Positions 1 through 64,000 of a stretch of 64,000 nucleotides of DNA are shown in pieces. Source of the stretch: Haloterrigena sp. KLK7 (GTDB taxonomy: Archaea; Halobacteriota; Halobacteria; Halobacteriales; Natrialbaceae). The position numbers and the translations under genes were made by a program. The stretch is from positions 930,001 through 994,000 of the forward strand of contig NZ_CP149787.1 of the NCBI RefSeq assembly GCF_037914945.1, in the 5' to 3' direction. The notes beneath the pieces are model-generated. The model was given only the letters and a program-made list of their open reading frames with translations. It did no database searches and had not been told where the DNA came from. Position 1 is the first letter of the stretch, and every line of letters begins with the position of its first letter.

Positions 1-476
1 GCGGTTCCGGCGGCGCCCATCTCGAGGTAGCGCCGCTTCGAGGTGAGCAGGCCGACGGCGAAGGCGACGCCGAACATGCCGACCAGTCGACCGGCGATCG
101 GAATCGCCATGCTGCCGGCGAACAGCCCTGCACCGACGAGGAGCACCAGCGCGAGAAACGCCCGCGGCGAGAAGTAGTCGCCCGGCGAGCGCCCCGGCGT
201 GAGCCGGGACCGCAACCGTCCGAGCCGCGAGCCCGACGACTCCGGGGACGCGTCCGCAGCCGGCGCGGGGCCGTCGGACGACCGCACCGAGTCGGTCCCG
301 AGCGGATCGTCGGCGGCTCCGACGTCCGCGCCCGCGTCCGGTCGATTCTCCGGCGTCGAGGCCGTTCCGGTCCCGGGATCGGCCTCGACGTCCGACTCCG
401 AGAGCAGGCTCTCGGTCTCCTCGAGGAGGTCGTCGGTGTCCCGGCTCTCGGTGACCTCGTCCGAGCGGTCGCTCAT
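1..476 (-). CDS. Membrane protein, haloarchaeal, C-terminus outside window
   Basis: Read on the minus strand from the ATG at 476 and open to the window edge (about 158 codons visible). The first ~100 residues are acidic, Ser/Asp/Glu rich and low in complexity. After them come a short basic stretch (GRLRSRLTPGR) and at least two hydrophobic segments (FLALVLLVGAGLFAG and GMFGVAFAVGLL), followed by a SKRRYLE motif. The layout is an unstructured cytoplasmic tail followed by membrane helices. It may belong to the DUF456-like haloarchaeal membrane proteins, but this is from general resemblance only. No function is proposed. Confidence 0.7.
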   Translation of the reverse strand, partial: MSDRSDEVTESRDTDDLLEETESLLSESDVEADPGTGTASTPENRPDAGADVGAADDPLGTDSVRSSDGPAPAADASPESSGSRLGRLRSRLTPGRSPGDYFSPRAFLALVLLVGAGLFAGSMAIPIAGRLVGMFGVAFAVGLLTSKRRYLEMGAAGT

Positions 477-556
477 GCGTTCTCGTTGGGCAGCCGACAG
501 CATGGGTCTTTCCCATCGGCCAGAGGATATACGACCGCGGACCGCCCACCGGCGGT

Positions 557-766
557 ATGAGCTGGCTCCCGCTCGCGACGTTCGGCCTCTTCGCGGCCGG
601 CGCCGGCGTCCTCTGTTACGTGCTCGTCGCGAACGTAGAGCCACAGCCGGAGTATCCGGAGCTGATGACCGATCTGGTCCGGCTGCTCGGTCTGGGGATC
701 GCGCTCGGCGGGCTCGCGATCGGTGCCGTCTTCCTGCGGGCCGCTGCCGGTGCGTACGTGTCGTGA
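557..766 (+). CDS. Small two-helix membrane protein
   Basis: A 69-residue protein starting MSWLPLATFG. It has two hydrophobic segments (about residues 4-26 and 42-66) with an acidic linker (PQPEYPELMTD) between them, so a helical hairpin in the membrane is likely. Third codon positions are strongly G/C like those of neighbouring genes, which supports coding. It is divergent from the membrane protein starting at 476 and upstream of another small membrane protein at 953. Function unknown. Confidence 0.6.
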   Translation: MSWLPLATFGLFAAGAGVLCYVLVANVEPQPEYPELMTDLVRLLGLGIALGGLAIGAVFLRAAAGAYVS

Positions 767-779
767 GTCGACGGTCGTC

Positions 780-830
780 GGCGTTCGACTGTCATCGTCG
801 GACCGGCGGCGTTCGTCTGTTATCGTCGGA
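780..830. repeat. Short direct repeat, 23 nt x 2
   Basis: Two copies of a 23-nt unit (780-802 and 808-830) beginning GGCGTTCG and ending TCGTCGGA match at 21 of 23 positions, with a GGCGG-rich spacer. A third, more degenerate GGCGGATC stretch follows. It lies in the gap between two small membrane-protein genes. Confidence 0.5.
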
Positions 831-952
831 TGGGCGGCGGATCATCATCGGCGGATCGCCACCGTCGTTCGCCGGCCGAGCGGAGACGAACGTTCTCGAC
901 TCTCGAGTCGTGGGGCCCTCCCTTATCACGCTGGCCGCGGTAGCAACGACGG

Positions 953-1150
953 ATGAGCACCGAGCTGGTCGCGTTCGGTATCAGCGCGCTCGCGCTGGGG
1001 ATCGGGATGCTGGTGGCCGGCCGGCGGCTTTACCCGCGACTCGACGTTCCCGAAGACGCCGAGTCGTCGCTGCAGTCGCTGACCGCGATGATCGCGGGAA
1101 TCTTGCTGCTGACCGGGCTGGGACTCGTTCTGCTCGGACTGTTTACCTGA
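953..1150 (+). CDS. Small two-helix membrane protein
   Basis: A 65-residue protein starting MSTELVAFGI with two transmembrane segments (about residues 5-25 and 44-64) flanking a short soluble loop (RRLYPRLDVPEDAES). Codon use is typical of the window. It ends 69 bp before gatD on the same strand and may share its transcript. No recognised family; function unknown. Confidence 0.6.
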   Translation: MSTELVAFGISALALGIGMLVAGRRLYPRLDVPEDAESSLQSLTAMIAGILLLTGLGLVLLGLFT

Positions 1151-1219
1151 CGAGAACGCGACAACGGGATCGATCCCGGAAAGCGTGCCTTCAAGTCCGC
1201 CGCCGCGCAACGCCCACGC

Positions 1220-2476
1220 ATGAATCCAGGCGATCGCGTTCGCGTCGACCGCGCGGATCGCACGTACGAAGGCGTGTTGCTCCCCTCGAGTACGGACGAC
1301 CACCTCGTGGTGAAACTCGAGGGCGGCTACAACGTCGGCGTCGACCGAGCCGAGGCCGACGTCGACGTGCTCGCGGAGGACGTCTACGAGATCGACGGGA
1401 CCGACTCGACGGGGGCGGACGACGACACGGGCTCGGAGATCGAGTTCGACGACGACCTGCCGACGATTTCGCTGCTCTCGACCGGTGGAACGATCGCCTC
1501 GACGGTCGACTACCGCACGGGCGCGGTGACGGCGCAGTTCGACGCCGAGGACGTCCTGCGCGCGGTCCCCGATCTGGCGGGCCGGGCGAACTACCGCGGC
1601 CGCGTCGTCGCGAACATCCTGTCAGAGAACATGGAACCGCCGCTGTGGCGGGACCTCGCCCGCGCCGTCGCCGAGGAGATCGAAGCCGGCGCCGACGGCG
1701 TCGTCGTCATGCACGGCACCGACACGATGCAGTACTCCGCGTCGGCGCTCTCCTTCATGCTCGAGACGCCCGTGCCGATCGTCTTCACCGGCTCGCAGCG
1801 CTCGGCGGACCGGCCATCCTCCGATAACGTGATGAACGCCGTCTCGGCCGTCGAGGCCGCCAAGAGCGACTGCGCGGAAGTGATGGTCTGTATGCACGCG
1901 TCGGAATCGGACGACCGCTGCGCGCTCCATCGGGGCACCCGCGTCCGGAAGAACCACACCTCCCGTCGCGACGCGTTCGAGACCGTCGGCGCGGAGCGGC
2001 TGGGTGAGGTCGACTACGACTCGGAAGAGATCACGTTCCACCGCGACTACCGGGAGCGCGACGAGACGGAACTGGAACTCCGCGACGACCTCGAGGAGGA
2101 CGTCGAACTCCTGAAATTCACGCCCGGAATGGATCCCCAGTTCCTCGACGTCGTCGAGGGGAGCGAGGGCCTGATCATCGAGGGGACCGGACTCGGCCAC
2201 GTCCACACCGATCTGATTCCCCGCATCGAGGACCTGATCGAGGAGGGCACGACGGTCGTGATGACCAGCCAGTGTCTCGAGGGCCGGGTCTGCGACCGCG
2301 TCTACGATACGGGTCGGGACCTGCTCGAGGCCGGCGTCGTCGAGGCCGGCGACACGCTGCCGGGGACGGCGAAGGTGAAACTGATGTGGGCGCTCGAGAA
2401 CAGCGAGGACGTCGAGGAAGCGATGGGCACGTCGCTGGCCGGCGAGATCCAGGAGCGGTCGGTTCCCTGGGAGTAA
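1220..2476 (+). CDS. gatD: Glutamyl-tRNA(Gln) amidotransferase subunit D
   Basis: The asparaginase-like subunit of the archaeal GatDE amidotransferase, which releases ammonia from glutamine (or Asn) so that GatE can convert Glu-tRNA(Gln) to Gln-tRNA(Gln). The 418-residue protein has the small N-terminal beta domain typical of GatD (about 1-55), an acidic linker (60-80), and an L-asparaginase-type domain with the first catalytic Thr in STGGT (about 87-91) and the second site in HGTDT (about 165-169), followed by a TGSQRS motif. Length fits the family. The ATG at 1220 gives the expected N-terminus. The partner gatE is not in the window. Confidence 0.95.
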   Translation: MNPGDRVRVDRADRTYEGVLLPSSTDDHLVVKLEGGYNVGVDRAEADVDVLAEDVYEIDGTDSTGADDDTGSEIEFDDDLPTISLLSTGGTIASTVDYRTGAVTAQFDAEDVLRAVPDLAGRANYRGRVVANILSENMEPPLWRDLARAVAEEIEAGADGVVVMHGTDTMQYSASALSFMLETPVPIVFTGSQRSADRPSSDNVMNAVSAVEAAKSDCAEVMVCMHASESDDRCALHRGTRVRKNHTSRRDAFETVGAERLGEVDYDSEEITFHRDYRERDETELELRDDLEEDVELLKFTPGMDPQFLDVVEGSEGLIIEGTGLGHVHTDLIPRIEDLIEEGTTVVMTSQCLEGRVCDRVYDTGRDLLEAGVVEAGDTLPGTAKVKLMWALENSEDVEEAMGTSLAGEIQERSVPWE

Positions 2477-2542
2477 GCTGCGAGATATTCGGGGCGGATT
2501 TTCGTCGGCGGTCCGCGTCCGAGACGAACCGAGGAGGCTCGG

Positions 2543-2724
2543 TCTGCTCACACTGGCGGCGAGGAATTGCCACGCCCTCCCCAGCCGATCCGCTCGCTCC
2601 GAGGCTCACGGCTCGCGCCGTTCGCTTCACCGCGGCGCGTCGCGCCGCGCTCCGCTCGCTCATCCCTCGCGCAGTGTGATCGCCCGCCCTCACGTTCGCT
2701 CGGTCGGACGACAGCGCGCGCCAC
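2543..2724 (+). repeat. Dispersed intergenic repeat, copy 1
   Basis: One of four related elements in the window (also 3837-4024, 33617-33704, 47326-47526). Shared blocks are a left end TCTGCT...TTGCCACGCCCTCCCCAGCC, a middle CTCATCCCTCGC, and a right end CGACAGCGCGCGCCAC. The segment between the left and middle blocks differs between copies. It fills most of the gap between gatD and the GNAT gene; no gene of its own is seen. Confidence 0.75.
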
Positions 2725-2786
2725 TGCACTGATTCTGCGAAGTTCTTTCCCGTTCGACCCTATGAGAGTCCCATGGTCGATCGACG

Positions 2787-3758
2787 ATGGTAACTGACTC
2801 AGTAGCCGACCCCTCCATTGAGATCCGACGGGCGACCCACGACGACTACGCGGCCGTGGCCGACTTCACGGGCGATATCTGGGCCGAGCGCGGCGGCGAC
2901 TACATCCCGCGGGTCTACCACGACTGGCTTGAGGACGAACCCGGACGGGGGAAGAAGACCTTCCTCGCGGAGGTCGACGGCGAGGCAGCGGGGATCGTCC
3001 AGGGCGTCATGCTCACCGACGACGAGGCCTGGTTCCAGAGCCTGCGGGTCGCGGCCGACTACCGACGACGGGGCATCAGCCACCGACTCAACGAGGCGAC
3101 CTTCGAGTGGGCCCGCCGGCAGGGCGCGACGGTCGGTCGCGTGATGATCTTCTCGTGGAACGCGCCCTCCTTCGGCGCCGCGCGGGCCAGCGGCTTCGAG
3201 CCGCTCACCGAGTTCCGTTTCGCGCATCCGGACCCAGACGCGGCTGTGGACCTCGGGTCGAACGTCGACGGCGCTTATCGGGTCTCGAGCGATCCCGCCG
3301 CGGCGTGGCGGTACTGGACCCACAGCGACGCGCGCGAGCACCTGAACGGACTCGCGATGGCCCCCGAGGAGTCGTGGGCCGTCCGGGAACTGACGCGCGC
3401 GGACCTCGAGCGACTCGCCGACGAGACGGCGGTGTTCGCCGTGACGGGACCGGACGGGCTAGCTGGGACGGCCTACCGGTCACGAACGTACGAGCGCGAG
3501 GGCGACGAAACCGACGAGTCCGACGAGGCAGCCGATACCGAGACGTGGGCCGAGTACGGCGTCGGCGCGTGGGAGGGCGTCGACGCCGCCCGCGCGCTGT
3601 TCGCCGCGATCGCTCGAGACGCGGCCGACCGCGGCGCCGACGAGACGCGCGTCCTGATCCCCGAAACGCCCCGTCACGTCACCGACGCGCCCTACGCGGG
3701 GGTCGGTGTTTCAGAGGAGCCGGACTTCGTGCTCGGGATCGATCTGGGCGGAACCTGA
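2787..3758 (+). CDS. GNAT-family N-acetyltransferase
   Basis: A 323-residue protein with an N-terminal GNAT fold. IEIRRATHDDYAAV is the usual beta1 start, LRVAADYRRRGISHRL (about 91-106) carries the acetyl-CoA pyrophosphate-binding R/Q-x-x-G-x-G/A-like loop, and SFGAARASGFEPL is the usual C-terminal beta turn of the fold. The second half (about 160-323) is a poorly defined extension with a charged insert, perhaps a degenerate second GNAT domain. Substrate unknown. It lies alone between two copies of the dispersed repeat. Confidence 0.8.
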   Translation: MVTDSVADPSIEIRRATHDDYAAVADFTGDIWAERGGDYIPRVYHDWLEDEPGRGKKTFLAEVDGEAAGIVQGVMLTDDEAWFQSLRVAADYRRRGISHRLNEATFEWARRQGATVGRVMIFSWNAPSFGAARASGFEPLTEFRFAHPDPDAAVDLGSNVDGAYRVSSDPAAAWRYWTHSDAREHLNGLAMAPEESWAVRELTRADLERLADETAVFAVTGPDGLAGTAYRSRTYEREGDETDESDEAADTETWAEYGVGAWEGVDAARALFAAIARDAADRGADETRVLIPETPRHVTDAPYAGVGVSEEPDFVLGIDLGGT

Positions 3759-3836
3759 TCGCGAGCGAGACCGATAGCGGAAACGCTGGGGGACGGCGAG
3801 CCCGCGTTTTGTTATACAGCGAAAGACACGGAGCGT

Positions 3837-4024
3837 TCTGCTATCGTGGCTTCAGGGATTGCCACACCCTCCCCAGCCGATTTCTGCTCACGGGCGCTAC
3901 GCGCCCGTTCGCATGGTTCGCGGAACCGGAGGTTCCGCGCTAACGCTCCCTTCGGTCGCTCATCCCTCGCACAGTGTCGTCGGCCGCCCTCGCTAGCACT
4001 CGGTCGGCCGACAGCGCGCGCCAC
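3837..4024 (+). repeat. Dispersed intergenic repeat, copy 2
   Basis: The best-preserved copy of the window's dispersed repeat. It starts TCTGCTATCGTGGC, contains TTGCCACACCCTCCCCAGCC, then an inner variable part with two inverted repeats (GGGCGC-TA-GCGCCC and GCGGAACC-GGAGGTTCCGC), then CTCATCCCTCGC, and ends CGACAGCGCGCGCCAC. It fills the gap between the GNAT gene and the convergent SAMP gene. Confidence 0.75.
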
Positions 4025-4043
4025 CGCACGGCGGCTGATCGTC

Positions 4044-4331
4044 TCAGAACGAGCCGCCGCTGACGGGCGGGAACAGCGCCAGTTCGTCGCCCTCCTCGAG
4101 CACGGTTTCTAACCCCTCCTCCTCGACGAGGACGTTCGTCCCGTTTCGCAGGACGTTGATCTGGGAGCGCAGGTCTCCGTCCTCGAGGACCCGTCCCTCG
4201 AGGTCGGGACGGTCCGCGACGAGTTGCTCGAGGGCGTCCCCGACGGTGTCGCCGGCGTCGGCCTCGACGGTGACGTGTTTGTCGCCCGCGCGTTCGGCGA
4301 GGTCGGCGAAGAGCTTCCACTCGGTGGCCAT
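4044..4331 (-). CDS. Ubiquitin-like MoaD/SAMP family protein
   Basis: A 95-residue beta-grasp protein, start ATG at 4331 (MATEWKLFADLAE). MoaD/ThiS-type proteins carry sulfur for molybdopterin synthesis. In haloarchaea the SAMP relatives are also conjugated to proteins through a C-terminal Gly-Gly by the E1-like enzyme UbaA. The family ending LALFPPVSGG is present, but two residues (Ser-Phe) follow the Gly-Gly before the stop, so a terminal carboxylate on Gly would need trimming. It sits 31 bp downstream of, and on the same strand as, two membrane proteins of TrkA-C type, suggesting one transcript. A non-conjugating MoaD relative is the alternative. Confidence 0.85.
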   Translation of the reverse strand: MATEWKLFADLAERAGDKHVTVEADAGDTVGDALEQLVADRPDLEGRVLEDGDLRSQINVLRNGTNVLVEEEGLETVLEEGDELALFPPVSGGSF

Positions 4332-4362
4332 ACGTGGCGGTATCGGTGCCGACGGCAAGTAG

Positions 4363-5694
4363 CTACCGCTCCCAGGTGCGTTCCCGCGGGGTGTCGCCGG
4401 CCGGCTCCGCGTTGTCGTCCGGGTCGAGGTCCGACGCCGGCCCAGGTTCCGTGTCCGAGTTCGGATCCGCGTCGGAACTCGCGCGCTCCGCCGGGCCCGA
4501 TTCGGACTCCGCGTCCGGCGTCCGCTCGAGGTCGCCGATGCGCCGCAGGGCGTCCGGGCGGCCGAGGACGTAGGCGACGTCGCCGGCCTCGAGGCACGTC
4601 TCGGCCGACGGCAGCGCGACCGGTTCGGCGGTCTCGTCACCGGTGCGGTCGAGGGCGACGACCAGCACCGGCAGGGAGCCGACGGTCGCGCCCTCGAGCG
4701 GCTCGCCCGATTCGACGGGAAGCGCGGTCACGGTCTCGTCGGCCGCCCGGAGCAGGGAGACGAGGTCCCGCTCGGCGCCGGGGTCGCGGGGCAGCGTGAC
4801 GAGCCGGTACTCCTCCTCGGACGGGAGCGATCCAGCGTCGTCGGCGTCGACGGCGACGGTGGCCACGTCGCCGGCGACCCCGCGGAGTTCCCCGCCCGTG
4901 GCCCGTCGGAGCGAATCGCCGTCGCGTCGCCAGATTCGAACGGCGTCGCCAGGGCTGGCGTCCGGCGCCGGATCGCCGCGGATCGCGACGGCGACGGTCC
5001 CCGGCGCCAGCGTCGATCCGATTCCCGACGGGCGGCTGCCGAGGGCCAGGTAGTCGATCGTCCGATCGGCCCCGAACTCGACGTCGACGTGACCGATCCC
5101 GTAGTCGCGCTCGAGGCGGTCGACCAATCGCTCGCGCAGGTCGTCGACCGAGAGGCGCCGCGGGAACAGCAGCGTGTGGCCGGCCAGTTCGGTCTTGATT
5201 GACTCGTCGACGGGGTCGTAGCCGTCGACGTCCGCGATCTCCGCGGGGAGTTCGACGGCGACGACGCGGCCGGCCGACCGGACCAGCTGCCCGACCTCGG
5301 TGATCGTCCGCGGCGTCGCGATCGAGAAGACGTCCGTCGCGAGGTAGTCGCCGAGCCGTCGGCCGCCGTCGGCGGCGATCGCGCTCGCGGCGAACGCGAC
5401 GACCGTGGAGACGACCGTACTCAGCTCGAGCAGTTCCGCGTCGCCGCTGATCACCTGCTGGAGCGCCGACTGGGCGTTGAGCCAGATGGCGACCATCGAG
5501 ACGCCGAGCAGAATCGCGACGCCCTCGGGGATCCCGTCGGCGCTGTACCAGCGGAAGACGAAGGCGACGCCCGCGGCGGTTCCCCCCGCCAGCAGCGTGA
5601 AGCCCAGGATCCCGACGAGCGAGGCGAGCAGCGTCTCCGAGGTGATCGTCTGGGCGAGAATCGGCTCGAGTCCGGCGGCGACCGTCGCCGTCAT
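4363..5694 (-). CDS. Membrane protein with TrkA-C (RCK_C) domains
   Basis: A 443-residue protein. Its N-terminal third has about three transmembrane helices (roughly 10-50, 60-80 and 90-110). A soluble region follows, with a GQLVRSAGRVVAVELP segment, a repeated beta-rich core, and a final TrkA-C-like unit (EAGDVAYVLGRPDALRRIGDL, about 385-410) before an acidic tail. TrkA-C domains bind ligands that gate potassium transport. The start ATG overlaps the stop of the upstream gene by 4 bp, so the two are translationally coupled. Related haloarchaeal proteins are annotated as potassium transporter components, but no pore motif is visible here. Confidence 0.75.
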   Translation of the reverse strand: MTATVAAGLEPILAQTITSETLLASLVGILGFTLLAGGTAAGVAFVFRWYSADGIPEGVAILLGVSMVAIWLNAQSALQQVISGDAELLELSTVVSTVVAFAASAIAADGGRRLGDYLATDVFSIATPRTITEVGQLVRSAGRVVAVELPAEIADVDGYDPVDESIKTELAGHTLLFPRRLSVDDLRERLVDRLERDYGIGHVDVEFGADRTIDYLALGSRPSGIGSTLAPGTVAVAIRGDPAPDASPGDAVRIWRRDGDSLRRATGGELRGVAGDVATVAVDADDAGSLPSEEEYRLVTLPRDPGAERDLVSLLRAADETVTALPVESGEPLEGATVGSLPVLVVALDRTGDETAEPVALPSAETCLEAGDVAYVLGRPDALRRIGDLERTPDAESESGPAERASSDADPNSDTEPGPASDLDPDDNAEPAGDTPRERTWER

Positions 5695-6935
5695 CGGGCG
5701 ACCGCCTCCACGAACTCGTCGGTCGCCGCCCTCGGCCCCGCGACGAACACCTCGTCGCCGGGCTCGAGCGACCGTTCGATGCCGGGCGCGAACACCCAGC
5801 CGCTGCGGCGGCCGCCGGTCTCGCTGCCCTGTCGGCGGGCGGCCAGGACCGTCACGTCCGCCGCGGCGCGGACGTCTGCGTCCGCGCTCGGGCCGACGGT
5901 GAACCGCCGGATCGCGTGCCCGGCCCGCTTGACCAGCGTGAAGGCCTCGAACTCCCGGCTGGTTCCCCGGGAGCGGACGACCAGCCGCGGCGTCTCGGCC
6001 TCGAGCAGCGCCTTGACGTCCCGGCGGGCGACGGCGACGGTGACGCGGCCGACGCCGCCGGCGCTGGCCGCGGCCGACTCGGGCGCGGGGGTCGGGCCGG
6101 CCTCCGCGTCGCCGCCGTCGGGGACCGGCGTCTCGCCGTCGTCGACCGGCTCGTCACCCGCGGCCGCGTGTTCGTCGTCGACCTCCGTCCGGGCGCTCAG
6201 CACCGTTCCGGAGAGCGTCCGCTCGCCGGCGCGGATCGACACCTCGTCGCCTCGCGCGAGCCCGGTCGGGACCAGCGTCGCGATCGAGACGGCCCGTCGG
6301 CCGTCGGGGATCCGCTTGGAGAGCCCGCCCGACGGCGGGGCCGCGGTGATCACCGCGCGGGCCCGCTCGTCGATCGTCACGTCGATGTCGGCCAGGTCGT
6401 GATCGGTCCGCAGTCGCTCCTCGAGGCGGGACTCGAGCTCCGAGAGCGGCAGATCGGCGGGGAGCCGCCAGGAGCCGTTCTTCAGCGATCGGCGGAGGGC
6501 CGGCGACAGCGGCGGGTAGCCCTCCATGTCGTGGATCTCCCCGGTGGGACGGACCGTGACCTGGCCCATGTTGCCGACGAGTTCGACGACGTCGGCCGAC
6601 AGGGTCCGCTGGCGGATCGAGGTGAAAGAGAGGTGCCGCGGGAGTTCGGCGCCGAGTTTGTCGCCCTGGTTGTGGGCGTAGAGCGCGAGCATGAGAACGA
6701 CGAGGACGGCGACCAGCAGCCGCGGCGACTGGGCGATAGTCGGTTCGACGAGACCGAGCAGGCCGCCCTGCACGCTGGCGATCGAGAGCGCGAGGACGAC
6801 GACACCGAAGCCGGGCAGCGTCACCCCCGTGAAGTAGCGGACGAGAAAGCCGAGCGAGCCGGCGACGAACGCGGGAACGATACCCGTCAGGAGACCGAGA
6901 TAGATGCCGAGCAGGACTTCGACCGGGAGCGCCAT
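5691..6935 (-). CDS. Membrane protein with TrkA-C (RCK_C) domains
   Basis: A 414-residue protein, first of a three-gene minus-strand operon with 4363-5694 and the SAMP-like gene. It has three or four N-terminal helices (LLGIYLGLLTGIVPAFVAGSL, then VVVLALSIASVQGGLLGLV and LLVAVLVVLMLALYAH). A soluble part with a VELVGNMGQVTVRPTGEI segment follows, then regulatory domains, ending in a TrkA-C-like unit (LEPGDEVFVAGPRAATDEFV, about 390-410). It resembles its operon partner in order of parts, which suggests a heteromeric membrane complex. Potassium-related by family association; not proven. Confidence 0.75.
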   Translation of the reverse strand: MALPVEVLLGIYLGLLTGIVPAFVAGSLGFLVRYFTGVTLPGFGVVVLALSIASVQGGLLGLVEPTIAQSPRLLVAVLVVLMLALYAHNQGDKLGAELPRHLSFTSIRQRTLSADVVELVGNMGQVTVRPTGEIHDMEGYPPLSPALRRSLKNGSWRLPADLPLSELESRLEERLRTDHDLADIDVTIDERARAVITAAPPSGGLSKRIPDGRRAVSIATLVPTGLARGDEVSIRAGERTLSGTVLSARTEVDDEHAAAGDEPVDDGETPVPDGGDAEAGPTPAPESAAASAGGVGRVTVAVARRDVKALLEAETPRLVVRSRGTSREFEAFTLVKRAGHAIRRFTVGPSADADVRAAADVTVLAARRQGSETGGRRSGWVFAPGIERSLEPGDEVFVAGPRAATDEFVEAVAR

Positions 6936-7180
6936 TGTGGGCGAGTGGGACGGGATCGTTAAATCTCCACCGGCAGCGGCGGTGCGCTCGCCGGCGCGCG
7001 ATCGGTTCCTACGGGTGGCGAGGGGCCGCTAGACTGCCTCGGATCGCGACGAGCGAACGGAACAATCGGATCACGATGAGCGGACGAACGGCCAGTGATC
7101 GACGGGCGGACGGAACGTCGGATCACGATGAATTGACGAGCTGACAATCGATAGGCAGCTGTGAACGTCTGCCAACAGAG

Positions 7181-7191
7181 GCGTTTAACTG
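7181..7191 (+). promoter_or_regulatory. TATA-like element of the potassium channel gene
   Basis: GCGTTTAAC around 7181-7189 is centred about 27 bp before the ATG at 7214, the spacing expected for a leaderless haloarchaeal transcript. Confidence 0.45.
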
Positions 7192-7213
7192 ACGCCGTCG
7201 CGGATCGGGGTGT

Positions 7214-8401
7214 ATGGCCGACGACCGGTCGTTTCGATCGCGGCTGCCGGACAACTGGCATCGAGTCCTCTCGATGCGGGCAGCCGTCGCGCTGGCGCTG
7301 ATCGTCGCCGGGCTCTCGGTCGCGACGGCGATCGTCAACATCGGCACGAACGCCGTGGGCGGGCCGCTCAGCGACTACGTCCCCGAGGCGATTCAGAGCG
7401 CCGCCGCGTTCACCGGGGCCCTCACGGGATTCCTGATGGTCGGCAGCGCGCTCGCGCTCCGGCGGGGACTGCGAGTGGGATGGTGGGCGACGCTACTGCT
7501 CCTCCCGCTGACCGCCGCACAGGGGTTGCTCCAGTCGAGTCCGTACTCGCTCCCGCTGGTCGTGCTGTCGCTGCTCGCGATCCCCGTACTGCTGATCAGC
7601 CACGGGCGGTTCGACAAGTCGCTCTCGCTCGGCACGACCCAGATCGCCGCCGGCTTCGCGCTGCTGGGCGTCCAGGCCTACGGCACTATCGGCGCGTACG
7701 CGCTCCGCGAGGACTTCGAGGGGATCAACACTATCCTCGACGCCTTCTACTTCACGCTGATCACCTCGAGCACGGTCGGCTACGGCGACGTCACGCCCGA
7801 CCAGGGGTCGACGGAGGCGATGCTGTTCACGATGTCCGTGCTCGTCCTGGGCGTGGCCAGTTTCGGTATCGCCATCGGGGCGCTGGTCGGCCCGGCGATC
7901 CAATCTCGCATCACGAAGACACTCGGAAAGATGACCGACTCACAACTCGAGTTACTCGAGGACCACGTCCTCGTGCTCGGCTACGGCGAACTGACGGAAC
8001 CGATCGTCGACGAACTCGCGGCCAACGACCGGGAGTTCGTCGTCGTGACCGGCGACCGCGAGGCGGCGGAGGCGCTGACCGATCGCGGCCTGTCGGTGAT
8101 ACGGGGCGATCCCAGCGACGAGGAGCCGCTCCAGCGGGCGAAGATCGACCGCGCGAGCGCGATCCTCGTCGCCACGAACCACGACGCGGAGGACGCGCTG
8201 TCGATCCTCACCGCGCGCCAACTCGCCCCCGAGACCCGCATCGTCTCGGCCGCGACCGACCGCGAGAACACCCGGAAGCTCGAGCACGCCGGCGCGGACG
8301 CGGTGATCAGTCCGTCGGTGCTGGGCGGGCACCTGCTGGTCCAGTCGGCGCTGGGCGAGGACGAGAGCTCGCTAATCGAACACATCATGGGCGGCGACTG
8401 A
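7214..8401 (+). CDS. Potassium channel with RCK (TrkA-N/TrkA-C) domain
   Basis: A 395-residue channel. Several N-terminal helices (about 20-165) precede a pore loop with the potassium selectivity filter TVGYGD at about 187-192, then a pore-lining helix. A cytoplasmic TrkA-N domain starts at HVLVLGYGELTEPIV (about 251), with the NAD-binding GxGxx fold and a VTGDREAAEAL acidic end of beta2. The C-terminus (to 395) covers only the RCK_N part and short flanking sequence. It should act as a ligand-gated potassium channel in the cytoplasmic membrane. The ATG fits a leaderless start. Confidence 0.9.
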   Translation: MADDRSFRSRLPDNWHRVLSMRAAVALALIVAGLSVATAIVNIGTNAVGGPLSDYVPEAIQSAAAFTGALTGFLMVGSALALRRGLRVGWWATLLLLPLTAAQGLLQSSPYSLPLVVLSLLAIPVLLISHGRFDKSLSLGTTQIAAGFALLGVQAYGTIGAYALREDFEGINTILDAFYFTLITSSTVGYGDVTPDQGSTEAMLFTMSVLVLGVASFGIAIGALVGPAIQSRITKTLGKMTDSQLELLEDHVLVLGYGELTEPIVDELAANDREFVVVTGDREAAEALTDRGLSVIRGDPSDEEPLQRAKIDRASAILVATNHDAEDALSILTARQLAPETRIVSAATDRENTRKLEHAGADAVISPSVLGGHLLVQSALGEDESSLIEHIMGGD

Positions 8402-8456
8402 ACGTCGCCCCGGTTCGCGGGAGGCGACGACACACCGCAGTGCGGGATCGCGGCGA

Positions 8457-9848
8457 CTACTGATGGCGACCGCGGTGAACGATCGCCACGTCGGTCTCGA
8501 GGTCGCTGAGCCGTTCGAACGTCGGCGGGGAGACGAACCGCGAGGCGGTCGACCGATCGGTGCTCGAGCCGACGAAGACCACGTCGTACTGCAGCGAGAC
8601 CCGCTCGAGGTAGGACTCGACGGGTTCGGTGACGACGTGGGTCTCGAAGCGGCCGTCGAAGGCGTCGACGAGATCGGCGACTGTGGTCTCCGCGCTGCGG
8701 CGCTCGGATTCCCGGTCGATACAGGTACAGACGCTGGTCGGGTTCCAGGAGCCGGTCACCCGCTGGGCGAAGTCGACCATCGCGCGGGCGGTGTCGCCGG
8801 CGCCCCGAACCGGGACCAGCGCGTGCTCCCAGCGCTGTCGCGGCTCGGCGGCGCGGAAGGCGATGACGTCGATCTCGCTGTCGAACAGGCCGACGATGAA
8901 CGACGAGAGGCCGCCGCCGTCGCGCTCGGCGTACGGCGTGACGATCAGGTCGCAGTTGTGCTCTCGGGCGGTTCGAAGGACCTGCCCCGACGAGCGCTCG
9001 CCGGCCGCGACGACGACCTCGCAGGGGACGTCGTACTCGGCCGCGAGAGCGGCCGCGAACGACTCGAGGCGGCGGGCCGCAGGTCCCGGTTCGCTCTCGG
9101 CGATCGCGTCGCCGTCGTCGACGATGTCGAAGAGGACGATCTTCCCGGCGTCGTGTGCGCTGGCGAGTTCGGCGGCGAATCGCGCGACCGGTGTCGCGTC
9201 GCCGTCGTCGTCCCAGCCCTCGTCGAGCGGGACGAGGACGTGGTCGTCGCCGTCGGTCGTCCGGTAGAGGTACTGCGCTCGGCGCTCGTAGAATCGGTTC
9301 CGCCAGACGACGAAGACGGCCGCGACGAACGAACTCGAGACGACGATCCCGAGCACGTAGACGAAATGCGCGTTGCCGGAGACCAGCACGAGCAGGGCGG
9401 TCGAGAACGCGGTCGGCTCCTCCAGGTCAAGCGCCCAGGTGAGGGCGCCGGTGAAGAAGATGCCCAGCGCCGCGCCGGTCGCGCTGACGCCCGCGGCGCC
9501 GTTGACGCCCGCGGCACCGACGGACTCGAGCGCGAGCCAGCCGCAGAGCGCCCCCGCGGTCATCCCGCCGACGAACTTCGTCGGCGTCGAGTACCGGCCC
9601 TCGGGATCGGCGAACAGCGTGTACGTGCCGGAGGCCAGCGGCGGGAACAGGAGGAAGGAGACGGCGGCCGTCGCGTTCGCCAGCCACGTCACCGCGCCGA
9701 TCAACAGCGGGACGAAGAGCAACACCGAGAGGTGAATCAGGTTCCCGGTGTGCTCGAGCCAGCGCACGAACGCGTCGAGTTCGCGCCGCTCCAGCCGGCG
9801 CAGTCGCCGCCGAAGCGATCGAATCCGGGCCCAGACCGACTCGAGCAT
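8457..9848 (-). CDS. HPP-type membrane domain fused to universal stress domains
   Basis: A 463-residue fusion, start ATG at 9848. The N-terminal half has about five helices of the HPP family, including FLLFPPLASGTYTLFADP and PTKFVGGMTAGALCGWLALE. HPP proteins have been linked to nitrite transport in cyanobacteria and chloroplasts. The C-terminal half holds two Usp-like nucleotide-binding alpha/beta domains, each with a VLVPLDEG or ALVPVRGAG start and a TPYAERDGGGLSS-type loop. Usp domains often regulate attached transporters. Upstream in-frame codons would add 21 residues but lack support. Substrate unknown. Confidence 0.85.
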   Translation of the reverse strand: MLESVWARIRSLRRRLRRLERRELDAFVRWLEHTGNLIHLSVLLFVPLLIGAVTWLANATAAVSFLLFPPLASGTYTLFADPEGRYSTPTKFVGGMTAGALCGWLALESVGAAGVNGAAGVSATGAALGIFFTGALTWALDLEEPTAFSTALLVLVSGNAHFVYVLGIVVSSSFVAAVFVVWRNRFYERRAQYLYRTTDGDDHVLVPLDEGWDDDGDATPVARFAAELASAHDAGKIVLFDIVDDGDAIAESEPGPAARRLESFAAALAAEYDVPCEVVVAAGERSSGQVLRTAREHNCDLIVTPYAERDGGGLSSFIVGLFDSEIDVIAFRAAEPRQRWEHALVPVRGAGDTARAMVDFAQRVTGSWNPTSVCTCIDRESERRSAETTVADLVDAFDGRFETHVVTEPVESYLERVSLQYDVVFVGSSTDRSTASRFVSPPTFERLSDLETDVAIVHRGRHQ

Positions 9849-9975
9849 AGGCTCCGTTGGACGACGCCCGACGAAAAGTGTTCGCGTTCGTGATAGCAAT
9901 CGCCGATCCACTGTCGTCGTTTCGGACCGATTCGCCGACGGCGGGACGACCGGAACCGGAACCGGTCGCGTCGTC

Positions 9976-10611
9976 CTACTCCGGTGCGCCCTCGAGGATT
10001 TCGACGCCGCTCGAGGCGCCGATCCGCTCGGCGCCGGCCGCGAGCATGGCCATCGCCTCGTCGTAGCTGCCGACGCCGCCGCTGGCCTTGACGGGGAGGT
10101 ACTCGCTCATGAGTTCGACGTCAGCGACGGTCGCACCACCGTCGGCGAATCCGGTCGAGGTCTTCACCATCGCCGCGTCGGCCGCGTCCGCGGCCTCGCA
10201 GGCCCGGCGCTTCTCCTCGTCGGTCAGCAGCGCGGTCTCGATGATCACCTTGACCGGGATCGGCACTGCGGCCGTAACCTCCGCGAGTTCGGCCCTGACG
10301 ACGTCGATCTCGCCGGCCTTCAGCCGACCGACGTTGATGACGACGTCGAGTTCGTCGGCACCGGCCTTCCAGGCGAGGACGCCCTCCCGTCGCTTCGCCG
10401 CGGCACTGTGCTGGCCGTGGGGGAAGCCGATCACCGTCGCGAGCGTCACGTCGGGCGCGTACTCGGCCATCTCCTCGAGCGCGAAGGGCGGGATACAGGC
10501 GTTCATGCCGTACTCGCCTGCCTCGTCGACGACGCGGCGGACGTCGGCGATCGACGTCTCGGGGCCGAGCACGGTGTGATCGATCAGCGGGGCGAGTTCG
10601 CTGCGGTCCAT
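9976..10611 (-). CDS. deoC: Deoxyribose-phosphate aldolase
   Basis: Cleaves 2-deoxyribose 5-phosphate to glyceraldehyde 3-phosphate and acetaldehyde in the cytoplasm. The 211-residue protein starts [17 protein letters not shown] and has the Schiff-base lysine in MVKTSTGF (Lys about 150), with [12 protein letters not shown] and [10 protein letters not shown] as other family motifs. It is divergent from ribose-1,5-bisphosphate isomerase with only 73 bp between start codons, so both may be expressed together for nucleoside sugar use. The upstream ATG in the same frame would add 25 residues of untypical sequence and was not chosen. Confidence 0.93.
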
Positions 10612-10629
10612 ACGGGGAGGGAATCGCCC

Positions 10630-10665
10630 GACGGGCAAAAACCCCGCCCGATCACTTTTGCCGTC
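10630..10665. promoter_or_regulatory. Mirror-image divergent promoter of deoC and R15P isomerase
   Basis: GACGGGCAAAA (10630-10640) and TTTTGCCGTC (10656-10665) form an inverted repeat with one bulged base. Each arm gives a TTTTGC element about 26-27 bp before one of the two ATG codons (10611 minus, 10685 plus), consistent with two leaderless transcripts from one symmetrical region. Confidence 0.45.
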
Positions 10666-10684
10666 CGGAGTGCAACTCATTGGC

Positions 10685-11668
10685 ATGGACGACCGTGGAC
10701 CCGACGTCGCGCCGGCCGTCGAGACGACCGCCGACGAGATCGCCGCGATGGAGATCCGCGGGGCCGCGACGATCGCTGACGCGGCGGCCGAGGCGCTCGC
10801 GATCCAGGCCGAGCGATCCGACGCGGAGCGGCCCGACGCGTTCGAGCGACAGCTGCGAGCCGCCGCGAAGACGCTCTACGAGACGCGCCCGACGGCGGTG
10901 AGTCTGCCCAACGCGCTCCGATACGTCCTCGCCGGGATGGACGGCGAGACCGTCGCGGAACTGCGCGCGTCGACCGTCGCCCGCGCCGACGAGTTCCGGC
11001 GCGACCTGGCGCAGGCGCAGTCGAAACTGGGGTCGGTCGGCGCGAACCGGCTGCGCGACGGCGACGTCGTGATGACCCACTGCCACTCGACGGACGCGCT
11101 GGCCTGCCTCGAGGCCGCCGTCGAGGACGGCACGGAGCTCGAGGCGATCGTCAAGGAGACCCGACCCAGGCTGCAGGGTCACATCACGGCCCGACAGTTA
11201 CGCGAGTGGGACGTGCCGGTGACGGTGATCGTCGACGGGGCGGCCCGTCGCTACCTCGATCGGGCGGATCACGTCCTGGTCGGGGCCGACAGCATCGCGG
11301 CCGACGGGAGCGTGATCAACAAGATCGGAACCAGCGGACTGGCGGTCATCGCCCGCGAGCGCGGCGTGCCGGTGACCGTCGCCGCCCAGACGATCAAACT
11401 CCACCCCGATACCATGACGGGCCACACCGTCGAGATCGAACGCCGCGACGAGCGGGAGGTGCTCGACGACGAGGAGCGGGCCGCGATCACCGACACCGCC
11501 GACGGCGCCGACGACGGACTGACCGTCGAAAATCCCGCCTTCGACGTCACCCCGCCGCGGTACGTCGACGCGATCGTCACCGAACACGGCCAGTTCCCGC
11601 CGGAAACCGTCGTCACGCTGATGCGAGAGCTGTTCGGAGAGACGGTCGACGAACCCTGGGAGGAGTAG
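10685..11668 (+). CDS. Ribose-1,5-bisphosphate isomerase
   Basis: Converts ribose 1,5-bisphosphate to ribulose 1,5-bisphosphate in archaeal nucleoside degradation. The protein is 327 residues long and belongs to the eIF2B-like family. GSVGANRL and THCHSTDAL place the catalytic cysteine at position 133, and GADSIAADG places the catalytic aspartate at 202, the same numbers reported for the Thermococcus enzyme. These residues separate it from translation factor eIF2B and from methylthioribose-1-phosphate isomerase. Start ATG 10685 is preferred to an earlier in-frame codon because of promoter spacing. A PfkB kinase and a nucleoside phosphorylase lie downstream. Confidence 0.92.
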
Positions 11669-11788
11669 CGGAGCCGCCGGAACAGCGCCGCGAGACGGCT
11701 CGCAGACGTTACGGCGTCGGGAAACAGTCAGCCTCGTGAATAATTAGCAATCGGAAAGTGTTTGTCACTGGTGTGTGCCAGTACGGAT

Positions 11789-12610
11789 ATGGTATTACCC
11801 GAGGGGTTCGTGCTCCCACCGTGGTACCTCCTCGTCCCGCTGCTGGTGATACTGGCGGGGATCGTCGCATTGCTGTGGGTACTCGAGCCGCCGGTGACCG
11901 ACCGGACCGTGCTGGCGTTCGCGCCGTGGATGATGTTCGGCTCCGCCCTGCACGTCCTCTATCAACTGAGAGCGTATCCGGAGAGCGTCGAGACGCTGTT
12001 CGCGACGCCGACGGTCTATCTGGTCGCCGCGGTCGTCGCGGGCGCCGCCTGGATCGTCGCGATCTTTCTGTACGCCGGAGGGCTCCAGCCGACGATTCCG
12101 CGATTCTTCGGCATCGCCGGAACGGCCTTTTTCGCCGTCTTCGCGTCGATCATTCTCAACCTGAGCTGGGCCGAAGAGACGTTTAACCTGTTCTGGCCCG
12201 TCATCATCGTCGTCGTCACCGGAATCGTCACCGCGGTCGCGTGGGTCGCACTGGGACTGTGGTTTACCGACGTCGCGGCGACGACGAGTTACACCGGCGC
12301 GCTGGTCGTCTTCGGCCACGCGCTGGACGGCGTCTCGACGGCCGTCGGCTACGACATCATCGGCGTCAGCGAGACGGTGCCCCTCTCGGCGCTGCTCCTC
12401 GAGGCCGGCGAGTCGCTGCCGACCGCCGAGTACGTCGGCGCCGGCTGGCTGTTTATCCTGGTGAAGACCGGCCTGGCGATGGTGATCCTCGGGCTGTTCA
12501 GGGAGTTCGTCGAGGACGAACCCCAGCAGGCGCGGATCGTCCTCGCCGGGATCGCCGCGGTCGGACTCGGGCCCGGCGTTCACAACGTCTTACTCTTTAT
12601 CGCCACCTAG
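11789..12610 (+). CDS. DUF63 family membrane protein
   Basis: A 273-residue polytopic protein, start ATG at 11789 (MVLPEGFVLPPWYLL), with about seven or eight transmembrane segments. FAPWMMFGSALHVLYQL and FGHALDGVSTAVGYD are recurring features of the DUF63 archaeal membrane family, which has no established function. It lies between the isomerase and the sugar kinase, on the same strand, but the 120-bp upstream gap and a T tract after its stop make a shared transcript uncertain. Confidence 0.8.
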   Translation: MVLPEGFVLPPWYLLVPLLVILAGIVALLWVLEPPVTDRTVLAFAPWMMFGSALHVLYQLRAYPESVETLFATPTVYLVAAVVAGAAWIVAIFLYAGGLQPTIPRFFGIAGTAFFAVFASIILNLSWAEETFNLFWPVIIVVVTGIVTAVAWVALGLWFTDVAATTSYTGALVVFGHALDGVSTAVGYDIIGVSETVPLSALLLEAGESLPTAEYVGAGWLFILVKTGLAMVILGLFREFVEDEPQQARIVLAGIAAVGLGPGVHNVLLFIAT

Positions 12611-12611
12611 A

Positions 12612-12618
12612 TTTTTTT
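12612..12618 (+). terminator. T-tract, possible terminator after DUF63 gene
   Basis: Seven consecutive T residues lie directly after the DUF63 stop codon and about 30 bp before the kinase start. Oligo-T tracts terminate archaeal transcription, so this could separate the two genes. Confidence 0.35.
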
Positions 12619-12648
12619 CCGACGGTCCCTTCTTCTCGGTCGTATCGA

Positions 12649-13536
12649 ATGGCCCCCACCGTACTCACCGCCGGCCACGTCAACTGGGACGTGACGCTGC
12701 GCGTCGACCGACTCCCCGCCGCCGACGGCGAGGCGACGATCCGCTCACAGCGCCAGTCCGGCGGCGGCAGCGCCGCCAACGTCGCCGCCGCGCTCGCCGG
12801 TCTCGAGGTCGACACCGGGCTGATCGGCAGCGTCGGCGACGACGACAACGGGCTGCTGGCCAGGCGCGGCCTCGAGGAGGCCGGCGTCTCGCTGTCGGGG
12901 ATCCGGGTCGTCGAGGGCGCCGAGACGGCGGTCAAGTACCTGCTGGTCGACGACGACGGCGCGGTCGCGATCCTCGGCAACGACGGCGTCAACGAGGCCG
13001 TTCGGCCGGCGGATATCGACGCCGATCGGATCCGGGCGGCCGACCACGTCCACCTCACGAGCCAGCGCCCGGCAACGGCCGCGGCGATCGCCACGACCGC
13101 CGCGGCGGCCGACGTCACCGTCAGTTTCGATCCCGGCCGCCGGTTCGGCGACCGCGACTACGGCGAGACCGTCGCGGCGGCCGACGTCCTGTTCGTCACC
13201 GAGCGCGAGGCCGCGGCGCTGGCCGACGCGGCCGCCGTCGATTCCGAACCGACCGATCGGATCGTCGCGATCACGTCCGGCGCCGACGGCGCGGCGATCC
13301 GGACCCCAGAGGGCAGCCACACGCATCCCGGGTTCGACATCGACTCGGTCGACACGGCCGGCGCCGGCGACTCGTTCGCGGCCGGCTTTCTCGCCCGCCG
13401 GCTCGAGGGGGCATCGATCGCGGACGCGCTCGAGTACGCGAACGCCTGCGGCGCGTTGACGGCGAGTCGAGAGGGAGCGCGCAGCGCGCCGACGGCGGCC
13501 GAGGTCGAGCGGTTCCTCGAAGAGCGCGCGGGCTGA
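12649..13536 (+). CDS. PfkB family sugar kinase, candidate ribose-1-phosphate kinase
   Basis: A 295-residue ribokinase-family ATP-dependent kinase, start ATG at 12649 (MAPTVLTAGHVNWDVT). Signature 1 is SGGGSAANVAAAL (about 37-49). Signature 2 is DTAGAGDSFAAG (about 235-246), holding the catalytic aspartate and anion hole. PfkB enzymes phosphorylate sugars and nucleosides. Halophilic archaea use a PfkB member as ribose-1-phosphate kinase, making the substrate of the isomerase encoded at 10685, and the neighbourhood supports that role here. Sequence alone does not decide substrate; ribokinase or 2-keto-3-deoxygluconate kinase are alternatives. Confidence 0.85.
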   Translation: MAPTVLTAGHVNWDVTLRVDRLPAADGEATIRSQRQSGGGSAANVAAALAGLEVDTGLIGSVGDDDNGLLARRGLEEAGVSLSGIRVVEGAETAVKYLLVDDDGAVAILGNDGVNEAVRPADIDADRIRAADHVHLTSQRPATAAAIATTAAAADVTVSFDPGRRFGDRDYGETVAAADVLFVTEREAAALADAAAVDSEPTDRIVAITSGADGAAIRTPEGSHTHPGFDIDSVDTAGAGDSFAAGFLARRLEGASIADALEYANACGALTASREGARSAPTAAEVERFLEERAG

Positions 13537-13732
13537 GTCGAGGGCCGATGTCGGCGCCGGTCCCCGCTCGAACGCGGTGACCGCAACGCGATCGTCGTCA
13601 CTGACCGGCGGAACGAAACCGCTCGAATCGGCCGCTACCGCGCAGTTTTCACCCGATGTTGTCTGACGGTAAGTATATGGTCGGGGCCGTTGCCCACTCA
13701 GCTAGACGGTCACGGAGACGTGACGGAGAGAT

Positions 13733-14035
13733 ATGACGGAACGAAGGATCAGAGAGTCCCCTGGATGCGAGTTTCAACGCCGCATTCAGTACGAGCGAGA
13801 TACGGACGAATCGCCGAGTATAGCCACTGCAACCGCGCTGTCGCAGTATTTCGACGAAGATATCAGTGCGACCAGTACCCGACTGTACGACTACATCGAC
13901 CCGGACGCACTCGACTCCCTCTTCGCGGATACGAACCGGGGAGCGAGTCGAACCGACGGGACCGTCGAATTCAGCGTCGAGGACGCGACGGTACGGGTCA
14001 CGCCCGAACGGGTAGAGATCTCCCCGAACTGCTGA
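13733..14035 (+). CDS. HalOD1 output domain protein
   Basis: A 100-residue protein whose residues about 30-97 match the HalOD1 pattern: ATALSQYFDEDISATSTRLYDYIDPDALDSLF followed in pieces by GTVEFSVEDATVRV. HalOD1 is a haloarchaeal domain found alone or after receiver domains and is thought to be a signalling output module. The first ~25 residues are polar and variable. It lies between the sugar kinase and the nucleoside phosphorylase, possibly by chance. Another HalOD1 gene is at 45278. Confidence 0.75.
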   Translation: MTERRIRESPGCEFQRRIQYERDTDESPSIATATALSQYFDEDISATSTRLYDYIDPDALDSLFADTNRGASRTDGTVEFSVEDATVRVTPERVEISPNC

Positions 14036-14179
14036 CCGAACGGCCGGATCGAACGTCCCTCGCGGCCGGGTCGCACTCGGCGGTGGGTGGGGACGGGGGC
14101 GATCGCAGGTCGCCGAAACGACGGACGCTCGGGACCCGTCCTCGAATCTTTTTTCTCACCGCCACTGGAATCGACGGGT

Positions 14180-14908
14180 ATGGCAACGCAGCCACACCTG
14201 TTGGTCGACGACGGCGACGTGACCGATCGCGTACTCGTGCCGGGCGATCCCGGTCGCGTCGATCGCATCGCCGACCACTGCGACGAGGCGGAGACGGTCG
14301 CCCAGAACCGCGAGTACAAGGTCGTCAACGCCACCTACGAGGGGCAGGCGCTGACGATCTGCTCGACCGGCATCGGCTGTCCGTCGGCGGCGATCGCCGT
14401 CGAGGAACTGGCTAACGTCGGCGTCGAGACGCTGGTCCGCGTCGGTACGATCGGGGCCCTCCAGTCAGGTATCGAGATCGGCGACATGATCGTCGCGAAC
14501 GGGGCGGCGAAAAACGAGGGAACGACGAAACGGTACGAGGACGTCTCCTATCCGGCCGTTCCCGACTACGACGTGCTGTCGGCACTGGTCGACTCGGCCG
14601 AAGCGAACGACGAAGCCGTCCACGTCGGGCCGGTCGCCACCGACGACGCCTATTACGCCGAGAGCGGCGACGTCGTCGACGACTGGGAGGCCGCCGGTCT
14701 CCTCGCCGTCGAGATGGAGGCCGCCGCGCTCTTCTCGCTGGCCCGCCGCAGGGGCCTGCGCGCCGGCGCGATCTGTACCGTCGACGGCAACCTCGTCGAG
14801 GGCACCCAGAAGGGCACCGACACCGAGGACGACGAACTCCCGGAGAAGGCGAAGAACAACGTCGGCCGCGCGATCGACATCGCGCTCGAGGCCGTGACCG
14901 ACCTGTAG
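14180..14908 (+). CDS. Nucleoside phosphorylase (uridine/guanosine phosphorylase-like)
   Basis: A 242-residue member of the PNP/UDP family that splits nucleosides with phosphate to free base and ribose 1-phosphate. Start ATG 14180 (MATQPHLLVDDGDVTD). The phosphate-binding GDPGRVDRIA, the family signature STGIGCPSAAIAVEEL and the sugar-binding VEMEAAALFSLA are all present. Annotation pipelines would call it uridine phosphorylase, while related halophile enzymes act as guanosine phosphorylase feeding ribose-1-phosphate kinase and R15P isomerase. Those two candidates lie just upstream (12649 and 10685). Base specificity cannot be read from the sequence. Confidence 0.88.
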   Translation: MATQPHLLVDDGDVTDRVLVPGDPGRVDRIADHCDEAETVAQNREYKVVNATYEGQALTICSTGIGCPSAAIAVEELANVGVETLVRVGTIGALQSGIEIGDMIVANGAAKNEGTTKRYEDVSYPAVPDYDVLSALVDSAEANDEAVHVGPVATDDAYYAESGDVVDDWEAAGLLAVEMEAAALFSLARRRGLRAGAICTVDGNLVEGTQKGTDTEDDELPEKAKNNVGRAIDIALEAVTDL

Positions 14909-14933
14909 TCGGGCGGCGCGGACCGTTCGCTCG

Positions 14934-17225
14934 TTACTCCGATCCGAACAGCCGCTCGCGGAGCGACCGCTCCGCCGGCCGTTCGGCGAGCAGGACCGAG
15001 CAGTCGACCTCGTCGACGACGTCGAGGACGAGCGAGCCGCGGACGAGCCGCGAGAGCAGGCCGCGCTCGGTCGCGCCGATGATCACGAGCGTCCGGTCGT
15101 CGGCCTCCCGGGCGATCGCTCCCTCGACGTCGCCGGAGTCGTCGACGGTCAGGACGGCGTCGCCGAACCCGTGTTCGGCCGCCCAGTCCGCGAGGAACTG
15201 TTCGCCCGACTCGCGCTCGGTCTCGTCGTCGACGACGTGGAGCAGCTGGATCGACGACCCGGTCGCCGAGCGCAGCGTCTTCGCGACCTCGGCGCTGAGA
15301 TCGGAGTCCGGCCCGCCGGCGGTCGGCAGGAGGATCCGCGAGGGATCGTAGTCCCGATCCTTCAGGACGAGGAAGTCACACGGCAGGTCGGCCGCGAGTT
15401 CGTCCAGCGGCCGCTCGGCGCGGCCCGCGGCCCACGGGCGGTCGCCGCCCCAGCCCATCACGACGCGATCGGCGTCGTGCTGACGGGCCGCGTCGAACAC
15501 TTCCTCGAACGAGCGGTGGGAGACGATCGTCGTCGTCTCGATCTCGGCGCCGCGGCCTTCGGCGTGCTCGCGGGCCTGCTCGAGCAGCGCTTCGGACTCG
15601 GCGTCGATCCGCTCGAGGTCGTCGGCGCCGCGATCCAGCGGCGTCTGGTCGGGGACCTGTACGATGTGGACCGCGTGGACGACGCCGTCGTTTTCGGCGG
15701 CGAGCGTGCTGGCCAGTTCGATCAGGTGTCGCTCGGTCCGGGGGTTGGCAAGCGGCACCATGACGCGGTACTCGCTGGAGCCGTCGGGTCGAGCGGCGCT
15801 GGCCGCCGAGACCGCGACGTCGGGCATCGACTCGGAGCGATCGAGGATGTACTCGCCGAGGACGCCCTGTCGAGGCGTCTTCGTGCGGGCGTAGAGGGCG
15901 TACCACAGCACCGCGACGGCGACGAACGCGAGGCTCAGCGCGATCTCGATCGTCTCCATGAAGGCGACGAGCCCGAACGAGAGGGTCGCGCCGACGATCG
16001 GCGTCACCGGGTAGAACGGTACTCGGAAGTCGGGCTCGTACTCGGGGACGTCGGCCTCCCGAAACGCGATCAGCGCGACGTTCATCAGCGCGTAGACGAT
16101 CAGGTGGAGGACGCTCGCTGCCTTCGAGAGGATCTCGAGGTCCTGCCCGAGCGCGGCGATGAAGACGATGATGACCGCGCCCGTCAGCATGATCGATCGG
16201 TAGGGCGTCGCGTATCGCGGGTGAATTTCGTTGAGTTCGTCCGTGACGATCTTATCTCGGCCCATCGCGAAGTTGATTCGGGCCGAGGAGAGGATCGACG
16301 CGTTGGCGCTCGAGGCCGTCGCCAGCATCGCCGCCAGCGAGATCAGCGTCACGCCGACGGCGTCGAGGACGGGGATCCCCGCGAACGTGATCTCGGCGAC
16401 CTGCGAGACGGGGACGCTGTCGTCCAGCGAGTGCCACGGGACGATGCCGACCATCGTCCCGACGAGCACGGCGTAGATCGCCGTCACGACGCCGACGCTG
16501 CCGATGACCGCGATCGGGAGGTTCCGGCCGGGGTTCTTCAGCTCCTCCGCGACGGTCGCGATCTTCGCATAGCCGAGGAAGGAGACGAACACGAGGGCGG
16601 TCCCCGGCAGGATCGCGCCGTAGCCCGCATCGGTCGGCGCGAGGCCGTCGGTCGTCAGCGTCGACCACTCGAAGTGGAGGAAGCCGGAGGCCGCGAAGAC
16701 GGTCAGAATACCCAACAGGATCGTGACGATCACCGTCTGGACGCCGCCGGTCTCCTTCGCGCCGACGTAGTTGACGCCGACGAACAGCAGGCCGGCGATC
16801 AGCGCGCCGAGCTGGATGTCCGTCAGCGTGACCAGGGCGAGGTCGAGCGTCGGCAGCGCGAGCATCGTCCCCGCGAGGAGCTCGGTGAGGTAGCCGCCGA
16901 AGCCGATGCAGTAGAACGCCGACGCGAAGGCCAGTCCCATCCAGTCGCCCATCCCCGCGATCGAGCCGAACAGCGGCCCGAGCCCGCGGTTGATGTAGTA
17001 GTAACCGCCGCCGGCCTTCGGCATCGCCGTGCCGAGTTCGCTCACTGCCAGGGCGTTGACCATCGCGATCAGGCCGCCGATGACGAACGAGACGACGACG
17101 ATCGGCCCGGCCTCCTGGGCCGCGACGCCGGGCAGCACGAAGATGCCGGCGCCGATCATCGTCCCCATGCCGATCGCCAGCGCTGACAGCAGTCCGAGGT
17201 CCTTGGCGAGTTCTTCGTCACTCAT
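14934..17225 (-). CDS. APC family amino acid permease with universal stress domains
   Basis: A 763-residue fusion. Residues about 10-450 form a 12-helix APC transporter with the N-terminal substrate motif GMGTMIGAGIFVLPG in TM1. Residues about 480-763 hold two Usp domains (YRVMVPLANPRTERHLIELA and SRILLPTAGGPDSDLSAEVA starts, with GATERGLLSRLVRGS as a nucleotide-binding end loop). It likely takes up amino acids or other organic cations under stress or nucleotide control. A 48-aa ORF overlaps its ATG by 4 bp on the same strand, and an Lrp-type regulator lies divergently upstream. Confidence 0.92.
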   Translation of the reverse strand: MSDEELAKDLGLLSALAIGMGTMIGAGIFVLPGVAAQEAGPIVVVSFVIGGLIAMVNALAVSELGTAMPKAGGGYYYINRGLGPLFGSIAGMGDWMGLAFASAFYCIGFGGYLTELLAGTMLALPTLDLALVTLTDIQLGALIAGLLFVGVNYVGAKETGGVQTVIVTILLGILTVFAASGFLHFEWSTLTTDGLAPTDAGYGAILPGTALVFVSFLGYAKIATVAEELKNPGRNLPIAVIGSVGVVTAIYAVLVGTMVGIVPWHSLDDSVPVSQVAEITFAGIPVLDAVGVTLISLAAMLATASSANASILSSARINFAMGRDKIVTDELNEIHPRYATPYRSIMLTGAVIIVFIAALGQDLEILSKAASVLHLIVYALMNVALIAFREADVPEYEPDFRVPFYPVTPIVGATLSFGLVAFMETIEIALSLAFVAVAVLWYALYARTKTPRQGVLGEYILDRSESMPDVAVSAASAARPDGSSEYRVMVPLANPRTERHLIELASTLAAENDGVVHAVHIVQVPDQTPLDRGADDLERIDAESEALLEQAREHAEGRGAEIETTTIVSHRSFEEVFDAARQHDADRVVMGWGGDRPWAAGRAERPLDELAADLPCDFLVLKDRDYDPSRILLPTAGGPDSDLSAEVAKTLRSATGSSIQLLHVVDDETERESGEQFLADWAAEHGFGDAVLTVDDSGDVEGAIAREADDRTLVIIGATERGLLSRLVRGSLVLDVVDEVDCSVLLAERPAERSLRERLFGSE

Positions 17226-17368
17226 GGGCGTCCCCCCCGCGGCGGGCGTACCGCCGGTCGATCCGCGTCGGCGAGCCGATTCTGTGCGACGTCGGTCCCG
17301 TACGGGTGCTCCGTGTCGACGGCGGCGTTCGTCCCGGTCACCGCCGTCTCGAGGCGGAACTCACCCAT
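17222..17368 (-). CDS. Candidate 48-aa ORF coupled to the APC permease
   Basis: ATG at 17368, stop at 17222-17224, so the stop overlaps the permease ATG (ATGA). The product starts MGEFRLETAVTGTNAA and ends RPPRGGRP. Third codon positions are nearly all G or C, as in real genes here, and a GGAGGGG motif (17376-17382 on the plus strand as CCCCTCC) sits 7 nt before the ATG, a good Shine-Dalgarno site. No hydrophobic segment or metal motif. It could be a small protein or a leader ORF that couples translation. Conservation in relatives was not testable. Confidence 0.45.
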   Translation of the reverse strand: MGEFRLETAVTGTNAAVDTEHPYGTDVAQNRLADADRPAVRPPRGGRP

Positions 17369-17627
17369 CGAGCGACCCCTCCGTCGGCGATCGCCGACGC
17401 GCGCGTGTCGGTGGTCGATCGCCCGAACTGTGCGTTCCCTCCCTACACGGTTGATCGGTCATTATCTCGCGCCTTTCCCCGACTAGACCATAAATGATCC
17501 GAAGCCATTGCTGATTACTCATTTTGGAGCGGGGAGAATTGGCGCATCGGCAGAAATGACACTTCGGTTATCGTTCTGCCCACGAAAGATCAGAACCGTG
17601 TATATCGATGACGGAATACCTGGAGAC
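17226..17627. other. Divergent regulatory region between permease and Lrp regulator
   Basis: 402 bp. The permease-proximal part is GC-rich and holds the candidate 48-aa ORF (17222-17368). The regulator-proximal part (about 17455-17610) is AT-richer, with a possible minus-strand TATA element (TCATTTATGG, about 17488-17497) and the regulator's own TATA near 17601. An Lrp operator would be expected here but no clear palindrome was found. Confidence 0.5.
17598..17607 (+). promoter_or_regulatory. TATA box of the Lrp-RCK_C regulator
   Basis: GTGTATATCG at 17598-17607 is centred about 26 bp before the ATG at 17628, consistent with a leaderless transcript and supporting that start over the longer frame. 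Confidence 0.5.
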
Positions 17628-18383
17628 ATGGACCACCGGCTCGACGAGATCGATCGTCGAATTATCTACGCGCTGATGGACGACGCCCGAAACATTTCGG
17701 CTCCGACGATCGCCGCGGACGTGAGCGTCTCTCCCGGGACGATTCGAAACCGAATCGAGCAACTCGAGGAGCGAGGGATAATCACCGGCTACCACGCGAA
17801 CGTGGACTTCGAACGGGCGGAGGGACACCTCGCGAACCTCTTCATGTGTAACGCACCGGTTTCGGAGCGCGAATCGATGGCCCAGCGGGCACAGGTCATC
17901 CCCGGCGTCATCAACGTGCGGGAGTTGCTGACCGGCCGGCGGAACCTGCACGTGCTCGCGGTCGGCGCGGACACGTCGGACCTGCGCCGGATCGCGCGGG
18001 CGCTCTCGGATCTGGGGATCGAGATCGAGGACGAGGTGCTCGTTCAGAACGAGACGACGCGACCGTACGCGCCGTTCGGTCCCACGGACGAGACCCACGA
18101 GGCCATGCTGACGGACTTCATCAGTCTCTCCGGAGACGCCGAAGTCGCCGAAGTGACCGTCGATCGGGACGCGCGGATCGCCGACATGAGCCTCCAGGAG
18201 GCGGCTCGCCGCGAAGTGCTCGACGACGATTCGCTCGTCGTCGCGATCGAGCGCGACGAGGACGTCCTGACGCCCCACGGTGACACGGTGATCCGGCCGG
18301 ACGACATCGTCACGCTGTTCGCTCGCGACGGCGTGGCCGACGAGACGATCGACGTGTTTCGCGCCGACGACGAGGCGGCGTGA
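17628..18383 (+). CDS. Lrp/AsnC-type regulator fused to TrkA-C (RCK_C) domain
   Basis: A 251-residue DNA-binding regulator, start ATG 17628 (MDHRLDEIDRRIIYALMDDA). Residues about 1-60 are the Lrp winged helix (SVSPGTIRNRIEQLEERGII), about 65-140 an AsnC-like ligand domain, and about 165-251 a TrkA-C domain (MSLQEAARREVLDDDSLVVA, then IRPDDIVTLFARDG). RCK_C domains bind small ligands, so it may read two signals. It is divergent from the APC-Usp permease and is a likely regulator of it. Confidence 0.88.
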   Translation: MDHRLDEIDRRIIYALMDDARNISAPTIAADVSVSPGTIRNRIEQLEERGIITGYHANVDFERAEGHLANLFMCNAPVSERESMAQRAQVIPGVINVRELLTGRRNLHVLAVGADTSDLRRIARALSDLGIEIEDEVLVQNETTRPYAPFGPTDETHEAMLTDFISLSGDAEVAEVTVDRDARIADMSLQEAARREVLDDDSLVVAIERDEDVLTPHGDTVIRPDDIVTLFARDGVADETIDVFRADDEAA

Positions 18384-18386
18384 GAC

Positions 18387-19235
18387 TCAGGACTCCGTCA
18401 ACTGGCTCGCCAGCGTCATCGTTCGGTCGGTCAGCGTCTCCGTCGTCGTCGAGGCGCCCTGGAGGCTGTCATTGACCGACGAGAACAGCCGTTCGAACGC
18501 GATATCGCCGTCCTCGGTCCGCCAGTCGGCCGTCTCGAGCGCCTCGAGGCCGCAGGTCGAACAGACATCGCCCTCGATCGGTTCGAAACAGCCGTGACAG
18601 CGCTCGAGTCCCGCGGGAACGGACTCGGCGAGGGCGACGGCCTCGCGCAGCGTCGACTGCAGGTCGGTCGCGGTCTCGACGACCGTCGACAGCGACGAGC
18701 GGACGTCGGCGTCGAACGCCGTCTCGTCGACCGCCCGGACGCGCTCGAGGCGGGCGTCGGCGACGTCGAGCGCGAGCAGGGCCTCGCGGCGGCCGTCGCG
18801 ATACTCCGCGGCGGTCTCGTCGACCGCCGATTCGAACGCCGACCCGGAGTCGGCCGCGGCGTCGGCGTCGGTCCGGGCCTCGGCGATGGCCGTCGGCAGC
18901 GACGTCGCGAGCGAGGCGAACGAGGCGACGTCGGCGATCGCGCCGCCCTGTACCCGAGTCGTCTCGCGGACGAGGCGGAACAGGTCCCCGCTCGAGACCG
19001 ATTCGACGGTCGAATCGGGCGAGTCGCGGGCAAACTGCAGCGTTTCGAAACAGTCGGTACAGACGGTCGCGAGGGAGCTCTCGTGGACCGTTCCCTCGAG
19101 GGGGACGGCACCGACGGGATGCGTTCGGAGGTCGGTCGGGTCGGCGGCGTCGCCGGGTTCCTCACAGTGGCGACACGCGCGGTCGTCGCGGTCGAAGACG
19201 GCGCGCCGGTCGGCCTGCCAGTCGCGGGAAGTCAC
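18387..19235 (-). CDS. HNH-like zinc-binding protein with C-terminal zinc ribbon
   Basis: A 282-residue protein. The start is taken as GTG 19235 (MTSRDWQADRRAVFDRD), because upstream codons give untypical sequence. The N-terminus resembles an HNH nuclease fold: RRAVFDRDDRACRHC, then LRTHPVGAVPLEG, then ATVCTDCFE, but the paired His and the final His of the motif are altered (TH, and F after CTDC). The middle is long and helical. The C-terminus has a CHGCF...CSTCG zinc ribbon (about 209-226 in this numbering). Nuclease activity is doubtful; zinc binding is likely. Confidence 0.7.
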   Translation of the reverse strand: MTSRDWQADRRAVFDRDDRACRHCEEPGDAADPTDLRTHPVGAVPLEGTVHESSLATVCTDCFETLQFARDSPDSTVESVSSGDLFRLVRETTRVQGGAIADVASFASLATSLPTAIAEARTDADAAADSGSAFESAVDETAAEYRDGRREALLALDVADARLERVRAVDETAFDADVRSSLSTVVETATDLQSTLREAVALAESVPAGLERCHGCFEPIEGDVCSTCGLEALETADWRTEDGDIAFERLFSSVNDSLQGASTTTETLTDRTMTLASQLTES

Positions 19236-19334
19236 GGGCGAGCGGAGACAGCGCGGCGACAAAAACGCACCGGCCCTCCGGACCTCGGTCGGAATCCGAC
19301 CAACCACTAACACGCTGGCCGACGTAGGGGTCGT

Positions 19335-19928
19335 ATGGACGACTCACCGACGGAGATCGAGTTCGAACTCGAGCGCGCGTACGACCGCGAGGAACTCGCC
19401 GCCGTCTTCCGCGAGTTCGCGGCCGCACTGGCCGACGACCGCCCCCTGAAGATCGACGACGGCGACCGGACCGCGGCGGTGTCGATTCCGGAACGGGTCG
19501 TCGCCGAGTTCGAGGCCGAATGCGAGGACGACGAGCCGCCCGTCGCCGAACTGGAGCTCGAACTCGAGTGGGACGACCCGGACGGATCGACGATACGGCT
19601 CGGCGACAGCGAGCGCGAGACGCCCGGCGTCGTGGGCGCCGAGCCGGCGGGAGAAGGCGAGCCCGAGACCGATCCCGCGGCGGCGACGATGCCGCCCGAG
19701 GCCGTCTCCGGTGGCTCCGACGCGGACGACTCGTCGTCGGACCGGACCAGTCGGTTCGAAGTCTACGAGGACCGCGGCGGCCAGTGGCGCTGGCGGCTCG
19801 TCCACTGGAACGGGAACATCGTCGCCGACAGCGGCGAAGGGTACAGCTCGCGGTCGAACGCGAAACGGGCGGCCCGAAGCGTCATGCGGTCGGCGCCGAC
19901 CGCGAGCGTCGAGGATCGGGAGGACTGA
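19335..19928 (+). CDS. Amphi-Trp domain protein with HVO_2922-like domain
   Basis: A 197-residue protein. Residues about 1-80 match the haloarchaeal amphi-Trp domain (FELERAYDREELAAVFREFA, ending LELELEWDD). A disordered acidic linker (about 80-138) follows. Residues about 140-187 match the HVO_2922/DUF1508-type fold (FEVYEDRGGQWRWRLVHWNG, then SSRSNAKRAARSVM). Both domains are small, soluble and of unknown function. It is divergent from the HNH-like gene. Confidence 0.8.
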   Translation: MDDSPTEIEFELERAYDREELAAVFREFAAALADDRPLKIDDGDRTAAVSIPERVVAEFEAECEDDEPPVAELELELEWDDPDGSTIRLGDSERETPGVVGAEPAGEGEPETDPAAATMPPEAVSGGSDADDSSSDRTSRFEVYEDRGGQWRWRLVHWNGNIVADSGEGYSSRSNAKRAARSVMRSAPTASVEDRED

Positions 19929-19954
19929 GCTCGAGACCGATCGTCGCGTCGCGG

Positions 19955-20692
19955 CTACGGCCGGAACTCGTCGATATCGGCGTCGAAATCGACGTCCGGC
20001 GTCCGGATCGCCGATTCGTACTCGAGCGACGGTCGCCGCCCCGACGGGATCGCGTCGTACGTCCGCAGAAACGAGACGACGCCGCGTTTCCCGCCGAAGT
20101 CGCCTCGATACCGGTGAAAGAGTCGGGGAACGGTCGCGACGCCGGCGTCGGCGTCGTACGTGACGGTCTCCTCTATGAACCACTCGACGGCGACGTCCAG
20201 TTCCGCGTCCACGTCGGGCGGCGAGTAGGTCGTGATCGGCGGCGAGGGATCGGCGCAGTGACTGATGGCGAAGTGAATCCGCGGGTCGCACTCGGGGAGC
20301 CGATACCGCCGCTCGAACGACGAGGGAAACGGCCGCGGGACGTAGCCGAACCCCCAGGGGTGTTTCGACCGCCGAAGCATCCCGTGTTCGATGTCGGCGA
20401 GGCTGAGGCGAACGCCGCCGATCGGGATCCGATCGCGGGAGACGAACTTCCAGCGCTCGAGGCGGCCCGCCTCGCCGTCGAGTTCGGACCCGTCCTCGAG
20501 CAGCAACTGGGTGTAGGCGTTGTAACAGTTGAGCCAGAAGGCCAGCTTCCGGTCGCGGGTCTCGAGGGCCCGGTCGAGCCGCGATCGCTCGAGCGTCGCG
20601 AGGTGGTCCTGCAACCAGTCGGTATCGCCCTCGGTCTTGACCGTATAGAGCAGATCGGCCGAGAGGGAGAGGGGATCGAGCTGGGTCGACAT
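19955..20692 (-). CDS. DUF547 domain protein
   Basis: A 245-residue protein, start ATG 20692 (MSTQLDPLSLSADLLYTVK). The DUF547 core is clear: KLAFWLNCYNAYTQLLLEDG, LSLADIEHGMLRR, then DPRIHFAISHCADPSPP and VSFLRTYD near the end. The conserved His/Cys of the HFAISHCA motif looks like a papain-like hydrolase site, but no activity is established for the family. No signal peptide, so it is probably cytoplasmic. Divergent from the AI-2E-family transporter at 20808. Confidence 0.85.
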   Translation of the reverse strand: MSTQLDPLSLSADLLYTVKTEGDTDWLQDHLATLERSRLDRALETRDRKLAFWLNCYNAYTQLLLEDGSELDGEAGRLERWKFVSRDRIPIGGVRLSLADIEHGMLRRSKHPWGFGYVPRPFPSSFERRYRLPECDPRIHFAISHCADPSPPITTYSPPDVDAELDVAVEWFIEETVTYDADAGVATVPRLFHRYRGDFGGKRGVVSFLRTYDAIPSGRRPSLEYESAIRTPDVDFDADIDEFRP

Positions 20693-20775
20693 TCCCTCCG
20701 ACGTAAGCCAACCAGCACCTTGAAGCCGTGTGAGAGCGAGGGCGACAGTCTCCCCACCGGACAACTCCGGGCCCG

Positions 20776-20783
20776 GTTTTATC
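20776..20783 (+). promoter_or_regulatory. TATA element supporting GTG start of AI-2E-family gene
   Basis: GTTTTATC at 20776-20783 is about 27 bp before the GTG at 20808, consistent with a leaderless transcript starting there. Confidence 0.4.
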
Positions 20784-20807
20784 GGTTAGTAGGTGGACAG
20801 GTGGCCT

Positions 20808-21833
20808 GTGAACCTCAGCAAGGGGTATCTGCTGGCGCTGGTCGGGGTCTTTACGTATCTCTCGTGGCTGCTCGTCGAACCGTTCGTGCAGTACGTCCTC
20901 GCGGCCGTCCTCATCGCGTTCGTCCTCTATCCGCTGCAGGGCCGACTCGAGGAACGCGTCTCGCCGTCGATCGCCTCGTTCCTGCTCATCCTGCTCGCGG
21001 TCGTGGCGTTCTTCCTGCCGTTTCTCGTCGTCGCCGGACTCGTCGCCGAGGACGCCGCCCGGATCCTCGAGAACGCCGATACGGGCGCGCTCGGGATCAC
21101 CGAACTCGAGCAGACGATCGAGGCGGAGACCGGGATCAGCGTCGACCTCACGTCGTCGCTGATGGACGCCGCACAGGGGATCGGAACGACGGTGCTCGAG
21201 CGCTCGACCGCGTGGTTCAGCGCGTTCACCCACGCGCTGATCGGGCTGGGGCTGGCGCTGTTCCTCGTCTACTACCTGCTCAAGGACGGCGACGACCTGA
21301 TGGCGTGGCTGCGGGAGATGACGCCGCTGCCGGCCGACGTCCAGAACGACCTCTACACCGAACTCTCCGACGTGATGTGGGCGGTGCTTGCCGGCCACGT
21401 CCTGATCGCGATCATTCAGGGCGTCATCGCTGGATTGGGGCTGTTCGCAACCGGGATTCCCAACGCCGCGCTGTGGACGTTCGTCATGGTGATCCTCGCG
21501 CTGATCCCGCTGATCGGCGCGTTCCTCGTCTGGGGACCCGCGGTCGTCTACCTCTTCGCGACCGGCGAACCGGCCCTCGCGGTCGCACTGGCGGTCTATA
21601 GCACCGTCATCGTCGGCGTCTCCGACGACTACCTGCGGCCGATCGTCGTCGACCGCTACGCCGAACTCAACCCCGCCGTCATCATCCTCGGGGTCCTCGG
21701 CGGCGTCTACGCCTTCGGCATCATGGGACTGTTCTTCGGCCCCGTCGTCCTCGGGGCCCTGCTCGCGACGATCGACGTCGTCGACGACAACTACGACCGC
21801 CTCGAGGGGGAGTCGGGAACGACCGAGACCTGA
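20808..21833 (+). CDS. AI-2E family transporter
   Basis: A 341-residue polytopic protein with about seven or eight transmembrane segments. Family motifs include FVLYPLQGRLEERVSPSIA in the N-terminal half and the conserved C-terminal block YLRPIVVDRYAELNPAVIIL followed by GLFFGPVVLGALL. The family includes the TqsA exporter of AI-2, but most archaeal members have no known substrate and some relatives are sodium/proton antiporters. The GTG at 20808 (MNLSKGYLLALVGV) is preferred to the GTG at 20793 because of promoter spacing. Confidence 0.9.
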   Translation: MNLSKGYLLALVGVFTYLSWLLVEPFVQYVLAAVLIAFVLYPLQGRLEERVSPSIASFLLILLAVVAFFLPFLVVAGLVAEDAARILENADTGALGITELEQTIEAETGISVDLTSSLMDAAQGIGTTVLERSTAWFSAFTHALIGLGLALFLVYYLLKDGDDLMAWLREMTPLPADVQNDLYTELSDVMWAVLAGHVLIAIIQGVIAGLGLFATGIPNAALWTFVMVILALIPLIGAFLVWGPAVVYLFATGEPALAVALAVYSTVIVGVSDDYLRPIVVDRYAELNPAVIILGVLGGVYAFGIMGLFFGPVVLGALLATIDVVDDNYDRLEGESGTTET

Positions 21834-21916
21834 TCGCCGGCGGCGAGACCCGCCCAACGGGCTCGAGCCCCCTCGCGAAACGGACGTTCCTTCACCGTCG
21901 AGCCCGTACCCCCGTC

Positions 21917-22234
21917 ATGCGCGTTCGGACCTACATCTACGATTCCGCGGCCGCTCCCGACCACGTCGACCGCGTCCGCGAGCGACTCGCGGCCCGCGAC
22001 GAGGAGATCGAATCGCTGGACGTCGCCGGCGCGGACGATCGGTCCGACGCCGTCCGGGAGGCGATGTTCGCGGTCCGCGAGTCGGTCCGGATCGGGACGG
22101 CCCCCGACGAGATCTACGACGAGAGCGGTGAGCCAGACTTCTCGGCCGGCGTCCTCCTGACGGAGGAGCCGACCGGCCGTCGGAACGTCCACGTCGGACG
22201 GGACGCGCTCGAGGCGCTCGCCGACGACGAGTGA
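21917..22234 (+). CDS. Conserved-looking haloarchaeal protein of unknown function
   Basis: A 105-residue acidic soluble protein starting MRVRTYIYDSAAAPDHVD. It has alternating charged helices and a beta start, with no membrane segment or cysteine. The pattern MFAVRESVRIGTAPDEIYD and the ending RRNVHVGRDALEALA are not tied to a family I recognise. Codon use is typical of the window, which supports coding. It follows the AI-2E-family gene by 83 bp on the same strand. Confidence 0.65.
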   Translation: MRVRTYIYDSAAAPDHVDRVRERLAARDEEIESLDVAGADDRSDAVREAMFAVRESVRIGTAPDEIYDESGEPDFSAGVLLTEEPTGRRNVHVGRDALEALADDE

Positions 22235-22293
22235 GACGACAGGAGCGATGATCCCGTCCGGGTCGACCGTCGCGTCGATACCGCCGCATCCGC

Positions 22294-22920
22294 TTAGATC
22301 CACGACGTCCGACGGCCGAGCCAGCGTCTGCCGAGCGCTCCGGCTCCGAGGAGCGCGAGCAACGCAACTACGGTGAGTCCCGGATTGTCGATAGCGACGG
22401 CGGCGACCGTCTCGAAGAGCGACCGCTCGCGGCCGTAGTAGACGACGCTCCCGGTGGCCGCGTAGAACCCGACGGTCCCGACGGCCGTGAAGACGCCGAA
22501 CCTCGTCGGGTCCATTCCCGCGAGCCCCGCGGGGATCGAGACCACGGACCGCAACGCGGGGAGGAATCGGCCCCAGAGCACCGACGACTGGCCCCACCGT
22601 CGGAACCACTCCTGGCCCCGTTCGATTCGGGCCTCCGAAACGTCGATCCGATCTCGGAGCCAGTCGGTTTCGCCGACTCGAGCGCCGCGAAACACGTAGA
22701 ACGGAACGAACGCACCGACCGTCCCGCCGACGCCGGCCGCCACCACGAACGCGAGAAACGACGCGGGGTCGCTGATGAGCAGTGCGGCCGCCGCCGGGAC
22801 GACGACCTCGCTCGGGAGAAGCGGGAAGAGCATCGACGTCTCGAGGAAGGTGAACAGACACAGTGCGAGCGGGCCGTACAGACGCAGGAACCGGAGCGCG
22901 ACCGTCGTCAGGTCCACCAT
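22294..22920 (-). CDS. DedA family (SNARE-associated) membrane protein
   Basis: A 208-residue membrane protein, start ATG 22920 (MVDLTTVALRFLRLYGP). It carries DedA hallmarks: FTFLETSMLFPLLPSEVVVP near the N-terminus, GGTVGAFVPFYVFRGARVG, and GRFLPALRSVVSIPAGLAGM with the conserved arginines. DedA/DTT proteins are proton-coupled lipid-carrier flippases in bacteria; the archaeal substrate is unknown. Four or five transmembrane or re-entrant segments are visible. It is divergent from the tRNA methylthiotransferase gene. Confidence 0.88.
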   Translation of the reverse strand: MVDLTTVALRFLRLYGPLALCLFTFLETSMLFPLLPSEVVVPAAAALLISDPASFLAFVVAAGVGGTVGAFVPFYVFRGARVGETDWLRDRIDVSEARIERGQEWFRRWGQSSVLWGRFLPALRSVVSIPAGLAGMDPTRFGVFTAVGTVGFYAATGSVVYYGRERSLFETVAAVAIDNPGLTVVALLALLGAGALGRRWLGRRTSWI

Positions 22921-23077
22921 GGGCGGGCTAGGTGCCGCGGTCGTAACACGCTTTGGACGGGGATCGGTTCGGGAGCGAACGCGCCGTCTGCGGACCGTCC
23001 CTCGGGAGGGGGCACGCACCACCCGAACCGGATTCGTCGCGCTTTTGCCGTCCCGGACCCGAAACACGTTCAAGCGA

Positions 23078-24331
23078 ATGGCCCGGTATCACATCGAAAC
23101 CTACGGCTGTACGTCCAACCGCGGGGAGAGCCGCGAGATCGAGCGCCGGCTCCGCGATGCGGGCCATTACCGCGTCGACGGTGCGGACGAAGCCGACGTC
23201 GCCATCCTCAACACCTGTACCGTCGTCGAGAAGACCGAGCGGAACATGCTCCGCCGGGCCGAAGAGCTCTCCGAGGAGACCGCGGACCTCTTCATCACCG
23301 GCTGTATGGCCCTCGCACAGGGCGAGGAGTTCCGCGCGGCCGACGTCGACGGCCAGGTGCTCCACTGGGACGAAGTACCGGAAGCCGTCACGAACGGCGA
23401 GTGTCCGACGACGACGCCCGACGCCGAACCGATCTTGGACGGCGTCGTCGGCATCCTCCCCATCGCTCGGGGCTGTATGTCCGACTGTTCGTACTGCATC
23501 ACGAAGCAGGCGACCGGCAAGATCGACTCGCCGCCGATCGGGGAAAACGTCGAGAAGGCCCGCGCGCTGATCCACGCCGGCGCGAAGGAAATTCGGATTA
23601 CGGGGCAGGACACCGGCGTCTACGGCTGGGACGAGGGCGAGCGAAAGCTCCACCGACTGCTCGAGGCGATCTGCGAGATCGAGGGCGACTTCCGGGTGCG
23701 CGTGGGGATGGCCAACCCGAAGGGCGTCCACGGCATCCGCGAGGAACTCGCCGCGGTGTTCGCGGAGTACGACGAACTCTACGACTTCCTGCACGCGCCC
23801 GTCCAGTCCGGATCGAACGACGTGCTCGGCGACATGCGCCGCCAGCACCAGGTCGAGGAGTACGTCGAGGTCGTCGAGACCTTCGACGACGTCCTGGACT
23901 ACTGGACGCTCTCGACGGACTTCATCGTCGGGTTCCCCACTGAGACCGACCGCGATCACGCCCAGTCGATGGCGCTGCTGCGCGAGACCCGCCCCGAGAA
24001 GATCAACGTCACCCGCTTCTCGAAGCGCCCCGGCACGGACGCCGCCGAGATGAAGGGGTTGGGCGGCACGGTCAAGAAGGAGCGCTCGAAGGAGATGAGC
24101 GAAGTCAAGCGCGAGATCGTCCGCGAGGCCTACGCCGACATGGTCGGCGAGGTCCGCGAGGACTGTCTCGTCGTCGAGCAGGGAACCGCCGACTCCGTGA
24201 AGTGTCGCGACTCGGCGTACCGGCAGGTTATCGTGCAAAACGCGAGCGAGTACGGCCTCGAGCCCGGCGACTTCGTCGACCTCGAGGTCACGGCCCACGA
24301 GACGATGTACGCGTTCGGCGAGCCGGTCTGA
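23078..24331 (+). CDS. tRNA threonylcarbamoyladenosine methylthiotransferase (e-MtaB type)
   Basis: A radical SAM enzyme that adds a methylthio group to t6A37 of tRNA. The 417-residue protein has three N-terminal cluster cysteines (about 11, 47 and 76; YGCTSNRGE, NTCTVVEKTE, TGCMALAQGE), a radical SAM CxxxCxxC at 133-140 (GCMSDCSYC), and a C-terminal TRAM domain (about 355-415). ATG 23078 (MARYHIETYGC) fits the family; the longer frame starts in untypical sequence. Other MiaB-family functions are less likely in an archaeon. Confidence 0.92.
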   Translation: MARYHIETYGCTSNRGESREIERRLRDAGHYRVDGADEADVAILNTCTVVEKTERNMLRRAEELSEETADLFITGCMALAQGEEFRAADVDGQVLHWDEVPEAVTNGECPTTTPDAEPILDGVVGILPIARGCMSDCSYCITKQATGKIDSPPIGENVEKARALIHAGAKEIRITGQDTGVYGWDEGERKLHRLLEAICEIEGDFRVRVGMANPKGVHGIREELAAVFAEYDELYDFLHAPVQSGSNDVLGDMRRQHQVEEYVEVVETFDDVLDYWTLSTDFIVGFPTETDRDHAQSMALLRETRPEKINVTRFSKRPGTDAAEMKGLGGTVKKERSKEMSEVKREIVREAYADMVGEVREDCLVVEQGTADSVKCRDSAYRQVIVQNASEYGLEPGDFVDLEVTAHETMYAFGEPV

Positions 24332-24356
24332 TTTTCCGCCCGTCGTCGCGTCCGGG

Positions 24357-24836
24357 TTAGAGACTCGCGATTGCGTCTTCGATCTCCTCGAGCGGCAGCG
24401 GCGAGATCCAGTCGTCCGCGACGAAGGCGTACCGGACCTCGCGGTCGGCGTCGACGACGAACGCCGAGCGCCACGGCGTCGCGACGTCGGCCATGTGATC
24501 GCGGTCGACCAGCAGGTCCAGCGACTCACCGATCTCGCCGTTCACGTCGGCGAAGAAGCGGAACGCGGGCTCGTCCAGCCAGCGCAGGAACTCGTTTTGC
24601 GCGTAGGGCCCGTCTCGGCTGACACCGAGGACGGCGACGTCCTCGAACGCGCCCCAGCCGGCGCGGACGAACTGCGTCCACCAGTTCTGTGCGATCGCGC
24701 TGAACGCGAAGCCGGTGCTTATCAGGACGCCGCCGCGCTCGCCGAGCGCCGCGGACAGCGCCGTCGAGCGGAACGTCTCGCCGTCGCACAGCAGCGCCTC
24801 GAAGTCGGGGAGTTCGTCGCCGACGGTCGGTGGCAT
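24357..24836 (-). CDS. Redoxin-fold protein without peroxidatic cysteine
   Basis: A 159-residue AhpC/TSA-like thioredoxin-fold protein, start ATG 24836 (MPPTVGDELPDFEALLCDGE). The region that normally carries PxxxTxxC instead reads STGFAFSAIAQNWW, so the peroxidatic cysteine is missing. The only cysteine is near position 17. Peroxidase activity is therefore unlikely; a structural or non-redox role is possible. It is divergent from a glutaredoxin-like gene (24962) with a 125-bp gap. Confidence 0.8.
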   Translation of the reverse strand: MPPTVGDELPDFEALLCDGETFRSTALSAALGERGGVLISTGFAFSAIAQNWWTQFVRAGWGAFEDVAVLGVSRDGPYAQNEFLRWLDEPAFRFFADVNGEIGESLDLLVDRDHMADVATPWRSAFVVDADREVRYAFVADDWISPLPLEEIEDAIASL

Positions 24837-24961
24837 ACCCGAACTGGTCCGGGCAGCGACAAAAGTCTCCGTGCCCCGGCAGGTCGTTGCCGACGAGCGG
24901 GCGAGGCGATCGCGGGCGAGCGACACCCACCCTTTTGGCGATCCGCGCCGAAGCGCCGACC

Positions 24962-25198
24962 ATGGTTACGCTGTACCAACTCGAGGGCTGTCCGTACTGC
25001 GAGCTCGTCGCCGACCGCCTCGACGAACTCGATATCGACTACGACAGCGTCTGGGTCGAGGGGCTGCACTCGAAGCGCGACGAGGTCAAGCGGATCTCCG
25101 GCCAGCGGCAGGTCCCGGTGATCGTCGACGACGAGTACGGCGTCACGATGGCAGAATCCGAGCGGATCGTCGACTACCTCGAGCAGACCTACGCCTGA
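24962..25198 (+). CDS. Glutaredoxin-like protein
   Basis: A 78-residue thioredoxin-fold protein starting MVTLYQLEGCPYC. The active site CPYC is at 10-13, the cis-proline segment at QVPVIVDDEYG, and the C-terminal MAESERIVDYLEQTYA resembles the end of a glutathione S-transferase N-terminal domain. In haloarchaea, which use gamma-glutamylcysteine, its thiol partner is probably not glutathione (inference). Cytoplasmic. Confidence 0.9.
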   Translation: MVTLYQLEGCPYCELVADRLDELDIDYDSVWVEGLHSKRDEVKRISGQRQVPVIVDDEYGVTMAESERIVDYLEQTYA

Positions 25199-25221
25199 TC
25201 CGTCGAGGGAGACGGCGCCCG

Positions 25222-25638
25222 TTATTCGTCCTCCGTCTCCGCCTCGAGCCCGTGGGGATCCAGTCCCGGGTCCTCGACGGCCGGCGCGCCGATGGCGAGC
25301 ACGACGCCCTCCTCGTCGCCGACGTTGCGGTGGCCGTGGCCGATCTCGGGTTTGGCGATCCAGAACGTTCCCGGTCCGGCCTCGACGTATTCTTCCTCGC
25401 CCGAGCGGCCGAGCTTCAGCGAGAACTCGCCCTCGAGGACGTAATAGAGCTCCTCCTGCTCGGCGTGGGCGTGATACCGAATTTCCTCGCCGGGGTCGAA
25501 GTACCAGAGTTTGAGGTGGACGTCGTCCGTGTCGAGCACCTCGTCGAGCGCGCGGATGCGCAGGTCCGGCGGGACGTCGTCGCTCTCCGAGAGATCGGTC
25601 ATCGGGACGTCGTCGGTGTGGACGACTTCATACTCCAT
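25222..25638 (-). CDS. Cupin domain protein
   Basis: A 138-residue single cupin barrel, start ATG 25638 (MEYEVVHTDDVPMTDLSES). Cupin motif 1 is YHAHAEQEELYYVLEGEF, giving two His and a Glu as metal ligands. Motif 2 is PGTFWIAKPEIGHGHRNVG, giving the last His. The fold fits metal-binding regulators or simple enzymes; no substrate is indicated. The ending is acidic (LEAETEDE). Confidence 0.85.
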   Translation of the reverse strand: MEYEVVHTDDVPMTDLSESDDVPPDLRIRALDEVLDTDDVHLKLWYFDPGEEIRYHAHAEQEELYYVLEGEFSLKLGRSGEEEYVEAGPGTFWIAKPEIGHGHRNVGDEEGVVLAIGAPAVEDPGLDPHGLEAETEDE

Positions 25639-25698
25639 GCTACCGAATCGCACTATACCGGCCACCAAAAGTGTCCGGTCCGCTCGCCGCGGCTGCCA

Positions 25699-26631
25699 TC
25701 ACTCGTCGTTTCCGCCGGTATCGTCCGGGCCGACTCGAGACGCGGATCGCGGGCCCACGGCGGCGGCCTGTTCGAGGGCGCTCGGGCTCGCGGCGGCGAG
25801 ATCGATCCCCTCGCGCTCGAGGCGATCGACGATTTCGCGGGCGTACTCCGAGCGAATGCGACCGTAGGTGCCGCGGTCGGGGTCGGCGATCCAGAACGAG
25901 GCGACGACCTGCACCGCGTCGTCGAGGGCCGCGATTCGAGCGGTCGGCTCCGGGTCCGCGAGGATCTCCGGGTGGTCGATCGCCGCGTCGGTCAGGATCC
26001 GAGCGACGGCGTCGAGATCGTCGTCGTACCCGACCGCGACCGGAAAGGTCAACCGGAGGCGGTCGTTGAGGACGGCGTTCGTGACCGCGTTCGCGGTCAA
26101 CTCCGAGTTCGGGACCGTGATGATCTCGTTGTCGAACGTCCGGACTCGCGTCGCGCGGAAGCTGATGTCCTCGATGACCCCCTCCTGCTCCGACCAGCGG
26201 ATCCAGTCGCCGATGTTGAAGCTCGGATCGGTGACGATGAACGCGCCGCTGACGAAGTTGCCGACCACGTTCTGGGCGGCGAACCCGAGCGCGACCGTCA
26301 GGCCGGCGACGAGGATCGCCGCTCGATCGAGGACGAAACTGAGGCCAGCGATCGACAGCCCGACCACGACCGCGGCGGCGATCACGCCGATGGCCACGAC
26401 CCGCTCGAGGCCCTGCTGGAGGGTCCGTTCCGTCTTGCGATAGTTCAGCGCGGCGCTCACGAGCGGTCGGACAATGACGCGACCGAACGCGTACACCAGC
26501 GCGAACGTCAACAGGAAGGTCGCGACGTTGTCCAACAGGGAGAGATACGCCGCGATCAGTTCCTCGAGTCTGGTCAGCACGTACACGCGTTCGGCGTTCG
26601 ACGGGGACTCGGACAAGGATTCGGCCGGCAA
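25699..26631 (-). CDS. Small-conductance mechanosensitive channel (MscS family)
   Basis: A 310-residue channel that opens on membrane tension to release solutes after osmotic down-shock. About three transmembrane helices (around 35-60, 70-95 and 95-120) are followed by the pore-lining TM3 region AAILVAGLTVALGFAAQN and the MscS core GNFVSGAFIVTDPSFNIGDW. The beta-domain motif EGVIEDISFRATRVRTFDN is also present. The C-terminal tail is Ala-rich and ends acidic. Length and motifs match the family well. Confidence 0.92.
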   Translation of the reverse strand: MPAESLSESPSNAERVYVLTRLEELIAAYLSLLDNVATFLLTFALVYAFGRVIVRPLVSAALNYRKTERTLQQGLERVVAIGVIAAAVVVGLSIAGLSFVLDRAAILVAGLTVALGFAAQNVVGNFVSGAFIVTDPSFNIGDWIRWSEQEGVIEDISFRATRVRTFDNEIITVPNSELTANAVTNAVLNDRLRLTFPVAVGYDDDLDAVARILTDAAIDHPEILADPEPTARIAALDDAVQVVASFWIADPDRGTYGRIRSEYAREIVDRLEREGIDLAAASPSALEQAAAVGPRSASRVGPDDTGGNDE

Positions 26632-26670
26632 TCGCGCCCGGGACGAGGTCGCAGCGCGACCTCGGCGGCG

Positions 26671-27216
26671 TCACTCGAACTCGAGGACGACGGCGTCGTC
26701 CTCCTCGGCGACGGTCGCGCCCGGTTGCTCGGCGAACGCCTCGCGGACGCGATCGTAGGTGTCGGCGAGCGCCTCGACGATCACCGACGTGTCGCTCAGG
26801 ACGGGCATGAAGTTGGTGTCGCCCTCCCAGCGGGGCACGACGTGGGTGTGGAGGTGGTCGTCGATGGAGCCGCCGGCCCCGTCGCCGAGGTTCAAGCCGG
26901 CGTTGAAGCCGTCCGGTTCGAGGGCGACCTCGAGCGCGTCGAAGGTGCGCTGTTTCAAGCGGGCGTGATCGAGCAGTTGCGCGTCCTCGAGCGCGGTGTA
27001 GTCGCCGGTATGAGCGTGAGGAATAACCATCGCGTGACCCGGGTTATACGGGTAATTGTTGAGCATGACGAACGCGTGCTCGCTCCGGGCGACGATCAGG
27101 TTCTCCCTGTCGGGTTCGAGGGCCGGCAGTTCACAGAAGACGCAGTCCTCGATCTCGGGATTTCCGTCGTCGCGCTCGATCCAGTCGATCCGCCACGGTG
27201 CGAATACCTGCTCCAT
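26671..27216 (-). CDS. HIT family hydrolase
   Basis: A 181-residue histidine-triad protein of the nucleotide hydrolase/transferase superfamily. The start ATG 27216 (MEQVFAPWRIDWIERD) is chosen over an earlier GTG. A CVFC pair at about 25-28 may bind zinc. The active-site triad is HLHTHVVPRW (His 121, 123, 125). YPYNPGHAMVIPHAHT is another family block. Likely an Ap4A- or AMP-derivative hydrolase in the cytoplasm. It shares a low-GC divergent region with the zinc-ribbon gene at 27468. Confidence 0.9.
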   Translation of the reverse strand: MEQVFAPWRIDWIERDDGNPEIEDCVFCELPALEPDRENLIVARSEHAFVMLNNYPYNPGHAMVIPHAHTGDYTALEDAQLLDHARLKQRTFDALEVALEPDGFNAGLNLGDGAGGSIDDHLHTHVVPRWEGDTNFMPVLSDTSVIVEALADTYDRVREAFAEQPGATVAEEDDAVVLEFE

Positions 27217-27467
27217 ACCTGACACAAGTGAGGAGAGGTCTAAAGGGTTTCACTCCGCCGATTCGTTCGTTATGGATGGTAATATAACATTTCGTGTTAA
27301 TACTGGAGGGAATGTAGGGGCAGAATAACGTTTCGAGAGAGCTCGATAAACGATATAGAACGTTCTCGGAGCGTTCTATAGACACCATAACGCCGTCTTG
27401 CGGTTTTTCGACTCAGTGTTCGAAATGAAACAGGGATTTAAGCTTGTACTACCGAAAGGACTCGGTA
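27217..27467. promoter_or_regulatory. AT-rich divergent region with 27-bp dyad
   Basis: 251 bp with much lower GC than the surroundings. It holds a perfect inverted repeat, TATAGAACG (27354-27362) and CGTTCTATA (27372-27380) with a 9-nt spacer, a TATA-like GGGATTTAAG before the zinc-ribbon gene, and CTTTAGA for the HIT gene on the minus strand. The dyad is a candidate operator; no regulator is assigned. Confidence 0.5.
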
Positions 27468-27668
27468 ATGGCAACGACAGACGACTCCTTCAACGGGATG
27501 ACCGAGCACTGCGACGACTGCGACCTCGAAACGCTTCACGAGGTGTCCGTTCAGATTCGGACCGAGAGCCTCAAGAAAGAAAACGCCCAGTTCTCGCGCG
27601 AACCCTACCGCGTGGCCGAGTGCCAGCGGTGCGGGAACCGCTCGAGCCAGCGGATGAACAACGCCTGA
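27468..27668 (+). CDS. Small zinc-ribbon protein
   Basis: A 66-residue protein starting MATTDDSFNGMTEHCDDCDL. Two Cys pairs, CDDC near residue 15 and CQRC near 54, suggest one zinc site. The remainder is polar (EVSVQIRTESLKKENAQFSR). Such short CxxC proteins are common in haloarchaea and mostly uncharacterised. The ATG at 27468 is about 30 bp after a TATA-like element, so it is preferred over an in-frame start 24 bp earlier. Confidence 0.8.
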   Translation: MATTDDSFNGMTEHCDDCDLETLHEVSVQIRTESLKKENAQFSREPYRVAECQRCGNRSSQRMNNA

Positions 27669-27794
27669 GAGCGACCGAACGCCGACCGCGCTACGAACCG
27701 CCCTCGTTGCCGGTCTCCCGCTTACCCCCCTACACCCCTCTTCTCGACGCGCGATCACGTCGCCGAGCGAGCGCTCGAGACGAGTTCGCGACCG

Positions 27795-28697
27795 TCAGTC
27801 GGACGCCGTCGTGACCTCACAGCCGTCTTCGGTGACGATGATCGTGTGCTCCTTCTGGCTGACGAGATAGCCGTCGTCCTCCTTGAGAACGGGGTACCCG
27901 TGGACGATGTCGTTGCGCTTGAGCCGTCGCAGCGCCATCTCCGCGCGGTCGGTCTCGAGCCATCGGGTCGCGAACGGCAGCGTGCGGAACTCCTCAGTGA
28001 TCTGTTCCAAGGCCTCGCGGGCCTGTCGGTTGCGGACGGAGCCCTCGCGCTCTAAGGCGAAGATCTCCTCGCTTGCGCCCTCGCTGACCTTGCCGCCGCC
28101 GTCGGTCGCGAACGGCTCGATGGCGACGACGTCGCCGGTCTCGAGGGTCGTTCCCTGCGAGACGGCGCGGTTAGGGATGTTCGGGCTGGTGTGTTGCTCC
28201 CAGTGCCCCAGTCCGTGTCCGGTCAGGTTGACGACGGGGTTGTAGCCGTAGCCCTCGATGACGTCCTCGATCTCGGCGCCGATGTCGCCGGTGTCGATGC
28301 CCGGTTCGATGATATCGAGAGCGGCCTCGAGGGCCTGCTCGGAGGCCTCGGCGAGCTCCGGATTGCCCGAGAGATCGACGGTGATCGCGGTGTCGGCCAG
28401 CCAGCCGTCGACGTGGACGCCGATGTCGAGGTTGACCATCTCCTCGCCGAACGTCGTCTCGTCGCCGATCGACGGCGTCGCGTGGGCCGCCTCCTCGTCG
28501 ATCGAGATGTTGACCGGGAAGGCGGGTTCGCCGCCGAGTTCGCGGATGCGGTCCTCGGCGAACTCGGCGACCTCGAGGTGACTCGTGCCGACCTCGACGC
28601 GCTCGGCTGCCTCTTCGCGCACCTGCGCGAGGATCTCTCCCGCCTCGCGGTGCTTCTCGTACTTCTCGGACTCTAAGTCCACCTCGGATTCGGCCAT
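27795..28697 (-). CDS. map: Methionine aminopeptidase (type II)
   Basis: Removes the initiator methionine from new proteins in the cytoplasm. The 300-residue protein starts ATG 28697 (MAESEVDLESEKYEKHREAG) and has the pita-bread fold metal ligands in NLDIGVHVDGWLADTA (two Asp), GHGLGHWEQH (His), a Glu within the VAIEPFATDGGG region, and a final Glu in SQKEHTIIV. It carries the insert typical of archaeal/eukaryotic type II enzymes. The frame extends upstream but with untypical sequence. Confidence 0.95.
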   Translation of the reverse strand: MAESEVDLESEKYEKHREAGEILAQVREEAAERVEVGTSHLEVAEFAEDRIRELGGEPAFPVNISIDEEAAHATPSIGDETTFGEEMVNLDIGVHVDGWLADTAITVDLSGNPELAEASEQALEAALDIIEPGIDTGDIGAEIEDVIEGYGYNPVVNLTGHGLGHWEQHTSPNIPNRAVSQGTTLETGDVVAIEPFATDGGGKVSEGASEEIFALEREGSVRNRQAREALEQITEEFRTLPFATRWLETDRAEMALRRLKRNDIVHGYPVLKEDDGYLVSQKEHTIIVTEDGCEVTTASD

Positions 28698-28801
28698 GCA
28701 CCGGGGTTGTATCGGTCGACAAAAAGAGGTTCCGCCTTGGCGACGGTCCCGGGAGCGCGATCGGGAGACGGTAACGGCGGCGCCGACGTCACCGCCGAGC
28801 G

Positions 28802-28915
28802 TCAGTCGGCATCGATCCACTGACACTCCGGACAGGCGTCGACGCCCTGGACATTGGACAGCGTCGTCGCGCAGTGGGGACAGTGTCGCGCCGCGTAGTG
28901 TGGTGTTTCCAGCAT
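28802..28915 (-). CDS. 37-residue zinc-finger microprotein
   Basis: ATG 28915 to stop at 28802-28804, reading [19 protein letters not shown] and ending [12 protein letters not shown]. Two CPxC pairs (about residues 12-15 and 29-32) form a single four-cysteine zinc site, a known style of haloarchaeal small zinc-finger protein. It lies about 100 bp upstream of map on the same strand. Function unknown, but small CPxC proteins in haloarchaea have been tied to motility and biofilm phenotypes. Confidence 0.65.
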
Positions 28916-29544
28916 ACGTCCGACCACGGCAACGACGATGATAAAACTACTCGACGTCGATCGTCGAACTTTCGAGGCCGATCGCGGGCGGGCGGCCGAT
29001 ACCTGACCCGTCGACTCGCGGGAAGTCGGCCGTCGATCGCGGAAGAAATCACCGATAACATTAGTACGTTGCCAGAAACGGTCACCGGCGTTTTATCGCG
29101 CGCTCGCGTCGGTGTAGCCGGCGTGAGAGACGCCACTCCGAGCGAGTCGGTTCCGACGGTCAGCGCGCGACGTGAACCGTCCTCGAGTCGGCGGCGAATC
29201 GACCCGGCGGGTGGAACCGCCGACCTCGAGGGCGTTCACGGCCGATGTCTCCTCGCGTCTGTGAGCCGCGTCGACGCGCCGCGATCCATCGACCCGAGAG
29301 TTCCACGTTCGTCGATACCGATCTCCCCTGCCGTCGATACGAAGTTGTGATTTTTTCCGTCTGCGTACCCGTCATAAGACGAATGTTTATATGAAGCGCA
29401 TATCTCCCTCCGGCAGAATTCAACGGCTGCAGTACCTCACGCGGCGGATGTCTCTCTCGTCCCCGTCGTGGATCGTTCAATTTTTGCCGGCCGTCGATGG
29501 AAATGGTAGGCCTTTTACCCCCATCGAGTAACCGTATAGACGAG
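28916..29544. other. 629-bp gap upstream of icd
   Basis: No convincing gene. Its left part (about 28920-29340) is GC-rich with no coding pattern on either strand. The right part is AT-richer and holds a T6 tract near 29350, a TATA-like TGTTTATATG near 29384-29393, and the icd promoter (29512-29518). A 46-codon frame at 29391-29531 was considered and rejected. Confidence 0.4.
29512..29518 (+). promoter_or_regulatory. TATA-like element of icd
   Basis: CTTTTAC at 29512-29518 is centred about 26-30 bp before the ATG at 29545, suggesting a leaderless transcript and supporting that start. Confidence 0.4.
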
Positions 29545-30822
<1,278 letters not shown>

Positions 30823-31199
30823 AGACCTTCTCGTCCTCTCGCGGCGAAGCCGCGAGAATATCGAGCAGCTGTCGTAAGCCGGCGTTTCGGGCCGTCGGAA
30901 GCGTCGCGTTCTGACGCGCTCGGGAACCCGGCGGAGACGGTTTTTCGCACTCGCACGGGCTCTCCGTGCGACCATCGAGGCGCGTTCTCCGACCGCGTCT
31001 CACCCGCAGTTTCGCGTTCGCAGTTTCTCTCTCCCTCTTTGTCGATATCGTCGATCGCCGCGCGCTCGAGACCGTCGAGGAACGGAGCCGGGAGCATCGC
31101 TGGTCCGATCGACGAACCCGACAGTCACCGATGCCGCGAGGAGCGACGGTATCGATCGCGATCAGTAGCTTTTCGGGGCGGTGTCAACGCGTGTTACCC
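30823..31199. other. 377-bp gap after icd
   Basis: Contains the hairpin at 30837-30857 just after the icd stop. The rest has no convincing ORF; frames reaching into it from the Nudix gene are arginine-rich shadows. Composition is mixed, with an AT-richer part around 31020-31050. No promoter could be assigned to the Nudix-like gene with confidence. Confidence 0.35.
30837..30857 (+). terminator. Hairpin downstream of icd
   Basis: TCTCGCGGC, loop GAA, GCCGCGAGA: a 9-bp perfect stem beginning 14 nt after the icd stop codon. It may mark the transcript end or protect the 3' end. No strong T tract follows, so intrinsic termination is uncertain. Confidence 0.4.
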
Positions 31200-31715
31200 A
31201 TGAATCCGACCCTCGAGCCCGAACCCCTCTGCGAGCGCGACGACGTCGACGTACAGACCGAGACGCGGACGCTCACCCGGACGGAGTTCGAGACCGCCCG
31301 CGACCTCGAGAACCACCTGACGATCGGCGTCGCGAACGACGCGGGCGAGGTGCTGCTGGTCACCGACGGCGTCCGCGGCTGGACGCTGCCCGGCGCGCCG
31401 GTCGATCCGGACGGCGACTGGGACGGCATCGCCCGCCGCGCCCTCGAGTCGCTGACCGGGGTCGACGCCGACATCGCCGAGCCGGTGCGCGTCCGGCGGG
31501 TCGAGTTCCGGCGGGAGGGCGACGCGGGCCGCCAGCGGACGACCTACGACGTGCTCGTCCGGACGGCGTCGGTTCCCGGCCGGCCCATCGCCGACGAGCC
31601 GACGGTGGCCGGCGAGGACGTCACGGACCTCATCTGGCTCGACCGCGTCCCCGAGGACGCGTCCGACGCGATCGCGGCCGATATTCGATCGATCCTCGAG
31701 CGGGCGGCGGAGTGA
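31200..31715 (+). CDS. Nudix-fold protein with degenerate Nudix box
   Basis: A 171-residue protein, start ATG 31200 (MNPTLEPEPLCERDDVDVQ). The fold is recognisable: NHLTIGVANDAGEVLLVTDG, WTLPGAPVDPDGDWDGIARR, then ALESLTGVD. The catalytic box normally reads GX5EX7REUXEEXGU, but here the REUXEE part reads RRALESLTG, so most metal-binding glutamates are missing. Hydrolase activity is doubtful. Close haloarchaeal relatives are usually annotated as Nudix hydrolases. Confidence 0.8.
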   Translation: MNPTLEPEPLCERDDVDVQTETRTLTRTEFETARDLENHLTIGVANDAGEVLLVTDGVRGWTLPGAPVDPDGDWDGIARRALESLTGVDADIAEPVRVRRVEFRREGDAGRQRTTYDVLVRTASVPGRPIADEPTVAGEDVTDLIWLDRVPEDASDAIAADIRSILERAAE

Positions 31716-31879
31716 CGGTTCGGCGCGGAGACGTCGGCAGGAGTACCGGTCGTCGCGCGGTTTCGACCGGAGACGCCGAGACAATTCACCGCCGGTTATC
31801 GTCCTACATCCCTAAATTCGCGTTCTCGTAACCATCAACTAACCTTATTCGCCGCCGCAGAAGATTAGTAGATTGACAC

Positions 31880-33019
31880 ATGACAGACGATCGCGATCCA
31901 TCGGCGACGCCCAGACGAGCGTTTCTCGCGGGAACCGTCGGAACGGGGCTGATCGGGACCACCGCGGCCGCGGTCGGAGACGAGAACGGCCGTGGGAAAG
32001 GCGAAGGGAAACGAAACCGGGGCGGGCGGAAGGGACGAGCGGACGGCTCCGAGACGGGGCCGCCGACCGCCCACGATCTGACGATGGACGACGGCCACCG
32101 ACTTCGGGTCTGGGAGCGGACGACCGCCGCCGACCCCGCCGAGGCCGTCATCTTCGTCCACGGGATGACCTACGGCGCGCTATCGATGTTCGAACCGCCC
32201 GTCGCCGAGGGCTTCGGCTGGCTCCCGTACGCCGCGACCCAGGGGCAGGCGACGTTCGCCCCCGATATGCGCGGCTACGGCGACACCGAACTCCCGCCCG
32301 AGTACGACGAACCGCCGGAAGCGAACGGGCCGCCGCTGTCGTTCGAACGCGAGGCGCTCGATATCCTCGAGTTGACCCGCTGGCTCCGGGAGGACCGCGG
32401 CTTCGATCGCATCCACTACGTCGGCCTCTCCGGCGGGACCTGGCGCGGTCGCGCGGTGTACGAACTCGGCGACCCCGACTACGCGACGGTCACGCTCGCC
32501 GGCGGCTCGTTCGACACCCTCGAGGTCGGCGCCGATCCCGAGGGTCCCGCGTACCTGACTCAGGAGCGGTCGGAATTCATCGACCGGTGGAACGCGGAAC
32601 TCCCCGAGGGTGCCGACCGCGACTACTGGATCGGCGGCGAGGAGTACACCGCCGACGAGGTCCAAGCCGCGGTCTGGGAGGCGATCTACGAGACGAATCA
32701 GGCGATCGGCGACGGCGAGGCGTCGGAGACGCCTCGAGAGGGCGGTGAAACCGCCGACGAGGAGACGATCATCGCCCCGCTCGTGGTGCAGGAAAGCGAG
32801 TACCACCCGCGGCAGATCGACGATCCGACGCTCGTGATCCGCGCCTCGAGCGACGGGATCATCTCCCGGGCGGGCGCGCTGAACCTGTACGACGCCGTCG
32901 GTGCGATCGATCACCGGAAACGGTACGTCGAGATCGGCGGCGGGACGCACTTCGTCTTCCTCGAGCGCAAGCGCCGGGAACTCTTCGACGCCGTGAGACG
33001 GTTCCAGACCAGATACTGA
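31880..33019 (+). CDS. Alpha/beta hydrolase with Tat signal peptide
   Basis: A 379-residue exported hydrolase. The N-terminus has a twin-arginine motif (PRRAFLAGTVGTGLIGTTAAA, split at residues 11-31), then a Gly/Arg/Lys-rich spacer to about 55. The catalytic triad is inferred as Ser184 in GLSGG, an Asp in IRASSDGII and a His in GGGTHFVF. The oxyanion region is IFVHGMTYG (about 91-99). Substrate unknown; folding before export via Tat is usual for haloarchaeal secreted enzymes. An insert of acidic residues lies around 265-300. Confidence 0.87.
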   Translation: MTDDRDPSATPRRAFLAGTVGTGLIGTTAAAVGDENGRGKGEGKRNRGGRKGRADGSETGPPTAHDLTMDDGHRLRVWERTTAADPAEAVIFVHGMTYGALSMFEPPVAEGFGWLPYAATQGQATFAPDMRGYGDTELPPEYDEPPEANGPPLSFEREALDILELTRWLREDRGFDRIHYVGLSGGTWRGRAVYELGDPDYATVTLAGGSFDTLEVGADPEGPAYLTQERSEFIDRWNAELPEGADRDYWIGGEEYTADEVQAAVWEAIYETNQAIGDGEASETPREGGETADEETIIAPLVVQESEYHPRQIDDPTLVIRASSDGIISRAGALNLYDAVGAIDHRKRYVEIGGGTHFVFLERKRRELFDAVRRFQTRY

Positions 33020-33092
33020 GGCGGCGCCGCGGATCGGGACGGAAGCCGGTCCGCCGTAACGTTCTCGTCGCGGCCGTGCGTACTCGCGGCCG

Positions 33093-33524
33093 ATGGTCGA
33101 GGTACGCGTCGCCGACACGGAGCGAGCGCGCGAGGACGCCTTCGCCGTCAGGCGAACGGTGTTCGTCGAGGAGCAGGGCGTCGACGAGGAACTCGAGTAC
33201 GACGAGCACGACGCGACGGCGACCCACTTCGCGGCCTACGACGGCGACGAGCCGGTCGGCGCCGCCCGCCTGCGAGCGTACGAGGACGGCGTCGGCAAGG
33301 TCGAGCGCGTCGCGGTGCTCGAGTCGCACCGCGAGGCGGGCGTCGGTCGCGCGGTGATGGCCGCTCTCGAGGAGCAGGCACAGCGGGAAGGACTCGAGTC
33401 CCTCAAACTGCACGCGCAGACTCGCGCCGCCGGGTTCTATCGCAGTCTGGGCTACGAACGGTACGGCGAGGAGTTCGAGGAGGCCGGGATTCCACACGTG
33501 GCAATGCGGAAATCGCTCGAGTGA
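33093..33524 (+). CDS. GNAT-family N-acetyltransferase (ElaA-like)
   Basis: A 143-residue single GNAT domain starting MVEVRVADTERAREDAFAVR. The N-terminal RRTVFVEEQGVDEELEYDEHD and the mid-block ARLRAYEDGVGKVERVAVLE resemble ElaA/YjcF-type members. The acetyl-CoA loop is REAGVGRAVM, and the end has AAGFYRSLGYERYGEEFEEA. Substrate unknown. It stands alone between the Tat hydrolase and a dispersed repeat copy. Confidence 0.9.
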   Translation: MVEVRVADTERAREDAFAVRRTVFVEEQGVDEELEYDEHDATATHFAAYDGDEPVGAARLRAYEDGVGKVERVAVLESHREAGVGRAVMAALEEQAQREGLESLKLHAQTRAAGFYRSLGYERYGEEFEEAGIPHVAMRKSLE

Positions 33525-33616
33525 GTCGTTCGACGCGTCGCTCAGGTTGGACCAAGCAGTTGACCCGAGCAATAGCGACGGAATACGAATCGTTTCGAGT
33601 TGAAAGTCGACGTGTG

Positions 33617-33704
33617 GTGGCGCGCGCTGTCGAGTGACCGAGCGGGAGCGAGGCTACTCGACGCTGGGGAGGGCGTGGCAGCTCCCTGTCGCCACGATAG
33701 CAGA
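33617..33704 (-). repeat. Dispersed intergenic repeat, copy 3 (short form)
   Basis: Reverse-oriented and shortened relative to copies at 2543, 3837 and 47326. It keeps both ends (GTGGCGCGCGCTGTCG and GCTGGGGAGGGCGTGGCA, ending ...CCACGATAGCAGA) but lacks most of the variable middle, including the CTCATCCCTCGC block, so it may be an internal-deletion form. Confidence 0.7.
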
Positions 33705-33752
33705 GCGGTTCGTTCGACTCCGATCCGCCTCGAGTAGACCGTTCGAACCGAG

Positions 33753-34418
33753 TTATCGCTCTCCCTCGACCCCGAGTTCGTCGGCGAATCGGGCGAAAAA
33801 CGACTCCGTGAACTCCCATCGGGACGCCCCGAGGCGACGGGCGGGGTCCGTATACAACTCGTCCAGCCGCTCTCGCGCCCACTCGCGGAGGAGCGCGACG
33901 TCCGGACCGTCCGCCGTCGCCGCTCGCTGCACCGACGAGTCGTCGATCACCGCGTATTTCTCGCCCGTGCGACCCGAGCGTTCGCCGACGATACAGGCCA
34001 GACGGACGATGCCGACCGCGCCGGCCGCGTCCAACTTGTCCGCGTCGAAGAGCAACTTCGCCTCGAGCGTCTCGGGCTCCGGAGAGCTAGACCGAATACT
34101 GTGCGCCCGAACGCAGTGTTCGATCGCAGCGATTCGGTCGGCAGACACCTCTTCGCCTGCGAGAAGCGCTGCCGCTTCGCCCGCACCCCATTCGTCGTGG
34201 TCCTCGATCTCCCCCGTTCGCTCCGCGGGACGACCGATGTCGTGTAACCACGCGGCCGCAGCCAGCACGTCTCGATCGACGGTTCCCTCGCACTCGTTCG
34301 CTAATCGGAGTGCCACATCGCGGACGCGATTGGCGTGGAAACTGTCGTGTGCGGGGAGGGCGACTTCGTAATACGGAATCGATACCTCTCGAGCGAGCCC
34401 GTCTAATTCCAGACTCAT
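33753..34418 (-). CDS. HD domain phosphohydrolase
   Basis: A 221-residue HD-superfamily protein starting MSLELDGLAREVSIPYYEVA. Metal ligands are a His in HDSFHANRVRDVALRL (about 28), HD in AWLHDIGRP (59-60), and a later Asp in LLFDADKLDAAG. The block HDEWGAGEAAALL also fits the family. Such proteins hydrolyse nucleotides or other phosphoesters; no substrate is indicated. It ends with an acidic Gly-Glu-Arg tail. Confidence 0.87.
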   Translation of the reverse strand: MSLELDGLAREVSIPYYEVALPAHDSFHANRVRDVALRLANECEGTVDRDVLAAAAWLHDIGRPAERTGEIEDHDEWGAGEAAALLAGEEVSADRIAAIEHCVRAHSIRSSSPEPETLEAKLLFDADKLDAAGAVGIVRLACIVGERSGRTGEKYAVIDDSSVQRAATADGPDVALLREWARERLDELYTDPARRLGASRWEFTESFFARFADELGVEGER

Positions 34419-34494
34419 CCAGCGGAAAGAAACCGGCCATCGATATAGGAGTTGTGGGACGGCCGACAGGACCCGGACGTGAGACTCGAATTCG

Positions 34495-35229
34495 CTATCC
34501 GAGCCGCTGCTCCCACTCCTCGGCGGGCATCGACTCGCCGCTGACGCCGTCGGGACCCTGCGCCGCGAGGAGCACGGCCGCGTCGTTCATCACGTCCGGA
34601 TCGAGGATCTCCTCGCGCTCCTCGTCGGGGAGGTGCGCCCAGATATCGGTGTCGACCCGGCCGCCCGGATCGAGCGCGTTGGCGTTGACGCCGCGGTCCT
34701 CGCCCTCGAGCGCGATCGTCTGGGTCAGCCCCTCGAGACCCCACTTCGAACTGACGTAGGGGCCCGCGCCGGCGATGGCGTGCCGGCCGAGTCCCGAGGA
34801 GATGTTGATGACGTTGCCCTGCTCCTGTTCGTACATATGGGGCAGAACGGCGCGAGTGAAGAGGAAGACGCCCTTGAGGTTGACCTCGAGGACGGTGTCC
34901 CAGTCGTCCTCGCTGATCTCCTCGAGCGAGGTTCGCCCGTCGTACATCCCGAGCAGGCTGACGCCGGCGTTGTTGACCAGCGTGTCGACGCGGCCGAACT
35001 CCTCGATCGTGCGGTCGACGACCCGTTCGACGGCGGCGGCGTCCCGAACGTCCGCGGGGGCGACGAGCGACTCGCCGGGCAGATCGGTAGCGACCTCGTC
35101 CATCCGTTCCTCGTCGCGGGCGGTGAGCACGACGCGAGCGCCCTCGTCGGAAGCGCGTTCGACCATCGCGCGACCGAGGCCGCGGCTGGCGCCCGTGACG
35201 ATGACGACGTCGTTCTGAAGGTCTCCCAT
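34495..35229 (-). CDS. Short-chain dehydrogenase/reductase
   Basis: A 244-residue classical SDR. The cofactor-binding TGASRGLGRAM is at about 12-22, NNAGVSLLG is the structural motif, and INISSGLGRHAI with YVSSKWGLEG gives the Ser-Tyr-Lys catalytic residues. After the catalytic block the sequence runs to LDPGGRVDTDIW, typical of FabG-like members. Substrate unknown. It starts 75 bp from the NRAMP-like gene stop on the same strand and may be co-transcribed. Confidence 0.9.
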   Translation of the reverse strand: MGDLQNDVVIVTGASRGLGRAMVERASDEGARVVLTARDEERMDEVATDLPGESLVAPADVRDAAAVERVVDRTIEEFGRVDTLVNNAGVSLLGMYDGRTSLEEISEDDWDTVLEVNLKGVFLFTRAVLPHMYEQEQGNVINISSGLGRHAIAGAGPYVSSKWGLEGLTQTIALEGEDRGVNANALDPGGRVDTDIWAHLPDEEREEILDPDVMNDAAVLLAAQGPDGVSGESMPAEEWEQRLG

Positions 35230-35262
35230 GAGCGATCGGTCGGTTCCGATCGGCTTGAAGAT

Positions 35263-35316
35263 TGGTCCGCGAGGCGATCGCGCTGCGAGTGGTCCGCGAG
35301 ACGATCACGCCGCGAG
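35263..35316. repeat. 27-nt tandem duplication at the NRAMP-like gene 3' end
   Basis: Two adjacent 27-nt units (35263-35289 and 35290-35316), each starting TGGTCCGCGAG, agree at 24 of 27 positions. The second overlaps the last codons of the transporter gene (stop at 35305), so the gap may have grown by local duplication. Confidence 0.6.
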
Positions 35317-36678
35317 CCGATCGCGACCGTATTTGCCGGCGAGGCCGACGATCGCCAGCGCCATCGCGGCGGCGAAGACGACGACGAAGGCCGAGGCCGG
35401 TTCGGTAATCGTCTCGAGTTCATCCTGAACGAACTCGCCCGCGAGGACGGCGGCGACGACGAACAGGGCGATCCCGCCGACGTTGGCGGGCAGCGAGTTC
35501 GTCTCGGGGACGACGTCGGGGTCGTTCAGGAGCACGAGGAGCACGGCGATGGCGAAGGGCGTCCCGACGAGCCCGAACGCCAGCGTGAGCACGAGCAACT
35601 GGAAGAACGTCCCGCCGAGGAACGCGCCGACGGCGGAGACGAGCGCGAAGCCGGCGATCGCGGCGCGGTAGCGGCCGTCGTCGGTGGAGCGCTCCCAGCC
35701 GAGTTTGTCGGCGAGCAGGTACGGCGGGACGATCGTGTTCCCGCCGAGGGTCGACACCGCGGCCCCGAGGAGGCCGGCGAGGAACACCCAGGTGGCGTAC
35801 TCGCCGGCGACCGGGCCCAGCGTCTGTGCGGCGCCCACGCCGTCGATCGTCGCGGGGTCGACGCCGGCCGACGGGAGGACGCTCGCCGCGACGAGAAAGA
35901 CCGCGAGGCTGAAGGCGCCGAACGCGAGGAGCATCGAACTCGCGACGTCGACGAGTGCGGTGTCCGCGTCGCGGACGGTCCAGCCGCGGGCGCGCATCGT
36001 GTAGCTCTGCATCGTCAGCAGCGTGATGTGGACCGCGCCGCCGAGGATGCCCGCGGCGACGAGCGCGCCGTCGACGCCCGCGGGCATCGCGGGGACCAGT
36101 CCGCCCGCCGCCGCGGCGGGATCGATCGGTGCGACGAACGCAGCCGCGAGGAACGCGACGACGACGATCGAGACGAGCACCTTGGCCCCGGCCTCCGCGA
36201 AGCGGTAGCCGCCGCCCGCGAGTCCCAGCGCGAGGAGGAGGGCCCACGCGATCCCCCAGAAGCGCGGATCGGTCAGCGCGGCGACGCCGACGCCCGCTTC
36301 GGCGGCCATCGTCGCGCTGACCGACGCGAGCGTCTTCATGATCACGATCTGGGCTAACCCCGCGGCGAGCACGGCGTCGACCACGAGCACCCACGCCCAG
36401 AACGAGCCGAGGTGTCGTTCGGCGACCGAGACGATCCCCGCCTCGGTGAGCAGCCCCAACCGCATCGCGAGATACTGACCGACGGTGCCGAGGACCGCCG
36501 AGAGGACGACGACCCACAGCAGCGCGTACTCGAAGCTCGCCCCCGCGACCAGCAGGCTGCCCATCGTCGCGGGCCCCGCCGCGATCGCGCCGGCGAGCCA
36601 CGTCGGCCCCAACCGCTCGAGGTGCGTTCCGATGCGTCCGATTCCTCGGGAGTTCGATGACTGCGACTCGGTTGCCAT
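35305..36678 (-). CDS. NRAMP-like membrane transporter lacking canonical metal site
   Basis: A 457-residue protein with about eleven transmembrane segments in the NRAMP fold. In canonical NRAMP proteins TM1 has DPGN and TM6 has MPH. Here the equivalent TM1 region reads GPATMGS (about 35-41) and TM6 reads GGAVHITL, so the Asp, Asn and Met ligands are absent. It probably does not carry Mn/Fe in the classic way; NRAMP-related magnesium or other carriers are a possibility. It starts MATESQSSNSRGIGRIGTHL. Confidence 0.82.
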   Translation of the reverse strand: MATESQSSNSRGIGRIGTHLERLGPTWLAGAIAAGPATMGSLLVAGASFEYALLWVVVLSAVLGTVGQYLAMRLGLLTEAGIVSVAERHLGSFWAWVLVVDAVLAAGLAQIVIMKTLASVSATMAAEAGVGVAALTDPRFWGIAWALLLALGLAGGGYRFAEAGAKVLVSIVVVAFLAAAFVAPIDPAAAAGGLVPAMPAGVDGALVAAGILGGAVHITLLTMQSYTMRARGWTVRDADTALVDVASSMLLAFGAFSLAVFLVAASVLPSAGVDPATIDGVGAAQTLGPVAGEYATWVFLAGLLGAAVSTLGGNTIVPPYLLADKLGWERSTDDGRYRAAIAGFALVSAVGAFLGGTFFQLLVLTLAFGLVGTPFAIAVLLVLLNDPDVVPETNSLPANVGGIALFVVAAVLAGEFVQDELETITEPASAFVVVFAAAMALAIVGLAGKYGRDRLAA

Positions 36679-36768
36679 CGACTGTCCTTGCGAGTTCGAG
36701 CGTATAACTCCGTGGTATTCGTAAGTGTATCGGCGGTGAGAGACGACGCTCGCGGGAGCGATCGGCGA

Positions 36769-37110
36769 TTACTCCGACTGCCAGCTCGGATTCTCCCGCG
36801 GCGGGCTGAAGATGTCGACGCCGCGGACCGTCTCGTCGCCGCGGTTCTCGGCCGCGTGGGGCTGGTCGCCCGGGATCGCGTAGGAGTCACCGGGTCCGCA
36901 GATGATCTCCTCGCCGTCGGTGAGGAACGTCAGTTCGCCCTGCGTGATGTAGCCCGTCTGGTCGTGGGGGTGGCTGTGCTCGTCGACGGTCGCGCCGGGT
37001 TCGATCTCGAAGTGCTGGACGTTCATCGAGTCGGTACCGGCCATCAGCGCCAGGTGGACGCCGTCGGCCGCCTCCGACGGATCGCAGTCGTCGATCGAAA
37101 CGCGTTCCAT
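36769..37110 (-). CDS. Cupin domain protein
   Basis: A 113-residue single cupin, start ATG 37110 (MERVSIDDCDPSEAADGVHL). Motif 1 is HSHPHDQTGYITQGELTFL with two His and a Gln in place of the usual Glu, and motif 2 is PGDSYAIPGDQPHAAENRGD with the last His. The final residues (FSPPRENPSWQ) are typical of the small DUF-cupin type seen near sugar or transport genes. Function unknown. The longer in-frame extension to 37371 is not supported. Confidence 0.88.
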   Translation of the reverse strand: MERVSIDDCDPSEAADGVHLALMAGTDSMNVQHFEIEPGATVDEHSHPHDQTGYITQGELTFLTDGEEIICGPGDSYAIPGDQPHAAENRGDETVRGVDIFSPPRENPSWQSE

Positions 37111-37324
37111 ACGAAGGGCACCGGTGACGATCCACATAGGTCCGCCGGTCCCGGCGATCGGCCGTTGATCGCCGACTGCCGACCGTCGGCCGAGATCGCG
37201 GACTCGAGGCGCCGCTCGCCCGTCGGTTCGGCCCGTCGACTCGAGCCGGTCGCGGACCGCCTCGTCGTTCCACTTCCGCCGCGCTTGCCGAACCTTGAAC
37301 TGCCGGGCGCACCCACTGCGAGCC

Positions 37325-37849
37325 ATGTACGCCGTCGTCGGCTGTAGCGAGTGTTCGAACCTCTGGATCATCGAGGGTCGCTCCGAGACGACCCAGTGTC
37401 CCCGCTGTGGCGCGCGGAAGGCCTACGAGAAGCGCAAGAAGTTCGTCGAGACCGACGACGCGAGCCACGCTCGCGACGTCCGCGCGTCGATGCTCGCGAA
37501 CCGACAGGGCGAGGGCGAGGCCTTCGCCGAACTGGACTCCTTCGACGCCTTAGAGGACGAGGTCGCCGACGGCGTCGTCGACGACGACGAGTACCTCGCG
37601 GAGTCCGGCCTCGACGTCGACGAGGTCTCCGCCGCCGGCGAGCGCGACCCGCGCGGGCCGACTCGCAGCGGCAGCAAGAAGGAGATCGTCGAACGCGCCC
37701 TCGAGGACCTCGAGCGGCCGACCGAGGACGAGATCGTCGACTACGCCGGCGAACGCGGCGTCTCCGCGGAGTACGTGCGGGACGCGCTCGAGAAACTCGT
37801 CGGCCGCGGCGAGGTGAGCGAGAGCCGCGGCCGGTATCGACGGCTGTAG
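37325..37849 (+). CDS. DUF5817-type zinc-ribbon and winged-helix protein
   Basis: A 174-residue haloarchaeal protein, start ATG 37325 (MYAVVGCSECSNLWIIEG). The N-terminal Cys pairs CSEC and CPRC form a zinc ribbon (about 7-32). The middle is acidic and disordered. The C-terminal ~55 residues (KKEIVERALEDLERPTEDEI to YVRDALEKLVGRGEVSE) look like a winged-helix DNA-binding domain, so a transcription-related role is plausible. The family assignment is from resemblance. Confidence 0.82.
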   Translation: MYAVVGCSECSNLWIIEGRSETTQCPRCGARKAYEKRKKFVETDDASHARDVRASMLANRQGEGEAFAELDSFDALEDEVADGVVDDDEYLAESGLDVDEVSAAGERDPRGPTRSGSKKEIVERALEDLERPTEDEIVDYAGERGVSAEYVRDALEKLVGRGEVSESRGRYRRL

Positions 37850-37932
37850 CGGTCGCCCGAGCGGCGGGGACGCATCGACGAGCGACGTACTGGAACGGCA
37901 GGGCTTTGCACCGCGGACGGCAACTCGGTGTC

Positions 37933-38307
37933 ATGGACGAGACGGTGGACGTACAGGAGCAGGCGATCGGTGCCGGATCGATAGCGGCGCTCGCGCTCGT
38001 CGCGTACGGACGGTTCATCGACGAGACGCTGTTGGGCGTCGACGCGACGACGCTGGGGCTGGTCGCCTTCGCTGCGACCTTCGCCGCCGTCGCCCTCCTC
38101 CACGGCGCGTACGGGCGCCGGGACTTCGCGGTCTCGCACGCGCTTTCGGCCGTCGGGCTGGGGCTGGTCGCGCTGGCCTCGAGCGTGCTCCCGATGCTCG
38201 TCGGCCTCGTTCTGCTCGTCGGCGCCGGCAGTTACACCGCGCGAACGACGATTCGCGCTCGGAACGAAGCGACGGAGGAGCGCGAGGCCGCGACCGAGAA
38301 CGCGTAG
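37933..38307 (+). CDS. Small membrane protein
   Basis: A 124-residue protein, start ATG 37933 (MDETVDVQEQAIGAGSIAAL), with three or four transmembrane segments (about 12-28, 37-57, 66-84 and 85-100) and a polar C-terminal tail (RARNEATEEREAATENA). No recognised family. It follows the DUF5817-type gene by 83 bp on the same strand. Function unknown. Confidence 0.7.
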   Translation: MDETVDVQEQAIGAGSIAALALVAYGRFIDETLLGVDATTLGLVAFAATFAAVALLHGAYGRRDFAVSHALSAVGLGLVALASSVLPMLVGLVLLVGAGSYTARTTIRARNEATEEREAATENA

Positions 38308-38334
38308 TCGGATCTGCCTCCGAAATCGAAGCCG

Positions 38335-38565
38335 TCACTCGAACGGATCTGCGACGCCACACGCGGTACAGAAGTTGAGCTTCGACGGCTTCCCGACATC
38401 GTTCGAATCGACGGGGATGTGGGCCACGGACAAGTTCTCGGGATCCCGCGGGAGGTCCTGAAGGTGATGACAGTCGCGTTCCGCGTGGAAGAGCGGATTC
38501 TCCCTGTAGACGCAGAACCAGAAGCGCATCATCGGCACCGAGTCGGTCTCGTTGCTCATGACCAT
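38335..38565 (-). CDS. Small Cys/His protein
   Basis: A 76-residue protein (MVMSNETDSVPMMRFWFCVY...), with C18, C32 and a final CTAC pair near 66-69, plus His 27 and 33-34; a metal site is possible. An ATG 6 bp further in (38559) is an alternative start. The TATA box CTATAAAG at 38590-38597 on this strand is about 28 bp before 38565. Function unknown; it is convergent with the membrane protein before it. Confidence 0.75.
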   Translation of the reverse strand: MVMSNETDSVPMMRFWFCVYRENPLFHAERDCHHLQDLPRDPENLSVAHIPVDSNDVGKPSKLNFCTACGVADPFE

Positions 38566-38589
38566 CGATTCTCGGTCGACTCGCTTATT

Positions 38590-38597
38590 CTTTATAG
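38590..38597 (-). promoter_or_regulatory. TATA box of the small Cys/His gene
   Basis: Plus-strand CTTTATAG, read on the minus strand as CTATAAAG, centred about 28 bp from the ATG at 38565, a leaderless arrangement. Confidence 0.55.
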
Positions 38598-38633
38598 CGA
38601 GTCTCGACCGGTGACAGTGGCTCGAGAGTCAGT

Positions 38634-39884
38634 TCACCGCCCGAGATCCTCGTGAGCGCTCGCGAGGTGACGGGACGACAGCGCACCGAGCAGGGAGAGT
38701 TCGCCGGCCAGCGCGCCGACGGCGATGATCTCTGCTAAGGCGTCGGCGTTCGATCCCGGCGGGTCGCCCCCGCCCCGCAGCCCGAGGACCTCGAGCGCCT
38801 CGGCCTGCGTCGGCAGTTTCGTCCCGCCGCCGACGGTGCCGACCTCGAGTGAGGCGAGCGAGACGCTGGCGTAGAGGTCGGTGGTGCCGTCCTCGCGCTC
38901 GCGGGCGTCCATGGTGGTGATCGCGTTCGCGGCCTCGACGACCTGGGCCTCGTCCTGGCCGGTCGCGAGGAAGGCGGCGGCGACGACGTTGGCCGCGTGG
39001 GCGTTGAACCCAAGGCTGCCGGCCTTGGCGCTGCCGGTGAGATTCTTGCGGGTGTTGGCCTCGGCGATGGCCTCCGCGGTGGTGTGGAGTCGGTCCTCGA
39101 CGAGTTCGCCGGGGATCACGGCGTCGGCCGTCACCGAGCGCCCGCGGCCCTCGACGGCGTTGATCGCGGCCGGTTTCTTGTCCGAGCAGAGGTTGCCCGA
39201 GAGCGCGACGAGATCGGCCGGGGTCTCGCGTTCGACGATCTCGCAGGCCTCGCCGGTCGCGATGGTGGCCATGTTCATCCCCATCGCGTCCTTCGTGTCG
39301 TAGGCGAAGCGCAGGTAGACGGAGTCGCCGACGACGTACGGTTCGACGTCGATCAGTTCGCCGTGGCTCGTCGTGGACTCGGCGGCTTCGGCCAGCGCTT
39401 CGGTGTTGTCGTCCACCCACTCGACGGTCTCGGCGGCCTCGGCGACGCCCGCGACCCGAAACACCGGCGCGCGGGTCATCCCGTTTTTCGTCACGCGGGC
39501 GTCCGCGCCGCCCGCGGAGCGGATCACGCCCAGCCCGCGGTTGACCGACGCCAGCAGGGCGCCCTCGGTCGTCGCCAGCGGCAGGTAGTAGTCGCCGGCG
39601 GCCGCGCCACCGTCGTTCGCTGCGGTCTCCTCGCCGTTGACGGGCACGGGGCCGACGACGCCCATCGGCACCTGCGCGGCGCCGATCATGTTCTCGATGT
39701 TCGGTTCCGCCGCCTCGGCGGGGAAGGCGTAGTCGCCGATCGCCTCGAGTTCCGTCCCCGTCTCGCGCTCGAGGAGCAGCCGGCGGGCTTCGGCCGCGGT
39801 GTCGTGGTCGGCGTGGTCCTCGAGTTCGTGCAGGCGCAACTCGCCCTCGCGTACTCGCTCGACGAGGTCCTCGGGGTCTGTCAT
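38634..39884 (-). CDS. hmgA: HMG-CoA reductase
   Basis: Reduces HMG-CoA to mevalonate with NADPH, the committed step of archaeal isoprenoid lipid synthesis and the target of statins in haloarchaea. The 416-residue class I enzyme has ENMIGAAQVPMGVVGPVPV and TTEGALLASVNRG near the N-terminus (catalytic Glu), the DTKDAMGMNMAT cofactor motif, and GGGTKLPTQ with a catalytic His near the C-terminus (SSRHLASAHEDLG). Length fits the family. Confidence 0.96.
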   Translation of the reverse strand: MTDPEDLVERVREGELRLHELEDHADHDTAAEARRLLLERETGTELEAIGDYAFPAEAAEPNIENMIGAAQVPMGVVGPVPVNGEETAANDGGAAAGDYYLPLATTEGALLASVNRGLGVIRSAGGADARVTKNGMTRAPVFRVAGVAEAAETVEWVDDNTEALAEAAESTTSHGELIDVEPYVVGDSVYLRFAYDTKDAMGMNMATIATGEACEIVERETPADLVALSGNLCSDKKPAAINAVEGRGRSVTADAVIPGELVEDRLHTTAEAIAEANTRKNLTGSAKAGSLGFNAHAANVVAAAFLATGQDEAQVVEAANAITTMDAREREDGTTDLYASVSLASLEVGTVGGGTKLPTQAEALEVLGLRGGGDPPGSNADALAEIIAVGALAGELSLLGALSSRHLASAHEDLGR

Positions 39885-39941
39885 GCGTTGCCCAAAACGG
39901 CGGTCGATCCTAAGGATTGCTGATTCCGCACGCGACGGCGA

Positions 39942-40337
39942 TCACCCCTGCGAGAGGCTCCCCTCGCTCGAGCCGCGGTGCCACCGCAGCGCCTCGTAGC
40001 AGACGAGTCCGATGACCGCACACGAGCCGATGGTCGCGATCGCGAGGTAGCTGATTCCCGACGCGTCGTCGGCGAAGGCGAGCGCGAAGACCGCCGTCGC
40101 GACGGCGGCGAACTGGACGCGGCTCCGGGCCGGGTCGTGGTCCCTGGTCTCGTCGTCGGTCGCGGCGAGATAGAGCTGCGGCGCGGCCAGTGCGAGACCG
40201 GCGAAGACCAGGAACGACAGGACCGGGTACTCCCGCAGTCCGACCCCGAGCTGCGCCTCGACGACGATTGAAAGGGTAAGCACGAGAACCAGCGACAGGA
40301 GGGCGCCGAAGACGATGCGGCCGTCGCGATCGATCAT
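39942..40337 (-). CDS. Four-helix membrane protein
   Basis: A 131-residue protein, start ATG 40337 (MIDRDGRIVFGALLSLVLVL), with four hydrophobic segments (about 8-26, 37-54, 74-87 and 93-112) separated by a charged loop (ATDDETRDHDPARSRVQ). The C-terminus is polar (RWHRGSSEGSLSQG). No recognised family. It is the next gene upstream of hmgA on the same strand, 57 bp away. Function unknown. Confidence 0.72.
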   Translation of the reverse strand: MIDRDGRIVFGALLSLVLVLTLSIVVEAQLGVGLREYPVLSFLVFAGLALAAPQLYLAATDDETRDHDPARSRVQFAAVATAVFALAFADDASGISYLAIATIGSCAVIGLVCYEALRWHRGSSEGSLSQG

Positions 40338-40435
40338 TGTTATCGGGGGATCCACGAGCCGGTAGGTTAAGCTTGCGCCGGACTGCACGCTCGGTCGCTC
40401 AACGGGAGCGAGAGGAGCAGTGATCGATCGTGGCG

Positions 40436-40483
40436 ACTGACTGGTCGAAATACCGAGATATCGGCTGACTGGACGAAATACGG
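40436..40483. repeat. Short direct repeat before the tandem hairpins
   Basis: CTGACTGGTCGAAATAC and CTGACTGGACGAAATAC lie about 30 bp apart, differing at one position, each followed by CGAGAT or GGCGGT. They are within the same gap as the hairpin units at 40543-40660. Confidence 0.5.
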
Positions 40484-40542
40484 CGGTGTCGGCAACCCGG
40501 GAACCCGTCGCGATATCGGCCGGCCGGTCGACGCTCCCGGGC

Positions 40543-40660
40543 GGGACTGAACGGGGCGACTCGCTGGGCGCCCGCGCCCAGCGAGTCGGGGCTTTCGGGT
40601 GGGACTGAGAGGGGCTGCCGCGCTCGAGCCGACGGATCGAGCGCGGCAGGGGCTTTCGCC
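40543..40660 (+). repeat. Tandem hairpin units with conserved flanks
   Basis: Two units share the flanks GGGACTGA-xxGGGG on the left and GGGGCTTTCG on the right, but enclose different perfect stems. Unit 1 stem: 40557-40570 with 40575-40588 (14 bp, CCCG loop). Unit 2 stem: 40615-40627 with 40637-40649 (13 bp, 9-nt loop). Flanks kept and stems changed together suggest selection on structure. It lies between a divergent membrane protein gene and the amidohydrolase gene. Confidence 0.75.
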
Positions 40661-40696
40661 CGAACCGTTTTGGCCCTCGCCGACACCCTCTCGAGC

Positions 40697-42295
40697 ATGA
40701 CCGAGGCCGCCGATCTCCTGTTGATCGACGGGGAGATCCACGCGCTGACCGACCCCGATATCGTCTACGAAGCGATGGCGATCCGCGACGGCGAGATCGT
40801 TCGACTCGGCGACACCTACGAGGTCGAGTTCCTCGAGGGCGTCGCGACCGACGTGGTCGACTGCGGCGGGCGAACCGTCCTGCCGGGCTTTATCGACGCC
40901 CACACGCACGTGGAGCAGCTGGGACAGCACCTCGTCCACGCCGACCTCTCAGATGCGACGAGCGTCGCGGACTGCCTCGAGACGCTGTCGGCCCACGCCG
41001 ACGCCGAACCGGACCGCGAGTGGGTCCTCGGCTTCGGCTACGACGAGAGCGCGTGGGACGACTCGCGGACGCGACCGCTCACGCGCGAGGAACTCGACCG
41101 CGTCAGCGAGGACCGCCCGGTCGTCGCGATGCGCGTCGACCTGCACACCGCCTCGCTGAACTCGGTCGCCCTCGAGCGACTCGGGGACGACCTCCCCGCG
41201 TCCGATCTGCGGCGATCGGGCGGTGAGCCGACCGGCGTCGCCGTCGAGGACGCCGCCGAGGCCGTCCGCCGGGAGCTGACGGCCGACCGCGCGGAGATGC
41301 GCGAGGTGCTCGCGGCGGCAACCGAACGCGCGGTCGAGTTGGGTGTCACCGGCGTCCACGACAAGGTCCGCGGCTCGGTCGCGCCGCGAGTCTATCGCGA
41401 CATGGCCGTCGACGGCGACCTCCCCCTGCGCGTTCGGATCGACTACTGGAGCGACCACCTCGAGGCGCTCGAGGAGGTCGGGCTGGCGACGAACGCGGGC
41501 GACGACCGCGTGCAGACGGGCGCGATCAAGTCCTTCTCCGACGGGAGCTTCGGGAGCCGAACGGCGCGACTCCGGGAGCCGTACGCGGACGCCAGTGCGG
41601 CCGGAGCGGACGCAGAACACGATGCGGACGAGGGGACCGACGACGACGACCGCGGCCAGTGGGTCGTCGACCCCGACGACCTCGCGGCGCTGGTCGAGCG
41701 CGCCGACAGTGCGGGCTATCAGGTCTGCGTCCACGCTATCGGCGACGCGGCCATCGAGGAGACGCTGTCGGCCCTCGAGTCGACGGCCGATCCCGGCGGC
41801 CGGCGCCACCGGATCGAACACGCGGAACTGGCGACCGACGACCAGTTCGAGCGCATGGCCGACGCCGGGGTCGTCGCGTCGATGCAGCCGAACTTCCACC
41901 GCTGGGCGGACGAGGGCGGCCTCTACGACCGGCGACTGGGACGCGAGCGGCGGAATCGGACCAACCGGTTCCGGCGGGCGCTCGAGGCCGGCGTCCCGCT
42001 CGCCTTCGGCTCGGACTGCATGCCGCTGGATCCCCTGCTCGGCGTCCACCACGCCGTCACCGCGCCGACCGAGGCCCAGCGACTGTCGGTCACCGACGCG
42101 CTGCGGGCCTACACGCGCGGCGCGGCGTACGCCGGCTTCGACGAGGACCGACTCGGGACCCTCGAGGTCGGCAAGAAGGCGGATCTGGTCGTCCTCGAGG
42201 AATCGCCGTGGGACCGCGCGGATCGAATCGACGAGATCGACGTCGCGATGACGATGGTCGACGGCGACGTCGTCTTCGACGGGGTCGGCGGCTGA
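40697..42295 (+). CDS. YtcJ-type amidohydrolase
   Basis: A 532-residue metal-dependent hydrolase, start ATG 40697 (MTEAADLLLIDGEIHALTD). It has the N-terminal beta-sandwich, then the metal motif FIDAHTH (His 69 and 71), a Lys-containing IKSFSDGSFGSRTA block, later His residues in VCVHAIGDAAIEE and HRIEHAELAT, and the catalytic Asp in FGSDCMPLDP. The C-terminus closes with the TLEVGKKADLVVLEESPW sandwich strand. YtcJ-like enzymes hydrolyse amides or N-acyl groups; substrate unknown. A short in-frame extension to 40670 is not supported. Confidence 0.9.
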   Translation: MTEAADLLLIDGEIHALTDPDIVYEAMAIRDGEIVRLGDTYEVEFLEGVATDVVDCGGRTVLPGFIDAHTHVEQLGQHLVHADLSDATSVADCLETLSAHADAEPDREWVLGFGYDESAWDDSRTRPLTREELDRVSEDRPVVAMRVDLHTASLNSVALERLGDDLPASDLRRSGGEPTGVAVEDAAEAVRRELTADRAEMREVLAAATERAVELGVTGVHDKVRGSVAPRVYRDMAVDGDLPLRVRIDYWSDHLEALEEVGLATNAGDDRVQTGAIKSFSDGSFGSRTARLREPYADASAAGADAEHDADEGTDDDDRGQWVVDPDDLAALVERADSAGYQVCVHAIGDAAIEETLSALESTADPGGRRHRIEHAELATDDQFERMADAGVVASMQPNFHRWADEGGLYDRRLGRERRNRTNRFRRALEAGVPLAFGSDCMPLDPLLGVHHAVTAPTEAQRLSVTDALRAYTRGAAYAGFDEDRLGTLEVGKKADLVVLEESPWDRADRIDEIDVAMTMVDGDVVFDGVGG

Positions 42296-42411
42296 CGGCC
42301 CTCGAGGCGTCGTCTCGCGGCGGACCGTTCGCCTCGAGTGATAGACGGTCTGCCTGGCGGGAACTGTAACTGTTATTTGGCTAAGGGTTGGCCGGACTAG
42401 TGTGGGAGATA

Positions 42412-43251
42412 ATGTCAACCGAACAACTACCAACGGCGACCGCAGTGGTCGTCGACGACGTCCGGCGGACGTACCGGCTCGGGGAACCGGTTCACGCGAT
42501 CGACGGGATTTCGCTGACGCTGGGTGAGGGGTCGTTCACCGCGGTGATGGGACCGAGCGGGTCGGGGAAGAGCACGCTCATGAATTTGATCGGCTGTCTG
42601 GACACGCCGACCGAGGGGCGGATCGAGGTCGGCGGCGAGACGATCGGGGAGCTCTCGGACGCCGAACGGGCGCGGCTTCGCGGCACCGAGATCGGTTTCG
42701 TCTTCCAAACGTTCAACCTCATGCCGCGGCTGACCGCCGCCGAGAACGTCACGCTACCGATGGTGTTCCACGACGCGGTCGACGAGAGCCGGCGCGAGCG
42801 CGCCGAGGAATTGCTCGAGCGCGTGGGGCTGGGTGATCGGCTCGAGCATCGACCGACGGAGCTCTCGGGCGGCCAACGCCAGCGGGTCGCGCTCGCCCGG
42901 GCGCTCGCGAACGAGCCGACGCTGGTTCTGGCCGACGAGCCGACGGGGAACCTCGATACCGAGACCGGCGCGGGGATCATGTCGCTGTTGGCCGAACTCA
43001 ACCGGGAGGGGACGACGGTACTACTGGTCACCCACGAGCGAGCGGTCGCCGAGCACGCCGACCACGTCGTCCACCTCGTCGACGGGCGGATCGAGGACGT
43101 CGAGCACCTCGCGGACGCTCGAGACGTGACGGGCGAGACCGTCGACGATCGAATCGGCGAGAGGCGACCGGATATCGGCGATTCGGGGTCCGAACCTCTC
43201 GGTCCGAGCGAAGCCGGCCTCGCCGACGAGGGGGTGCGCGAAGAGTCATGA
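42412..43251 (+). CDS. MacB-type ABC transporter ATP-binding protein
   Basis: A 279-residue ATPase starting MSTEQLPTATAVVVDDVRRT. Walker A is GPSGSGKST (about 47-55), the Q-loop lies in EIGFVFQTFNLMPRL, the signature is TELSGGQRQRVALARAL (about 147), Walker B is LVLADEPTGNLDTET, and the H-loop is VTHERAVAEHA. The LolD/MacB subfamily exports lipoproteins, peptides or drugs. The C-terminal ~50 residues are an acidic extension. The permease starts within its last codons (4-bp overlap). Confidence 0.92.
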   Translation: MSTEQLPTATAVVVDDVRRTYRLGEPVHAIDGISLTLGEGSFTAVMGPSGSGKSTLMNLIGCLDTPTEGRIEVGGETIGELSDAERARLRGTEIGFVFQTFNLMPRLTAAENVTLPMVFHDAVDESRRERAEELLERVGLGDRLEHRPTELSGGQRQRVALARALANEPTLVLADEPTGNLDTETGAGIMSLLAELNREGTTVLLVTHERAVAEHADHVVHLVDGRIEDVEHLADARDVTGETVDDRIGERRPDIGDSGSEPLGPSEAGLADEGVREES

Positions 43252-44471
43252 ACGTCCGCGAGAGCCTCCGAATCAGCTGGCGATCGATCCGCTCGCACAA
43301 ACTGCGCTCGACGCTGACGACGATCGGCGTGATCATCGGTGTCGCGGCCGTGATCACGTTCGTCGTGCTCGGCGGCGGCTTCTCCGAGAGCGTGATCGGC
43401 GACGTCGAGGCCGAGCAGGAGCCCGTGATGACCGTCCAGACGCAGACGAACCCCGAGGCGGGGTACGGGATCATGACCGTCGACACGCCGATCTACACCG
43501 AGAGCGACGTCGCGGCCCTCGAGGATAGCGAGGGCGTCGAGTTCGTCGCCCCGCAGGGGACGGTCGACGTCGTCCAGACAGCGACCGACGACGAGCAGGT
43601 GACCGGCGTCGTCGACGCGCAGGCGACGACAGCGGATCGGTTCGAACACGCGACGTTCGTCGCGGGCGGCCCGTTCGACGGCGAGGGCGAAGTCGTCGTC
43701 AACGAGCAGACGGTCCAGCTGTTCGAGGGCGACGTCGCGGTCGGCGACGAACTGACGCTCACGTTCGAGGACGGCGAGACCGAGACCGTCACCGTCGCCG
43801 GGGTCGTCGAACCCGAGTTCGGCGACCAGACGCCGCCCCGGCTGTTCCTCTCGATCGACGCCTACTACACCACGACGGTCGAGACGCCGGCCGGCGAGGA
43901 AGAGCGGGCTTACCCGGGACTACTGGTCGGCGCCGAGAGCGTCGACGAGGTCGACTCGGCCAAGGCGTCGGTCGCCGACTACCTCGAAGAGGAATCACAC
44001 GCGGCCGAGTTGAAACAGGACGATCACGAGATCGCGGTCCAGACCGTCGAGGACGCCATCGAGCAGTTCACCGACATCGTCGATCAGCTCACGCTGTTCA
44101 TCGGCGCCGTCGCCGGGATCGCGCTCGTGGTCGGCTCGATCGGCATCGCTAACATCATGATCGTCAGCGTCACCGAACGGACCCGCCAGATCGGCATCAT
44201 GAAGGCCGTCGGCGCGACGAAACGCGACGTCATGCAACTGTTTCTCGTCGAGTCGATGATCCTCGGCGTCATCGGTGCCGCCGTCGGCGTCATCGTCGGG
44301 ATCGGGGTCGGCTATCTCGGCGTGTCGCTCCTCGAGTGGCCGATGGCGTACCCGATCGACTGGATCGCCGTCGCTATCGTCGTCGGTATCGGCGTCGGCG
44401 TCGTCTCGGGGCTCTACCCCGCGTGGCGCGGCGCCCGCGTGGACCCGATCGAGGCACTGCGCCACGAGTGA
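43248..44471 (+). CDS. MacB/FtsX-type ABC transporter permease
   Basis: A 407-residue permease paired with the upstream ATPase. One N-terminal helix (STLTTIGVIIGVAAVITFVV, about 23-42), a large extracellular domain (about 50-265), then three C-terminal helices with the conserved NIMIVSVTERTRQIGIMKAV block of the FtsX/MacB fold. No HlyD-like adaptor or outer-membrane channel is needed in an archaeon. Substrate unknown; a bat-type regulator follows by 84 bp. Confidence 0.92.
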   Translation: MNVRESLRISWRSIRSHKLRSTLTTIGVIIGVAAVITFVVLGGGFSESVIGDVEAEQEPVMTVQTQTNPEAGYGIMTVDTPIYTESDVAALEDSEGVEFVAPQGTVDVVQTATDDEQVTGVVDAQATTADRFEHATFVAGGPFDGEGEVVVNEQTVQLFEGDVAVGDELTLTFEDGETETVTVAGVVEPEFGDQTPPRLFLSIDAYYTTTVETPAGEEERAYPGLLVGAESVDEVDSAKASVADYLEEESHAAELKQDDHEIAVQTVEDAIEQFTDIVDQLTLFIGAVAGIALVVGSIGIANIMIVSVTERTRQIGIMKAVGATKRDVMQLFLVESMILGVIGAAVGVIVGIGVGYLGVSLLEWPMAYPIDWIAVAIVVGIGVGVVSGLYPAWRGARVDPIEALRHE

Positions 44472-44555
44472 GTCGGTCCGTGGCGAGTTTCGTCACGGAT
44501 TCTCCCGGCGGCTCGAGTTCCAAGGTTCATGTGAGTGGATAGCAAACGGTTCCGC

Positions 44556-45215
44556 ATGAGCGAGGCGCGGGTCATCGCCGAGATCACGCTCGTCCATCCC
44601 GAGCTGGTGCTCACCCCGACGATTCGGGCGCTTCCCGAGATGACCACCGAACTCGAGTACCAGACGATCGCCGGGCCGGGGGAGTACTACCTCTTCTTCG
44701 AGACCTACGGCGGCGATTTCGACGCGTTCGACCGCGTCGTCGCCGACGATCCCACGGTCTCGGAGCCGACGGTCGTCATCGACGGGGGCGAGTTCCGCGT
44801 CTACCGGATGCGACTGACCTCGGCGGAGCGGCTGGTGTTGCCCCGCGCCGCCGAACTGGGGATGCGGGTCCTCCACGCTACGAGCGGTCGCGGCGGCTGG
44901 ATCGCGACCCTCGAGGTGCCCGAACTCGGCCGGTTACAGGAGTTCCGCGACCACTGTCGGAGCAAGGACGTCGCCTTCACCGTCGACCGGCTCTACCACG
45001 CCGAGGACGGCGACCGGAGCCCGGGACAGGGCTACGGTCTGACCCCCGTCCAGCGGGAGACGCTCGTCACCGCCTACGAACGCGGCTACTTCGAGGATCC
45101 GCGGGACTCCTCGGTCGAAGACCTCGCGGACGCGCTCGAGGTCTCCTCGTCGGCCGTCAGCGGTCGCCTCCGCCGCGGGCTGAAGGCGCTGATCGAGAAC
45201 TCGCTCGTCCGATGA
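44556..45215 (+). CDS. Bat-type HTH transcription regulator
   Basis: A 219-residue regulator, start ATG 44556 (MSEARVIAEITLVHPELVL). The N-terminal ~150 residues form the bacterio-opsin activator-like sensor domain. The C-terminal HTH_10 domain is GLTPVQRETLVTAYERGYFE followed by the recognition helix region SVEDLADALEVSSSAVSGRL. It may regulate the ABC transporter upstream; the upstream in-frame codon at 44535 is less supported. Confidence 0.88.
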   Translation: MSEARVIAEITLVHPELVLTPTIRALPEMTTELEYQTIAGPGEYYLFFETYGGDFDAFDRVVADDPTVSEPTVVIDGGEFRVYRMRLTSAERLVLPRAAELGMRVLHATSGRGGWIATLEVPELGRLQEFRDHCRSKDVAFTVDRLYHAEDGDRSPGQGYGLTPVQRETLVTAYERGYFEDPRDSSVEDLADALEVSSSAVSGRLRRGLKALIENSLVR

Positions 45216-45216
45216 G

Positions 45217-45225
45217 CTTATAAAA
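45217..45225 (+). promoter_or_regulatory. TATA box of the HalOD1 gene
   Basis: CTTATAAAA immediately after the stop codon of the bat-type gene. Expected transcript start is about 45246-45250, giving a short leader to either the GTG at 45254 or the ATG at 45278. Confidence 0.5.
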
Positions 45226-45277
45226 CCGGGCATATACCGTCCGCTCCTTCAACGTGTTTGCGGACGTATTCAGTGCA

Positions 45278-45619
45278 ATGAACGGCCTTCTCTCCGAACA
45301 CGAGTGTCCGCCCGTCCACTGCGCCCATTTCGACCCGACCGTCTCCGGCCAGCTCTCGAGTGCGATCGTCAGCGCGGTCACGACCGTCACGGACCGTTCG
45401 CCGATGGCGATCGACCCGCTGTGGGAGACGATCGATCCGGAGGCGCTCGAACGACTGCTCGACCACGCGGCCACGCAGGGCGAGGGGACGTCGTTCGGCC
45501 TCGAGTTCAGCGTCGCCGGTCTCGACCTGGTCGTCACCGACGCCGGGGAGATCGTGGTGTACGACTGCGCGAGCGAGCGCGAGTCCGCGGACGGTCTCGA
45601 GTTCACGTTCGAACGGTAG
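45278..45619 (+). CDS. HalOD1 output domain protein
   Basis: A 113-residue protein from ATG 45278 (MNGLLSEHECPPVHCAHFDP); a GTG at 45254, closer to the predicted transcript start, is possible and would add eight residues. The HalOD1 core runs from about 25 to 105: LSSAIVSAVTTVTDRSPMAI, DPLWETIDPEALERLLDHA, and TSFGLEFSVAGLDLVVTDAG. It is likely a signalling module without its own DNA-binding part. A similar gene is at 13733. Confidence 0.75.
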   Translation: MNGLLSEHECPPVHCAHFDPTVSGQLSSAIVSAVTTVTDRSPMAIDPLWETIDPEALERLLDHAATQGEGTSFGLEFSVAGLDLVVTDAGEIVVYDCASERESADGLEFTFER

Positions 45620-45624
45620 CCCGA

Positions 45625-45630
45625 TTTTTT
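45625..45630 (+). terminator. T-tract after HalOD1 gene
   Basis: Six T residues about 6 bp after the HalOD1 stop codon, a possible archaeal terminator; the next gene starts about 26 bp later, so some read-through is likely. Confidence 0.3.
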
Positions 45631-45655
45631 CTCGCTGGCTCCCGTCGTCGGGAGC

Positions 45656-46636
45656 ATGGACGTCGGACTCATGGTAACGTCGTTCGGTGACCTCGATCTC
45701 GCGGACATCGCGGTCCGCGCGGAACAACTGTCCTACGACGCCGTCTGGGTCGGCGAGCTCTGGGGCGAGAGCGGCGTCGTCCAGCTGACCGAGATGGCCT
45801 GTCGGACCGACGAGATCGGCCTCGGGAGCGCGATCCTGAACGTCTACTCGCGGTCGCCGGCCGTGCTCGCGATGACCGCCGCATCGTTGCAGCGAGCGTC
45901 GGACGGTCGCTTCACGCTCGGCGTCGGGACCAGCACGCCGAAAGCCGTCGAGGACCTCCACGGGATGGCGTTCGATCGGCCCGTCCGGCGGGCCCACGAG
46001 GCGATCGAACTCGTCCGCGCGTACACCGCCGGCGACGGCCGCGTCGACTACGACGGCGAGGTGCTCGCGGCCGCCGACTTCCCGTCGCTCGAGGCCCCGG
46101 TGCCGATCTACCACGCCGGTCTCGGGCCGGCGAACCGGCGGGTCGTCGGCCGGCTCTGCGACGGCTGGATCCCCCACAACATCCCGTTCGCGCACCTCGA
46201 GGAGGCCTTCGAGGAAGTCGCGGACGCGGCCCGCGAGCGCGACCGCGATCCGAGCGAGATCACCGTCGCGCCCTACGTCCCGTCGGCGGTCAGCGAGGAT
46301 CCCGACGAGGCCCGGGAGACGCTGCGCCGGCACGTCGCCTACTACGTCGGCAGCGGCGAAGGATACCGCCGTGCGGTGGCGACGGCGTACCCCGAGCGCG
46401 CGGACCGAATCGCCGACGCCTGGCGCGGCGGGAACAAACGCGAGGCCGCCGAGGCGGTGACCGACGCGATGCTGGCGGACCTCGGCGTCGCCGGCACGCC
46501 GGACGACGCGCGCGAGCAGCTTCGGACGCTCGTCGCCGAGACGGGGATCGACCACCCCATCGTCGTCGTTCCGGAACCGGCCTCGAGGGACGTCGTCGAG
46601 ACGACGATCGACGAACTCGCACCCGACCGGCTCTGA
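45656..46636 (+). CDS. F420-dependent LLM-class oxidoreductase
   Basis: A 326-residue luciferase-like TIM barrel of the type that reduces or oxidises substrates with the deazaflavin F420, which haloarchaea make. Family blocks are MDVGLMVTSFGDLDLADIAV at the start, LSYDAVWVGELWGESGVVQL, and VPIYHAGLGPANRRVVGRLC, with VGSGEGYRRAVATAYPERAD near the C-terminal part. The F420 (rather than FMN) cofactor is inferred from the family. Substrate unknown. Possibly co-transcribed with the small HalOD1 gene. Confidence 0.88.
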   Translation: MDVGLMVTSFGDLDLADIAVRAEQLSYDAVWVGELWGESGVVQLTEMACRTDEIGLGSAILNVYSRSPAVLAMTAASLQRASDGRFTLGVGTSTPKAVEDLHGMAFDRPVRRAHEAIELVRAYTAGDGRVDYDGEVLAAADFPSLEAPVPIYHAGLGPANRRVVGRLCDGWIPHNIPFAHLEEAFEEVADAARERDRDPSEITVAPYVPSAVSEDPDEARETLRRHVAYYVGSGEGYRRAVATAYPERADRIADAWRGGNKREAAEAVTDAMLADLGVAGTPDDAREQLRTLVAETGIDHPIVVVPEPASRDVVETTIDELAPDRL

Positions 46637-46772
46637 GCGGGTCGGCTCGAGCGGCGCCGATCGCCCGCCTCGAGGCGATCGAGAACCGTTTCTCAGGCCA
46701 TGCCAATCCCGGGATGACGTTTTTCGACAGTTCTCTCCACAGTACCGGGCGAGGGCTCCCCTCTGATTCCCG

Positions 46773-47243
46773 ATGTCCCAGAAGAAGACCAACTACACGG
46801 ACTTCGTCGGCGAGGTACAGCATCGCATCGAAGCCGGGACCCAGGCCGAGGCCGTCCGGACGGTGCGGGCCGTCCTCGAGACGATCGGCGAGCGCGTCGA
46901 CGAGGGCGGCGCGACGGACATCGCCAGCCCGCTGCCCATGGAGATCGACCGCTATCTGCTGGGGGTCGACCACGGACAGGGGTACGACTTCGACGAGTTC
47001 GTCGGACGGGTCCACGAGCGGCTGAACTACGACGACCTCGATCTCGACACCGGCTACGGGAAGCCCGCGGAAATCGACGAGAGCGAGGCAGTGTTCCGGA
47101 TCAAGGCGGTCACCGCCTTGCTCGCCGAGACGGTGCCCGGCGGCGAGCTCGCGAACGTCGAGGCACAGTTCCCCGACGAGTTCGACGAGCTGTTCGAGCT
47201 GGTCGACGCCGAGTCGACGCCGTGGGAGGAAGCGTCCTCCTGA
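46773..47243 (+). CDS. DUF2267 domain protein
   Basis: A 156-residue soluble helical protein starting MSQKKTNYTDFVGEVQHRIE. The DUF2267 pattern is visible: AVRTVRAVLETIGERVDEGG, then ASPLPMEIDRYLLGVDHGQG and a second repeat-like unit ending FPDEFDELFELVDAE. The family is widespread and of unknown function. It is alone, with a dispersed repeat copy downstream. Confidence 0.88.
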   Translation: MSQKKTNYTDFVGEVQHRIEAGTQAEAVRTVRAVLETIGERVDEGGATDIASPLPMEIDRYLLGVDHGQGYDFDEFVGRVHERLNYDDLDLDTGYGKPAEIDESEAVFRIKAVTALLAETVPGGELANVEAQFPDEFDELFELVDAESTPWEEASS

Positions 47244-47325
47244 CGGGCCGAGGATCGTTTTCTCCTCGAGGTACAGTCGTTCCCAAACGTACCTCCGTGG
47301 GAATCACTGATTGGCTGCGACCGCG

Positions 47326-47526
47326 GTGGCGCGCGCTGTCGGCGAGGCGCGACCGCGGAGAGCGCCTCGAGAGCGAACGGAGAGCGAAGCGAGCCGTGAG
47401 CGAGGCCGGCCGAACGTCGTGAGGACGGCCGACAACGCCGCGCGAGGGATGAGCGAGTGAGCAATGCGAACGAGCGAATCGGCTGGGGAGGGGGTGGTAC
47501 TCCCCGTTGCCAGCGCGAGCACCAGA
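47326..47526 (-). repeat. Dispersed intergenic repeat, copy 4
   Basis: Reverse-oriented long copy of the dispersed repeat. It keeps GTGGCGCGCGCTGTCGG at one end, GAGGGATGAGCGAGTGAGC inside, and GGCTGGGGAGGGGGTGG near the other end, with a longer middle than copy 1. The gap between DUF2267 and D-xylose dehydrogenase (47244-47643) holds little else. Confidence 0.72.
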
Positions 47527-47643
47527 GACTGTGTGTTACCGCGACGTTTCATCGGCCCGTTTCCGCCCGCGCTGATACGCCGGCCCACATCGAATCTCGA
47601 GGTCCAGCCGGCGAACCGTCACTCAAGAGCTACCCGACGCCCG

Positions 47644-48714
47644 TCACTCGAGCCCCACTCGACACCCGGTCTCGGCGGACTCGTAGGCGGCCTCGATCGC
47701 CTCGAGATCCACGAGTCCGTCCTCGCCGTCGGGCTCCGGCGCCGTCCCGGTGAGCACGCAGTAGCCGAAGTAGTCGAACTCCTCGCGGACCTCGTCGACC
47801 GGCGGGCCCGTGTACTCCATGCGGACGTCGCCGCTCTCGACGACCATCTCCTGGGGGACGACGCCGCCGAACGGCGACTCGACGTGGATCTTCCCCTCGG
47901 TGCCGACCAGCTCGAGCTGGCTGCTGGCGTGGGCGTCGAAGCTGGCCGTACACGAGGCCGTCGCGCCCGACTCGAACTCGAGCTGGAAGGCGACGTGTTC
48001 GTCGACCGCGTCGAAGGGCGCGCCGCTCGAGTGGGTGGTGGCGTAGACGCCCGTGGGATCGGCCTCGAGGACGAACCGGATCGTGTTGAGCGGATAGACG
48101 CCCAGATCGACCAGTGCGCCGCCGCCCGCGAGGTCTGGATCGAGGCGCCACGTGTCGGGACCGGCGTCCTCGAGCAGCGGGTGCGAGAAGCCCCCGTGAA
48201 CTTGAACAATGTCGCCGATGACGCCGCTGCGGACGAGTTCCCGCGCCCGTCGAACCGTCGGTTCGGTCTGCAGCCGATAGGCCGTCATCAGCGTCACGTC
48301 GGCCGCCTCGCAGGCGTCGACGATGCCGAGAGCGCGCTCGCGAGTCGTCTCGAGGGGCTTCTCGCAGATGACGTGTTTGCCGCGCTCCGCGGCGGCGACG
48401 GTGTACTCGCCGTGAGTGGCGTTGGGCGTCGCGACGTAGACCGCGTCGTAGGAGTCCGCGTGGTCGCCGGCCAGAAACGCGTCGTAGCCGAGGACGTGGG
48501 GAACGTCGAACGACTCGGCGACGGCCCGCGTGCGATCTGACGAGCCGGTGACCAGCGCCGTCGTCTCGCAGTACCGACCCGCCGCGATCGCCGGGAGCGC
48601 GCGATTCCGGGCGAAGCCGCCGACGCCGACGACGGCGAGTCGAACCGTTTCGTCGGGCGATTCGTCCTCCCAGTCCCGCCGGGTGAAGTGCGTGAAGACT
48701 TCCTCGAGCGCCAT
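47644..48714 (-). CDS. D-xylose 1-dehydrogenase (Gfo6 type, NADP)
   Basis: First step of oxidative pentose degradation in haloarchaea: D-xylose to xylonolactone. The 356-residue Gfo/Idh/MocA-family protein starts MALEEVFTHFTRRDWEDES. The N-terminal Rossmann block is RLAVVGVGGFARNRALPAI, the conserved CEKPLETTRERAL gives the catalytic Lys region, and GGGALVDLGVYPLNTIRFVL (substrate-side Asp/Tyr) fits. The first residues match the haloarchaeal xylose dehydrogenase style strongly. The rest of the pathway is not in the window. Confidence 0.88.
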   Translation of the reverse strand: MALEEVFTHFTRRDWEDESPDETVRLAVVGVGGFARNRALPAIAAGRYCETTALVTGSSDRTRAVAESFDVPHVLGYDAFLAGDHADSYDAVYVATPNATHGEYTVAAAERGKHVICEKPLETTRERALGIVDACEAADVTLMTAYRLQTEPTVRRARELVRSGVIGDIVQVHGGFSHPLLEDAGPDTWRLDPDLAGGGALVDLGVYPLNTIRFVLEADPTGVYATTHSSGAPFDAVDEHVAFQLEFESGATASCTASFDAHASSQLELVGTEGKIHVESPFGGVVPQEMVVESGDVRMEYTGPPVDEVREEFDYFGYCVLTGTAPEPDGEDGLVDLEAIEAAYESAETGCRVGLE

Positions 48715-48918
48715 ATCCGCTCTAGGGACGCGAGCGGAAAGGAGCCACTGCACGGAGAGGTGACTGTCAGCGAGAACGACCTATAGACCAGGCTGAACCA
48801 CGGGCAATCAGTTTTCGTCCGTCATATCCATCGATGGTATTCCGCCGGTGTGCAGTATCGAAGGAAAAACTTCTTCAACGGAGCGGTGTGACGTGGAGTT
48901 ACCCACAGGTGACGTGAA

Positions 48919-50052
48919 ATGGTCAAAATGGAAACGGCGGAGCTGGAGACCGATTTGAGTCTGTTCAAATACGATAATCTCGAACAACTACCGCCTCGAT
49001 ACCGTGATCTCGAAGAAGACGAGCGCACGAAGCGCATCGAGGCGGCGCTCGAGGAACTCGGCGACGACGTCGTGATCCTCGGGCACAACTATCAGCGCCG
49101 GGAGATCGTCGAGCACGCCGACTTCATCGGCGACTCCTACCAGCTCTCGAAGGAAGCCGCGAACGCGGACGCCGAGTACGTGATTTTCGGTGGCGTGACG
49201 TTCATGGCCGAGAGCGCGGACATCATCACCGACGACGACCAGACGGTGATCCTCCCCAGTATGGAGGCCTCGTGTCCGATGGCCGGGATGGCCGAGGCCC
49301 TGCAGGTCGACAGCGCGTGGGCCGAGATCACCGACGCGGCGCCCGACGCCGACATCGTCCCGATCACGTACATGAACTCCTACGCGGACCTAAAGGCCTT
49401 CTGTGCGAGTCAGGGCGGGCTGGTCTGTACCTCATCCAACGCCCACAAGGCCTTCGAGTACGCCTTCGAGCGGGGCGACAAGGTCCTCTTCCTCCCCGAC
49501 AAGCACCTCGGAGAGAACACGGCCCACCGGCTGGACATGGAAGACGAGATCGCCGAGTGGGACCCGTGGGACCCCGAGGGCAAGGACGCCGAAGAGGTCG
49601 CCGAGAGCGATATCATCCTCTGGGACGGCTACTGCCAGGTCCACGAGCGGTTCCGCGAGGACCACATCGCCGAGATCCGCGAGGAACACCCCGAGGCCAA
49701 CGTGGTCGTCCACCCCGAGTGTCGCCGCGAGGTCGTCGAGGCCGCCGACGTCGTCGGCTCGACGAGCACGATCTGCGAGACGGTCGCGAACGCCGACCCC
49801 GGCGAGACCTGGGCCATCGGCACCGAGATCCACCTGACCAACCACCTCCAGCGCTGGCACCCGGAGGTGAACGTCCTGCCGCTCTGCGGCGACGCCTGCA
49901 TGGACTGCAACGCCATGCGCCAGATCGATCCGAACTATCTGACCTGGGTCCTCGAGGAGCTCGTCGCGGGCCGCGAACGCAACGTCATCGAGGTCGCCCC
50001 CGAGGAGAAGGAACTCGCGGGCGTCGCGCTCGACCGCATGCTCGAGATCTGA
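48919..50052 (+). CDS. nadA: Quinolinate synthase
   Basis: Condenses iminoaspartate with dihydroxyacetone phosphate to quinolinate using a 4Fe-4S cluster. The 377-residue protein has YQRREIVEHADFIGDSYQLS, the cluster cysteines in EASCPMAGM (about 119), GLVCTSSNAHKAFEYA and PLCGDACMDCNAM, and HPECRREVVEAADVVGSTST. ATG 48919 or 48928 are both possible starts. It heads an apparent nadA-nadB-nadC-kptA operon with 3-48 bp spacings. Confidence 0.95.
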   Translation: MVKMETAELETDLSLFKYDNLEQLPPRYRDLEEDERTKRIEAALEELGDDVVILGHNYQRREIVEHADFIGDSYQLSKEAANADAEYVIFGGVTFMAESADIITDDDQTVILPSMEASCPMAGMAEALQVDSAWAEITDAAPDADIVPITYMNSYADLKAFCASQGGLVCTSSNAHKAFEYAFERGDKVLFLPDKHLGENTAHRLDMEDEIAEWDPWDPEGKDAEEVAESDIILWDGYCQVHERFREDHIAEIREEHPEANVVVHPECRREVVEAADVVGSTSTICETVANADPGETWAIGTEIHLTNHLQRWHPEVNVLPLCGDACMDCNAMRQIDPNYLTWVLEELVAGRERNVIEVAPEEKELAGVALDRMLEI

Positions 50053-50055
50053 ACC

Positions 50056-51597
50056 ATGACCGATACACCGAACGCGACGCAGGAGACCGCGGACGTCCTG
50101 GTCGTCGGCAGCGGGATCGCCGGCTGTGCGGCCGCGCTCGCGGCCGCCCGGGAGGGCGCCGAGGTCCTCCTGCTGACGAAGGCGACGAAACCCGACGGCG
50201 CCAGCACCGACTGGGCCCAGGGCGGCATCTCGACGACGCGAGGCGATCCCGAGAGCCTGAAAAGCGACATCCTCGAGGCGAGCGACGGCACCGCGGATCC
50301 CGACGCGGTCGACGCGCTCGTCGAGCACGCCGACGACGCCGTCGAGGACGTGCTCGTCGATACCCTCGGGGTCGACTTCGACGAGGGCGACGACGGCGAG
50401 TTCGACTACACCCGAGAGGCGGCTCACTCCGACCACCGCATCCTCCACGTCGACGCCGCGACGGGGACCCACATCCTCCGGCCGTTCCTGAATCACGTCG
50501 ACGCGCACGAGCGGATCGAGGTCCGCCAGGACACCGCCGCGCTCGATCTGATCACGCACGAGGGGCGGGTTCACGGCGCGCTGACCGACGAGGAACCCGA
50601 CGGACACCCCGTCTTCGCCGGGACGACGGTCCTCGCGACCGGCGGGATCGGCGCGCTCTACGCGCGCTCGACCAACCCCGACGACGCGACCGGCGACGGG
50701 ATCGCCGTGGCCGCGCTCGCGGGCGCCGAGGTCGAGGACATGGAGTACGTGCAGTTCCATCCCACCGCCTACGACGGTGACGACCCCTTCCTGCTGTCCG
50801 AAGCGCTCCGCGGCGAGGGCGCCGTGCTCCGCAACGGCGACGGCGAGCGGTTCATGGACGACTACCACCCCGACGCCGAACTCGCGCCGCGGGACGTCGT
50901 CGCCCGTGCGGTCGAGACGGAGCGCGAGGAGACCGGTGAAGTCGTGCTTGACGTGAGCACGCTCGAGGGCGAGTTCGCCGAGGAGTATCCCGCCATCGCC
51001 GAGAAGTGCCGCGATCGGGGCATCGAGGGCGACGAGATCCCCGTCGCCCCCTGCGAACACTTCCTGTGTGGCGGAATCGCGGTCGACGACCGCGGTCGGA
51101 CGTCGCTCGATCGGCTCTACGCCGTCGGCGAGTGCGCCCGCACGGGCGTCCACGGCGCCAACCGGCTGGCGAGCACGAGTCTGCTCGAGGGGCTGGTCTG
51201 GGGGCTGCGGGCCGGCGAGGACGCAGTGGCGGCCGGGTCCGAACCCGAGGTCGTCGAGGCGCCAGACCTCCGGAACAGCGACCCCGACCTACCCGAACGG
51301 TTCGCCGCCGAGAAGTCCGTCCGCCTGAAGCGGACGATGGACGAGTACCTCGGCCTCGAGCGCGACCCCGAGGAGATCGCCCGCGCCAGTGCCGTCCTCC
51401 GGCGACTCAAGGGCGAGGTCGACGCCTACGTTCGGACGCGGACGGCGCGCGATCTGTACGAGCACCGGAACGCCTGCGTCGTGGCGCTGCTGATCGCGCG
51501 GGCGGCCGGCGAGAACACGACATCGACGGGCTGTCACTACGTGAGTGACTCGAGCGACGAGTCGGCGGCGGAGCCCGAACCACCGGCGGACGACTGA
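50056..51597 (+). CDS. nadB: L-aspartate oxidase
   Basis: FAD enzyme oxidising L-aspartate to iminoaspartate, the NadA substrate. The 513-residue protein has VVGSGIAGCAAALAAAREGA (FAD GxGxxG), TKATKPDGASTDWAQGGIST, EDMEYVQFHPTAYDGDDPFL and the active-site block CEHFLCGGIAVDDRGRTSLD, followed by YAVGECARTGVHGANRLAST. The C-terminal part is the helical flavoprotein domain. It starts 3 bp after nadA, so the two are translationally linked. Confidence 0.95.
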   Translation: MTDTPNATQETADVLVVGSGIAGCAAALAAAREGAEVLLLTKATKPDGASTDWAQGGISTTRGDPESLKSDILEASDGTADPDAVDALVEHADDAVEDVLVDTLGVDFDEGDDGEFDYTREAAHSDHRILHVDAATGTHILRPFLNHVDAHERIEVRQDTAALDLITHEGRVHGALTDEEPDGHPVFAGTTVLATGGIGALYARSTNPDDATGDGIAVAALAGAEVEDMEYVQFHPTAYDGDDPFLLSEALRGEGAVLRNGDGERFMDDYHPDAELAPRDVVARAVETEREETGEVVLDVSTLEGEFAEEYPAIAEKCRDRGIEGDEIPVAPCEHFLCGGIAVDDRGRTSLDRLYAVGECARTGVHGANRLASTSLLEGLVWGLRAGEDAVAAGSEPEVVEAPDLRNSDPDLPERFAAEKSVRLKRTMDEYLGLERDPEEIARASAVLRRLKGEVDAYVRTRTARDLYEHRNACVVALLIARAAGENTTSTGCHYVSDSSDESAAEPEPPADD

Positions 51598-51603
51598 CCA
51601 CCG

Positions 51604-52467
51604 ATGATCACGAACGCACAGGTCGAACGCTGGCTCCGCGAGGACGTCGGCCACCACGACGTGACCAATCAGGTGCCCGGCGAGACCACGGGACGGCTCG
51701 TCGCCAAGGAGTCGGGCGTCGTCGCGGGCCTCGAGGCCGCGACGGCCGTCTTCGACTATCTCGACGTCGCGGTCCGCGACGCGCTCGAGGACGGCACCGC
51801 CGTCGAACCCGGCGACGAACTGCTCCGCGTCGAGGGGGCCGCACGCGAGATTCTTCGAGGCGAGCGCGTCGCGGTCAACCTCGCCGGCCACGCCTCGGGA
51901 ATCGCGACGCGAACGAACGAGGTCGTCGAGTGCGCTCGCGAGGCGCAACGCGCCTCGGAGACGCGAGCGGCTACCGGCCGCGAGCAGCGCACCGAATCGG
52001 AGGACGTCCGCATCGCCGCGACCCGCAAGACCACGCCCGGTCTGCGCGGCCTCGAGAAACGCGCCGTCGTCGCGGGCGGCGGCGACACCCACCGACTCGA
52101 CCTCTCCCACATGGTGATGGTCAAGGACAACCACGTCGCCGAGATGGGACTCGAGGGCGCGATCGAGCACTTCCGAGAGCGGACCTCGTTCGCCACGAAA
52201 CTGGACGTCGAGGTCGAGTCGGTCGACGACGCGCCGCGGGCCGCCGAAGCGGGCGCCGATATCGTCCTGCTGGACAACATGACGCCGAACGAGACTGCAG
52301 AGGCCGTCGACCTGCTCGCCGACTACGACGCACTCGCCGAGGCCAGCGGCGGCATCACCCTCGAGACCGTCGCCGACTACGCCGCGACGGGCGTCGACAT
52401 CGTCTCGATGGGATCGCTGACCCACTCGGCGCCGTCGCTGGACCTGTCGTTCCGGACGGGCGACTGA
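51604..52467 (+). CDS. nadC: Nicotinate-nucleotide pyrophosphorylase (quinolinate phosphoribosyltransferase)
   Basis: Turns quinolinate and PRPP into nicotinate mononucleotide, releasing CO2. The 287-residue protein has the PRPP and quinolinate region AATRKTTPGLRGLEKRAVVA, then GGGDTHRLDLSHMVMVKDNH, KLDVEVESVDDAPRAAEAGA and ASGGITLETVADYAATGVD near the end. Start ATG 51604 is 6 bp after the nadB stop. Completes de novo NAD synthesis to NaMN. Confidence 0.95.
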   Translation: MITNAQVERWLREDVGHHDVTNQVPGETTGRLVAKESGVVAGLEAATAVFDYLDVAVRDALEDGTAVEPGDELLRVEGAAREILRGERVAVNLAGHASGIATRTNEVVECAREAQRASETRAATGREQRTESEDVRIAATRKTTPGLRGLEKRAVVAGGGDTHRLDLSHMVMVKDNHVAEMGLEGAIEHFRERTSFATKLDVEVESVDDAPRAAEAGADIVLLDNMTPNETAEAVDLLADYDALAEASGGITLETVADYAATGVDIVSMGSLTHSAPSLDLSFRTGD

Positions 52468-52515
52468 CGGCCGGGGACCGAGCGGTTGGTTTCGCTCGAG
52501 CGAGTACGGGCGATC

Positions 52516-53211
52516 GTGACGGACCCGATTCGAACCTGTGAGGAGCACGGGCCGTACTCGAGCGCCAACGGACGGTGTCCCGTCTGCGACGCCCGCGGGA
52601 AGCTGTTGCTCTCCGGTGAGCGACGCCGCCGGCTTTCGAAATTCGTCAGCGGCGCGCTCCGACACTTCCCAGAGGACGTCGGTCTCGAACTCGACGAGCG
52701 CGGCTGGACCGACTACGAGTCCCTCGCCGATGCGGTCGAACGGAAGTACGACTGGGCCGAGCCCAGCCACGTCGCGGCGGTGATCGCCACGGATCCGAAG
52801 GGACGGTTCGAGCGGACCGACGTGGAGTCGGAGAGCACGGGCGGGGGTCGCGTCCGGGCGTCGTACGGTCACTCCGTCGACGTCGACCTCGAGAGCGAAG
52901 CGACCCGCGAGTCGGAGCCGACCGACGCGCCGGTGCCCGACGAACTGTATCACGGGACGGCGCCCGCCAACGTAGCGTCGATACGCGAGGAGGGGCTCCG
53001 GCCGATGTCCCGCCAGCGGGTTCACCTCTCGGGGAGCCGCGAGGCGGCCCGCGGCGTCGGAGCGCGCCACGCGAGCGATCCCGTCGTGCTCGCGGTCGAC
53101 ACCGCGGCGATGCTCGCGGACGGCCACCGCATCATCAAACGCGGCCGGGAGACGTACACGACCGACGCGGTAGCGCCCGAGTACATCGATTTCCCCGCGA
53201 AGGAAGGCTGA
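52516..53211 (+). CDS. kptA: RNA 2'-phosphotransferase (KptA/Tpt1 family)
   Basis: Uses NAD+ to remove a 2'-phosphate from RNA. The 231-residue protein, taken from GTG 52516 (MTDPIRTCEEHGPYSSANGR), has a short N-terminal zinc-ribbon-like part (C8, H11, C21, C24) and the KptA core: RLSKFVSGALRHFPED, then ELYHGTAPANVASIREEGL, RQRVHLSGSREAARGVG and VLAVDTAAMLADG. A TTG further upstream is unlikely. It follows nadC by 48 bp, so the NAD-consuming enzyme appears tied to NAD synthesis. Confidence 0.9.
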   Translation: MTDPIRTCEEHGPYSSANGRCPVCDARGKLLLSGERRRRLSKFVSGALRHFPEDVGLELDERGWTDYESLADAVERKYDWAEPSHVAAVIATDPKGRFERTDVESESTGGGRVRASYGHSVDVDLESEATRESEPTDAPVPDELYHGTAPANVASIREEGLRPMSRQRVHLSGSREAARGVGARHASDPVVLAVDTAAMLADGHRIIKRGRETYTTDAVAPEYIDFPAKEG

Positions 53212-54075
53212 CTACGCCGCGAGCGACGCCACACCGACCACGACACCGAGGAACGCGGCCACGCCGACGGCGGCACCGACGATCAGATAGAGCCGGCGCT
53301 TCGTGCGGATCACGAGACCGTCGCTCAGCCCGTCGGCCCCGTCGTACGACGGGAACGAGGGCAGCCGGGACGCCACGACGGCGCCGACAACTCCGGCGAG
53401 CGCGAGTCCGATCCCACCGAGGACCGACGGCGAGAGCGACCCACGCAGCGTCTGCGCGGCGAGCGCGAGCGCGGGTCCGACGATCGTCAGCCCGAGAGCG
53501 ACGAGGATCGCGCTCCCGCGGAGGTACTGGGTCCGACGGTCGGCGATCGCTCCGTCGGCGTCGGTCGGGAGCGCCAGTCCGGCGGCCTCGAGCGCTGTCC
53601 GGACGCGCGGCAGGTCCGCGTCGGAGATCTCGAACGCCGTCGGCTCCGAGACGTTCACGCCGGCGTACGAGACGGTCAGTACGGTCGTTCCGGGGAGCGA
53701 GAACGCGCCGACCGATTCGACGCGGTCGAGGTCGATCACTGGGACGTCGCCGGTCGCGGGGACCAGCGGATTGTCGGTCTCGACGCCGACCCGTTCGATC
53801 TCGAGTCGGCGGGCGTCGGTCTCGAGCGTGTACTCGGTCCGCGCAGCGCCGGCGGACGTAAACCAGACGAACAGAACGGCGATGAACCACGCGCCGGCGG
53901 CGAACGTCAGCCCGGGTTCGCCGACCGCGGCGACGATTCCGGCGACGACGAGCGGGCCGGCGACGAAGAACGCGACCAGTATCGATCGGGGCATGCCGGC
54001 GAGGGTCACCGCGACGCGGAGCGGAAATCGAATCGGCCCGCGGTGATCGACGGTCCAGGTCGTCGGTTCAGTCAT
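53212..54075 (-). CDS. Membrane protein with PH-like domain
   Basis: A 287-residue protein, start ATG 54075 (MTEPTTWTVDHRGPIRFPLR). Two N-terminal helices (about 33-50 and 57-74), a soluble beta-rich domain (about 80-190; EYTLETDARRLEIERVGVET, IDLDRVESVGAFSLPGTTVL) resembling bacterial PH-like domains, then two or three helices (about 190-240 and 262-287). No enzymatic motif. It is convergent with kptA, with stops adjacent. Function unknown. Confidence 0.75.
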   Translation of the reverse strand: MTEPTTWTVDHRGPIRFPLRVAVTLAGMPRSILVAFFVAGPLVVAGIVAAVGEPGLTFAAGAWFIAVLFVWFTSAGAARTEYTLETDARRLEIERVGVETDNPLVPATGDVPVIDLDRVESVGAFSLPGTTVLTVSYAGVNVSEPTAFEISDADLPRVRTALEAAGLALPTDADGAIADRRTQYLRGSAILVALGLTIVGPALALAAQTLRGSLSPSVLGGIGLALAGVVGAVVASRLPSFPSYDGADGLSDGLVIRTKRRLYLIVGAAVGVAAFLGVVVGVASLAA

Positions 54076-54192
54076 CGTACATACCTGATAGCTGTGTAAC
54101 AAAATACGTTCCGTCGCGACGCCGCTCGCGTCCGAGGGAGAACGACGAACCGCGATGAAGGGACTTCGACGACGACACGATATTTTCACCAG

Positions 54193-54369
54193 GAGGTTAC
54201 CGGCATGATCCACAGCAACGATCAGCCGATCAACGACGAACCCCACGTCCCCTTCGGCGGGATGAAACAGTCCGGACTGGGGCGGTACAACGGTGAGTCG
54301 CTCCTCGAGGAACTGACGACGACGAAAGTGGTCTCCGTCCAGCGCGAACGGCGGGAGTACCCCTTCTGA
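54193..54369 (+). pseudogene. C-terminal remnant of an aldehyde dehydrogenase
   Basis: About 58 codons in frame (EVTGMIHSNDQPINDEPHVP region, then FGGMKQSGLGRYNGE, ending REYPF and stop) match the C-terminal end of NAD-dependent aldehyde dehydrogenases. The catalytic Cys and Glu regions and the Rossmann domain are absent; sequence upstream of 54193 is not homologous. A small ORF from ATG 54205 could still be read. It is a gene fragment left by deletion or insertion. Confidence 0.8.
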
Positions 54370-54383
54370 GCGGCCCGGTCCGC

Positions 54384-54851
54384 TCAGTCGTCGGACTCGT
54401 TTTTGACGATCGCGAACCAGAAGTCCTCGACCTCCCGGACGAAGTCGATGAACTCCGCGGTCTCGACGGGCTTGCGGATGTACTCGTCGGCCTCGAGGCC
54501 GTGGGAGCGGACGATCTCCTCGCCCATCTCGGAACTGGTGAGCACGATAACGCGGATCTCGTCCAGCGGCGGCTCGTTTTTCAGTTCGGAGAGCACCTCC
54601 ATCCCGCTGGTTCCCGGGAGCTGGGGCTCGAGCAGGATCAGGTCCGGTCGCGGCGCGCCCTCGTACTCGTCCCGCCCGTGGAGAAAGTCGAGCGCCTCCT
54701 CGCCGTCGGTGACGGCGTGGACGGCGTTCATGAGCTTCGCGTCGCGAAAGTTTTCCTCGAAGAGACGGGTGTCGCCGGGGTTCGGCTCGACTAACAGAAT
54801 ATCGATCGCCTCCCCCACATCGGTCTCACCCGTCTCGTCTGCTGACGCCAT
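54384..54851 (-). CDS. Receiver-domain protein lacking the phospho-acceptor Asp
   Basis: A 155-residue stand-alone receiver starting MASADETGETDVGEAIDILL. The fold is intact: LLVEPNPGDTRLFEENF at the first strand, VIVLTSSEMGEE with the conserved Thr/Ser (about 105), and EYIRKPVETAEFIDF with the conserved Lys (about 127). The acidic pair in strand 1 is reduced (E22, then P23) and the phosphorylation site reads LILLEPQLPG with Glu at about 75 instead of Asp. Glu here often mimics the active state, so it may be constitutively on or read a partner. Confidence 0.88.
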   Translation of the reverse strand: MASADETGETDVGEAIDILLVEPNPGDTRLFEENFRDAKLMNAVHAVTDGEEALDFLHGRDEYEGAPRPDLILLEPQLPGTSGMEVLSELKNEPPLDEIRVIVLTSSEMGEEIVRSHGLEADEYIRKPVETAEFIDFVREVEDFWFAIVKNESDD

Positions 54852-54935
54852 ACCTGAGCATGCGGCTGCAAGGATAAAGTTGCAACTCTCACGGAGTCCA
54901 CACGGTCACTCCCGCCGCCCTGTTTCGGGCTCGAA

Positions 54936-55295
54936 CTATCGGCTGCGAGACGGCCGTTCGAGGAGATCGGTCGGCGGCCAACTGTCTAACTCGTCGGCGG
55001 CCTCGAGGAGCTGATCGACGCACTCTTCGTCGGTCAGCGCTACCGCCTCGTCGTCCCAGTCGATATCGATCAGCTCCCGCGCCTGGAGATGTGGGAAGTG
55101 AGCGTGCACCAACCGGACGTGCGCGCGCTCGACCATCGCGTCATCAATCTTCCCGGACGAGAGCCGATGCCGTCGAGCGGCCACCTGTCGCGAGAGATCG
55201 TCGATACTGGCCGTCCCGTCGCGCTCGAGGAGTTCGTGGAGCACGAGCTGGCGATCGGCGCTCGCGAGAACGCGGAATGCCTCTGTTTGTTTCAT
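54936..55295 (-). CDS. DUF7344-type winged-helix protein
   Basis: A 119-residue haloarchaeal protein, start ATG 55295 (MKQTEAFRVLASADRQLVLH). Residues about 5-85 form a winged-helix-like fold (VLHELLERDGTASIDDLSRQ, then DAMVERAHVRLVHAHFPHLQ). The tail is acidic. Likely a small DNA-binding or protein-binding regulator in a genus of uncharacterised haloarchaeal families. It is the next gene upstream of the pseudo-receiver on the same strand. Confidence 0.75.
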   Translation of the reverse strand: MKQTEAFRVLASADRQLVLHELLERDGTASIDDLSRQVAARRHRLSSGKIDDAMVERAHVRLVHAHFPHLQARELIDIDWDDEAVALTDEECVDQLLEAADELDSWPPTDLLERPSRSR

Positions 55296-55412
55296 AACGA
55301 TGCGTGTCTCGAGCAAGAAGACCGAGGGGGAAAGCACCTCTTCCTAAAGCCATTGGCACTTGCGTCTACTGCCGTCACCGTTACATTACTGCGATTATCG
55401 CTACGAAAGCAG

Positions 55413-55434
55413 TGCGAGGGTTGGGATTTGAACC
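55413..55434. repeat. Duplicate of the tRNA-Leu 3' end (attachment-like)
   Basis: TGCGAGGGTTGGGATTTGAACC (22 bp, 55413-55434) is identical to 55530-55551, the part of tRNA-Leu covering the T arm and acceptor with the discriminator base. The copies are 117 bp apart in direct orientation. A further T-arm-like stretch in the opposite sense lies at about 55475-55500. Such repeats arise when an element integrates at a tRNA gene. Confidence 0.7.
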
Positions 55435-55529
55435 ACGCCCGAGAACCTACTCGCGTCGCTTGCAGAACCTCGGTCTGATTCAAATCCCTCGTCTCGCAGA
55501 CACGACTCTCACTGTCGTTCGAGTCGGTA

Positions 55530-55613
55530 TGCGAGGGTTGGGATTTGAACCCAAGGACCCCTACGGGAGCGGGTCTTAAGCCCACCGCCGTTGGCCTGCT
55601 TGGCTACCCTCGC
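55530..55613 (-). tRNA. tRNA-Leu (anticodon UAA)
   Basis: 84 nt on the minus strand. Acceptor GCGAGGG pairs with CCCUCGC, the discriminator is A, and the long variable arm fits a class II leucine tRNA. The anticodon loop CTTAAGA (read on the minus strand) gives UAA. The T arm is GGGTTCAAATCCC. No CCA is encoded. The 3' end is duplicated at 55413-55434. Confidence 0.95.
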
Positions 55614-56015
55614 ACAGAAGCGCACTCGAGGGTAGTCGTCCCCCGGGAATGTGCGTTTCGATGTTCGCCTCCCGAACGACTGCGGCGGGTCTGCGTCGTG
55701 ATTGCGGTCACTCGACGCTCAGCGATCGAGTCTGGCACGAATCCACGTCGATCGATGGCGCAGGCGCGTCCCTGTACAGCGCGGGCGGTGTGCTCAAAGC
55801 GTGCCCGTTCGGAGAAACCGAATCCGTTAGTCCCACAATCTGTCGGGGGAGAATGTACGTTCGTTGCAATACAATTTAGAGACGGATTCGCGTGTCTACT
55901 GATGTGGGCTGTTTTTGCAAGCCAAACGCACACCCACGATCGTCCGATTCTCGTAGTATGGATTCGCTAGTAAACGGCGGCGAGCGGTGTCGAAACGCGA
56001 TGGTGGTGGTTCGCG
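55614..56015. other. 402-bp gap between tRNA-Leu and TRAP operon
   Basis: Lower GC than most of the window in its last 150 bp, with AT-rich stretches (CAATACAATTTAGAG near 55874) that may belong to the TRAP promoter. A 109-codon frame on the minus strand and a 141-codon frame on the plus strand have no protein-like pattern. Nothing else recognised. Confidence 0.35.
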
Positions 56016-57215
56016 ATGGCGAATAGTAACCGCTACACGCGGCGGGCGTTGCTCGGTGCCGGTGGGGCGACGGTCACCGCAGCGACGGCAGGCTGCCTGA
56101 GCTCGCTCACCGACGCCGGGGCGAAACCGGGGGAGTTCACGGTCGGCGAACTCGGTAACCCGAACGACAATTGTCTGGACTGCATCTCGCCGTCGGCGTC
56201 GTTCGCAATCGCCGATCGCCTCGAGGAGGAATCGGACGGCGAACTGACGATGATCATCCAGCCGGACAACCAGATTTGCAGTTCAGCGAGTTGCGGAACG
56301 AAAGTTCAGAGTCAGGTCATCGAAGCCGGCTACGGGTCGGTCGGGAACTCGACGGCGTTCTTTCCGGAGAACCAGGTCTGGCTCGTTCCGTACACGTTTC
56401 CGTCGCCGGAGTCGATAACGCACACGCTCACGCACGAATACGCCTGGGAGAATTTCTGGCTGCCGTTCGCGCGGAAGTACAACGTCTTGCCGTTCTATTA
56501 CTGGACGCCCGCGCTCCGGGACGTCTTCATCTCCGAGGACGGGACGGACCAGATCGGCGGCGACCTCAGGCGACCGGAGCAACTCGAGGGCCTGATCATT
56601 CGCCGGACCGCGTCGCGGGCCGCCGACGAGTCCCTCGGGACCTGGAGCGCGACGCCGACCGAAGTGTCGTGGGGCGACACCGTCCAGGGGATGGAGACCG
56701 GCGTCGTCCAGGGGCTCGAGACGTGGTCGTCGGTCGCGATCGGCTCGGGGATGGGGCCGGTCATCGATCAGGTCGTCGACGTGGGGTTCATGTGCGGGCA
56801 AGGGACCCTGTGGGTGAACACGGACTGGCTGCAGTCGCTCCCGGACGAGCATCGCGACCTGATCGCCGAGGTCACGCGGGAGACGACCGAAGAAGCGGTC
56901 GCGCAGGCCGACGAACTGGTCGACGAGCGCGTCGGGCAACAGGAGTCGCCGCCGGACGGCTCGGCGTGGGACGATCTCGGCGTGACGGTGAACATCCTCG
57001 ACGACGACGAGCGACAGGCGTGGGTCGATCCGCTCGATCCGCGACAGAACCCCGAGAAGTGGGAGCCCGAACGGGCACTGCTCGATAACTTCGAGGAAAC
57101 GCCCGACGACTTCTACGAGCGGATCTACGAGATCGCCCGCGAGGGCGACGCGCCGGAGTCGCCGTCCGAGTTCAGCATCGACGCGTGGTGGGACGACTAC
57201 CTCGAGGAGATATAA
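56016..57215 (+). CDS. TRAP transporter substrate-binding lipoprotein (DctP family)
   Basis: A 399-residue exported binding protein for a C4-dicarboxylate or related acid. The N-terminus is a Tat/lipobox signal: YTRRALLGAGG then TAATAGC with the lipidated Cys at about 27. Mature part has ITHTLTHEYAWENFWLPFAR, a ligand-binding region DEIGGDLRRPEQLEGLIIRR-like, and VGFMCGQGTLWVNTDWLQSL. It starts the three-gene dctP-dctQ-dctM cluster (gap 5 bp to dctQ). Ligand unknown. Confidence 0.92.
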   Translation: MANSNRYTRRALLGAGGATVTAATAGCLSSLTDAGAKPGEFTVGELGNPNDNCLDCISPSASFAIADRLEEESDGELTMIIQPDNQICSSASCGTKVQSQVIEAGYGSVGNSTAFFPENQVWLVPYTFPSPESITHTLTHEYAWENFWLPFARKYNVLPFYYWTPALRDVFISEDGTDQIGGDLRRPEQLEGLIIRRTASRAADESLGTWSATPTEVSWGDTVQGMETGVVQGLETWSSVAIGSGMGPVIDQVVDVGFMCGQGTLWVNTDWLQSLPDEHRDLIAEVTRETTEEAVAQADELVDERVGQQESPPDGSAWDDLGVTVNILDDDERQAWVDPLDPRQNPEKWEPERALLDNFEETPDDFYERIYEIAREGDAPESPSEFSIDAWWDDYLEEI

Positions 57216-57220
57216 CGACC

Positions 57221-57781
57221 ATGTCAACGATAACGGAGACGAGCGACGTTCGGTTTCCGCCCTGGCTCCAGTACCTCGAGAAGTACTTCGAGGGAATGCT
57301 CGCACTGACGCTGTTGATGGTGGTACTAGCCATTACGATTACGGACATCTTCGGTCGCACGTTCTTCGCGTGGACGATCGACTGGGGGTTCGAAGTCGCG
57401 CAGGGACTGTTCGTCTGGATCGCGTGGCTCGCTGCGTCGTTCGGCCTCCGCCACCAGTCGTACTTCCGGTTTACGCTGTTTCGATCGAATCTCTCGGGGG
57501 TCGGCCAGTACGCCATGTACGTGATCGAGTGGCTGCTCTGGGTCCTCGTCGTCGGCGCGATCTTCTGGCACTCGCTCCCGGAGCTCGTCCAGGTGTTCGA
57601 GTCCGGTCGGATGGTCGTCGGCACCGAGAACGTGATGCAGGCGCACTTCTATCTCGCCGTGCCGGTCGGGACGGGGCTGATCCTGCTCCGGGTAGTCCAA
57701 CAGGCAATCACCACGACGATCGCCTATCGAAACGGTGACGATATCCGCCCGGACCCGCAGATCGGGGTGAGAGACGAATGA
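57221..57781 (+). CDS. TRAP transporter small permease (DctQ family)
   Basis: A 186-residue four-helix subunit, start ATG 57221 (MSTITETSDVRFPPWLQYLE). Helices at about 26-46, 57-76, 95-118 and 135-155. FLV-type block GLFVWIAWLAASFGLRHQSY and ITITDIFGRTFFAWTID match the DctQ family. It stops 4 bp past the dctM start, so the two are translationally coupled. It bridges the binding protein and the large permease. Confidence 0.9.
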   Translation: MSTITETSDVRFPPWLQYLEKYFEGMLALTLLMVVLAITITDIFGRTFFAWTIDWGFEVAQGLFVWIAWLAASFGLRHQSYFRFTLFRSNLSGVGQYAMYVIEWLLWVLVVGAIFWHSLPELVQVFESGRMVVGTENVMQAHFYLAVPVGTGLILLRVVQQAITTTIAYRNGDDIRPDPQIGVRDE

Positions 57782-59073
57782 TCGCCGCGAGCCTCCCGCT
57801 CGAGGTGCTCCTGCTGGCGGTCGCGATCGTCAGCGTCCTGCTGTTCGCACTCGGCGTACCGCTCGTGCTCTCCTTCGGTCTCTGGGTCGTCACGTTCTAC
57901 CTCTTCGTTCCCGGCTTCTCGATGGCGAACATGTCGATCACGGCCTTCTCGGAGTTGGAATCGTTCACGTACATCGCGATCCCGTTATTCATCCTCGTCG
58001 GGGACCTCTTCAGGAAAGCGGACGTCTCCAAGGACATCATCGCGTTCTCGCGTGCCTGTCTCGGCTGGCTTCCCGGGAGCACCGGGAACACGGTCATCGG
58101 GACGTCGGCGATCTTCTCGGCGATCACGGGATCGAACGCCGCGACGACCGCGTCCGTCGGTCAAGCGCTCTACCCGTCGATGGAGGAAGAAGGGTACGAG
58201 CCGGGGTACGCGGCGGCCACGATCGCGTCCGGCGGAACGATCGGGAGCGTACTCCCGCCGAGCATCATGCTCATCGTCTACGGCGTTACTTTCGGCGTCT
58301 CGATTCCGGACCTGTTCATCGCCGGCATCGTTCCCGGGATAGCGATGCTGGGTATTCTGCTGGGCATCAACATGTTCATCTCGAATCGGTTCGATTACGG
58401 CATCGACACGGACGCGTACGACTTCGAAGCGCGGGACGTCGCGGAAACTGCCTGGAAAGCGAAGATCGGGCTCGGCGCGATCGTGATCCTGCTCGGCGGC
58501 ATCTTCGCAGGGATCTTCTCGCCCGCGGAATCGGCGTCCGTCGCCGTACTCTACATCCTCGTGACGGCAGTCGTCACCGGTCGACTCCGGAGCGGGAACG
58601 AAATGGTCAGGGCCGGCTACACGTCGCTCGTGCTGGTCGGCGTGCTGATGCCGATCATCGTCATCGCCGTCCTCGTCCAGCAGAATCTGGCGTATCTCAA
58701 CCTTCAGGACGCCGTTTCGGAAGCGATCCTCTCGCTGGGATCGGACTGGCTCATTATCGTCGCGCTCGTCGCGACCGTGTTGATCGCGGGCCTGGCCCTG
58801 GCGTCGATTCCGAATGTCGTACTGACGGCACCGCTGCTGACGCCCGCCGCGCTCGAGATCGGCCTCGATCCGGTCGCCTGGGGCGTCATCTTCATCCTGG
58901 GCGACGCGATCGGCTTCATCACGCCGCCGTACGGGCTGAACCTCTACATCATCAGCGGACTCACAGACATCGACTACATGGTCGTCGCGTACCGCGCGCT
59001 GCCCTACCTCGGCGGTCTGCTGGCGCTGCTGTTCGTCCTCCTGGCGTTCCCGCAGGTCAATTTCCTCGCCTGA
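57778..59073 (+). CDS. TRAP transporter large permease (DctM family)
   Basis: A 431-residue secondary transporter with about twelve helices, driven by an ion gradient (sodium in many relatives). Family motifs: IAIPLFILVGDLFRKADVSK, AITGSNAATTASVGQALYPS, GSVLPPSIMLIVYGVTFGVS and FITPPYGLNLYIISGLTDID. Starts within the last bases of dctQ (ATGA overlap). Completes the TRAP system. Confidence 0.95.
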   Translation: MIAASLPLEVLLLAVAIVSVLLFALGVPLVLSFGLWVVTFYLFVPGFSMANMSITAFSELESFTYIAIPLFILVGDLFRKADVSKDIIAFSRACLGWLPGSTGNTVIGTSAIFSAITGSNAATTASVGQALYPSMEEEGYEPGYAAATIASGGTIGSVLPPSIMLIVYGVTFGVSIPDLFIAGIVPGIAMLGILLGINMFISNRFDYGIDTDAYDFEARDVAETAWKAKIGLGAIVILLGGIFAGIFSPAESASVAVLYILVTAVVTGRLRSGNEMVRAGYTSLVLVGVLMPIIVIAVLVQQNLAYLNLQDAVSEAILSLGSDWLIIVALVATVLIAGLALASIPNVVLTAPLLTPAALEIGLDPVAWGVIFILGDAIGFITPPYGLNLYIISGLTDIDYMVVAYRALPYLGGLLALLFVLLAFPQVNFLA

Positions 59074-59122
59074 GGGGGCTATTCGCACTCGGTCGCTCGA
59101 GACGCGATCGACGGTCGAGTCG

Positions 59123-59461
59123 CTACCAGTCGACGCTCAGCGTCCCGTCGCCGTGCGGATCGGGCGCGATCTCCTCGTCGGTCCGGCGGTCGACGACGTG
59201 GATACAGCCGTCGTCCTTCTTGGCCGGGCAGACCTCCGCCGCGCGGACGTTGTGCTCGAGGTCCTCCTCGCCGAAGAAGTACTCGTTCGGTTGGGCCATC
59301 CCCGAGGCGATGGACATCTCCCAGTTGTCGCTGACCTCGGCGCACTTGCCCGCGCCGAAGCACTTGTTCGCCTCGAAGACGATCTTGTAGGGCTTCTCCT
59401 CGACCGGGGGCGCGTCCGACGAACCGACGTCGCTCGCACGCTGGATACCGTCGTCGCTCAT
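59123..59461 (-). CDS. Single-cluster ferredoxin
   Basis: A 112-residue small acidic ferredoxin starting MSDDGIQRASDVGSSDAPPV. Cluster cysteines are C34 and C40 (KCFGAGKC), then C78 with Pro (AEVCPAKK), plus C86 (DDGCIHVV). A Cx5C spacing with a single CP resembles 3Fe-4S or modified 4Fe-4S ferredoxins that partner P450s and other oxygenases. It is convergent with the TRAP operon and upstream of an SDR on the same strand. Confidence 0.85.
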   Translation of the reverse strand: MSDDGIQRASDVGSSDAPPVEEKPYKIVFEANKCFGAGKCAEVSDNWEMSIASGMAQPNEYFFGEEDLEHNVRAAEVCPAKKDDGCIHVVDRRTDEEIAPDPHGDGTLSVDW

Positions 59462-59528
59462 TACTCGATGATTCGGCTGCGTCGTCTTTCGCGTTACGGT
59501 CGCCGCGACGTCGGTCGCCGGCCCGGAC

Positions 59529-60479
59529 TCACGGCGACTGAGCTTTCGGCTCGGGAAGTCGGTCGTAGGTCACGCCGGTCAACTCGCTCGAGACGTCCCA
59601 CAGCCGTCGGGCCGTCTCCTCGTCGTAGGAGCGGTCCGAGGAGGCCTGACGCTCGGGCGCACCGCGCATGTTCTTGAATCCGCCGGGGCCGTAGTAGGCG
59701 CCGCCCTCGGCCTCGGGCGCGGTCGCGGCGTACAGCGTCGGCAACGCGCCCATCTCGGCCGACTGCGCGAGAACGGTGTTCATCACCTTCATCGCCGCCT
59801 TCCGGACCCGGCTGCCGCTCTGTTCGGGACCGCGAAACTGCAGCCGCGTGTTCGCGTAGCCCGGGTGGACCGCGTTGCTCGTCGCGTTCGCGTCCGCCGT
59901 CAGCAACCGGCGCTCGAGTTCGTAGGCGAACAGCACGTTGGCCAGTTTCGACTGGGCGTAGGCGTCCCACTTGTCGTAGGAGTCCTCGCCCTGGAGGTCG
60001 TCGAAGTCGATCTCGCCGCTCTCGTGGACGCCGCTCGAGACGGTGACGATCCGCGAGTCGCCCTCGTCGTGAATGCCCAGGTTCTCGAGCAACAGCCCCG
60101 TCAGCGCGAAGTGGCCGAGGTGGTTGACGCCGAACTGGGTCTCGAACCCGTCTTCGGTCTCCGAGCGAGGGATCGCCATGACGCCGGCGTTGTTGATCAA
60201 CACGTCGAGGTCCTCGCCGTCGAGTCGGTCCGCGAACGATCGGATCGACTCGAGGTCCGCGAGGTCGCACTCCTCGACGCGGAGGTCGGCGTCGGGAACG
60301 TCCGCGCGGACGTCGCTGACGGCCTCCGCGCCCCGCGCCGCGCTCCGGCAGGCCATGATCACCGTGGCGCCGTTGCGCGCGAGCTCGCGCGTCGCCTCGA
60401 GACCGATACCGCTGTTGGCGCCCGTGACGACGACCGTGCGACCGTGCTGATCGGGAATATCGGCGGCAGTCCAGCCCAT
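59529..60479 (-). CDS. Short-chain dehydrogenase (retinol dehydrogenase-like)
   Basis: A 316-residue SDR starting MGWTAADIPDQHGRTVVVTG. The cofactor loop is TGANSGIGLEATREL, the motif NNAGVMAIPRSETEDGFETQ follows, and YAQSKLANVLFAYELERRL has the Tyr and Lys of the active site. The length and the AYAQSKLANVLF block match the RDH11/WWOX-like SDR subgroup common in haloarchaea. Substrate unknown; a lipid or aldehyde alcohol is possible. Same strand as the ferredoxin, 67 bp apart. Confidence 0.9.
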   Translation of the reverse strand: MGWTAADIPDQHGRTVVVTGANSGIGLEATRELARNGATVIMACRSAARGAEAVSDVRADVPDADLRVEECDLADLESIRSFADRLDGEDLDVLINNAGVMAIPRSETEDGFETQFGVNHLGHFALTGLLLENLGIHDEGDSRIVTVSSGVHESGEIDFDDLQGEDSYDKWDAYAQSKLANVLFAYELERRLLTADANATSNAVHPGYANTRLQFRGPEQSGSRVRKAAMKVMNTVLAQSAEMGALPTLYAATAPEAEGGAYYGPGGFKNMRGAPERQASSDRSYDEETARRLWDVSSELTGVTYDRLPEPKAQSP

Positions 60480-60550
60480 ACGCTCGCTACGAGGCGTCGC
60501 GGGTAAACGGATGGGATACCCCTCGCGTTCGCCGGCTCCGGCCGCGACGG

Positions 60551-63500
60551 CTACGAGTCGCGGGAGGCGGGGAGGGCGACGGAGAACGTCGAGCCCTCGC
60601 CGGGTTCGGAGTCGACCCAGATCTCCCCGCCGTGGCGCTCGACGATGCGCTCACAGAGCGCCAGCCCGATCCCGGTCCCGTCGTACTCGCTGCGACTGTG
60701 GAGGCGGTCGAAGATGGTGAACACGCGGTCCTGGTCCTCGGGATCGATGCCGATCCCCTCGTCCGCGACCGAGATCACCCACTCGTCACCCCGGCGCTCG
60801 GCGCCGACGTGAATCCGTGGCGATTCGTCGCCGCTGTAGGTGAGCGCGTTCGACAGCAGGTTCTGGAACACCTGCCGCAACTGGCTGGCGTCGCCCTCGA
60901 CGCGCGGGAGGTCCTCGACGGTGAGCTCGGCGCCCGTCTCCTCGATCCGGAACTGGAGGTCCTCGAGGACGTCGTCGACGATATCGTCGAGATCCATCGG
61001 TTCGAACGGATCGCCCCGCGTCTCGACGCGGGAGTACTCGAGGAGGCCGTCGATCATCTCGCGCATCCGATCGGCGCCGTCGACCGCGAACTCGAGGAAC
61101 TCCCGCCCGTCCTCGTCGAAGGCGTCGGCGTACCGGTTCTCGAGCAGCGTGAGGTAGCTCGTGACCATCCGCAGGGGCTCTTGCAGGTCGTGGCTGGCCG
61201 CGTAGGCGAACCGTTCCAACCGCTCGTTGGACTCCTCGAGTTTGCGCTCGTACTCCTTGCGCTCGGTGACGTCCTGGGCCATGACCATGCCCGCGAAGAT
61301 CTCGTCGTCCTCGTTTCGAAGCGGGAGGGTGTGGGCCCAGACGTCCCGTCCGTGGGCCTGATACTCGAACGTGTTCGACTCGCCCTCGAACACGGCCCGG
61401 AAGTACGGTCCGATCTCCGCGACGAGCTCGTCCGAAAACCGCTCGTCGACCGTCGCCCCGGCGACCTCGTCTTCGTCGATGCCGAGGTCGTCGAACGCCT
61501 CGCCGCCGACGACGATGTACTCGAGGTCCTCGTCGTACAGCCCCACCGCACCGCCGGGGAAGTTCTCGACGAGCGTTCGGTACCGCCGCTCCGACTCCTC
61601 GAGCCGGCGTTCACGTTCCCGTCGCTCGCTGATGTCCCGGACGATGCTGACGCGGTGCCACGCGCTGTCGTCCTCGGGCAACATCGAGAATGTCGCCTCG
61701 ACCGGGAGGCGGTCGCCGTCGGCCGTGTGGACCTCAGCCTCGAGCGTCGGTCGGTCGACCTCGCCCGCCATCAGTTCCTCGACCCGTTCGACGACTTCGT
61801 CGTCGACGATCCGCGAAGCGTCGGTCCCGACGAGTTCGTCCGGTTCGTAGCCGAGCATCTCGGCGTAGGTCTCGTTGACCATCGTGAAGTTCCCGTCCTC
61901 GTCGACGACGTAGATGCCGTCGTTGACCGTCTCGACGATCGTCTCGTAGCGCTCGAGGTGTCGCTCGCGCTCGAGCCGGTCGGTGATGTCGCGCCCGATA
62001 CCGGCCAGTACCGTGTTCCCCCAGGGATCCTCGAGGCGCGAGGCGTTGAACTCGAAGGGGACGGCGTCGCCGTCTTCGGTCCGGACCGTCAGTTCCGCGT
62101 TGAACGACCCCGTCTCGAATCCCTCCCGAACGGCGTCGAGGGCGCCCTCCAGATCGTCGTCCGTAAAGAGGTCCGTCGTGTCCATCGCGGCGATCTCCTC
62201 GTCCGCGTAGCCGGTCACCTCGGTCACGCTCCGGTTCCACCGCTGCAACGAACCGTCCTCGCCGACGACGTAGAACACGTCGTCGATGGCGTCGAGGATC
62301 TCGTCGATGTACTCCTTGTACTGCTCGAGGCTGCGCTCGCGCTCGCGGAGTTTCCGCTCGCGTTCCTTTCGCTCGGTGATCTCCTGGACCATGACCATCC
62401 CGCCGAAGATCTCGCCCGCGTCGTCCGTGACGGGGACCGTGTACGCCATCCAGACCCGGTCGTGGTACTCCCACTCGAAGGCGCTGATCTCGCCCTCGAG
62501 TGCGGCCTCGAATCGCGGTTCCAGACGCTCGGCGACGTCCGGGGGATACCGCTCCCAGAGCGTCTCGCCGATGATCTCGTCCGCGGAGACGCCGATCTCG
62601 TCGAACGCGCCGCCGCCGGCGATCTGATACTCGAGGTTCTCGTCGAACAGCCCGACCGCGCCGTTGGGGAAGTGGTCGATCAGCGTCCGGTAGCGCTGCT
62701 CGGACTCCTCGAGTTTGCGCTGGGACTCCCGGCGCTCGGTGATGTCGGTGACGGTGACGACGCCGCGGGTCACCTCGCCGCGCTCGTTCCGGACCGGCAT
62801 TCCCTCGACTCGGACGATCCGGCGCTCGCCGTCGGCGGCTTCGATCTCGTAGATGTCGGGCTCGGTCACCGCCTCGCCGTCGAGGACGCGCGCGAGAGTC
62901 ATCTCCCCCGGAGAGACGCGCTCGCCAGTGTCGGCCGACCACACCGGATACTTCTCGTACTCCGCGACGGAGTCGGTATCGAAGACGTCGCCGCCCCAGA
63001 TCTCCTCGGCGGTGTCGTTGGCCTGGAGAATCCGACCGTCGGCGTCGGCGACCACGACCCCGACGGGGAGGACGTCGAACAGCGTCTCGAGTTGCTCGTT
63101 GGTCCGTTCGAGCTGTAACTCGGCGCGTTTGCGCTCCGTGATGTCGGTGACCACGCCGGGAAATCGGACCGGATTCCCGTCCTCGTCGCACTCGACGCGG
63201 CCCCGGGCGACGACCCAGCGGAGGTCGTCGTCGGCGGTTCGGACGCGGTACTCCGCCTCGTACTCCCCGCAGGACTCGAAAGCCGCTTCCAATTTCTCCT
63301 CGACGCGCCCGAGGTCGGCAGGGTGGATCGCCTCGAAAAACCGCTCGCTCGAGATGCCCGCGCGGGCCGCCTCGGGATCGACGTCGAAGGTCTCGGCGAA
63401 CGTCTCGCCGGCGACGATCTCGTCCTCCGGAATGTGCCACTCCCACGTCCCGACCGCGCCCGCCTCGGTCGCGGCCTCGAGTTGCGCCGTCGTCTCCCGG

Positions 63501-64000
63501 AGGTATCGCTCGTGTTTCTTGCGCTCGGTGATGTCCTGGGCCATCGTCATCCCCGCGAAGACGTCGCCGCGCTCGTCCGTGATGGGGGCTACCCGCAGGA
63601 CCCACTCGCGACCGCTGTACTCGAGTTCGATCGACTGCGCCTCGCCGTCCAGCGCGGCCTCGAACACCGGCTGTAGGACGTCGGCGGTCTCGTCGTCCCA
63701 GACCTCCCTGACGTGGCTGCCTTCGAAGTCCGCGGGATCGACGGGAATGCGGTCGAATCCCTGTCCGGCCGCCAATTCGTACCGGAGGTCGGGGTCGAAC
63801 AACGTCACGAGTCCGTTCGGGAAGTACTCCGTGAGCGTCCGATAGCGCTGCTCGGACTCCTCGAGTTCCCGCTCGCGCTCCTTGCGCTCGGTGACGTCCT
63901 GGGACATGCCGAGCGCGGCGAACACCTCGCCGTCGTCGTCCCGAACCGGGACGACGTGGAAGTCGAAAACGCGCCCGTTAGCGGTCGCCTCGAACGAGCT
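60551..64000 (-). CDS. Multi-PAS histidine kinase, N-terminus outside window
   Basis: Open to the window edge; about 1150 residues visible. Seven complete PAS domains (each ending in a DITERK-type PAC motif) and part of an eighth precede a HisKA dimerisation helix with the phospho-His in FAYAASHDLQEPLRMVTSY, then an HATPase with LSNALTYSGDESPRI (N box), SVADEGIGIDPEDQDRVFTI (G1) and YDGTGIGLALCERIVERHGG (G2). Four PAS units are close copies of one another. No transmembrane helix in the visible part, so it is likely a cytoplasmic sensor. No response regulator is adjacent. Confidence 0.9.
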   Translation of the reverse strand, partial: SSFEATANGRVFDFHVVPVRDDDGEVFAALGMSQDVTERKERERELEESEQRYRTLTEYFPNGLVTLFDPDLRYELAAGQGFDRIPVDPADFEGSHVREVWDDETADVLQPVFEAALDGEAQSIELEYSGREWVLRVAPITDERGDVFAGMTMAQDITERKKHERYLRETTAQLEAATEAGAVGTWEWHIPEDEIVAGETFAETFDVDPEAARAGISSERFFEAIHPADLGRVEEKLEAAFESCGEYEAEYRVRTADDDLRWVVARGRVECDEDGNPVRFPGVVTDITERKRAELQLERTNEQLETLFDVLPVGVVVADADGRILQANDTAEEIWGGDVFDTDSVAEYEKYPVWSADTGERVSPGEMTLARVLDGEAVTEPDIYEIEAADGERRIVRVEGMPVRNERGEVTRGVVTVTDITERRESQRKLEESEQRYRTLIDHFPNGAVGLFDENLEYQIAGGGAFDEIGVSADEIIGETLWERYPPDVAERLEPRFEAALEGEISAFEWEYHDRVWMAYTVPVTDDAGEIFGGMVMVQEITERKERERKLRERERSLEQYKEYIDEILDAIDDVFYVVGEDGSLQRWNRSVTEVTGYADEEIAAMDTTDLFTDDDLEGALDAVREGFETGSFNAELTVRTEDGDAVPFEFNASRLEDPWGNTVLAGIGRDITDRLERERHLERYETIVETVNDGIYVVDEDGNFTMVNETYAEMLGYEPDELVGTDASRIVDDEVVERVEELMAGEVDRPTLEAEVHTADGDRLPVEATFSMLPEDDSAWHRVSIVRDISERRERERRLEESERRYRTLVENFPGGAVGLYDEDLEYIVVGGEAFDDLGIDEDEVAGATVDERFSDELVAEIGPYFRAVFEGESNTFEYQAHGRDVWAHTLPLRNEDDEIFAGMVMAQDVTERKEYERKLEESNERLERFAYAASHDLQEPLRMVTSYLTLLENRYADAFDEDGREFLEFAVDGADRMREMIDGLLEYSRVETRGDPFEPMDLDDIVDDVLEDLQFRIEETGAELTVEDLPRVEGDASQLRQVFQNLLSNALTYSGDESPRIHVGAERRGDEWVISVADEGIGIDPEDQDRVFTIFDRLHSRSEYDGTGIGLALCERIVERHGGEIWVDSEPGEGSTFSVALPASRDS

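Follow-up and report, generated by a model that had tools for sequence, protein, structure and literature searches.

Why the 3' end of a tRNA-Leu(UAA) gene of Haloterrigena sp. KLK7 should be repeated a short distance downstream is the question raised by this locus, which lies in a window of 64,000 nucleotides (the whole stretch of DNA that was analysed). The sequence TGCGAGGGTTGGGATTTGAACC is present twice in one direction, at 55413-55434 and at 55530-55551, with the two starts 117 bp apart and 22/22 identity, which confirms the exact direct copy reported in the initial annotation; the duplicated portion of the tRNA extends from the T-loop to the discriminator (positions 54-73). An opposite-sense T-arm had also been noticed beside the tRNA, and it proved real and meaningful: it reads TTCAAATCCC at 55479-55488 and corresponds to an arm that is tRNA-specific at positions 57-65 in the family of units described below. 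The locus comprises the following features.

55530..55613, minus strand: tRNA-Leu(UAA), the anchor (ARAGORN, called 55529-55614; Rfam RF00005, 50.1 bits)
55413..55529, minus strand: complete tRNA-linked unit of 117 bp (covariance model match, E 1.7e-15)
55500..55528, minus strand: hairpin H1 (GACTCGAACGACAGTGAGAGTC type) directly 3' of the tRNA (predicted fold; same hairpin type in other units)
55479..55488, minus strand: left arm, the T-loop and the 3' strand of the T-stem in inverted form (tRNA sense strand: GGGATTTGAA), tRNA-specific at 57-65
55435..55478, minus strand: centre stem, family f1 (TCAGACCGAGGTTCTGC...AGGTTCTCGGGCGT)
55413..55434, minus strand: direct copy (DR) of the tRNA-Leu 3' end at the far edge of the unit

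The unit is too short to hold genes and, in agreement with the initial annotation, no integrase was found among the adjacent genes tested at the locus (response regulator, DUF7344, DctP and DctM). We regard the feature as very probably a TLR-type unit, of the kind known from E. coli, and as a probable representative of non-coding, tRNA-linked repeat units that form a haloarchaeal family and are added beside tRNAs by recombination.

Duplication of tRNA ends is common in the host genome and has a direction. Counting a copy of a tRNA's own 3' end where it scored at least 14 within 300 bp of the gene, 21 of the 48 tRNAs carried one downstream and 1 of 48 upstream, against 1.5% for swapped tRNA ends, and the duplication is therefore not a product of chance; more than half of the tRNAs had no scored copy. 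The full anatomy of H1, inverted T-arm, centre and direct copy was found at many tRNAs of this genome, including a second unit behind tRNA-Ser(CGA) that has the same centre as the unit at tRNA-Leu(UAA) but ends in the 3' end of tRNA-Ser itself. Within the genus, matches follow the genes for tRNA-Gly, Leu, Thr, Pro, Arg, Lys and Val. When the hairpin was searched for with a covariance model, 119 of the family's 121 genomes were positive, spanning 29/29 genera, and a class-level covariance model search detected units in 171 of 242 genomes, whilst all positive genomes in a phylum-wide draw (25/25) belonged to Halobacteria.

The association with tRNA genes held when tRNA bases were left out of the search. 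The pattern GACCGAGGTTCTG-N2..24-CAGGTTCTCGG, which covers the centre sequence only, matched 84 copies in 80 fetched loci, of which 74 lay 3' of a tRNA on the same strand at a distance of up to 400 bp. Six further copies, apparently 'tRNA-free', proved to be behind intron-containing tRNA-Trp or tRNA-Lys, and one was a more distant member of a tRNA-Ser array, so that 81 of the 84 were located 3' of a tRNA gene and in its sense orientation; the remaining three lay at the edge of a fetched locus, where a tRNA-like direct copy could still be recognised. No unit away from tRNAs was seen among the centre-pattern copies, and every match with a named source came from Halobacteria. Searches for homologues returned only two weak, chance-like matches from phage records and one from a plasmid, the megaplasmid of Natronorubrum bangense. 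At this plasmid locus (L038; plasmid unnamed1, 265149-281223), a ribosomal protein operon is carried aboard the megaplasmid, and the f1 unit occupies a gap without listed genes, with TRAP transporter genes nearby. Genome-wide GCGAGCGNAGCGAGC palindromes were rejected as a source of the centres, being only weakly above shuffles (12 versus 6.6 in the window).

Two other genomes have longer insertions at tRNA-Gly(UCC), of ~2 kb (L205:5172-7226) and ~1.5 kb (L204:4884-6376), each flanked by a pair of similar units. On its far side each insert is bordered by a longer tRNA copy that begins in the stem or loop of the anticodon, as though a tRNA 3' half together with a unit had been brought by the incoming element. 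The 2-kb insert bears DUF7342 and the 1.5-kb insert an MBL-fold gene; because the inserts adjoin longer tRNA copies, we treat them as separate insertions and do not accept their genes as cargo of the units. What looked by eye like the remnant of an integrase in L205 gained no support from Pfam or PHROGs. A duplicated tRNA 3' end is the usual sign of an att site (PMC8371274; PMC3119063), and on this ground the initial annotation had read the tRNA-Leu(UAA) locus as a scar of excision, or a decayed end, of one larger integrated element. Its view of the duplication as the mark of an insertion at a tRNA 3' end is judged right. The scar itself is contradicted and very improbable, since the unit is complete and the same architecture recurs at many tRNAs, in many genera and across families, while longer insertions leave longer tRNA copies.

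The units share a fixed order of parts. Moving 3' from the tRNA, an H1 hairpin is followed by a short spacer, the left arm, the centre stem, the motif [GC]CGTRG, which is conserved across several centre families, and the direct copy; the unit core is GTTCAAA/GTTCGAA, and the archaeal units mostly measure ~85-165 bp before the direct copy. The left arm and the direct copy together form the outer stem of the unit hairpin. In a position profile, which took the arms at a fixed position and is thus unbiased (another left-arm test chose the arms by similarity), the DR matched its own tRNA at 0.66-1.00 over positions 54-73, compared with 0.2-0.7 at 62-73 for swapped tRNAs, whilst the left arm matched its own tRNA at 57-65, the inverted T-loop and T-stem 3' strand, and fell near background beyond. 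Both clearly exceeded the swapped-tRNA controls. Several units carry a one-base insertion at the 57/58 junction (GTTCA[C]AATCC), and a one-base insertion in the copied T-loop, GTTCACAATC, recurs at many different tRNAs and genera (right arms of L069, L080, L088, L091, L094, L105, L106, L110, L117 and L146). A retro-copy of mature tRNA was judged an unlikely source because the archaeal copies shown have no CCA.

This anatomy bears on the proposal that the feature is a MITE- or REP-like transposon, mobilised by an enzyme of the IS or casposase type and producing a target duplication of ~20 bp at tRNA ends. Short palindromic elements with a direct duplication of their target are what such a transposon would leave, a direct duplication is present at the tRNA-Leu unit, and casposons do target tRNA genes. 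Their target duplication is 14-15 bp, however, shorter than the 20 bp found here, the target is invariably tRNA positions 54-73, and the internal arm, which is also tRNA-specific, is not explained by target-site duplication. We consider a transposon of this sort improbable.

Units accumulate in arrays of up to five per tRNA, which may be made up of different members, as in the four units at tRNA-Ser(CGA) of a Natronococcus, or of identical ones, as in the three 111-bp units at tRNA-Lys of a Haladaptatus. The arrays have a polarity: in 22 arrays the proximal DR resembled the tRNA more closely than the last DR did, and in 2 the relation was reversed (p=3.6e-5). Parts are also exchanged between units. 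Units at tRNA-Trp in L095 and L127 have the same H1 and unrelated centres, the break falling right after the inverted T-loop (TTTGAA), and conversely one centre may be found at many isotypes with unrelated H1 hairpins (921 of 1150 similar-centre pairs cross isotypes). At one array locus, a block duplication of ~1.3 kb encompasses tRNA-Asp and its unit array (L206:3198-4934).

Comparison of orthologous tRNAs in genomes G000 and G005 revealed upstream flanks that are mostly well conserved and units that differ, and several unit-free tRNAs keep conserved downstream flanks. The variant inserts in relatives foreseen by the initial annotation occur at tRNA-Leu(UAA) itself, where positions +1..752 of G000 align to +116..900 of the congener G005, which therefore has one extra 115-bp unit between the tRNA and the shared downstream sequence. 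The reverse case, with one additional unit in G000, was observed at tRNA-Pro(GGG) and tRNA-Arg(UCU). Such changes might be ascribed to passive recombination, in which tandem duplication, template switching or gene conversion at tRNA 3' ends, aided by polyploidy, would act with no dedicated machinery. Identical tandem units (L128) and alternating A-B-A arrays (L206) are in keeping with this, and short inverted repeats favour template switching. We nevertheless find it unlikely, given that new proximal units differ in both H1 and centre from the units already present, that the same centre is shared by many tRNA types and that no copy was seen away from tRNAs.

The units could alternatively be host RNA elements, that is, structured tRNA trailers or small RNAs that selection retains for a role in termination, 3' processing or regulation, a proposal made for rrA, rrB and rrF of E. 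coli. The predicted folds are stable and conserved, the units always lie in the sense orientation of the tRNA, and the E. coli TLRs rrA/B/F are reported to be transcribed and to bind Hfq and CsrA (PMC8144298). These points are set against the lack of a scored copy at more than half of the host tRNAs and against the coming and going of units between congeners. Most apical loops (94 of ~165) are C(GNA)G triloops, as read on the tRNA-sense strand, rather than tetraloops of the RNA type, and such triloops are exceptionally stable in DNA. Moreover, the left arm does not track changes in the distal copy: at the sites concerned it matches the proximal copy 40 times and the distal copy 13 times. Once inserted, the chromosomal hairpin is therefore not strongly preserved, which argues against an RNA fold that is required all the time and in favour of one that is important while the unit moves, although the same count could result from neutral decay of the distal copy alone. 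Overall, we assign host RNA elements a low probability.

The preferred reading is thus of units that were rather likely inserted as cassettes next to the tRNA. Judged from sequence evidence, the units have tRNA-specific ends and a near-absolute association with tRNAs, form arrays and exchange centres between inverted T-loop arms, and whole units have been gained precisely at the tRNA-proximal position with the tRNA regenerated. Because no recombinase linked to the units was identified and no unit was seen at a non-tRNA site, we infer their mobility from comparison alone. Addition would proceed by recombination through the T-loop-to-acceptor sequence, which would leave the tRNA intact and push older copies outward. 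The substrate may be a folded single-strand hairpin in which the inverted T-arm pairs with the T-arm copy, in the manner of integron attC, and the most likely enzyme would be a tyrosine recombinase acting in trans; a chemistry of this tyrosine-recombinase, attC-like type is suggested tentatively. Simple site-specific integration does not yield identical centres that are shared by many tRNA types while the ends are specific to each tRNA; such a pattern needs an extra step of end copying or gene conversion. Array polarity could also stem from gene conversion with the tRNA.

Short copies of tRNA 3' ends in haloarchaeal genomes are, as these results warn, often not signs of a provirus or an integrated plasmid. 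Haloarchaeal tRNA duplications have been taken as marks of prophages with no unit described (PMC3119063), and partial tRNAs next to full copies were noted in Haloferax gibbonsii, with no repeat structure or explanation given in the accessible text of that report (PMC7921747); these are possibly the same units as those found here. Archaeal elements integrated by tyrosine integrases resemble the units in targeting the tRNA 3' end and in leaving a direct repeat at the far edge, but the units differ in holding no gene, in having an internal inverted T-arm and in recurring at many tRNA types per genome. Integron attC sites likewise resemble the archaeal units: both are imperfect palindromes with a variable terminal stem and occur in arrays in which the newer copies seem to lie nearest the anchor. 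The attC sites differ in their GTTRRRY core, in contrast to the archaeal GTTCAAA/GTTCGAA, and the archaeal units have no integrase among the window neighbours tested, no coding cassette and a tRNA as their anchor.

The closest likeness is to the TLRs of E. coli, whose 3' end of 18-19 bp is identical to the upstream tRNA or rRNA and which number 1-5 per locus (PMC8144298); the 178-bp repeat of tyrT goes back to Egan and Landy 1978 and Rudd 1999, as cited there. The same paper has a proposed function for the three rRNA-linked TLRs only and gives none as known for the others. Like the archaeal units, TLRs lie directly 3' of the tRNA, in numbers of one to five, and terminate in a copy of its 3' end. 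At the three K-12 loci checked, tyrV (L211), proK (L216) and lysV (L219), the direct copy begins with tRNA position 58 or an adjacent one, C(GNA)G hairpins occur within the TLRs, and an inverted T-arm is present inside the units (GGGGAAGGAT at tyrV, GAGGATGAGAACCTCC at proK and GATTCGAACCTGC at lysV), so that in anatomy these TLRs match the archaeal units. No mention of this inverted arm was found in the accessible parts of the open-access TLR literature. The archaeal units are mostly shorter and far more frequent than TLRs, extend across Halobacteria and have no CCA in the copies shown. Unlike them, TLRs also occur behind 5S rRNA, where they lack a T-loop, and a T-loop-specific enzyme would therefore not explain the whole TLR kind.

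It is an even more tentative proposition that Halobacteria possess a tRNA-anchored, gene-free cassette system, in which hairpins with an attC-like fold are added by a recombinase in trans, and that the TLRs of E. coli represent the bacterial branch of the same mobile kind. The class-wide haloarchaeal family of tRNA-linked hairpin units is previously uncharted within the open-access literature, and in kind it corresponds to the E. coli TLRs. The latter have stood unexplained since 1978, with ~22 copies to study. The archaeal family is abundant and fast-changing, with arms matched to the tRNA, and it offers natural insertions in the hundreds, as well as empty sites and swapped centres, so that comparative work, and genetics in tractable haloarchaea, can put the origin and mechanism of such units to the test.
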